Assembly: GCA_003218515.1 (NCBI GenBank)
Contig: QHNT01000275.1
Span: 1 to 38,309 of the forward strand
Reading direction: 5' to 3'
DNA: 38,309 bases
Source of the DNA: Verrucomicrobiota bacterium
GTDB taxonomy: Bacteria > Verrucomicrobiota > Verrucomicrobiia > Limisphaerales > AV2
Part shown: piece after piece, positions 1 through 38,309 of the stretch
Numbering within the stretch: position 1 is the first letter of the stretch
Layout: every line of letters starts with the position of its first letter
Position numbers and translations under genes: made by a program
The notes under the pieces: generated by a model
Told to the model about the DNA's origin: nothing
The model's database searches: none
What the model saw: only the letters and a program-made list of their open reading frames with translations

Positions 1-101
1 TAGTTGAAAAGCTCCAGCGTATGTTCCTGGGCGCTGCTGTCGCCGTGCGGCCCGAGCGCAAACCGCCCAGGCCTAAGTTGTCGCTGTATCGTTCGTATCA
101 T
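1..101 (-). CDS. possible N-terminus of a protein running off the left edge (MIRTIQRQLRPGRFALGPHGDSSAQEHTLELFN...)
   Basis: Open minus-strand frame from ATG at 101 to the window edge with protein-like composition; too short to identify. Confidence 0.35.
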   Translation of the reverse strand, partial: MIRTIQRQLRPGRFALGPHGDSSAQEHTLELFN

Positions 102-160
102 TTTCAGAGGCGGGTCAAAAAAATCGTGTTTTGAACAACATGCGCCTAATTCAATGGCAG

Positions 161-329
161 TGGGGAAGGGGTGAGGGGGTTCATGGGAAGGGAAAAAATT
201 GGACGTGAATCGAAGCCATGAACCGGTCGCAATCCCCCTCAACCGCCCTCCGGGCACCTTCCCCCCCACTGGGGGAGAAGGACGGGATGAGGGGGTACGG
301 TTCATGGAGAGGGAAAAAATTGGACGTGA
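161..329. repeat. REP-like GC-rich palindromic repeat with a duplicated module (GGTTCATGG..AGGGAAAAAATTGGACGTGA)
   Basis: Module near 171-207 recurs near 284-329; CCATGAACC...CCCCCTCA (217 onward) is the inverse of TGAGGGGGTACGGTTCATGG ending at ~307. Related copies near 7263 and 27731. Confidence 0.65.
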
Positions 330-578
330 GTGTGCAGTTAGATTTGGGGAGCACATATTCAGTTCAAACAGCGAAACACGCGAAATACGCCGAAGCAGAT
401 GGGAGAGCAGACCGAATGCTCGCTATCTTCGTGACGAGTTCTGGATGGCCTCCACGGCGCACAAGGCAACGGGATCGCCGGCGACAGCCCCCCTGCCATT
501 CGATTGCTGGTCGCGGACAAAATCGATGAAAGTGGTGGGTCAGGCATGTAGCGCGTTTTGCGCCCCGGCCCACGGTTG

Positions 579-1475
579 CTACCTCTGATAAACCGGGCCG
601 TTGAAAATCTCGTTCGGAAGGGGAGCTTTGTTTATGAGGTACCAGGAGAGGTTCCATTTCACGAGTTGGGCCGAGCCGCCAAACATCCCAACCACGGCTC
701 CTCCAGGGAAATTGGTCCTGGTACTGGGTCCATTGGGATTCGGAAGATTAAACCATCCAGGGACACCGGCATGACGAAGGGACACGCCGTTACCGGCGTC
801 TCCCGGCGGCGGGACGTTTGAAGCATCATTAAAATTAAATGGATCCAGTTCATTCTGTTCCCACAACTGCCAGTCGGTGGCGAGAAAGTCGCTCAGTTTG
901 TAGGTTTTCCCATTAAGGTCCGCTTTGCCGATGTTATTATAACCGCCAATCGTGCCGTCCCAACAGTAGGAGGTGAGCTTGACCGGCCGACCCAACCAGA
1001 GTTGCTTTAGCTTGCCCCCGCCGCGGGTCGCCGCATCTTTTGGACACCAACAGATTTTGTAGTCGGTCAGTAACGGTCCAAGCTGGCTGATTTTAAAAAA
1101 GGCCACCTGATTGCTGAACTGAACGGAGTTGACGTCCTTACCTGCAGCCGATTGTGGGGCGGGTGGACCGCCGGGAATGCGACCATTGTTCTTGGTCGCG
1201 TAAACCCAACCGTCGGGGCCGCTGAGATCCCCACCCCAGGTCGGATGCGCGACATGATCGTTGTTGTCTCCAGCATACAGGTGGCTGGCCAGGAGCATTT
1301 GCTTCACATTGTTCAGGTCGAGCGTCATTTGGGCGCCGTCCTTGGCCCTGCTCAGCGCCGGCAGCAGCAAGGCCGCCAGGATCGCGATGATGGCGATGAC
1401 GACGAGCAATTCAATCAAGGTGAACCCAGTTCTTTTGGCGGATTGGCCTAAGAGAATTCGCTCCGATGATTTCAT
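579..1475 (-). CDS. prepilin-type N-terminal cleavage/methylation domain protein (type II pseudopilin-like)
   Basis: 298 aa; N-terminus [31 protein letters not shown] is a canonical prepilin motif. Confidence 0.9.
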
Positions 1476-1640
1476 ATCAGCTCACTGGTTGAATGGCATT
1501 GGTTGCGTGCGAACAAGGTCAATCTAGGCGAAACCGGTCTTTGGTCAACCGACAATTGCACGGGCATTCAAACGCACACTCGCGCCAGGTCTCAGGACGA
1601 TGGCAGGGCTGGGCCAGGCGAAATCGGACTGAGGAGCACC

Positions 1641-2009
1641 TCAGGCATGCAGCGCCCGTTGCACTTCGGCCCACATCTGGTCGAGCGGCTGGGTTTTGTT
1701 CAAGTAACCGGCGGCCCCCTTTTGCCGCGCCTCCTGGAGGGTCTTTTCGTCCAGACCGATGCCGGAAAAAAGAATGATCGGGAGGTCAGGACGGCCTTTT
1801 TTGATCGGTTCCAACAGGTCCAGGCCGCTGGATTTTTCGCCGAGGTTGATGTCAAGAATCACCAGGCGAATCGGCAGCTCGTTGACAAGTCGCAAGGCGT
1901 CGGCCCCGGTGCTGGCAGTGCTCACCGTGCAGCCGCGGCGTTTGAAGTAGATCGACAGCAATTCACGCGTGGGAGCTTCGTCGTCCACCACCAGAATGTG
2001 CTCGCTCAT
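1641..2009 (-). CDS. single-domain response regulator (CheY-like receiver)
   Basis: Translation from ATG at 2009: MSEHILVVDDEAPTRELLSIYFKRRG...LVILDINLGEKSSGLDLLEPIKKGRPDLPIILFSG...GAAGYLNKTQPL. Acidic DDE, phospho-acceptor D and conserved K present. ORF upstream of 2009 is probably not translated. Confidence 0.88.
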   Translation of the reverse strand: MSEHILVVDDEAPTRELLSIYFKRRGCTVSTASTGADALRLVNELPIRLVILDINLGEKSSGLDLLEPIKKGRPDLPIILFSGIGLDEKTLQEARQKGAAGYLNKTQPLDQMWAEVQRALHA

Positions 2010-2209
2010 GGGTCCATATTTTTTCAACCTGTCGCCGAAAACGCAAGCAGAACGCTCGTCGGCAACGCACCTTTCGCCGGGCTTTTCTACCGCTTGGTAA
2101 GCCAAAGTTGCCGGCTGATCACCGTCCGAAGCAGGCGCCCCGTCGTCTTTACTGGCGAAGGTAATGTTAGCCCTCAAACGGCCTGTGGAATCCGAGCAAG
2201 GTCTGGCGG

Positions 2210-2385
2210 CTAGTACGACAACACGGAGATTTCGTTACATCCCAAGGCTCCCGCCCGTCGCCAGGCCAGCAGGTAGGGCGCGTCACTCCGTGCGCGCCGC
2301 AGACTCGAATCTGTTCACCAAGCGGCGCGCACGGAGTGACGCGCCCTACCTGACAGACATCGAAATTTCTTTGTCACAGTACTAG
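2210..2385. mobile_element. MITE-like dispersed element, copy 1 (CTAG-flanked, TIRs, internal 30-bp-arm palindrome)
   Basis: CTAGTACGACAACACGGAGATTTCG...CGAAATTTCTTTGTCACAGTACTAG; inner arms 2271-2300 and 2322-2351 are perfect inverse complements around the loop AGACTCGAATCTGTTCACCAA. Second copy at 31563-31739. Confidence 0.85.
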
Positions 2386-3242
2386 CGGACCACGAGGTTT
2401 TGAACCCAGTTGCCCGGCTTCGTTTTGCCGATCCAAAACGCTTCGCCCACTCCAACCATGGGTGGATTGGAATCCCATTTTTTCGCATCGTATTCGTAAA
2501 TCACATAATTCTGGCGGTCGCGGTCAAACAGGTGGACCACGTCGCCTTCACTGATCGGGAAGCCGAGGTCTGAATGCAGCCGGCCTGGCTTGGGGATCTG
2601 CGAACTGCGAACAGAAAAACCGGCGGCAATGGGAAGCAGCAGATTCCCTTGCATCACTTCGCCGGTGAAGTTGATGTTCTTGAAGTCGGAACTCGGATTG
2701 AAAAAAATCGCGCCTTCGCCTGGCACGAGGGTCTCATTCGCGTTGATCCATTTGCCTGCCCTGACGGTGTTCTCGGTGAGTTTGAACAGGCGCGTGTCGA
2801 ACTTGTTGATCGTGGTGCCCTCGGGCGCGTCAGAGAGGATCGAACTGATGGTGTTGGACGGCGCCTGCAGCGGATTGGCGATCATCGAGTAACCTGGCGG
2901 CACGTTGATCGTGACGTAGCCAACCACGTTGTCGGAGAAAATCGCCTCAGCGAGCACGCGGTAAAAGCGATAACTGAACTTGGACGCCTCCGAGTCCACG
3001 TAATCGACCGGTTCGCCGCCGGATTTGCCCGCCGACACGGCCTGCCAGTTTTGCAGGTTGGAGGACACCTGGATTTCGTAACTGGCGCCTTTAGGAATCT
3101 GAAACTTGAATTGAAACGGGCCATACGGAAAGCGAACGCCGGAGTGCAAATGCGGAGGCACCAGGGCCGCCAGTTTGCTCTTTTTGCCAAACAAGCCCGT
3201 GATGGATTCACCCACACTGCCCAGAAAGTTCTTTGGGTCCAT
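2382..3242 (-). CDS. hypothetical protein
   Basis: 286 aa ORF with an F5/fibronectin-like beta-rich segment (YEIQVSSNLQNWQAV...YRFYRVLAE); no specific family recognised. Confidence 0.7.
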   Translation of the reverse strand: MDPKNFLGSVGESITGLFGKKSKLAALVPPHLHSGVRFPYGPFQFKFQIPKGASYEIQVSSNLQNWQAVSAGKSGGEPVDYVDSEASKFSYRFYRVLAEAIFSDNVVGYVTINVPPGYSMIANPLQAPSNTISSILSDAPEGTTINKFDTRLFKLTENTVRAGKWINANETLVPGEGAIFFNPSSDFKNINFTGEVMQGNLLLPIAAGFSVRSSQIPKPGRLHSDLGFPISEGDVVHLFDRDRQNYVIYEYDAKKWDSNPPMVGVGEAFWIGKTKPGNWVQNLVVR

Positions 3243-3452
3243 AGTTTGCCAGTTCCAGTCTGACTGGATGAAAGATTCTTACGACTATCCGGCGGTTTTG
3301 GCAACCTATCGCGTTGAAATCGCCGCGGAGAAAATACCTAACCTCTTTGCGTGTTTCTCACCGGAGTCCTCGCGCGTTCGCGGCAGCCGCGAACAAAGCG
3401 TCGATTTCATTTGCCCCGCCCGCTGAAAGGCAGTCAGATCTTTGGGTCCACA

Positions 3453-4412
3453 ATGACGACCGTGAAAGCAAGCCTCATCGCGAATGTCATCGCGCTGTTG
3501 ACAGGAGTGGCCCAGGCGGCGGACGCGGCGGGCCGGCAATCCATCGACCGCCTTTGGGCCGGCCGGTTCAATTGGACAGTCGGGCCCCCGTTGGTCTCGC
3601 CCGCGGTTCGACCTGAGGACCCCTGCCAGTCCGTCAAGGATCCGTCGCTCGTCCGGCACAATGGCCGATGGCACCTGTTCTGCACCATCCGCAGTCAGAA
3701 GCGCACCCACCAAATCGAATATCTTTCGTTCGCAGATTGGAAGGACGCCGACAAGTCCGAGCGCCACGTGCTCAAAATCAGCAAGGGTTACTTTTGCGCG
3801 CCGCAGGTGTTCTATTTCGCGCCGCAGAAAAAGTGGTATCTGATCTGCCAAGTCAACGAGCCGTCGCGCAAACCGGCATTGCAACCCGCCTTTTCCACAA
3901 CCGGGAACCCGGCGGACCCGGATTCGTGGAGCAAACCCACGCTGCTCTACGCGCAGCAGCCGGCCCGTGTGAGGGCATGGATTGACTTTTGGGTGATTTG
4001 CGACGACGCGCGCGCTCACCTGTTCTTCACTTCCAACGATGGGCGGATGTGGCGGGCGGAAACAAAGATGGCCGACTTCCCCGGAGGCTGGAACGAGCCG
4101 GCGGTTGTGTTGCGCGACGACATTTTCGAGGCCAGCCACACCTATCGGCTCAAAGGGTTGAACAAGTTTCTGACCGTGGTCGAGGCGCAGGACGGGGGTC
4201 GGCGTTACTCGCATTGGACCGACTCCTTCAGCCACGGGGAGTTGTTGCGGGACGGATTCGATCAGAACCTTGAAGTTGATCCGGTTAATTTGCGTTTCCT
4301 CTTCCAGGGCGTCACGGACGAAGCCAAACGTGGAAAAGCCTACGGCGACATTCCGTGGCGGCTGGGAATCCTTGAGCCGGCAGATCAGCAACCCTCAATG
4401 AAGCATCGGTAA
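3453..4412 (+). CDS. glycoside hydrolase family 62-like alpha-L-arabinofuranosidase, putatively secreted
   Basis: KDPSLVRHNGRWHLFCT, YFCAPQVFYFAPQKKWYLICQ, WIDFWVICDDARAHLFFTSNDGRMWRAET and IFEASHTYRLKG resemble GH62; signal-like N-terminus from ATG 3453. Confidence 0.78.
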   Translation: MTTVKASLIANVIALLTGVAQAADAAGRQSIDRLWAGRFNWTVGPPLVSPAVRPEDPCQSVKDPSLVRHNGRWHLFCTIRSQKRTHQIEYLSFADWKDADKSERHVLKISKGYFCAPQVFYFAPQKKWYLICQVNEPSRKPALQPAFSTTGNPADPDSWSKPTLLYAQQPARVRAWIDFWVICDDARAHLFFTSNDGRMWRAETKMADFPGGWNEPAVVLRDDIFEASHTYRLKGLNKFLTVVEAQDGGRRYSHWTDSFSHGELLRDGFDQNLEVDPVNLRFLFQGVTDEAKRGKAYGDIPWRLGILEPADQQPSMKHR

Positions 4413-4967
4413 CGGATTCGGCTCGCGAATCAGCTCCGCGTCGAGGTCGAGAAAAAAGTCGAGTCGGCGGTCGGTCTCCGTGCCATCAATAGAGCGCGCC
4501 ATTAGAATGTAAGCCGCGTAGTGGTTTCCCTCCGACTCGACGAGGCTCGCGTAGAACTTTGCCAGCTCGGCGTCGATGGATTCCAACTCCCGGGCCAGGA
4601 TTTGAAACTTTTCGCAACTGCGCCCCTCGATCAGCGAGCAGCAGATCAGATGGTCGATGACTTGATGCCGTTGCCCGTTGCGCACCGACTTCATCAAACC
4701 GGAAATCCACGGGCTGGGGTGCGGCTGGCCAAACGGTACGCCGCGCCGCTTCAGCAAATCGAGCACGAGTTGGAAGTGCTGCAGTTCTTCGATGGCAATG
4801 GAATTGAGTTCTTCGACACGAGGATAGAGGTCGCGATATTTTTCCAGGTTCAACGCGGTCGTGGCGGCCTTCCGTTCCAGGTGCGCGTGGTCCACCAGCA
4901 CGGCGGGCAGATCGGCCAGAACTTTCGGCAGCCAGTCGGCCGGAATTTTTTCGCGAAACAACAGCAT
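4395..4967 (-). CDS. miaE: tRNA-(ms[2]io[6]A)-hydroxylase MiaE
   Basis: 190 aa ferritin-like diiron pattern: DHAHLERKAATTALNLE, EELNSIAIEELQHFQLVLDLLKRRG, CSLIEGRSCEKF, ESEGNHYAAYI. Convergent 18-bp overlap with the preceding gene. Confidence 0.86.
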   Translation of the reverse strand: MLLFREKIPADWLPKVLADLPAVLVDHAHLERKAATTALNLEKYRDLYPRVEELNSIAIEELQHFQLVLDLLKRRGVPFGQPHPSPWISGLMKSVRNGQRHQVIDHLICCSLIEGRSCEKFQILARELESIDAELAKFYASLVESEGNHYAAYILMARSIDGTETDRRLDFFLDLDAELIREPNPLPMLH

Positions 4968-4976
4968 GTGAAGAAG

Positions 4977-6692
4977 TCATTTCCAGGTGATGCCGACCAG
5001 ATTGGTTCTGGCATGATTCACCAGGATAAGATTGTTGTTGGCGAGAACGGCCTCCAGAACGTTTTGCGCCGTCACATTTTCCAGATGGAGGGAGACGGCA
5101 GGAAATGATTGCTTCAGCACTTTTGGGTCAATCTGCACTTGAAGGTCCGCCTGCCTCGCCAGGACTCGAATGACATCGAACAGGGGTGCGTCTTCGAATT
5201 CCACTAACGGCAAAACCTCTGGCGCCAGCACTGGCGTCTCAACTTCGAGCGACGCAAGCCGGGGCCAGACGGCGTCTCGCCCGTCCCAGAGACCGGAATA
5301 TCTTCTCCAAGCCGCCGCGAGTTGTGGATTGCCCCCGCCATCCACACCATCCAAGCCAACGGAATAGAGGTGGAGCAAGCCATCCGATTCCTGGCGATAA
5401 CGCAGCGGCCGGCCATCCATGTAATCCACGGGAACGGCCGCAAAAAACTCCGGTGAAAGCGCGTCGAGGTTGGGTGGGAACTTCCCATGGCGGAGTTGAT
5501 AACGCTTGAGCGAGATCGCCGCCACGGTCAGGCTGCGGTATGTTTCCGTTCGCATTACGACTTCGTGCGCACGCACAAAATTTCCCCAAACCATCCGGCT
5601 CATTTGGAAACGGAGGCCATTGTATTTGTCGAGGATCGAAGAGGAGCGGACCCTTGGTGGATTCAGTTCGGCTGACAGGCGGACCCAGGACTTGTGTTGG
5701 ACCGCCGTCCGCGTGGCATCGAGAGTCGGCTGCATTTCCTTCAGATAATTCAGTTCGTCCGATGCGGACCAGGCTAGGCGCCACACTGGATCGAAAACGT
5801 ATTCCCGGACAACATCTGCTGCGGATCGAGTCTGTGCGGGAGGGAAAGTGAATTGCGGGCGAACGCTCGCGATACCATTACTCCGCGAATAGGCGAACCA
5901 CGTCAGCGTCCTCGCCCGTTCCATTTCCCACGTGAGCGGGAATTCTTCCAACCACTTTGGTCTTTCCCACTCATGCTGCAATTCGGCCAGTTCTTCGTCG
6001 GTCCATCCGGGTGCTTGAAGCGCGGCCCAGGTGGCGTCGAGCGCCAGATCGGCGATGGCGACCCGGATCATCTGGTTGATCAGAGACAGGTCGTCTCCAT
6101 GCAGACGGGTCAGACGAATCAACGAGCGCAATGAGGTTAGCGCTGACGGGAATCGACGCTCGTGCAGTTCAAACATCGTCGCCAGCGCGAGCCACCTGGC
6201 AGTCGATCGTTTGGCGGCATAATTTCCAGAAGTGCCGAGGCTTCGATAGTTCACGCCACTCGCGGCTGCCGGCGTTTGCAACACTTCGTGGATCTCCTCG
6301 AGGCTTTCGCGCGCGGCGGCCAACTGTAGTGCCACCATTGCCCAGGTGTTTGTCCCGTCTGGAACCCGATCCGGCACCTCCTTCATCCATAGAGCCGTTG
6401 CTTCGCCCGGCCCGGCAATCTCGAGTGGCTTGAAATTTCCTGGCTCGATTGAGAGGCTGCGCAATTGATTCGCCGCCGTGTTGAATCGGAAAAGATTTGT
6501 GTCAACGATGGAGAGAGTTGGCGGCGCGATTTCGTCGATGGAGAATCTTTCACCGCGCGCGGCCATCTGTGCCTTCCACGCCTGCAACGAACGATTGCCC
6601 GCCAGATGATTGATCCACACAACAACGGCGACCAGACCAAGAAACACAAGTATTCCTGCGAAGATTTTGCGGGAAATACTCGGCGGACTCAT
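4977..6692 (-). CDS. membrane-anchored hypothetical protein with a C-terminal secretin/TonB STN-like domain
   Basis: ATG at 6692: MSPPSISRKIFAGILVFLGLVAVVVW (TM); mid-region HGKFPPNLDALSPEFFAAVPVDYMDGRPLRYR...SVGLDGVDGGG; C-terminus VEFEDAPLFDVIRVLARQADLQVQID...LENVTAQNVLEAVLANNNLILV is STN-like. Confidence 0.72.
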   Translation of the reverse strand: MSPPSISRKIFAGILVFLGLVAVVVWINHLAGNRSLQAWKAQMAARGERFSIDEIAPPTLSIVDTNLFRFNTAANQLRSLSIEPGNFKPLEIAGPGEATALWMKEVPDRVPDGTNTWAMVALQLAAARESLEEIHEVLQTPAAASGVNYRSLGTSGNYAAKRSTARWLALATMFELHERRFPSALTSLRSLIRLTRLHGDDLSLINQMIRVAIADLALDATWAALQAPGWTDEELAELQHEWERPKWLEEFPLTWEMERARTLTWFAYSRSNGIASVRPQFTFPPAQTRSAADVVREYVFDPVWRLAWSASDELNYLKEMQPTLDATRTAVQHKSWVRLSAELNPPRVRSSSILDKYNGLRFQMSRMVWGNFVRAHEVVMRTETYRSLTVAAISLKRYQLRHGKFPPNLDALSPEFFAAVPVDYMDGRPLRYRQESDGLLHLYSVGLDGVDGGGNPQLAAAWRRYSGLWDGRDAVWPRLASLEVETPVLAPEVLPLVEFEDAPLFDVIRVLARQADLQVQIDPKVLKQSFPAVSLHLENVTAQNVLEAVLANNNLILVNHARTNLVGITWK

Positions 6693-6770
6693 CCTGGAAC
6701 CAATACCATGCTGGTAGGAAGGTTGCGAACATGGTCTTGCATTTTCCGCGTGTCGGCGTTGGATAAAGCC

Positions 6771-7100
6771 ATGTTTCCCTACGTAACGCTGGCCAAAGAC
6801 AAGAGCTGGCAGCCCGGCCCCTACGACGGCGTTGAGCTGCTGGTGTTGCACAAGAACGAAATGACCGGCGGCGTGACGATTCTGCGAAAGTTCCGGGCCG
6901 GTTTGACCGTGCCGGCCCACATTCATCCACTGGCGAACGAATACTGCTACGTGCTCTCGGGCGAATGGGAGGAGAGCGGCGCGGTTTACACCACCGGCGC
7001 ATTTTTCTTCGCGCCCAAAGGTGTCAAACACGGTCCGCACCACGCCAAGACCGAAGTCATCAGCCTGACGGTGTTCGACGGGCCGCTGACGGTGGAGTAG
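6771..7100 (+). CDS. cupin-domain protein
   Basis: GGVTILRKFRAGLTVPAHIHPLANEYCYVLSGEWEESGAVYTTGAFFFAPKGVKHGPH is a cupin (ChrR-like) signature; start uncertain. Confidence 0.8.
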   Translation: MFPYVTLAKDKSWQPGPYDGVELLVLHKNEMTGGVTILRKFRAGLTVPAHIHPLANEYCYVLSGEWEESGAVYTTGAFFFAPKGVKHGPHHAKTEVISLTVFDGPLTVE

Positions 7101-7262
7101 CTCGTTCCGCGCCGGTGTCAGCAGGCGAGTCAGCGCGCCGTTCCGATGGACAGACCCACGAGCCGGTTCACCACGATCTCCAAATCGGCCAGCTCTTCTG
7201 CAGATCGGCATTTTGCCGGGCGCAACGCGACAGCACCACCAAGCTGCTGTGGCGCACGTATT

Positions 7263-7362
7263 CCCCTCACCCGGCGTGAAGGCCACCCTCTCCCCATCGG
7301 ATGGGGAGAGGGAAGGGTGAGGGGCCTTCGGAAATCTTGCCGGCCAGACTCGATACGGTGGT
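7263..7362. repeat. REP-like palindrome CCCCTCACCC..CCCTCTCCCCATCggatGGGGAGAGGG..GGGTGAGGGG plus a 3' extension
   Basis: Strong nested palindrome; right half and extension (CTTCGGAAATCTTGC...GACTCGATA.GGTGGT) recur at 21836-21888. Confidence 0.75.
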
Positions 7363-7529
7363 CACCCGCATTTTGCCCGCGGCGCCATTTAGAATTTACT
7401 TCGCGTCCAAACTTTGCTTTAATCCCCGGCTTTTCTGTAACTTACCAGTCTCCTGGCGTGTATTGTCAGGAACGGCGCTCGGTTCCCGTTTAACTGCATG
7501 TGCTGACGCAAACCAACGAAATATTTGTT

Positions 7530-8759
7530 ATGAAAGACCCTGTTTGTAATCCACTCAACCGCGTGTCGGCTTTGCCTCGCCGCACTTTCCTCAAAGGCGT
7601 CCTGGCCGGCACCGGCATGTTGGCCGCGGGCGGCCCGTTGTCCGCCGCTGAGTCCCTGGTGAGCGATTCCACCGCGACGAAACCCGCCTTTCGCGGACCA
7701 AACGTTATCCTGGTTCGCTTCGGCGGTGGCGCGCGGCGCAGGGAAACTATCGATCCGCAGTCCACCTACAGCCCGTTCCTCTGCCGCGAGCTGGCAAAGC
7801 GCGGGACGTTCTTCAACAACATGGAGATTGCGCAGATCGAGGGGCTGAATACCAGCCACGGCGAAGGCACGCTCAACATCGTCACCGGCAAATACGACAA
7901 ATACAAAGACATCGAAAACAAATTTCTCGGCGCGCGTTTCGAGCCGAAGGTGCCGACCGTGTTCGAGTATCTCCGCAAATCGTTTGCCGTGCCGCCGCAC
8001 CAAACGTTGATTGTCAACGGCGAGGATCGGCCCGACGAAGAATTCTACACGTTCAGCAATCACTTCGCCTACGGCATCAATTACCGCTCGAACATGCTCA
8101 GCCTTTATCGATTCAAAGCGTGGCTCATGCGCCGGCAGATCGCCGAAGGAAAACTGACCGACAAACAAATCGAGCAGCGGAAAAAGGAGCTGGCCAAATG
8201 GGAAAAGGTGGACTACCGCACCAGAGGCGAAGACCGCCAGGGACAGGAACTCGAAGCATTCTGGCAGCGCTGGCGCGAGTATTACGGCGACTCCGGTTTT
8301 GTGAATCCACGCGGCGACCGTTTGCTCACTGAGTTGACCGTACGCGCTATCAAGGAATTGCGGCCCAGGCTCCTCATGGTCAATTACCAGGACTGCGACT
8401 ACGTCCATTGGGGCAACATGAGCCATTACACGCGCGCCGTTTCCATCATGGATGAGGGACTGAGGCAAATAGTCCAGACCGTCGAGGCCGACGCGGAATT
8501 TCGCGACAACACCGTCTTCGTCGTCCTCCCGGACTGCGGTCGCGACAGCAACCCATTTGCGGACGTACCGTGTCAGCACCATTTCGGCTCGCGCTCGGCG
8601 CACGAAATCTTCGCGCTGTTCGTCGGGCCAGGAGTGAAGCGCGGCGCGGTCGTGGACAAGCGCGTTGACCAAAGCCAGGTCGCCGCCACCATCGGCCAGC
8701 TCATGGGTTTCAAAGCGGAGTGCGCAGAACAGCGGGTCCTGGAGGAGGCCATCGCGTGA
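7530..8759 (+). CDS. alkaline-phosphatase/sulfatase-superfamily protein with Tat-like signal
   Basis: PRRTFLKGVLAGTGMLAAGG Tat-like leader; PNVILVRFGGG, LLMVNYQDCDYVHWGN, DNTVFVVLPDCGRDSN resemble the superfamily. Alternative start at 7500. Confidence 0.7.
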   Translation: MKDPVCNPLNRVSALPRRTFLKGVLAGTGMLAAGGPLSAAESLVSDSTATKPAFRGPNVILVRFGGGARRRETIDPQSTYSPFLCRELAKRGTFFNNMEIAQIEGLNTSHGEGTLNIVTGKYDKYKDIENKFLGARFEPKVPTVFEYLRKSFAVPPHQTLIVNGEDRPDEEFYTFSNHFAYGINYRSNMLSLYRFKAWLMRRQIAEGKLTDKQIEQRKKELAKWEKVDYRTRGEDRQGQELEAFWQRWREYYGDSGFVNPRGDRLLTELTVRAIKELRPRLLMVNYQDCDYVHWGNMSHYTRAVSIMDEGLRQIVQTVEADAEFRDNTVFVVLPDCGRDSNPFADVPCQHHFGSRSAHEIFALFVGPGVKRGAVVDKRVDQSQVAATIGQLMGFKAECAEQRVLEEAIA

Positions 8760-8796
8760 ATCCCGAGGGACCGAGCGATCAACGCGGAACGGGAGC

Positions 8797-8929
8797 GCAG
8801 CCGCCTCGGCTGCTGTTCGGCGCGCCCCCGCGCCGAACCCCATCGCACGCGGCACAACCACCGGACACGGTAGAATTCGCAGAAGGACCAACGGCGAGGG
8901 CGCCGTTGGCCGCGCCCGTGGCGGGCGCG
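8797..8929. repeat. cluster of four consecutive perfect hairpins
   Basis: 8797-8813 GCAGCCG-CCT-CGGCTGC; 8815-8838 GTTCGGCGCG-CCCC-CGCGCCGAAC; 8888-8909 CCAACGGCG-AGGG-CGCCGTTGG; 8911-8929 CGCGCCCG-TGG-CGGGCGCG. Confidence 0.8.
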
Positions 8930-8986
8930 CTCCCCATATCTGATCCCGCCCATCTTCAGCCGCCGGTCATTCCTCAAGGAATTCCC

Positions 8987-10243
8987 ATGCCTTCGCGCCT
9001 GCGCCGAATGCTTTTTGCGCCGGTAAAATTTTTTTGGGGAATGCTCTTCTGCCAAAGCGTGCTCGGCGCGTTGGCGGTTCTCGGCTGGACCTATCGTCTG
9101 ATGCAGCGCTCGGTGCTCAAGTGCTGGTGGAAGTTGAGCGAGTCGTCGGCCCGGACCCGCGGCTTCGCGGAATTCCTCGCTGACGATCCGCGAACGCGCG
9201 AACATGCCCATTGGCCGAATTGGTTTCTGGTTCAAAATTTTCGCGAAGCGGTTCGACGCAATTCCGCCGCCAGTCTCCGCCGCCATTTGCTCGCGGTTCT
9301 GAACGCCGTTGGCCAATCGTTGTGGACCAATGTGCGTTTGGGCGTGCAGGGCATTTTCAACACGTGGGTGCTGACGTTGCCGGCGTGCGTGCTGATGCTT
9401 TTCGGCTGGTATGACGGCTGGAACAATTCGTTCAACAAAGGATACGAGCAGTTTTCGGTCGGACCCGGAGTCAGCGTGCTGGGCATCCTGCTGTTCATCG
9501 CGGCGATGCTTTACGTGCCGATGGCGCAGGCGCGGCAGGCCGTTACCGGCAAGTGGCGTGCATTTTATCAATTCCGGCTCGTTTGGACCCTGATTCGCCG
9601 TCGCTGGCTCGCCTGCTTCGGCCTCGCCATGCTCTACGCCCTTGGTTCGGTCCCCATGATGGTCCTGATGTCCGTCGTGATGTTCCTGCCCAATATCAAT
9701 CCCGGCCTGGCCGACTCGACACCGTCGGAAACGATTCAAGTTTTGAACCGCTATTTTTTCTGGTCGGCGTTGTTCGTGTTCCCGGCGTTTGTCGTGCTGC
9801 GACTCATCGCTGCCCGCATTTATGGTTCAACGCTTCTGAGGGCGGTGCAGAGCGGAGCTGTTGCCCAGGACGCGCTGGCGGAAAGCGAATGGCATGTGTT
9901 ACAACGCCTTGACTTGCTTCAGGTCCAGGCGCCGCGACCGCGTCATCCGGTTTGGCGAATCGTGGCCTGGGCTGGCACACGAGCGGGTCGCGTTACGTTC
10001 GGCTTCCTTACCGGGCTGGTTTGGTTCGTCTTCGTTGCGGAATTGTATATTGCGCAATTTTTTAACTACCGCGGAGCGACGGTCTGGCTGAATCAAACGC
10101 TCGTGCAATTGCCATGGTTTCATCATCTCCCGGCCACGCTGAAAAACCCGTGGGGCGATTTCTTCGTCGCCGCGACCATCGCTTTCGTCGCCTGGCGGCT
10201 CAAACGCGTGGCGATTTGGTTGAAATCCTTGCACCGACACTAA
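8987..10243 (+). CDS. multi-pass integral membrane protein, function unknown
   Basis: Several hydrophobic segments from ATG 8987; the longer ORF from 8720 would span the hairpin cluster and is unlikely to start there. Confidence 0.7.
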   Translation: MPSRLRRMLFAPVKFFWGMLFCQSVLGALAVLGWTYRLMQRSVLKCWWKLSESSARTRGFAEFLADDPRTREHAHWPNWFLVQNFREAVRRNSAASLRRHLLAVLNAVGQSLWTNVRLGVQGIFNTWVLTLPACVLMLFGWYDGWNNSFNKGYEQFSVGPGVSVLGILLFIAAMLYVPMAQARQAVTGKWRAFYQFRLVWTLIRRRWLACFGLAMLYALGSVPMMVLMSVVMFLPNINPGLADSTPSETIQVLNRYFFWSALFVFPAFVVLRLIAARIYGSTLLRAVQSGAVAQDALAESEWHVLQRLDLLQVQAPRPRHPVWRIVAWAGTRAGRVTFGFLTGLVWFVFVAELYIAQFFNYRGATVWLNQTLVQLPWFHHLPATLKNPWGDFFVAATIAFVAWRLKRVAIWLKSLHRH

Positions 10244-10261
10244 GTTTCTTTTGCCAATGGC

Positions 10262-11383
10262 CTAACCAATCTTCTTCCTGAACCGCAGCGCGCAGAGCGC
10301 AAACAGCGCCAGGCCCATGCCCGCGAGAATCACGAGGTGTTGCCAGAAGTCCGCGAGACTCGCGCCGCGAAGAATGACGGCTCGCGCCAGTTCGATGAAA
10401 TAGGTCGTGGGAAGCAGCGAGCCGATCGCGTAGAAAATCCAGGGCATGGTTTCGCGCGGGAAGATGAAGCCGGAGAAAAACACCGACGGCATGATGAACA
10501 CCATGCTCATTTGCAGGGCCTGGATTTGATTTTGCGCGCGCGTGGAGACCAGCAACCCCAGGCTCAACAGGCAAAAGATGTAAACGACGATACCGGCAAA
10601 CAGCGCGCTCAGGCTGCCGGCGATGGGCACATGAAACAGCCAGTTCATGATGGCGATGAGGCCGCTCGCCATCACCATGCCGATGCACAGATAGGGCACC
10701 AGTTTGCCAAGCATGAGGCCCCAGCGAGACAGCGGGCTGACCAACAATTGTTCCAGCGTGCCGCGTTCGCGTTCCCGCACCAGCGACATCGCCGTTGCGA
10801 AGGTGGTCGCGATTTGCAGCACCACGCCGATGACGCCCGGCACAAAAAAGTTCGGGCTCCGCATGGCCGGGTTGAAGAGAATTTGCGGGCGCACCTCGAC
10901 CGGCAGTTCGCGTCGGCCAGTCTCGCCGAGCAAACGGAAAACCGATTCACGGAATGACACGCCGAGCGCGGTGTTCAGCGCGGACGAAGCGATGGTGGAG
11001 CTGGAGCCGTCAATCAACACCTGCACTTGCGCGTTGCGGCCGGCGTGCAGATCGCGCGTGAAGTTCGGTGGAATTTGCAGACCGATGTAAGCTTTTCCCT
11101 GACGAATTGCCGCCGCCATTTCATCCACACTTTGCACTTCGCCGACGACGCGAAAGGTCTGCGTATTGACGAAGCGGTCGATGAGCTGGCGGCTTTCCAC
11201 AGTGCGGTCCTCATTCAACACCACCATCGCCATGTGCTTCACGTCGTTGTCGAGCGCATAACCAAACGCGATCATTTCAATGAGCGGCGGAAAAAACATG
11301 AAGAACAGCGTCAGCGGGTCGCGCAGGACGACGAGAAATTCCTTGTAAAGAATGGCGTTGAAACCGCGAAAGGGGAGTTTCAT
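10262..11383 (-). CDS. ABC-2 type transporter permease
   Basis: 373 aa; LYKEFLVVLRDPLTLFFMFFPPLIEMIAFGYALDNDVKH, RERERGTLEQLLVSPLSRW, PRETMPWIFYAIGSLLPTTYFIELARAVILRG. Confidence 0.9.
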   Translation of the reverse strand: MKLPFRGFNAILYKEFLVVLRDPLTLFFMFFPPLIEMIAFGYALDNDVKHMAMVVLNEDRTVESRQLIDRFVNTQTFRVVGEVQSVDEMAAAIRQGKAYIGLQIPPNFTRDLHAGRNAQVQVLIDGSSSTIASSALNTALGVSFRESVFRLLGETGRRELPVEVRPQILFNPAMRSPNFFVPGVIGVVLQIATTFATAMSLVRERERGTLEQLLVSPLSRWGLMLGKLVPYLCIGMVMASGLIAIMNWLFHVPIAGSLSALFAGIVVYIFCLLSLGLLVSTRAQNQIQALQMSMVFIMPSVFFSGFIFPRETMPWIFYAIGSLLPTTYFIELARAVILRGASLADFWQHLVILAGMGLALFALCALRFRKKIG

Positions 11384-11421
11384 GTCCGTGCCAGGGCGAG
11401 TTCGGAGAGCCGATCACAGAA

Positions 11422-11542
11422 ATACCAAAATCCAAACTCCAAACTCCAAATAAACTCCAGCTTCCAAACTCCAAACAGCGCGTGACTATTTGAAATTTGA
11501 TCTTTGGTGTTTTTTTGGAGTTTGGAGTTTGGAGTTTGATGT
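11422..11542. repeat. long intergenic hairpin of CCAAACT(C) motif repeats between two ABC-transporter genes
   Basis: CCAAACTCCAAACTCCAAA (11432-11450) is the perfect inverse complement of TTTGGAGTTTGGAGTTTGG (11514-11532); imperfect pairing continues toward a short apex. Confidence 0.8.
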
Positions 11543-11546
11543 TTCT

Positions 11547-12485
11547 TCATCTTCCGTCTCCGTCGTTGCGGTTCGTCAACGCCACAAACACGTCTTCCAG
11601 CGACGGCGCGATCGGCCGGATGTCCGCCTGGTGAATGCCGACGCCGGCGAGCCGTTCGCGAATGGATTGTTCAGACACAGACTCGTCCACCAGCAGGTGC
11701 ATGGACTGGCCAAACACCGTGGCCGTCCGAACACCCGGCAGTTGGCGTATGGCTTGCAGGCCGACCGTGACATGATCGCAAGTCACATCGAGGCGCTTGC
11801 TTTCGGGTGGGTTGACCACGGGCAACTGTTTCAAATCGTCCGGCTCGCCGCACACGACGAGCTTCGACATGTGGATATAGCCGACGTGGGAACATCGTTC
11901 CGCCTCGTCCATGTAATGGGTGGTGACGAACAGCGTCATGCCCATGCTCGAAAACTCAAAGAGCAGGTCCCACAACTCGCGCCGCGCCACTGGGTCGATG
12001 CCCGCCGTCGGTTCGTCCAGGAACAACACGCTTGGCTTGTGCACCAGCGCGCAGGCCATCGCGAGCCGCTGCCGCCAGCCGCCCGATAACAAGGCGGCCC
12101 GGCGATGCAAGTAAGGTTCGAGATGCGCGAGCGCGACCAGTTCATCGCGCCGCTGCAAAAGCCCCGCGCCGCTCAGTCCATAGAGCCGGCCGTAAAACAT
12201 CAGGTTTTCGTGCACGGTCAACTCGTCGTAGAGCGAGAATTTCTGGGACATGTAACCGATCAGCGACTTGATGCGCTCCGTTTCACGGGCGACGTCGTGG
12301 CCGGCAATCGTTGCGCGACCCTGGCTCGGCTCCAGGAGGCCGCAGAGCATCCGGATGACCGTGGATTTGCCGGAACCATTCGGGCCAAGGAAACCGAAGA
12401 TGGAACCCTTGCTGACGGTGAAACTGACGTGATCGACCGCAGTAAAGTGGCCGAACTTTTTAGTCAGGTTTTCACACGCGATCAT
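11547..12485 (-). CDS. ABC transporter ATP-binding protein
   Basis: Walker A GPNGSGKST, signature LSGGWRQRLAMA, Walker B VLFLDEPTAGIDP. Confidence 0.93.
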   Translation of the reverse strand: MIACENLTKKFGHFTAVDHVSFTVSKGSIFGFLGPNGSGKSTVIRMLCGLLEPSQGRATIAGHDVARETERIKSLIGYMSQKFSLYDELTVHENLMFYGRLYGLSGAGLLQRRDELVALAHLEPYLHRRAALLSGGWRQRLAMACALVHKPSVLFLDEPTAGIDPVARRELWDLLFEFSSMGMTLFVTTHYMDEAERCSHVGYIHMSKLVVCGEPDDLKQLPVVNPPESKRLDVTCDHVTVGLQAIRQLPGVRTATVFGQSMHLLVDESVSEQSIRERLAGVGIHQADIRPIAPSLEDVFVALTNRNDGDGR

Positions 12486-12652
12486 GATGGAGCCTCAGCG
12501 AATGACGTACGTAACGCTCATCGTTCCGATACTGTTGAATCCCCGTTAAAAGCGCAACCGATAAGACCCTTTTGAAACAGTGAAAGGTTATCCCTTCGCG
12601 ATTTTCTTTTTCCGCAAGGATGCCGCGCAACCCGCACGCAAAGACGCGTGCG

Positions 12653-13336
12653 CTACGAGCAAACCTCCTCCGCCTTCAGCTTGGTCAGATCTTCCACCAG
12701 CCAGTCCGGCCGATACTCCTTCAGTTCTTCAGATTTTGCGCCGCCCGTCGTCACGGCGAGCATCTTCGCCGTAATGTGTCGCGCGCATTGGATATCGCGC
12801 GGTGTGTCGCCGATGACGAGGATTTGTTCGCCGCGCAGAGAGCCGTTCAGCAACTGACACCCGCGTTGTCTGGCGATGGCGGCGATTTGGTTGCGGTCTT
12901 CCTGGTCGTCCGCAAACGCGCCGGTCTGGAAAATCTCCCAGAGCTCGAAGTGGCGGAGTTTGATTTCCGCTCCGAGCCGGATGTTACCGGTCAACAAGCC
13001 AATCGCCGGCGGCTGGGGCAGCGCGTGCAGTTGATGAATGAATTCCCAGACTCCGGCGAAAACACCGCCCCTCGTCTGCGTCAACAGGTAGTCGAGCCAG
13101 AAGACGTAGGAGTCGAAGAAGCGGCGGAGATTCTCCCGTGAGGGCTCCACGCCGTGTTGCAGGAACATTTCGCGGGCGATGCCGGTGTCCGTGCGTCCGG
13201 AGAATTTGATGCGCGCGGCGCCGTTGACAATGCTGAACTCGGTCTCAAATGCGCGGCCAAACGCCATCACGCCCGCGCCGCCCGTAAAAATGAGCGTGCC
13301 GTCAATGTCGAAGAGGACCAGGCGAACCACGCGCAC
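12653..13336 (-). CDS. HAD-family hydrolase
   Basis: VRLVLFDIDGTLIFTGGAG ... LLTGN ... VIGDTPRDIQCAR; probable GTG start 13336 (or 13330). Remainder of the long ORF is antisense to dprA. Confidence 0.82.
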   Translation of the reverse strand: MRVVRLVLFDIDGTLIFTGGAGVMAFGRAFETEFSIVNGAARIKFSGRTDTGIAREMFLQHGVEPSRENLRRFFDSYVFWLDYLLTQTRGGVFAGVWEFIHQLHALPQPPAIGLLTGNIRLGAEIKLRHFELWEIFQTGAFADDQEDRNQIAAIARQRGCQLLNGSLRGEQILVIGDTPRDIQCARHITAKMLAVTTGGAKSEELKEYRPDWLVEDLTKLKAEEVCS

Positions 13337-13414
13337 AGCTAAACTGCTCGGTGGGCAAAAAGCAATGGTGATCTCTGCTTGCTGTGCGCGAAGATTTTCG
13401 GTATTCCCTCGCGC

Positions 13415-14521
13415 ATGGATTCCAAGGAAGCGCTCGTGGCCTTGAACATGATTGAGCATGTCGGGCCGGTCCGCGTGCGACAGTTGCTGGAACATTTCGG
13501 CGACGCGCCTTCCATCCTGCGCGCTTCCAAACAACATCTGCTCCACGTGCGCGGCATCGGCCAGGAAACCGCTGAAGCCATCGGGAGCTGGGAGAAATCG
13601 GTGGACCTCAGCGGCGAATTGAAGCGCATCCAGGAGTTCGGTTGCCACATTCTCACGCAAACCGACAAAGAGTATCCCGATCTGCTGCGTCAGATTTACG
13701 ATCCGCCGATTGTGCTCTACGTCAAAGGCGGGCTGACAGCGAAGGACAAGAACGCCATCGCGATGGTCGGCGCGCGGCTGACGACTCATTATGGTTTGGA
13801 GACGGCCCGGAAGCTGGCTTACCAGCTTGCGTATGTTGGCGTGACGGTGGTGAGCGGCGGCGCCCGGGGCATCGACACCGCGGCGCATCAGGGCGCGTTG
13901 AGCGCGAAAGGCCGGACCGTCGCGGTGCTGGGCAACGGCATCAACATTGTTTTTCCGCCGGAGAACGCGGAGTTGTTCCAGCGGATCGCTGCCAACGGCG
14001 CGGTCATGACGCAGTTCCCGTTCAATCGCAAGGCGGACAAACAGTCGTTCCCGATTCGCAACCGCATCGTAGCGGGCATGACGCTCGGAACGGTGGTGAT
14101 CGAGGCCAACCTCACCAGCGGCGCGCTGATCACGGCGGGTATGGCCATCGACAACGGCCGTCAACTGTTCGCCGTGCCGGGCCGGATCGATTCGCCGCAA
14201 AGCAAAGGCTGCCACGACCTGATCAAGAAAGGGGCGAAGCTGTGCGAAGGCGCGGAAGACATTCTGAGCGAGTTTGAATACCTGTTTCCGTCGAGCAATC
14301 GCCCGCCGTCACCGGTGGAAAGCGGCACGCTGCCCGCGCTCAGTCTATCCGACAACGAGCAGAAAATTCATGATGTGTTAAGCAGAGAGGAGTTGGCGAT
14401 CGATGACGTGATCCGTCGCAGCGGACTGCCCGCCTCAGCCGCTTCCGTGGCCTTGCTCAGCCTGGAAATGAAGCGACTGGTCAGGCAACTGCCCGGAAAG
14501 CTCTTCGTGCGGAACCGGTGA
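13415..14521 (+). CDS. dprA: DNA-processing protein DprA
   Basis: N-terminal HhH, AMVGARLTTHYGLETARKLAYQLAYVGVTVVSGGARGIDTAAHQGAL, FPIRNRIVAGMTLGTVVIEA, SGALITAGMA...FAVPG; C-terminal winged-helix-like tail. Confidence 0.94.
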   Translation: MDSKEALVALNMIEHVGPVRVRQLLEHFGDAPSILRASKQHLLHVRGIGQETAEAIGSWEKSVDLSGELKRIQEFGCHILTQTDKEYPDLLRQIYDPPIVLYVKGGLTAKDKNAIAMVGARLTTHYGLETARKLAYQLAYVGVTVVSGGARGIDTAAHQGALSAKGRTVAVLGNGINIVFPPENAELFQRIAANGAVMTQFPFNRKADKQSFPIRNRIVAGMTLGTVVIEANLTSGALITAGMAIDNGRQLFAVPGRIDSPQSKGCHDLIKKGAKLCEGAEDILSEFEYLFPSSNRPPSPVESGTLPALSLSDNEQKIHDVLSREELAIDDVIRRSGLPASAASVALLSLEMKRLVRQLPGKLFVRNR

Positions 14522-14536
14522 GGTTCTCCCGGAGTT

Positions 14537-14881
14537 TTAACGACCCAAGCCCTGTTTTCTGAGCGCCTGCGCCACGGTCGTCGCGCCGCTGCGCTCGATG
14601 TCCTTCTGGTCAATGATCACCACCGGCGAAGCTGTGGCCGGGATTCGCCCACGCTTGACCTTTTGCGGAATGAGGGAACCGGTGATTACGACCTTTTCTT
14701 CGGCCTTCTTTTCCGGCTTCACGGCGGCCGTTTTTATTGGCGCCTTTTTAGCCCCTGTTTCATCGCCGCCAAGCACCGTGCCGGCCAGCAGGCACAGCCC
14801 GGCGCACAAGGACGCAACGAACCTCAATGGGACAGCGGTCAAACGAAAACGGCGGTGGGAAATGCAGTTTGGCGTTTTCAT
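14537..14881 (-). CDS. small protein with signal peptide and truncated TonB-receptor plug-like segment
   Basis: 114 aa: signal-like N-terminus, Lys/Ala linker, VVITGSLIP...TASPVVIIDQKDIERSGATTVAQALRKQG then TAA. Confidence 0.7.
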   Translation of the reverse strand: MKTPNCISHRRFRLTAVPLRFVASLCAGLCLLAGTVLGGDETGAKKAPIKTAAVKPEKKAEEKVVITGSLIPQKVKRGRIPATASPVVIIDQKDIERSGATTVAQALRKQGLGR

Positions 14882-15006
14882 GCCTTAAAGTTAGTCCGAC
14901 GAATCCTTTCTGCAAACTGTTTTTGCAGCCGCCGGATTGGAGGGTGATCTATGAGAGAGGGAAAGAGTGAGTGGATGCGCTGGTTTCCCGGAAACGATTC
15001 CGCCCT

Positions 15007-16209
15007 CTAAATGCGCAGGAAAATTTTCCGGCGATACATCCAGTACAACATCAACCAGAGCACGAGCAAGACGGCCGCGCCGTGCAGGAACGGTTCACAG
15101 GCGTCGCCGAGAATCCTAAAGACGTTTTGACCGAGATGAGTCTCGAGATTCTTCAAGACGAATGCTTCGAATAAATGCGCGATGCAATACGCCGCGATTG
15201 AATTCATGCCGATGACGACCAAAGGAAACGCCCAGAACTTGAAGCCGATAATGTCGATGATTGCATAAAAACCCGCCAACAACAGAAAGCACCAGCCGCC
15301 ACTGTAAAGCGTCCAGCTCGGCGTCCAGATCCGCTTCACGACGGGGCAGAGGCCAAGCGAGCCGATCACCGCTCCAGACACGAGGCCAATGACACCGGTG
15401 ATCAGAAGCCAATTCACCTTCGCCAGAGGCGGGCGTTCGCTGCGAATGACGCCACCGGCAATGAGACCGAGGATCATCGTGCCCAGAGTGGGGATGAAAC
15501 TGAGCGTCGCGTAGCCGCCGCCGTTGAACTCGAATGGTTTTTCGCGCGGAAACAGGTTCAGGAACCAGGTGTCGAACGCCCACGCGAGGTTGCTGTTCTT
15601 GTTCCAATGCGCCGCGAAACCGGTCTGACCATGCTCCTTGAACCATTCCGCGGCGACGCCAACCCTCGTGTAGTCGAAATCCGGCGGAACCGTATACAAC
15701 GCGAACGCAGCCCAGTAACCCGCCAGAATCAGCGCCAGCGCAATCCATTGATCGCGCATTGGCCAAAAGCCGAGCAGGAACAAGAAGCCGTAGCCGAGGC
15801 CGATTTGAGTGAGCGTGTCCTCGAAGGTCCAGTAAGTCTGCGAGCTGCCGGTCGAACGGAGAAAGACACCGAGCAAAATCAGCACGAGCGCCCGCCAAAA
15901 TGCATGGAGTGTCCTGAGGCCGCGCGACTGTCCTTTGGCGGCGCGCCGGGCGATGGAGAATGGAAGCGCCACGCCGACCATGAACGAGAACGACGGTTGA
16001 ATCAGGTCATGCAGCGAACAGCCGACCCATTCGACGTGCGATTGGTGGTGGCAAAGGAATTTCCAGAAGCCGCTCTCGGGCAGTGCTGCGGCCACGCGAC
16101 ACAGCCGGAGCACCTCGGCCATCATGAGGAACATGACGAAGCCGCGATAGGCATCGAGAGAAGCGAGCCGGGCCGGAGCAGATTTGGACGGCGATTCGTT
16201 CAATGTCAC
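15007..16209 (-). CDS. DUF5009/heparan-alpha-glucosaminide N-acetyltransferase-like membrane acyltransferase
   Basis: [48 protein letters not shown] and multiple TM segments; GTG start at 16209 inferred. Confidence 0.82.
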
Positions 16210-16377
16210 AGGGAACGGGCAACAGATACTCCTCCATCGCGCTGCTTGGAAGCAGAATTTCCAGGCGTGAAAGTATCGACAATTTCTCGGGGCGATTTTC
16301 GAACAAACATTTTGACGCCTTGTCCAGGTTGGAGTAACTACGACGCGGATATCATAACACAAACCACGGAGATAAAT

Positions 16378-16791
16378 ATGAGCACAACTGGAAATGCGTC
16401 GAAGAACGTGTTGAACTCGGACGTTGAAATCAAAGGAAACATCAAATTTTCCGGCGAACTGACCTTTGACGGAAAACTGGACGGCGAAATCCACACTGAC
16501 GGCACGCTGACCCTGGGCGACGGCGCGGTCGTCAACGGCAACATCAATGCCGCCAACGTTGTCGCGCGCGGCAAAGTCAATGGCAACATTACCGCCAAGG
16601 ATAAGATCGACATCAAGGCCAAGACGGAATTGTTCGGCGACATCCGCGCGGCCAAACTCGCCATCGAGGAGGGAGTGACGTTTGTCGGCAAGACCGAGGT
16701 CAACCCCAACAAGGTCTCTCCCACCGCTCCGCCTTTGAGGACGAGCGAGGCACCCAGAATTCCTGAACCAGCCAAATTAGGCGGACGCTGA
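16378..16791 (+). CDS. bactofilin
   Basis: [71 protein letters not shown]; bactofilin beta-helix repeats. Confidence 0.92.
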
Positions 16792-16824
16792 CCCGCGGCC
16801 GTTGTCCGCGCGGGTGAGCATTGA

Positions 16825-17517
16825 ATGCCAGCGAAGAAACAGGCCAAGGTCCTGGTGAGCTGCCCGCGCTGCGGGCACCAGCAGTCGGAACCCCGTGCCG
16901 CCATCTCCACGGCCTGCAAAAAGTGCGGGCAATACATCCGCGTTAAGGAAGTCCTCAAGCCCGCCGCCCGGCCGGCCGGCCGGCCGAAGGAGTTGCGGAA
17001 ACTCGTCTGCTTCGAGTGCGGCACCGAGTTGGAGGTGGCGGTCAGCGCACAGTCAACGATGTGCAAACGCTGCAGCAGCCACATCGACCTGCGCGATTAC
17101 CACATCTCCAACGCGGTTTCCAAAAATTTCAAAACCAAAGGTGAGCTCGTCCTGGAACCCAAAGGTTACGTCTTCAACACGGAAGCCGTCGTCGGTGATG
17201 CCATCATCAAAGGAAAATTTCTCGGCAAGCTCGTCGCGGAACGTTCGCTGACGATTTACTCGACTGCGGATATCAAAGGACATTTCAAGGCGGGCCGGCT
17301 CGTTATTCCGGCGGAAAATCATTTTCGATGGAAGGAGGAGATCACGGTCGGAGCGGCCGAGATTGCGGGCGAACTTGCCGCCGACTTGCGCGCCGCTGGC
17401 GGCGTCGTGCTCCGGGCCACGGGCCGACTGTTTGGCGACGTTCAGGCGAAGAACCTGGTGGTTGAGGAAGGGGCGGTCATGGTAGGGAAGGCGAAGATCG
17501 GAGTGTCAAAATCGTAA
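16825..17517 (+). CDS. bactofilin-like protein with two N-terminal zinc-ribbon motifs
   Basis: CPRCGH...CKKCG and CFECG...CKRCS followed by GELVLEPKGYVFNTEAVVGDAIIKGKFLGKLVAERSLTIYSTADIKGHFKAGRL... Confidence 0.82.
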   Translation: MPAKKQAKVLVSCPRCGHQQSEPRAAISTACKKCGQYIRVKEVLKPAARPAGRPKELRKLVCFECGTELEVAVSAQSTMCKRCSSHIDLRDYHISNAVSKNFKTKGELVLEPKGYVFNTEAVVGDAIIKGKFLGKLVAERSLTIYSTADIKGHFKAGRLVIPAENHFRWKEEITVGAAEIAGELAADLRAAGGVVLRATGRLFGDVQAKNLVVEEGAVMVGKAKIGVSKS

Positions 17518-17578
17518 CCTCCTGAACCTGGCTGGCTCCAGGATCAAATCAAAGCGGGCGCGTTAAGCGAAGAACGAC

Positions 17579-19268
17579 TCAAAGGGTAGTCACGATTTTC
17601 GCGCGTTCGTGATGATATTCGGAAGGGGTGATTTTGTCCGCCTTGTAAAGGTCGGTCAGTTCGTTCAGGCGCGCCAGACCGGTCTTGTTCGAGGTTTGAA
17701 AGGTGACCGGCGAAGCGCCGATGGCCGGCGTTCCGCGCGTCGGCACGGCGGCCAGTTGAGCGTTCACGCCGGCAGATTGCGTGGCCGGACCCGCAACGGC
17801 TTGCGCCTTGCGGCTGAACCGAACCGTTGTTGCGGTCTCCGGCAATTTTCAGCCGCATTAGTTCACGCGCTCTGGCTTCCAATTCCGGTGTCAGCGTTGC
17901 GCCGGCCGCTTCGGGAACGAAGTTGGTCTTCTCCTCTGTCCGCGACTCGGCGATCTTTTGATGCAGCGCCTGCTCTCCCACAGTGACGGTTTCGGCATGG
18001 GCCCGAACGCCCGTCTGCGGGTCACGGACTTTCTGCTTCGCTGCCTGTTTCGCTTTCGCCTGCGCCTTGGGAGCGGAAGGTGGCGGGGCGGGCTTCTGTG
18101 CCGCGCTAACATCGGCGATCTTTTGATGCAGCACCTGCTCGGCAACAGTGCCGGTTTCGGCCTGGGCCGGAACGACCCTCGGCGGTTCAATGAGTTTCTG
18201 TTTCGGTGCTGGTTTCGCTTTCGCCTGCGCCTTGGGAACGGAAGGTGGCGGAGCGGGCTTCTGTTCCGCGTTCAACTCGGCAATCTTTTGATGCAGCGTT
18301 TGCTCGGCGACGGTGCCGGTTTCGGCCTGGGCCGGAACGGCCCTCGGCGGTTCACTGAGTTTCTGCTTCGCTGCCTGTTTCACTTTCGCCTGCGCCTTGG
18401 GAGCGGAAGGCGGCGGGGCGGGCTTCTGTTCCACATTCAACTCGGCAATCTTTTGACGCAGCGTCTGCTCAGGGACGGTGCCGGTTTCGGCCTGGGCCGG
18501 AACGGCCTTCGGCGGTTCACTGAGTTTCTGCTTCGGCGCCTGTTTCGCTTTCGCCTGCGCCTTCGGAGCGGAAGGCGGCGGGGCGGGCTTCGGTTCCACA
18601 TTCAACTCAGCAATCTTTTGATGCAGCGTTTGCTCGGCGACGGTGCCGGTTTCGGCCTGGGCCGGAACGGCCTTCGGCGGTTCACTGAGTTTCTGCTTCG
18701 GCGCCTGTTTCGCTTTCGCCTGCGCCTTCGGAGCGGAAAGCGGCGGGGCGGGGTTCGGTTCCACATTCAACTCGGCAATCTTTTGATGCAGCGCCTGCTC
18801 GGCGACGGTGCCGGTTCCGGCCTGGGCGGGAACGGCCCTCTGAGGTTCCTTGAGTTTCTGCTGCAGGGCCTGTTGCGCCTTGACCTGAACCTCGGGATTA
18901 GATGGTGCGACAGCGGTTTGCTGTCCTGCTTTCAACTCGGCGATTTTTTGCTCCAACAACTTTTGCGTTTTGGCCTGAGCTTCAGGATTTGTCGGGCCGC
19001 TTGAAGCCATATACTGCTCGTTGATGTTCTTTTTGAACGTTTCGAACTGTTCACCACTGATTTTTCCCTCTTTGTGCAGGCGTTCCACATCAGCGAGAAG
19101 CTGGTCCTTGCTCGGCAAGGAATTGGCGTTGGTGTTCAGTCCAGCGATTGTTTGACGCAAAATCTGCTGCTCTCTGGTCGTGGCGGGGTTAGTGCCCTGT
19201 CCGCAGAATACCAGCGTCAGACCAAGACCAACGCTCGACAGGATCAATCCAGGCTTGGAAATTTTCAT
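17579..19268 (-). CDS. repeat-containing lipoprotein-like/secreted protein with SHOCT-like N- and C-terminal segments; apparent 1-nt frameshift near 17846-17849
   Basis: ATG 19268 MKISKPGLILSSVGLGLTLVFCGQG; N-terminal LLADVERLHKEGKISGEQFETFKKNI; 55-aa tandem repeats; C-terminal LARLNELTDLYKADKITPSEYHHERAKIVTTL lies in the next frame (ORF 17579-17845). Confidence 0.72.
18030..18854 (-). repeat. five tandem 165-bp (55-aa) coding repeats plus a degenerate sixth
   Basis: Unit consensus LSEPPKAVPAQAETGTVAEQTLHQKIAELNVEPKPAPPPSAPKAQAKAKQAPKQK read directly in the translation. Confidence 0.88.
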
Positions 19269-19278
19269 AAGGCAAAGT

Positions 19279-20325
19279 TTAACTGAAAGAAGCCTCCGAA
19301 TCAACCCTATTTCCTGGCGCCTCAGGGCGGTGGAACAGCCGTTCCCACGCCGATGCCCAGGGGTAATAAAGAACTGTGCGAACAAGGATCTTGCGCACCT
19401 CGGATCGGCTGATTTTCGCATGCAGTTCGGGGGCGAGAACGTTGCCGGCGCGCAATTTCTCCACTGTCTTGAGGCCTATCAACAGCGGCCAGGCGCAGGC
19501 CAGTCGCACCCGCGCTTGCGGCCGCGGCAGGGCGTTGGTGTAATGCCAGCCCGCAGTCAAGTGTTCCTCGGCCTGCTTCAGATAAAGGTCATAAAGTGGC
19601 CGTAGCCTCGGGCCGTTCGCTGGCTCCAGCAAATCGAACGGCGCCAGGCCTATCGCCCACAACCGGTCGGCCGGCAGGTAACAGCGTCCTTGTCGCAAAT
19701 CGCGCGGCAGGTCGCGCAAGATGTTCACCAGTTGCAGCCCTTTGCCGAACCGCACGCCATTGGCCAGAAGAAAATCATCATCCAGCGGCACCTCGGGAAA
19801 CAAGTGCGTGCGACACATCTTTGTCCAGAATTCTCCGACGCAGCCCGCCACGCGATAGGTATAGCCGTCCAATTCGTCGTCGGTGTTCAACGCCGCGATT
19901 CGTTCTCTGGAAACGTCGGCAAAACGATTCAGGTCCAACTCCTGCCCGCTGGTGATGAGCACCAGCACATCGCGGATGCGTTGCTGGTCTTCCAACGAGA
20001 ATTCTCCAAGCACCGCGAGCGATTCTTCGATCCGTTGTAACAGGCTCCACTCCGCCGGCGAGCTTTGCTGCCGGGCCAATTCGCCAAAGCTGAGCGGGGC
20101 GGAGGAGTTGCCAAGAATCCGCTCGCGCAACGCCTGGAGCGCCTGGAGCCGCTCGACCGGTGGAACCAGTTGTGTGTCGGCGATGGTGTCGGTGGTGCGG
20201 GCGAGCAAATAGGCAAGACCGATCTGCGGGCGGATCGCGGACGGCAGCACGCGCATCGTCAAATAAAACGAGCGCGAAACCTGCTTAAGCAAATCGGTGA
20301 GCAGTCCTGAGGAGGAATCCCCCAT
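19279..20325 (-). CDS. squalene/phytoene synthase family protein (farnesyl-diphosphate farnesyltransferase-like)
   Basis: SRSFYLTMRVLPSAIRPQIGLAYLLARTTDTIADT; LQLVNILRDLPRDLRQGRCYLP. Confidence 0.88.
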   Translation of the reverse strand: MGDSSSGLLTDLLKQVSRSFYLTMRVLPSAIRPQIGLAYLLARTTDTIADTQLVPPVERLQALQALRERILGNSSAPLSFGELARQQSSPAEWSLLQRIEESLAVLGEFSLEDQQRIRDVLVLITSGQELDLNRFADVSRERIAALNTDDELDGYTYRVAGCVGEFWTKMCRTHLFPEVPLDDDFLLANGVRFGKGLQLVNILRDLPRDLRQGRCYLPADRLWAIGLAPFDLLEPANGPRLRPLYDLYLKQAEEHLTAGWHYTNALPRPQARVRLACAWPLLIGLKTVEKLRAGNVLAPELHAKISRSEVRKILVRTVLYYPWASAWERLFHRPEAPGNRVDSEASFS

Positions 20326-20326
20326 G

Positions 20327-21730
20327 CTACGCGCGCAGGATTTTTCGCCAACGCGCCAGTTGCCTGCGCACTTCTTTGGTTCCCGGAGCGCCGGTGATGT
20401 TCCGTCGCGCCATGGCTTGTTTCAAATCGAAAACCTTGAGGGCGTCGGCCGTGAAATGTTTGTCCACCGACTGCAGTTCCTCCAGCGTAAGCCGGTCCAG
20501 CGGTTTACGGGCCTTTTCAGCGAGCGTGACGACCGCGCCGACGATGTGGTGCGCCTGGCGGAACGGCACGCCTTTGCGCACGACGTAATCCGCCAGGTCG
20601 GTCGCCAGCAGCGTCGGATCGCTGGCCGCCGCGTTGCAAACAGCCGCGTTCACCGCGGTGTTTCCCAGCATGGCGGCCATGAGTCGCGCCGTGGCGCGGA
20701 CGGTGTCGGTGGTGTCGAACAACCGTTCCTTGTCCTCCTGCAAATCACGGTTGTAGGTCATCGGCAGACCTTTCAGGAGCGTCAGCAGCGAAACCAGGTT
20801 GCCGATGACGCGTCCTGTCTTGCCGCGCGTCAACTCGGCAATGTCCGGGTTTTTCTTCTGCGGCATCAACGACGAGCCGGTCGTGTAAGCGTCCGCGATT
20901 TTGATGAAATTAAACTCGGAACTCGCCCACAGAATCACGTCCTCGGCCAGACGCGAAAGATGAACCGCCAGCAAAGCCGCATGGCAGCAAAACTCGATGG
21001 CAAAATCGCGGTCGCTCACGGCATCCATCGAATTTTGAGTAAGCTGCGGTCTGCCTTTGGCGTCAACAAAGTCGAGCAACCGGGCCACCAACTTGCGGTC
21101 GAGCGGCAAAGTGGAGCCGGCGTTCGCTCCGCTGCCCAGCGGACAGACGTTCACCCGTTTGAAACTATCCTTCAGCCGCTCGCTGTCGCGTTCCAACATT
21201 TCCACGTAGGCGAGCAAATGATGCGCGAAATAAACCGGCTGCGCCCGCTGCAGGTGCGTATAGCCGGGTATCAGCACGCGGGCGTTTTGTTCGCCAAGTC
21301 TGACCAGCGCGCTTTGCAGCGAGCGAATGTCCTGTGTAAGTCCAAAGATCTCGTCGCGCAGCCACATCCGCATATCGAGCGCCACCTGGTCGTTGCGTGA
21401 GCGGGCGGTGTGCAGCTTCGCACCGGCGGGCACACGCCGCGTCAACTCCGCCTCGATGTTCATGTGAATGTCTTCCAGTTCCGGTTGCCATTGAAACTTT
21501 CCGTCGGCGATCTCCCGACCGATGTCGTCGAGTCCTTTGACGATGGCCATCTGTTCGTCCCTGGTGAGCACGGCGATTTTCCTGAGCATCGTCGCATGCG
21601 CGATGGAGCCGAGGATGTCCTGCCGCCACAACCGCCAGTCGAACGAAATGGACTCGGTGAAACGAGCGACCTCGGCGCCGGGCGCGCCGAGAAACCGTCC
21701 GCTGCGTGAGACTGGGAAGCTCGTTTTCAT
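20327..21730 (-). CDS. argH: argininosuccinate lyase
   Basis: SRNDQVALDMRMWLRDEI, YTHLQRAQPVYFAHHLLAYVEM, and the fumarase/lyase signature TGSSLMPQKKNPD. Confidence 0.95.
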   Translation of the reverse strand: MKTSFPVSRSGRFLGAPGAEVARFTESISFDWRLWRQDILGSIAHATMLRKIAVLTRDEQMAIVKGLDDIGREIADGKFQWQPELEDIHMNIEAELTRRVPAGAKLHTARSRNDQVALDMRMWLRDEIFGLTQDIRSLQSALVRLGEQNARVLIPGYTHLQRAQPVYFAHHLLAYVEMLERDSERLKDSFKRVNVCPLGSGANAGSTLPLDRKLVARLLDFVDAKGRPQLTQNSMDAVSDRDFAIEFCCHAALLAVHLSRLAEDVILWASSEFNFIKIADAYTTGSSLMPQKKNPDIAELTRGKTGRVIGNLVSLLTLLKGLPMTYNRDLQEDKERLFDTTDTVRATARLMAAMLGNTAVNAAVCNAAASDPTLLATDLADYVVRKGVPFRQAHHIVGAVVTLAEKARKPLDRLTLEELQSVDKHFTADALKVFDLKQAMARRNITGAPGTKEVRRQLARWRKILRA

Positions 21731-21835
21731 TTCTGCCGTTCGCGCTGAATCTGAGATGAACGACCAGGAAAGTCACGCGGGAAAGGGCGATCCGGGATCG
21801 AGGTAGGGACGCGGGTTTCGGATGGGGTGCAGGGA

Positions 21836-21888
21836 CAGGGTGAGTGGTCTTCGGAAATCTTGCAGAGCGGACTCGATAGGGTGGTAGT
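21836..21888. repeat. partial copy (right part) of the 7263-7362 repeat
   Basis: CAGGGTGAGTGGTCTTCGGAAATCTTGCAGAGCGGACTCGATAGGGTGGT vs AGGGTGAGGGGCCTTCGGAAATCTTGCCGGCCAGACTCGATACGGTGGT at 7314. Confidence 0.75.
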
Positions 21889-21965
21889 GCCAAGTTGCGG
21901 TGCGCCTCGCTCCACACGAGTTCTTACAGCTTGCGCCGGGTGGGCCGCGCTCCTATTTTCGCGGC

Positions 21966-22655
21966 ATGAAACGAATTTCCCTTTTCCTTCTGGGCGCGGT
22001 GTGTCTGGGTTTTCCTGGCTCGGCCCAGGACAACGCCGCTCGCGCCGCCGCCGAACGCGAAGCGGCGGAGGAGCGCTACAAACTGTTGAACTCCGCGGTG
22101 GAGGGCCTGACGAGTGCCCAAGCCGATTTGCAACGCCGCCTCGGGAGCCTGGCTGAGGAGGTCCGGTCTTTGCGCGCCCAGGAGTACAAGATCGATACGA
22201 GCAAATTCGTCACGCGCGAAGAGTTCAACCGCCTGGTCAAGGCCTTTGAGGAGATCGAACGGAAACGCGAAGACGACAAGAAACTGATCCGGGAAGAATT
22301 CGAGCAACTGAAAAAGGACATCATTAAACTGTTGAATGCGCCTGCGCCGTCGGCGACCCAAAAGAAAAACAAAGCCCAGCCTCCGGCTGAAAAGGGCTCT
22401 GAGAAGCTCGTCGAGAAACCGTCGAGCAAACCGGACAAATCCGACAACTCAGCAGCCTCCGCGCTTCAGGAAGGCGTTTCTTACACTATCGAAAAGGACA
22501 ATACGCTCTCAGCCGTCGTCAGGGCTCACAACGAGAAGTTCAAAAGTCAGGGCAAAAAAACCTCCGTTAAACTGGTGTTGGAGGCCAATCCAGGCCTCGA
22601 CGAAAAGAAACTTCGCATCGGGCAAAGCATTTTTATTCCGCTCGTTCCTGAGTAA
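21966..22655 (+). CDS. secreted coiled-coil protein with C-terminal LysM-like domain
   Basis: Signal peptide MKRISLFLLGAVCLGFPGSAQ; coiled coil; SYTIEKDNTLSAVVRAHNEKF...KLVLEANPGLDEKKLRIGQSIFIPL. Confidence 0.8.
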   Translation: MKRISLFLLGAVCLGFPGSAQDNAARAAAEREAAEERYKLLNSAVEGLTSAQADLQRRLGSLAEEVRSLRAQEYKIDTSKFVTREEFNRLVKAFEEIERKREDDKKLIREEFEQLKKDIIKLLNAPAPSATQKKNKAQPPAEKGSEKLVEKPSSKPDKSDNSAASALQEGVSYTIEKDNTLSAVVRAHNEKFKSQGKKTSVKLVLEANPGLDEKKLRIGQSIFIPLVPE

Positions 22656-22744
22656 TGGAATCTTTCAATCAGCGCGCCGCATATCAGGTCCGGCTTGCAC
22701 CCGGTGGTTGAACGAATGGCTCGAGTCAGGGTCCAACTGAGGGC

Positions 22745-23122
22745 ATGAAGACGCTCCGTCGCGTTCACTTGTATCTCGGCTGTTTTTTTGCGCCTCTGCT
22801 TCTGTTCTACGTTATCACCGGATGGTATCAGACGGTCAACCCGGACCGCCGTAAAGGTGTCAGCGACTCCCAGGACCTGGTCAGCCGTCTCTCGCGCGTG
22901 CATGTGGAGCAATATTACCCGACGCAATCCGCGTCGGGCTATTCCACGCGTTTGTTTCGCGTGTTCATCGTCATCATGGCAAACGCTTTGATTGCCACGG
23001 TGATTCTGGGCATTATCCTCGCCTTCCGCACCAGTCGCAACAAATGGCCCGTCTGGCTTTCACTCGCCCTGGGCGTCACACTGCCCGTCATCCTGTTGTG
23101 GCTGGGACAAAAGCATGATTGA
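22745..23122 (+). CDS. small membrane protein, PepSY-TM-like
   Basis: MKTLRRVHLYLGCFFAPLLLFYVITGWYQT and two further TM segments. Confidence 0.65.
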   Translation: MKTLRRVHLYLGCFFAPLLLFYVITGWYQTVNPDRRKGVSDSQDLVSRLSRVHVEQYYPTQSASGYSTRLFRVFIVIMANALIATVILGIILAFRTSRNKWPVWLSLALGVTLPVILLWLGQKHD

Positions 23123-23239
23123 GTTATGAAACTCGCGGTGCTGATCTTGCTGGCCGCGATCGTCGGTGGCGGCCTGTTCATTCGACCAAATTGGCGCTTG
23201 CCAACCGGCGGACGGGTGGTAAGTTGCCCGGCCTTTGTT

Positions 23240-23482
23240 ATGCGAGCGGACATTCATCCAAAGTACGTGGAGGCGGAGATCCGTTGCGCCTGCGGCAACG
23301 TGATCAAGACCCGCTCCACCAAGCCGACAATTCTGATCGGCATCTGCAACGTCTGCCATCCCTTCTATACCGGCCAGCAAAAGTTCGTCGATACCGCCGG
23401 TCGCGTGGACAAGTTCCAGCAACGCCTCGCCAAGACGCAGGCGGCGCAGGCCGCGGCCGCCACCAAGAAGAAAAAGAAGTAG
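23240..23482 (+). CDS. rpmE: 50S ribosomal protein L31
   Basis: [65 protein letters not shown] stays open upstream to ATG 23126. Confidence 0.9.
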
Positions 23483-23497
23483 CTGATTCCACCCCAA

Positions 23498-23539
23498 CCG
23501 CCCGCAGCAGTTTCGCCACTCTGCGGGCGGATATTTTTT
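23498..23539 (+). terminator. intrinsic terminator-like hairpin between rpmE and prfA
   Basis: CCGCCCGCAG (23498-23507) / CTGCGGGCGG (23521-23530), perfect 10-bp stem, followed by ATATTTTTT. Confidence 0.8.
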
Positions 23540-23545
23540 CCTGAA

Positions 23546-24625
23546 ATGGATTTGCGTCCCCAGATCGACAAATTTTCCAAACGACTGACGGAAGTCGAGA
23601 CGGCGTTGAGCGATCCCAAAGTCTTCGACAACAACCAGCGTTTCCAGGAATTGTCCAGAGAATACGCCCGGCTCAAGGAACTGGTCGAGCGGGGCTCGGG
23701 ATATTTGAAGGCAGTCGCCGACCTGGAGGACAATCGCGCCTTGCTCAAGTCCGAGGCGAACGATTCCGAGATCGCGCAAATGGCCAGAGAGGAAATCGCG
23801 CGGCTCGAAGCGGAGGAGAAGCGGCTCGCGCTCGAAGTCCAGCGCGGCATTTTGCCGCCGAACCCGGCCGACTCGCGCAACACGATTGTTGAAATCCGCG
23901 CCGGCGCGGGCGGATCCGAATCGGCGTTGTTTGCTGCCGACCTTTATCGCATGTACAGCCGCTACGCCGAGTCGCGTGGCTGGAAATTGGAGACGCTCGA
24001 CTCCAGCCCGTCGGACCTCGGCGGTTTCAAGGAAATCATTTTCAACGTGAGCGGGCAGGACGTTTTCAAGCGGCTCAAATACGAAAGTGGCGTGCATCGC
24101 GTCCAGCGCGTGCCGGCGACCGAAGCGCAAAGCCGCATCCACACGAGCACGGCCACCGTCGCCGTGTTGCCGGAAGCGGAGGAAGTCGATGTGCAACTCA
24201 AGCCGGAGGAACTGGAGATTACCGTTTGCCGGGCGTCCGGCCCCGGTGGACAGGGCGTCAACACAACCGATTCCGCCGTGCAAGTGTTGCACAAACCGAC
24301 GGGCTTGATCGTCCGTTGCGCCGACGGCCGGTCGCAGCAGAAAAACAAACAACAGGCGTTCACGGTGCTCCGCTCGCGGTTACTCGAACAAAAAATCGCC
24401 CAGGAAAACGCGAAGTATGCCGCACAGCGCAAGGCGCAGGTCGGCACCGGCGAGCGCAACGAACGCATCCGGACCTACAACTTTCCGCAAAACCGCGTCA
24501 CCGACCACCGCATCGAATTGACGCTTTACAATCTGCCGGCGGTCATTGACGGCGACCTCGACCCGCTGATCGAACCGCTCATGGCGCACGATTTGGAGCA
24601 ACGGCTGGCCGCTTCTGCCCGATGA
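23546..24625 (+). CDS. prfA: peptide chain release factor 1
   Basis: EIRAGAGGSESALFAADLYRMY, VHRVQRVPATEAQSRIHTSTATVAVLPE, GPGGQGVNTTDSAVQ (GGQ motif). Confidence 0.93.
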   Translation: MDLRPQIDKFSKRLTEVETALSDPKVFDNNQRFQELSREYARLKELVERGSGYLKAVADLEDNRALLKSEANDSEIAQMAREEIARLEAEEKRLALEVQRGILPPNPADSRNTIVEIRAGAGGSESALFAADLYRMYSRYAESRGWKLETLDSSPSDLGGFKEIIFNVSGQDVFKRLKYESGVHRVQRVPATEAQSRIHTSTATVAVLPEAEEVDVQLKPEELEITVCRASGPGGQGVNTTDSAVQVLHKPTGLIVRCADGRSQQKNKQQAFTVLRSRLLEQKIAQENAKYAAQRKAQVGTGERNERIRTYNFPQNRVTDHRIELTLYNLPAVIDGDLDPLIEPLMAHDLEQRLAASAR

Positions 24626-25203
24626 AAATCAAAACACCGAAGGGGATCATTTTCGATTGCGATGGAACGCTGGCCGACACGATGCCGCTGCACTGGCGCG
24701 CCTGGCAGGCCATCGCCCAACGGCACCGGCTGCATTTTCCCGAAGAACGTTTCTACGAGTTGGGCGGCGTGCCGACGCGCGACATCCTCAAAATGCTGGC
24801 CCGGGAACAAGGCGTGCCGATCGACCACCTCGCGGTGGCGCACGAAAAGGAAAACGAGTATCTGCCGCTGCTTCACCAGGTGGAACCGGTCAACGCGGTC
24901 GTCGGCGTCGCGCGCGAGCATTACGGGAAGATTCCCATGGCGGTCGCTTCGGGAGGCACGAAAAAAGTCATCACGCAAGTGCTCGAACACCTCAGCATCG
25001 TAAAATTGTTCGACGCCATCGTGACCAGCGAGGACGTCAGGCGCCAGAAGCCGGCGCCGGACATTTTCCTCGAAGCCGCGCGCCGTATTGGCGTCCCGCC
25101 GAAATTCTGCCGCGCTTACGAAGACACCGAGCTGGGCCTGGAGGCCATTCGCGCCGCCGGCATGGAGGCGGTGGATGTGAGGGATCTGCTCGCGGAGCGT
25201 TGA
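24622..25203 (+). CDS. HAD-family phosphatase (beta-phosphoglucomutase-like)
   Basis: KGIIFDCDGTLADTMPLHWRAWQ ... VTSEDVRRQKPAPDIFLEAARRIG ... YEDTELGLEAIRAAGM; 4-bp overlap with prfA. Confidence 0.9.
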   Translation: MKIKTPKGIIFDCDGTLADTMPLHWRAWQAIAQRHRLHFPEERFYELGGVPTRDILKMLAREQGVPIDHLAVAHEKENEYLPLLHQVEPVNAVVGVAREHYGKIPMAVASGGTKKVITQVLEHLSIVKLFDAIVTSEDVRRQKPAPDIFLEAARRIGVPPKFCRAYEDTELGLEAIRAAGMEAVDVRDLLAER

Positions 25204-25387
25204 AGCGTTTTTTTGGTCGGCGGCCTGTCCTCGTGTTTGACCGCCAACGGCCGGAAGGAAAACAACCGATCGCAGCTCTGGCGCGCGGTTTGGGCGTGGT
25301 TTGGAGGCGGATCTCCACGGACCAGACCACGCCAAAGAAACCAGGTCTGGTACTGAGCCAATCAACGGCGACGAAAGGCACCAGATT

Positions 25388-26626
25388 TCAAGCCTCGCGC
25401 TTCTTCCACACGTAGCGGAACATGATCACGCGCAGCGCCGCCGTCAGCGGGATGGCCAGAATGCCGCCCAGCAAGCCGCCCAGCAGCGTCGTGCCCGCCA
25501 TGACCGCGATGATGATCGTGAGCGGATGCAGGCCCACGCGGTCGCCCATGATCTTCGGCGAGATGACCAGCCCTTCGAGCGTTTGCACCACGGCGAACAC
25601 GGCCAGCACGCCCAGCGGATGCCACCAGTCGCCGAATTGCACGAACGCGATCACCAGCGCCATCACGCACGTGGTGATGGCCCCAAGAAACGGGATCATC
25701 GTCAGTACCGTGGCCATGACGCCGAGCAGGAACGCGTAGGGCAGGCCGACGATGAAGAAGCCGATCGTGTAGAGGATGCCGTCACACAGTGCGACGATCA
25801 CTTGTCCGCGAAAGAAAGCGATCAGGTAGTCGTTGATTGACCTGAGCACAAAAACCAGTTCGTCCTTGAACCCGGACCTCGCGATCGGCAGGTAATCGGT
25901 CCATTTCTTTTCGATGCCTTCTTTTTCGAGCAGAAAATAGAAGGCGTAAACGGGTATCAACGCCAGACCGGCCAGCACGCCGAACCAGGAAGCGACTTTG
26001 GAAACCTGGCCGAAGAGCCACGCGCCGACTTTGGGGAGTATCTTCGCCAGCCAGCTCGTGGCGGACTGTAAAGCCTCGGCGTCGAGCGCCCCGCTCCAGA
26101 TCGGCGGCGCAGTTGCGCTCGAGTCCGGAGACGCAGGCGCGTTGGTGGAACCTGTCTCGGCGCCGGTCGTCGCAACGGCGTTCGTGTCGGAGCTGTTGTC
26201 CGGCTGAACTTTCAGGAACTTTTGGAGGATTTTCGGTGGGTTGTTGATCCAGTCCTGCACTTTGTGCTGCACGAGCGCCGCGTAACCGGGAATCTTCTCG
26301 GCAAGTTGCCGCGTCTCGCGGACCACCTGCGGCGCGACGCTGCCGAACAGAGCGAGCATGATCAGCGCCGCCAGCGCAAACACGCAAATAATGGCGGAGG
26401 TCCTTGGCACGCCGCGGCGTTCAATGAAATCAACAACCGGATCAAGCAGGTAAGACAGCACCCCCGCCACCGCCAGGGGCCAGAGCACGGGAGAAAGCAA
26501 GCGCAGCGTCCTGCCGAGTCCCCAAACCACGCCGGCGAGAACCGCCACGATGACCGCGACAGCCAGCGCGGAGACAGCGAACCAGATGACGCGGGCTTGC
26601 CTGGGAGTGGGCGGCGGGCAATTCAT
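25388..26626 (-). CDS. AI-2E family (PerM-like) transporter
   Basis: LLSPVLWPLAVAGVLSYLLDPVVDFIERRGVPRTSAI ... MTIPFLGAITT-like segment ... EGLVISPKIMGDRVGLHPLTIIIAVMAGTTLLGGLLGGILAIP. Confidence 0.9.
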   Translation of the reverse strand: MNCPPPTPRQARVIWFAVSALAVAVIVAVLAGVVWGLGRTLRLLSPVLWPLAVAGVLSYLLDPVVDFIERRGVPRTSAIICVFALAALIMLALFGSVAPQVVRETRQLAEKIPGYAALVQHKVQDWINNPPKILQKFLKVQPDNSSDTNAVATTGAETGSTNAPASPDSSATAPPIWSGALDAEALQSATSWLAKILPKVGAWLFGQVSKVASWFGVLAGLALIPVYAFYFLLEKEGIEKKWTDYLPIARSGFKDELVFVLRSINDYLIAFFRGQVIVALCDGILYTIGFFIVGLPYAFLLGVMATVLTMIPFLGAITTCVMALVIAFVQFGDWWHPLGVLAVFAVVQTLEGLVISPKIMGDRVGLHPLTIIIAVMAGTTLLGGLLGGILAIPLTAALRVIMFRYVWKKREA

Positions 26627-26637
26627 GCGCCGGGAGA

Positions 26638-26770
26638 ACTCGAAATCCGAATGTCGAAAGTCGAATGAAAGCCGAAACCCAACTCCCAAAGTCCGACACG
26701 GATCACATTCCGGTTCCGGTTTGAAGCTTCGGGTCTCCTTCGGTTTTCAGATTTCGGTCTTCGGGTTTTC
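26638..26770. repeat. intergenic imperfect inverted repeat built of CGAAA(T/A)CCGAA-type motifs
   Basis: CGAAATCCGAATGTCGAAAGTCGAATGAAAGCCGAAACCC on one side, CTTCGGGTCTCCTTCGGTTTTCAGATTTCGGTCTTCGGGTTTTC on the other. Confidence 0.55.
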
Positions 26771-27587
26771 ATTGCCCTTGCCCCAGCTTCTTCGATTTCT
26801 CGGACGCCGCGCGCACGGCGTTCATCAGCGCACCGCGCACGCCGGCCTTCTCCAGTTCGTGCAGACCTTCAATGGTTGTGCCGCCCGGACTCGTGACCAT
26901 GTCTTTTAGCGCACCGGGATGCAGGCCGGTTTCCAGGGCCATCTTCGCGCTGCCGAGCACGGTTTGCGCGGTGAGCTTCGTCGCCACGTCGCGCGGCAGA
27001 CCCGCCGCCACGCCGCCGTCGCTCAACGCTTCGATGATCAGGTAAACGTAAGCCGGCCCGCTCCCGCTTAAACCCGTGACCGCGTCGAGCAACGATTCCT
27101 TGAGCTGAAACGCCACGCCAATCGCCGAGAAAAGCTTCTGCGCCAGGCGTCCGTCCTCCGCCGTCGCGTTTTTGCCGAGAGCGTAAGCGGTCGCCGAAGC
27201 GCCGACCAGCGCCGGGGTGTTCGGCATCACGCGAATGACCCGCGCGCCGCTGCCCAGGCCGCCTTCCAGCCTCGCCAGAGTCACACCGGCGGCAATGGAG
27301 ACGAGCAATTTTTTCTCCGTGAATTCGCCGCCGACTTCCTTGAGCACGTCGGCGACCTGATCCGGTTTGACCGCCAGCAGCAACACGCCGGCAAATTTCA
27401 ATGCTTCAAGATTTGACGCAGTGGTCTTTGCGCCGGCTTCCCTGGCGAAGGCGGAACGGGCGGCGTCGATCGGATCACTGGCGATGATCTGGTCGGCGCC
27501 GGCCAGGTTCGCATGAATGAATCCTTTGGCCAAAGCGGTGGCCATCTTACCCGCACCGAGGAAGCCGATGGTGAGTTTTGCGGACAT
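26769..27587 (-). CDS. proC: pyrroline-5-carboxylate reductase
   Basis: TIGFLGAGKMATALAKGF, VIRVMPNTPALVGASATAY, DAVTGLSGSGPAYVYLIIEALSDGGVAAGLPRDVA, TSPGGTTIEGLHELEKAGVR. Confidence 0.94.
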   Translation of the reverse strand: MSAKLTIGFLGAGKMATALAKGFIHANLAGADQIIASDPIDAARSAFAREAGAKTTASNLEALKFAGVLLLAVKPDQVADVLKEVGGEFTEKKLLVSIAAGVTLARLEGGLGSGARVIRVMPNTPALVGASATAYALGKNATAEDGRLAQKLFSAIGVAFQLKESLLDAVTGLSGSGPAYVYLIIEALSDGGVAAGLPRDVATKLTAQTVLGSAKMALETGLHPGALKDMVTSPGGTTIEGLHELEKAGVRGALMNAVRAASEKSKKLGQGQ

Positions 27588-27730
27588 GCGCCGGATTGTT
27601 GAAGGTCAGCAGGGCCGGAGTCGAGCGCGAAAATTGCGAATGAGAAAAACTGGAGTGGCAGAGATCAGGTTCCTCTTGGCAGGTTTTGGGAAGCTTCCTC
27701 TCGCTTTTGCGCAGACATTGGGACCAGGAA

Positions 27731-27810
27731 CCACCCCCTCACCCGACCTCCGGCCACCCTCTCCCCCATCGGAGGAGAGGGAAGGGGTGAGGGGGATGGT
27801 TCATGGTCGA
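27731..27810. repeat. REP-like palindromic repeat (CCACCCCCTCACCC...CCCTCTCCCCCATCGGAGGAGAGGGaaGGGGTGAGGGGG)
   Basis: Nested palindrome matching the 7263 copy; downstream ATGGTTCATGG matches the module at 161-329. Confidence 0.75.
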
Positions 27811-27824
27811 ATCACCCTCGGCGA

Positions 27825-28031
27825 CTACAGAGCCATCGTCGAGTTGGATTGTCCAGGCAGGTTCACTCCCTGAGATTCAGGCACGATGGTCGCCCGGCGC
27901 AGGCGGTGCGTGCGGATAAACTCCACCGCCTGGCGCCACGACTCAAACGAGCCTACTAGCTTTCCGTTTTCAAAAACCGAAATGCGTCCCGAGGGAGGTT
28001 CGGTATGATGTTGCGGCTGTGAATCCACCAT
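27825..28031 (-). CDS. small hypothetical protein
   Basis: 68 aa ORF MVDSQPQHHTEPPSGRISVFENGKLVGSFESWRQAVEFIRTHRLRRATIVPES; plausible composition, no homology assigned. Confidence 0.4.
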   Translation of the reverse strand: MVDSQPQHHTEPPSGRISVFENGKLVGSFESWRQAVEFIRTHRLRRATIVPESQGVNLPGQSNSTMAL

Positions 28032-28227
28032 CGACTACAGCCCAAAAGCACCTTCCGTTCTCAGGCTGTCGCGAATCGGTATGAAATAGTGATAGCACGT
28101 TGTCTGGCAGGAGGTTTGAGAAAGTCGCCCAACAGTTCCTCGACACCTCTGGGAGCGCGTTGCATTGCAAATCCAATGCTTGCGCAGGAGGATAATTTGC
28201 AACTAAAGCAGTTTGAACTGATCCCCG

Positions 28228-28767
28228 TCAACCTTCCTTGAGCCTGGCGGCGAACGCGGCAGAGCGGCGCAGACCTTCATCGAATTGTTCTGCCGTCAGA
28301 AGTAGGTTGACGCGTTCGAGGTGCGTTTCCGAATCTTTGTAGCCTTGCTCCGCCGCCAGATTAAACCACTTGAACGCTTCGATCCTTGCTTCGCCGGTAC
28401 TGCCTTTGGACAAATCAAAGCTGTCGCGCTGACACCGCTTGCCCATTTGAAACTGCGCTCCGGCATCGCCCTGATCGGCGGCTTTGAGAAACCACTTTGC
28501 CGCTTCCGCCTGGTCTTTCGCCACGCCTTGTCCGTGGTCATACATCAGGGCAAGGTTGAATTGCGCCAGCGCATATCCCCGCTCGGCCGATTTCCGATAC
28601 CATTTGGCGGCTTCGGAGTCGTCCTGTGCTTCGCCTGCACCGATGTCGTAGTTCACTGCCAGCCCGAATTGCGTCTCAGCGTCAACCAAAGAGGAGTCGC
28701 TTTTGACGCGGGCTGAATCCGCGGCCTCATCGTGGCGAAAGAGTTTCCGATACCAGCTCTTGCTCAT
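28228..28767 (-). CDS. Sel1-like repeat protein
   Basis: DSEAAKWYRKSAERGYALAQFNLALMYDHGQGVAKDQAEAAKWFLKAADQGDAGAQFQMG; classic SLR repeats. Confidence 0.88.
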   Translation of the reverse strand: MSKSWYRKLFRHDEAADSARVKSDSSLVDAETQFGLAVNYDIGAGEAQDDSEAAKWYRKSAERGYALAQFNLALMYDHGQGVAKDQAEAAKWFLKAADQGDAGAQFQMGKRCQRDSFDLSKGSTGEARIEAFKWFNLAAEQGYKDSETHLERVNLLLTAEQFDEGLRRSAAFAARLKEG

Positions 28768-28779
28768 GGCGCCAAGGAC

Positions 28780-29931
28780 TCAAGCAAACTGCGTCTGCAC
28801 CATCCCGTGAGCCTCCTTCCACTGCCGGATGGCAGCGCGGAGGTGAGCGGCGGCGGTTTCGAACTCGCGCCTCAGCTCGGCGATTTTTTCTCGCGACGCC
28901 GCAATTCTTTTTTCCGTGGCCAGCAGGTATTCGTTCTTTCGCCGTTCCCAGTTTTCGACCGCCTGGCGCAACCGTTCCTGGGCAGTTCGGAGCATGGCGT
29001 GCGTCCGTTCCGGAAGCTGGACCGCCTTGGCGTTCAACCGCGTTTCCAGTTGCCGTTGTTTTTCCGTGATTTCCCGCAGCAGAATTTTTTCGGCGGGAAC
29101 ACGGCGCAGTTCGACGACGAGTCCAAGCCTGTGCAACAGCCAGATGGTCCATTTGGTGGGATCAAACTGCCAGGGCTTCACTCCATTGCGGTAGTCGAGC
29201 TGAAACTCATGGTGAAAATTGTGGTAACCCTCGCCGAAAGTAAACAGAGCCATCCAGGCGCTGTCTCGGGCGGTGCAGCGGCTGGAATACGGTTGTTTGC
29301 CGATCGTGTGGCAAAGCGAATTGATGAAAAAAGTCATGTGCTGAACAACGACGACCCGGGCCATTCCCGCGATCAGAAAACCGCCCAACGCGGCGGGCCA
29401 TCCGCCCCACGCCCATCCGATCGCCGTGGGCAGCGCGAAGCCGGTCAGGATGGCGATGAGGTAATAGTAGCGGTGCTGCCACAGCACCAGCCGGTCCTGC
29501 TGCAGGTCGGATACCTGGTTGTCCAGGCACGACTCCGGTTTCAGCTTGAAGAGAATCCAGCCGATGTGGGCGTGGAAAAAGCCTTTCGTGATGTCATAAG
29601 GATCGTCGTGCTGATCCACAAATTTATGGTGACGGCGATGGTCGGCGGCCCAGTGCAAGACCGAGTTTTCGAAAGCGGCGGCGCCAAACAACAGCGTGAA
29701 CAAGCGCACCGGCCAGCTCGCCTGAAATGTTCGATGGGAAAAGAGGCGATGGTAGCCGAGCGTGATGCTGAGGCCGGTGCACCCAAAAAAGATAACGAAC
29801 AGCGATACCTGAAACCAGTCCAGGCCATAGCGCCACAGATAAGCCGGAACCGCGGTCAGCGTTGCGAGCAACGTGCCGATCAGAAACAGGCTGTTCTTCC
29901 AGTTAACGGACTTCCAGAGAATACGATTCAT
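28780..29931 (-). CDS. acyl-CoA desaturase (fatty acid desaturase) with C-terminal coiled-coil extension
   Basis: Histidine boxes HRLFSH, HRRHH, HNFHH; long C-terminal helical tail after RVPAEKILLREITEKQRQLE. Confidence 0.9.
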   Translation of the reverse strand: MNRILWKSVNWKNSLFLIGTLLATLTAVPAYLWRYGLDWFQVSLFVIFFGCTGLSITLGYHRLFSHRTFQASWPVRLFTLLFGAAAFENSVLHWAADHRRHHKFVDQHDDPYDITKGFFHAHIGWILFKLKPESCLDNQVSDLQQDRLVLWQHRYYYLIAILTGFALPTAIGWAWGGWPAALGGFLIAGMARVVVVQHMTFFINSLCHTIGKQPYSSRCTARDSAWMALFTFGEGYHNFHHEFQLDYRNGVKPWQFDPTKWTIWLLHRLGLVVELRRVPAEKILLREITEKQRQLETRLNAKAVQLPERTHAMLRTAQERLRQAVENWERRKNEYLLATEKRIAASREKIAELRREFETAAAHLRAAIRQWKEAHGMVQTQFA

Positions 29932-30167
29932 ACAAAATTTTGCTTCAACACCCGGCATTACGACTGTTCATGACAGCTATTCGCTTTAGATTGCCTGCTC
30001 CTTTCCAAACTGTTCCCGACCGCCGGGTTTCAAATCCTCATTGAACTCACTTTCAACTGAAGATCCACCATGCCTTGGAATCAACAACGCATCTAAGTCC
30101 TTTAAATTGTGCCCTCTTTTGGGGTGAATGCAACTGCTAAGTTCAGGGTCCAGTGCGACATAATGTC

Positions 30168-31439
30168 CTACCCCGAGCCGTTCAGCCGCCCATACTTGCG
30201 AATCTCCGGCCAGATCAGCGCCGTGGCGATTACCACGAGGATTGTGCCGACGCCGCCGGAAACGACTGAAAACACCGGTCCGAAAAGGTGCGCGACGAAT
30301 CCGGATTCAAAACCACCCAGTTCGTTCGACGTGCCGATGAACAGGCTGTTCACCGCGGAGACCCGCCCGCGCGTCTCGTCGGGCGTGAGCAGTTGCACCA
30401 GTGTGTGCCGCACCACCACGCTCACGTTGTCCACGGCGCCACAAAGGAAGAGCATCGCGAACGAGAACCAGAACCACCTGGAAAAGCCGAAGGCAATTGT
30501 CGCCAGCCCGAACAAGGTGACCGCCCAGATCAAGGCGCGTCCGGCCTGTCGCAGCGGGGTCCGATGCGCCAGATAAAGGGCCGAAACCACGGAGCCGAGC
30601 GGCAGCGCTGCCTGCAAGATGCCGAGACCGGTCGGTCCAGCCCGCAGAATGTCTTTGGCATAGACCGGCAGCAACGCGGTCGCCCCGCCCAGCAGCACGG
30701 CGAACAAATCGAGCGTAATTGTGCCGAGGATGACCTTGGTTCTATAGACAAATTTGAATCCAGCGAGCAGACTCGAAAGCGACATTTCCTCTTTTGCCAT
30801 GACGGTTTGCCGGCTGCGCACCAGGGCAATGAGTGTCAGGCAAACCAAGGTCGTGGCCGCGTTGATGGCGTAAACCACTGCTGCCTTGTGCGTTAGCGCA
30901 ATCAAGGCGCCCCCCGCCGCCGGACCAAGCACCGACGAAAGGTGGAAGGCGCCCGTGTTCCACGTCACCGCGCGGGAAAATTCCTGCCGCGGCACAAGCT
31001 GCGGCAGGAACGCCTGGCTGGCCGGCCAGAGGAACGTGCGCGCGAATCCAGCCGCAAAGAGGCAGCCGTAGATCCAGAGAACATCAGCGTGAAAGGCGGA
31101 AATCAGCGTCAAACCAATACTCGACAACGCAGCCAGAAAAACCATGCCGAGAATCGTGCGCTTGCGTGGGTAATTGTCGGCGACGTGGCCGGCGGGAAGA
31201 ATGAGCAAGACCATCGGCACCATCTGTGTGAGGCCGACCAATCCCAGCGCGAGCGAGGAACGCGTGCGCTCGTAAAGCTCCCATCCTACCGCGACCGTCA
31301 ACATCTGTTGCCCCAGCGCGGCGATGAAACGCGCAATCAAATAAAGCGAGAAATCACGGTTTCGAAGAATGGCGTAAGGATCGTCGCTTGCAGCGGCGCG
31401 GGGCGGTGGCAGCGGTTCAATTGACGGCCCGGAATCCAT
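30168..31439 (-). CDS. MFS transporter (EntS-like)
   Basis: NRDFSLYLIARFIAALGQQMLTVAVGWELYERTRSSLALGLVGLTQMVPMVLLILPAGHVADNYPRK. Confidence 0.88.
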   Translation of the reverse strand: MDSGPSIEPLPPPRAAASDDPYAILRNRDFSLYLIARFIAALGQQMLTVAVGWELYERTRSSLALGLVGLTQMVPMVLLILPAGHVADNYPRKRTILGMVFLAALSSIGLTLISAFHADVLWIYGCLFAAGFARTFLWPASQAFLPQLVPRQEFSRAVTWNTGAFHLSSVLGPAAGGALIALTHKAAVVYAINAATTLVCLTLIALVRSRQTVMAKEEMSLSSLLAGFKFVYRTKVILGTITLDLFAVLLGGATALLPVYAKDILRAGPTGLGILQAALPLGSVVSALYLAHRTPLRQAGRALIWAVTLFGLATIAFGFSRWFWFSFAMLFLCGAVDNVSVVVRHTLVQLLTPDETRGRVSAVNSLFIGTSNELGGFESGFVAHLFGPVFSVVSGGVGTILVVIATALIWPEIRKYGRLNGSG

Positions 31440-31562
31440 CGTGTTGAAAACAAAGCACCATCACTCCCCAAACTCAAAACCAACCCTGGAAAGAGGGCGC
31501 TCCTGACGGAGCCCGGTCAAAGCAAAACGCAAGCGAGCAAGTCCACCCTGGACACAAGCGGC

Positions 31563-31739
31563 CTAGTACGACAACAGGGAGATTTCGTTACATCCCAAAG
31601 CTCCCGCCCGTCGCAAGGCTAGCAGGGCAGGGCGCGTCACTCCGTGCGCGCCGCTCGGGGAACAGATTCGAGTCTGCGGCGCGCACGGAGTGACGCACCC
31701 TACCTGACATGCATCGAAGTTTCTTTGTCACGGTACTAG
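31563..31739. mobile_element. MITE-like dispersed element, copy 2 (core inverted relative to copy 1)
   Basis: CTAGTACGACAACAGGGAGATTTCGTTACATCCC...CATCGAAGTTTCTTTGTCACGGTACTAG; loop TCGGGGAACAGATTCGAGTCT is the near-exact reverse complement of the copy-1 loop. Confidence 0.85.
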
Positions 31740-33895
31740 ATTTTCAACGCTTTCGGCGCCATTGGCAGCGAGCGCAGACGAACACCTGTGGCATCGCAAA
31801 TGGCATTGCCAAGTGCCGGCGCGATTCCGACGATGGGCGTTTCCCCCGCGCCGGTGGAGGGCAAATCTTTGCGGTCGAGCAATACGACTTCGATTTCCGG
31901 TGAGTCGCTGAACCGCGGCACGCGGTAGCGGGAAAAGCGCGGGTTCAGGATCTTGCCGTTGTCAAATCGGACCGCTTCGAACAGCGCGCCGCCCATCCCC
32001 ATCAGGATCGCCCCTTCGTTTTGGTTTTTCAGGTGGTCAGGGTTCAGCACGGCGCCGCACTCGAAGGCCTGTACGACGCGGACCACCTTGACTGTTCCGC
32101 CGACGCGGTCCACCGCGACTTCGGCGCAGGTCGCAACGTAAGCCCCTTTTTCAAATCCGCCCGCAACGCCGAAACCGTGATCGGGCGAAGGCTTGTTCTT
32201 TCCCCAGCCAAATGTCTTCGCCGCGGCCTCCAGCACGGCGCGCAGCCGCGCGTCCTGGAGATTTTTCAGACGAAATCCGAGCGGGTCGAGTTTGACCAGA
32301 CGGGCCAGCTCGTCGATATGCGACTCGCGCGCGAAGTGGTTCGCGGTGGACGCCAGCGCGCGATACGAACCCTGCCGTAACGGCGAGTGCGCCTGATGAA
32401 ATTCGGTCTTTTGGTTGGGAATGTGGTACAGCGCGCGGATGCCCGATCCGCCGGAGTTGTAGTTGTGAAATTCCCACGCCGTGATCGTGCCGTCGTCCTC
32501 GACGCTGCTGGTGATCTCGATCACCCCCGCCGGACGAAAGTACGCCCAGGTGAATTCCTCCTCGCGCGTCCAGACGAGCTTTACCGGTTTCTGTGCGGCC
32601 CTGGCCAGACGCGCGGCTTCCACGGCCGCTTCACCCGTGTGCTTGCCGCCATAACCGGAGCCCGTGTCGGGCACGATAACGCGGACGCGCTCTTCGGGAA
32701 TGCGAAACGCCTGCGCCAGCTCGCTTCGCACGCCAAAAGGACGCTGCGTGCCGGTCCACACGGTAAGCTGGTCTTCCTTCCACTCGGCCACAGCAGCGCG
32801 CGGTTCAAGCGGCGCATGGGCGACGTAAGCAACGGTGTAAGTTTGCTGAAGCTTGTGCTCGGCCGCAGGCGGTTTGTCTTCGCTTGAATCAGGTTTTTGA
32901 GCGATGGAATCGCCGCTCCGTTGCACGTCGGCCGATTTGCCCTTCAGATGGTCGAAGAGTTCGCTGTCGGAGATTTGCGGCGCGGTCTTCCACTCGGCGC
33001 GAATCGCGGCGATGGCCTGCGCAGCGAGATGCTCGTTCGGCGCGGTCACACCGACAAATTCGCCATCGCGAACCACCGTGACGCCCGGCATGGCTTCGGC
33101 CGGCTTTGCGTCCAGCGAGGCGAGCGTTGCGCCGAACGCGGCGGGCCGAAGCACTTTTCCGTGCTGCATTCCGGGGACCTGAACGTCCGGCGTGTATTTG
33201 TGCTTTCCAGTGACAAAATCTCGCCCGTCAATTTTAGGAACAGGCGTGCCGGCAACTTTCCATTCGACTGCGGGAGTTGTGTTATCGGCGACTGTTTTTG
33301 TCAGCTTCCGGCCGCTGGTCAATTCGCCAAAGCCGACCGATTGCTTCGTCTCGGAATGGACGATTTTGCCGCTGGTTGCGGCGAGCGATTTTCGATCCGC
33401 CTGCCATAATGCGGCGGCCAGATCGATCAACACTTCGCGCGCCGTCGCGGACACCTTGCGAAGCTGAGCCGCCATATCAGGCGTCGTGCGACTGCCGAAC
33501 GTCCCGGCGTCGTACGGCGTCAATTCGGTGTCGGCCATGGTCAAGCGAATCGAACTGATCGGAACGCGCAGTTCCTCGGCGACAACTTGCGTGAGTGACG
33601 TGCGAATGTTCTGGCCCACTTCGACCTTGCCGGTGAAAACGGTCACCTGGCCGTCCTCGCCGATGTGCAGCCACGCTCCAAGCTCCTGCGGACGACGTTG
33701 ACCAAAGCCGCCGCGCCGTCGGCCACCGCCCGACTCCTGCGCCGCGACTTCCTCGATCAGTAAAAGGACGACGACACCGCTGCCGAGGACTTTGAAGAAG
33801 TCGCGCCGCGCCAAATCGAAATGATAAACCGGCGCCGCGTGGAGTTCGTAGCGCTCCGCCTCGAACGAACTGTCGAGAAGCAACGGCGCTTTCAT
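31736..33895 (-). CDS. xanthine dehydrogenase/aldehyde oxidase-family molybdopterin-binding subunit, Tat-like signal
   Basis: ARRDFFKVLGSGVVVLLL leader; GKVEVGQNIRTSLTQVVAEELRVP, TGTQRPFGVRSELAQAF, GSGYGGKHTGEAAVEAARLARAAQKPVKLVWTREEEF. ATG 33895 inferred. Confidence 0.88.
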   Translation of the reverse strand: MKAPLLLDSSFEAERYELHAAPVYHFDLARRDFFKVLGSGVVVLLLIEEVAAQESGGGRRRGGFGQRRPQELGAWLHIGEDGQVTVFTGKVEVGQNIRTSLTQVVAEELRVPISSIRLTMADTELTPYDAGTFGSRTTPDMAAQLRKVSATAREVLIDLAAALWQADRKSLAATSGKIVHSETKQSVGFGELTSGRKLTKTVADNTTPAVEWKVAGTPVPKIDGRDFVTGKHKYTPDVQVPGMQHGKVLRPAAFGATLASLDAKPAEAMPGVTVVRDGEFVGVTAPNEHLAAQAIAAIRAEWKTAPQISDSELFDHLKGKSADVQRSGDSIAQKPDSSEDKPPAAEHKLQQTYTVAYVAHAPLEPRAAVAEWKEDQLTVWTGTQRPFGVRSELAQAFRIPEERVRVIVPDTGSGYGGKHTGEAAVEAARLARAAQKPVKLVWTREEEFTWAYFRPAGVIEITSSVEDDGTITAWEFHNYNSGGSGIRALYHIPNQKTEFHQAHSPLRQGSYRALASTANHFARESHIDELARLVKLDPLGFRLKNLQDARLRAVLEAAAKTFGWGKNKPSPDHGFGVAGGFEKGAYVATCAEVAVDRVGGTVKVVRVVQAFECGAVLNPDHLKNQNEGAILMGMGGALFEAVRFDNGKILNPRFSRYRVPRFSDSPEIEVVLLDRKDLPSTGAGETPIVGIAPALGNAICDATGVRLRSLPMAPKALKI

Positions 33896-34368
33896 TTTGC
33901 GCCTCCCGAGGTGGCCGCGGCGCGCTGGATGGCCGCGATGATCCGCGGATAAGTGCCGCAACGACAAATGTTCCCCTCCATGGAACGAACGATGTCTTCC
34001 CGCGATGGGTTCGGGGTCCGCCTCAGCAGCGCGACACCCGACATAACCATGCCCGCTGTGCAGTAGGCGCATTGCATCGCGCCGATTTCAAGAAATGCTT
34101 CCTGTAAGGGATGCAGCCGCCCGTGTTGTTCCAGCCCTTCGATGGTGATGATTTTTTTCTGCCCGACCTTTCCGACCTGAGTAAGGCACGAGTGCGTGGG
34201 TGTGCCCTCAATCAAGACCGTGCAAGCGCCGCACTGGCCTTCGCCGCACCCGTATTTGGCGCCCGTCAGGTCGAGGTCATCCCGCAGGACGCTGAGCAGA
34301 CTGCGCTCGGAATCGGCGTCCACTCCAAGCGTTTTGCCGTTGACGTGAAGTTCAGTGACCTTCGGCAT
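33892..34368 (-). CDS. (2Fe-2S)-binding subunit of Mo-hydroxylase
   Basis: YGCGEGQCGACTVLIEG, MQCAYCTAGMVMSG, EGNICRCGTYPRI; 4-bp overlap with the Moco subunit. Confidence 0.92.
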   Translation of the reverse strand: MPKVTELHVNGKTLGVDADSERSLLSVLRDDLDLTGAKYGCGEGQCGACTVLIEGTPTHSCLTQVGKVGQKKIITIEGLEQHGRLHPLQEAFLEIGAMQCAYCTAGMVMSGVALLRRTPNPSREDIVRSMEGNICRCGTYPRIIAAIQRAAATSGGAK

Positions 34369-34483
34369 AAGAACGAGTTCAATCTGTCGCGCCGGTGAAT
34401 ACTTTACAAGAGACGCGCCCGGCTGAAAAATGGTTTCTTCTTTCCTTTCTTCGCGCGGGTCTCGTTGCCGACCTTCAGCGCCC

Positions 34484-34592
34484 CGACGGCACAAGCACCG
34501 CTCTTAATCGTAATCTTACTCTTAATCTCCAAGAACCTAAGCCGAGCAAGATTACGATTAGGATTAAGATTAGGAGCTGCCCGTGCGGTCGC
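34484..34592. repeat. imperfect intergenic inverted repeat with (C)TTAATC/GTAATC motif arms
   Basis: CTCTTAATCGTAATCTTACTCTTAATCTCC vs AGATTACGATTAGGATTAAGATTAGGAGC; outer flanks CGACGGCACAAGCACCGCTC / GAGCTGCCCGTGCGGTCG also partly pair. Confidence 0.7.
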
Positions 34593-34755
34593 GCTACCGG
34601 GCAAGCGGCCGCCTCCACCGGGCGCATTCACACGCGGCTTGCCACAATTGGCCGCGGCTGGTAGCCATACCACGAATCCCGCGCATGGCGTTCAAGCGCC
34701 GCAGCCGCCGGGTTGATCGAAATCAATGCACCAAACACTTCGAAAAGCGCACAAC

Positions 34756-35586
34756 ATGAAAACGAACGAATGGATTCCGTTTCTTCTGGCCATTGTGGCT
34801 TCGAGCAGCGCCTTCGGCTTGCTGCGAGGAGCCGAGCACGCGCCGGTCGGTTACACCGACACGCCGATGTTGCCCGGCGGCAAGTGGCACGTGCACGACC
34901 CGGACCGTCCTCAGCCGAAAGTTGTTACGCTCGGCACGCCGGAGACGCCCGGCAAACCGCCGTCCGATGCCATCGTTTTGTTCGACGGCGCAGACCTGTC
35001 CAGGTGGCGCAACGACCACGGCGAACCTTCGCGTTGGGTCGTGAAGGACGGCGCGATGACGGTCCCACCCAAGAAAGGCAAGGACACTCCGGCAGAAGAC
35101 ATCTGGACGAAGGAGGAGTTTGGCGACATTCAACTCCACCTTGAGTTTGCCACACCTGACCCGCCTCACGGCGACAGTCAGGAGCGGGGCAACAGCGGCG
35201 TTTTCCTGTTCGGTCGGTATGAACTGCAGGTGCTCGACAGCTATCACAACCGTACTTACGCGGATGGCGGTTGCGCCGCGATTTACGGGCAATCTCCGCC
35301 ATTGGTGAACGCCGCCCGTCCGCCGGGCGAATGGCAGACGTACGATGTCGTATTCATCGCGCCGCGTTTCAAAGACGGCAAACTGGAGTCCCCCGCTCAC
35401 ATCACGGTGTTTCACAACGGCGTTCTGGTGCAAAACCACACGGAGATACTCGGCGAAACGGGGCACAAGATTCTCGCGAAATACAAACCGCACGGTCCCC
35501 AAGGCCCGCTCAGGCTTCAGGACCACGGCAATCCTATTCGCTACCGCAACATTTGGGTTCGCCCCCTGAATATCTCCAACGAATAA
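34756..35586 (+). CDS. DUF1080 (3-keto-disaccharide hydrolase-like) protein
   Basis: [18 protein letters not shown]...WVVKDGAMTVPPKKG...TKEEFGDIQLHLEFATP...GNSGVFLFGRYELQVLDSY. Confidence 0.88.
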   Translation: MKTNEWIPFLLAIVASSSAFGLLRGAEHAPVGYTDTPMLPGGKWHVHDPDRPQPKVVTLGTPETPGKPPSDAIVLFDGADLSRWRNDHGEPSRWVVKDGAMTVPPKKGKDTPAEDIWTKEEFGDIQLHLEFATPDPPHGDSQERGNSGVFLFGRYELQVLDSYHNRTYADGGCAAIYGQSPPLVNAARPPGEWQTYDVVFIAPRFKDGKLESPAHITVFHNGVLVQNHTEILGETGHKILAKYKPHGPQGPLRLQDHGNPIRYRNIWVRPLNISNE

Positions 35587-35615
35587 CAACCGCTTAACGT
35601 CAACCCGATCTGCCA

Positions 35616-36344
35616 ATGAACAACTCACCCGCTTTCAATCGTTGCGCTAAACTTGCCGCGCTTTTCTGTGTTGCAAGCCTGGCGACTGCTTTGATCGGTT
35701 TCGCCGCGGACAAGAAAGAAGAGAAGGAGCCGACCGTCATCGATCCCGGCCCGCCGCCATCCGATGCGATCGTACTGTTCGACGGCAAGGATTTGTCGAA
35801 GTGGCAAAGCGCCAAAGGCGCCGAAGCAAAGTGGAAATTGCTCGGCGACGGCTCGATGGAAGTCAACGGCACGGGCAGCATCATGACGAAAGAAGAGTTC
35901 GGTGATGTGCAGTTGCACGTCGAGTGGGCGACGCCGAAGGAGGTCAAAGGCCATGGGCAGGAGCGTGGCAACAGCGGCGTTTATCTGCAGGGCCGCTACG
36001 AAATCCAGGTGCTCGATTCTTTCGAAAACAAGACTTACTTCAACGGTCAGGCCGGCGCCTTCTACGAGCACAACGCGCCGCTCGTCAACGCATCACGCAA
36101 GCCGGGGGAATGGCAGACCTACGACATCATCTATCATCCGCCGAAAGCGGGTGCGGATGGAAAACCGGTTCCAGGCTCGTTCACGGTCCTGCACAATGGC
36201 GTGCTGATTCAGGACCACATTCCGGTGACCGGCGACGCGACCCGCGCGGCAAACTTCCAGGGCATCGCGCCAAAAGGCTCGCTGGTTCTGCAGGACCACG
36301 GCAATCCCGTCCGCTATCGCAATATCTGGGTGCGCCGCCTTTGA
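35616..36344 (+). CDS. DUF1080 (3-keto-disaccharide hydrolase-like) protein, tandem paralog
   Basis: [18 protein letters not shown]...[17 protein letters not shown]...[19 protein letters not shown]. Confidence 0.9.
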
Positions 36345-36371
36345 CCGGCACTAAACCGTTGCCGGCTGGTA

Positions 36372-36679
36372 TTAAGGATACTTCTCCACAACCCAGGTTT
36401 CGGGATGTGGCTCGTTGTCGTTATTCCAGAATAGGGATAGACATGGGAGTCATCAACGTACATGTGCAAGGCAATGCCCATCTGGCGGAGATGATTTAGA
36501 CACTGAATGCGTCGGGCTTCGTCCTTGGCCCGCGCCAGCGCCGGCAATAACAGCGCGGCCAGAATCGCGATGATCGCGATGACGACCAAGAGTTCGATAA
36601 GTGTGAAGGCACGCTTGGAGCCGGCAGCGTCCCGTCGCGTCCCGCGGCGCTCGGCACAGCTTTGAGAGAGGCAACTCAT
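36372..36679 (-). pseudogene. truncated, apparently frameshifted prepilin-type N-terminal domain protein
   Basis: [61 protein letters not shown], then the frame degrades; the adjacent frame reads [18 protein letters not shown]-stop. Confidence 0.6.
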
Positions 36680-36744
36680 ATCGCTCCGGGATGTCGGGTA
36701 ATCTAGCCACCTTGGCAGGTCTGTCAACGGCACTCAGCGCCCGC

Positions 36745-37998
36745 TTAGCCGCACAATTTCAGATAAATGCACTTGAGGTAGTGCACTTCCGGAAACGTCG
36801 CCGGATGGTCCGGCGCGTGGCCCGTCGTCTGTAACTCGGTGAACTTGCGGCGCGATTTTTTCGCCGCGAGCCGGAGCGCGCCAAAAAATTCCTCGGCACT
36901 GACGTGCGCCGAGCACGATGCAGCGACCAGCACGCCACCGGGCCGCAAATGCGCGAGGCCGCTTTGAGCGAGCCGGCCATACGCTTGAATCGCGCCGGCG
37001 CGTTCAGCTTCGCGCCTCGCCAGAGACGGAGGATCGAGGATAATCAGATCGAACTTCTTTGACTCGTTTCCGGCCAGCCACTCGAATGCGTCGGCTTGAA
37101 CCGTCTCGTGCCGGCAACGCGCGACGGTGGGCTGGTTCTCGTTCAAAGCGAAGTTGCGTTTCGCGCTTTCGAGCGCGTGCGCGCTGATGTCGAGGTCGGT
37201 CACCGATTTCGCACCACCGCGCGCCGCATAGACGGAAAAGCCACCGGAAAAACTGAACACGTTCAACACATCACGTCCTCGGGCGAGGGATTCGACGATG
37301 CGGCGGTTCTCGCGCTGGTCGAGAAAAAAACCGGTCTTTTGCCCGCGCAGCACGTCGGCCTCGAAACGCAAACCGGTTTCCAGGAACGTAGGCCAGGCGT
37401 CTCGCCTGTCTCCGATGAGAAATTCTCCGTCTGACAAGTTGAACTTTGTGTGCGTCGTCGCTTGAATGTTCCGGCTCAGCCGCAACACGATTCGTTCGGG
37501 TTTCAGCCCGGCGCGAATCACTCTGACAATTTCCTCCAGCCGCGGCAGCCACGCCACGGTGTAAAGTTTCAACACGAGCGTCGCGTCGTATCGGTCCAGC
37601 ACCAGACCGGGCCAGCCGTCGCTCTCGCCGTTTACGCAGCGATAGCCGGTCGTCTGTTCGTCGAACAAACCGCGGCGTCGCGTCAGCGCCTGCTCCAAAC
37701 GCGTTTGCCACCAGTCGCTATCTATCGTCACCGGTTTGCCGGCGTGCAGGACGCGAACCCGCAGCGGCGAATCGCGATCGAAAAGACCCACTGCCAGGAA
37801 TTTGTTCTTCCGGTCGTATATCACCGCCAGTTCGCCCGGTTCGGCTTCGCGATTCTGTTCGCGGATGCTGTCCGCATACAGCCACGGATGACCGGAGCGA
37901 ATCATTGATTCCGCGGAGGCTGTGACGCGAAGGCGGAGTCGAGGGGGCTCCGAACCGCCCTTCTGCGCGTGGAAAGACCCGTGAGAAATTCGGCTCAA
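36745..37998 (-). CDS. rlmI: class I SAM-dependent rRNA methyltransferase, RlmI-like (PUA + methyltransferase)
   Basis: [99 protein letters not shown]. Confidence 0.88.
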
Positions 37999-38309
37999 TG
38001 TTGATGCGTGTCGGTCTGAACGTTGCCGCCGGACTCAAGATAGGCGAGCAGGTCGAAGATCTGTTCCTTGGACAGTGTGTTCAATAATCCAATCGGCATC
38101 AGGGATGACTTCTGAGGTTGCCGTTCTTTGAGCTCGGACTTCTTGAGTGTCTGGATGAGCGCATCGGCCGGGCCCGTCTGGATGGTTACGCTGTCGGCAT
38201 CTTCCTTGACGATCATGCCGAACGCTTCGTCTCCATTCTTCAGCTCGAACTGATAATTCCGGTAGCGCTCGTCGATTCTCAGCGATGGGTCGAGGATTTG
38301 GTGAAGAAT
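37995..38309 (-). CDS. C-terminal part of a PVC-type heme-binding (TIGR02603-like) protein, truncated by the right edge
   Basis: Frame open to the edge: [46 protein letters not shown]...[28 protein letters not shown]. Confidence 0.75.

Follow-up and report, generated by a model that had tools for sequence, protein, structure and literature searches.

A REP-like dimer nested in a MITE-like shell carries its spacer in both orientations in a Verrucomicrobiota genus

Introduction

The stretch of DNA analyzed here, 38,309 nucleotides of a contig from an uncultured Verrucomicrobiota bacterium of soil (QHNT01000275.1; hereafter the window), holds two copies of a short palindromic element, of 176 and 177 bp, whose outer parts point the same way and whose central segments read in opposite directions. 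This raises the question of how the core of a repeat can turn around with its surroundings left in place, and whether the event is particular to one copy or common to a family. We address it by comparing the two copies with each other, with the remaining copies of the genome and with orthologous loci in related genomes.

Results

Two copies with opposite cores

Both copies lie where the original prediction had placed them, with their shells in a common direction (Table 1). The core of copy 2 had been described as the reverse complement of that of copy 1 with about two changes; read from the opposite strand, the copy-2 loop is AGACTCGAATCTGTTCCCCGA, which differs from AGACTCGAATCTGTTCACCAA of copy 1 at exactly two positions. 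The copy-1 arms, described as perfect inverted repeats of 30 bp, are indeed 100% complementary but extend over 31 bp, while those of copy 2 measure 29 nt. Folded as single-stranded DNA, the copy-1 palindrome reaches −48.8 kcal/mol, and the hairpin is far from what chance would give, as its z-score is −13.5 and none of 200 shuffled sequences was equally stable. An Rfam search of the window returned no match.

Table 1. Positions of the element copies, their parts and the adjoining genes in the window
Feature	Positions	Strand	Remarks
Copy 1 of the MITE-like element	2210–2385	+	Loop in the commoner orientation
Copy 1, left shell	2210–2269	+	Starts with CTAGTACGACAACACGGAGATTTCG
Copy 1, left hairpin arm	2270–2300	+	GTAG-type REP-like unit, partner 1 of the head-to-head dimer
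Copy 1, loop	2301–2321	+	21 nt, AGACTCGAATCTGTTCACCAA, orientation F
Copy 1, right hairpin arm	2322–2352	−	Fully complementary to the left arm; second partner of the dimer
Copy 1, right shell	2353–2385	+	Terminates in TTTCTTTGTCACAGTACTAG
Neighboring 286-aa ORF	2382–3242	−	No Pfam match; TAG stop falls within the right-end CTAG of copy 1
Copy 2 of the element	31563–31739	+	Loop inverted
Copy 2, left hairpin arm	31626–31654	+	
Copy 2, loop	31655–31675	+	21 nt, TCGGGGAACAGATTCGAGTCT, orientation I
Copy 2, right hairpin arm	31676–31704	−	93% complementary to the left arm
Neighboring 778-aa ORF	31736–34072	−	Molybdopterin cofactor-binding domains; TAG stop falls within the right-end CTAG of copy 2

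The inner hairpin is a head-to-head REP-like dimer

Each arm is a REP-like unit, made of GTAG followed by GGCGCG-T-CAC TCC GTGCGCGCC. In the predicted fold of the arm the tetranucleotide is unpaired, and GGCGCG.CAC/GTGCGCGCC forms a stem with one bulge (−10.2 kcal/mol, z −3.6). The pair of arms is a head-to-head REP dimer resembling the REPINs, with a GTAG-type tetranucleotide and an imperfect palindrome in each unit and two inverted units that, together with a spacer, make up one hairpin.

That this inner palindrome is an element separable from the shell had been part of the original prediction, and it is indeed present outside the shell across the order. A search of relatives with the whole element gave matches in 23 of 58 genomes (the window's own included), beyond the genus mostly in the hairpin part; the dimers found there have other loops and mostly lack the shell of the window element. 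The arm is spread over numerous families of the order, where the loops vary and the dimers have either no shell or other shells. A 27-nt exact arm pattern was found in at least 118 stretches of a genome contig collection, and the record titles among the matches listed all refer to Verrucomicrobia or groups within it, a few being labelled Akkermansia muciniphila by the submitters. The shell pattern had no match in this collection, which may omit the window genome or those very near to it.

In a genome of another family (G032), dimers of this kind are carried by a shell unrelated to that of the window element, GTTCTCATTTTG...CAAAATGAGAAC. Only one of its 26 scored copies (L165) is flipped, and it belongs to a subfamily with matching arms; the larger subfamily, with mismatched arms, has no flipped copy. 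In another genome (G028), copies with a common right flank occur in both orientations, as judged by eye. As a side observation, the loci of G032 (L137–L165) make up another MITE-like family, whose ends are GTTCTCATTTTG/CAAAATGAGAAC and which seems to be flanked by short duplications.

Divergence from the consensus amounts to 1.5% of sites in the arms and 10% in the shell, and one copy (L015) carries the same substitution in both arms, a single concordant case where 0.06 would be expected by chance. The low divergence of the arms fits their homogenization but could equally reflect selection for the arm sequence, concordant changes in both arms being so few.

Both loop orientations occur across the family

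To place the two window copies among the rest, we searched the window's own assembly (G000; 490 contigs, 5.9 Mb) with the element, obtaining 79 matches, many of which were the two orientations of one hairpin. The matched loci were extracted and laid out in shell orientation before the direction of the loop was scored. Among 26 scorable copies, 19 have the loop as in copy 1 (F) and seven as in copy 2 (I), so the inverted core of the window is not a one-off, a point that the original prediction had proposed to settle by this very count. The ratio was two F to five I in a sister genome of the same genus (G001) and one F to zero I in a further one (G004), as read from contigs of draft assemblies, those of G001 and G003 being apparently metagenome-derived.

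The junctions between shell and hairpin, ...AGCAGGGTAGGG on one side and CCTACCTGACA... on the other, are identical in F and I copies. Of the causes put forward in the original prediction, independent insertion of the inner element is therefore disfavored as the source of the two orientations, and inversion across the arms is the one that gained support, from an orthologous pair of loci described below. The same junctions bear on the idea that a Y1 (RAYT) transposase excises the REP dimer and re-inserts it, sometimes reversed. The arms do have the GTAG plus imperfect palindrome form of RAYT-linked REPs, and Y1_Tnp genes are present in G000 (11 profile matches) and in relatives. Nevertheless, the junctions bear no trace of re-insertion, and a genome with many arms (G045) has no Y1_Tnp match. 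Moreover, within about 1.5 kb of the Y1_Tnp loci fetched from G000 and relatives, which lie on fragmented contigs, no arm-like sequence was found except a poor match with six errors (L126), so that in these loci the same REP does not flank the RAYT gene as it does in REPINs. We consider re-insertion by a RAYT highly improbable.

An orthologous locus with its core inverted in place

Orthologous insertions among the same-genus genomes were found by comparison of their flanks. At one of them, L014 in G000 and L080 in G001, the flanks are collinear on both sides and a 23-nt core is an exact reverse complement, CAGACTCGAATCCGTTCCCCGAT in the former being ATCGGGGAACGGATTCGAGTCTG in the latter. Since these 23 nt are exactly reversed between flanks that stay collinear, the core was flipped in place. 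The 23 nt comprise the loop plus one arm base that is mispaired with the opposite arm, and this base was flipped too, as a crossover within the arms predicts. A second orthologous pair with opposite cores, L032/L081, is weaker evidence for a flip: its two loops fall into separate sequence classes, and a piece of the right arm is missing from L032, so that this core may instead have been replaced by that of another copy. L014/L080 is the only clean flip within one loop haplotype. Six further orthologous pairs have the same orientation: L010/L077, L007/L082 and L023/L089, together with L030/L092, paired by flank comparison plus inspection of the sequences, and L035/L093 and L090/L095, both paired by eye from matching flanks. 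Between closely related species, the core of at least one copy has changed direction without leaving its site.

As these orientations were read from contigs, we considered whether they could be set by the assembly, given that a short-k assembler could not orient a 21-nt loop between identical arms of 30 bp and would leave its direction arbitrary. The assemblies are drafts; contigs of G001 and G003 have sequence in common with QHPA01, from isolate AV4, and QHPW01, from isolate AV2, the sample labels match the Angelo soil study, and some assemblies of that study, the apparent source of both genomes, used a minimum k of 30, which equals the arm length (PMC6784897). Against this, reads in that study were trimmed to 200 bp and k ran from 30 or 40 up to 200, or started at 41, as it did for sample 14_0903_13_30cm (AV2) (PMC6784897). 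An artefact of loop orientation is unlikely, because such reads singly span the 82-nt hairpin, at k up to about 200. In addition, orientation is tied to loop haplotype (in groups formed post hoc, see below), which is not expected if it were random, and G032 has just its one flipped copy. Altogether, we regard an assembly artefact as very unlikely.

Inversion between inverted repeats is also the hallmark of invertible switches, in which case a dedicated invertase would flip the core for phase variation. Both orientations do occur at one locus in L014/L080, here between species and not within a population. On the other hand, the invertible piece is only about 21–23 nt long, the copies are dispersed over many contexts, and the arm sequence varies between the genomes that show flips. 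Within 2100–2500, around copy 1, we found no promoter-like site (0), and the 21-nt loop gives no sign of being the promoter or coding segment that such a switch would turn. Site-specific inversion by a dedicated recombinase, one of the causes named in the original prediction, gained no support here, and a phase switch is, in our opinion, barely credible.

Evidence for more than one flip

We then examined how often the core may have turned. On a tree of the shell alone, parsimony gives eight orientation changes (8–9 in bootstrap replicates), and the hypothesis that all inverted copies form one clade is rejected (AU p = 0.010); once the loop is added, this hypothesis is no longer rejected (AU p = 0.12), both trees being built on about 100–140 columns and weakly resolved. 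Orientation clusters weakly on the tree, 35–49 of 500 shuffles being equally low. It is also associated with the loop itself, as a TTCCCCGAGCGG-like class has nine I and three F copies versus three I and 19 F among the remaining loops (Fisher p = 0.0006, for groups formed post hoc with the alignment already seen).

This association and the weak clustering are what one would expect if a single old inversion had given rise to an inverted subfamily that spread by transposition, with the opposite orthologs produced by ectopic gene conversion. The differing loop haplotypes of L032/L081 would fit such a conversion, and G001 has a potential donor in L078, which is inverted and of the loop class of L080. 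Nevertheless, the core of L080, once reverse-complemented, matches that of its ortholog at every position, one clade is rejected by the shell-only data, and no fewer than three loop classes contain inverted cores, all of them with forward copies or near relatives as well. We therefore judge a single old inversion rather unlikely. Taken together, the trees and haplotypes point to more than one flip, plus some inheritance of orientation within subfamilies.

The shell resembles a MITE

The shell contributes about 95 nt of unique sequence. Its termini are CTAGTAC...GTACTAG, and CTAGTAC(cgt)GACAA... recurs at either end as an imperfect terminal inverted repeat. Its 26 scored copies in G000 are short (about 175 bp when complete), non-coding, dispersed over varied contexts and have common ends, as MITEs do. 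Bacterial MITEs with TA or CTAG targets include IS630-type and Correia-like elements. The shell is like them in being short, non-coding and dispersed, with terminal inverted repeats and ends at CTAG, and differs in that no full-length IS with its ends was found: in five same-genus genomes none was recognized by end pattern, and G000 had no match to the IS630-type DDE_3 domain (PF13358). Two IS630-type DDE_3 genes are present in G001 (L366 in C337 and L367 in C25), 75% identical over 1.16 kb; each has a single CTAG near one border, and the adjoining sequence differs from the shell. The two genes may be related to whatever factor mobilizes the shell. As the parental transposase was not found, membership among the IS630-type MITEs is a lead only.

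CTAG is scarce in the window: there are nine sites (18 over both strands), and the ends of the two copies account for four. Many copies in the family have CTAG or TA at both ends, and the orthologous empty sites are too diverged to show a target duplication. At both window copies, comparison with empty sites shows that the neighboring minus-strand gene stops at the C-terminal position where its counterparts in relatives do; for the 286-aa ORF this holds in G001, G002 and G003. Seven element ends, in six copies, have a CTAG in which TAG terminates an open frame of at least 140 codons, versus 12 of 128 CTAG in the same loci, a baseline that includes the elements themselves; the frame at the left end of copy 1 overlaps other ORFs. 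An enrichment of insertions at stop codons is suggestive only.

Several loci depart from the common structure. In L083 (G001:C90, about 1849–2088), a long insert with another palindromic repeat (CCCTCACCC...GGGTGAGGGG) replaces the hairpin loop, one repeat being nested in another. L020, L032 and L081 have a differing left end, GG..CATCTCAGTTTCTTGCAA, beside the hairpin, suggesting that their shells may be chimeric or replaced. In L037 (G000:C299:8431–8502), a single arm is adjoined by a variant left shell, CTAGTACCGCGACAAATGAGTTTCGTTACG.

Discussion

The reading that we find probable is that the element is a REP dimer riding in a MITE-like shell, and that its spacer inverts by template switching or recombination between the near-perfect arms. 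The outer layer is a MITE-like shell whose terminal inverted repeats end in CTAG, and the inner layer a head-to-head dimer of GTAG-type REP-like units, with a 21-nt spacer in a near-perfect hairpin of 29–31 bp. The spacer would invert in place when replication switches template between the arms or a recombination crossover falls between them; with the event limited to the arms, neither shell nor flanks would turn. Flipped copies would then be inherited, and some were probably copied onward together with the shell. The two orientations in many copies, the in-place inversion at one orthologous locus, the opposite cores at a second and the separate existence of the dimer are seen in the sequences; that the molecular event is template switching, that the shell transposes and that the flip has no regulatory purpose we infer. 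Homologous recombination between the arms gives the same product, so the two routes are indistinguishable by sequence.

A wider and more tentative idea, which we hold as possible, is that the Verrucomicrobia REP dimers are self-inverting repeats, in which exchange between the arms preserves the palindrome and turns the spacer, making them two-state elements independent of a transposase. If so, the state of each dimer would be set by replication events at its hairpin. The family offers a natural bacterial system in which inversion of the spacer of inverted repeats can be counted in dozens of copies as well as at orthologous loci, and it is relevant to the long-term upkeep of near-perfect arms in REP dimers. 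Moreover, the direction of the loop in hairpins of this kind makes a poor phylogenetic character and may mislead the classification of repeats.

The original prediction knew of no named element of this design, which is only partly right. The parts of the design have been described separately, nested REP dimers on the one hand (PMC3733652) and spacer inversion on the other (PMC8604942), and it is their combination that is new. In yeast coding sequence, intermolecular template switching between the arms of inverted repeats is reported to homogenize the arms and to invert the spacers, reversibly (PMC8604942). As in the window element, the segment between matching arms flips, the flanks stay fixed and the event recurs; the yeast cases involve short spacers in coding sequence, whereas here a bacterial repeat family has a 21-nt spacer, arms of 29–31 bp and many dispersed copies. 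The small inversions associated with palindromes in chloroplast DNA are reportedly similar, in that the inversion takes place between arms, with fixed flanks, and recurs (PMC2903610). GTAG repeats have been recorded in Opitutus terrae, a member of the Verrucomicrobia (PMC3116915, PMC3733652), and REP dimers that lie within longer palindromes are on record for A. variabilis and H. neapolitanus (PMC3733652). REPINs and head-to-head dimers of GTAG REPs share with our element the inverted GTAG units, the spacer and the predicted hairpin (PMC3116915, PMC3733652). Unlike REPINs, the dimer described here lies inside a MITE-like shell, was found with no RAYT gene adjoining it and has its spacer in both orientations; the words "inversion" and "flip" are absent from the main text of the REPIN paper. 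The processes are known, and what is new here is a REP dimer within a MITE-like shell caught inverted at an orthologous locus.
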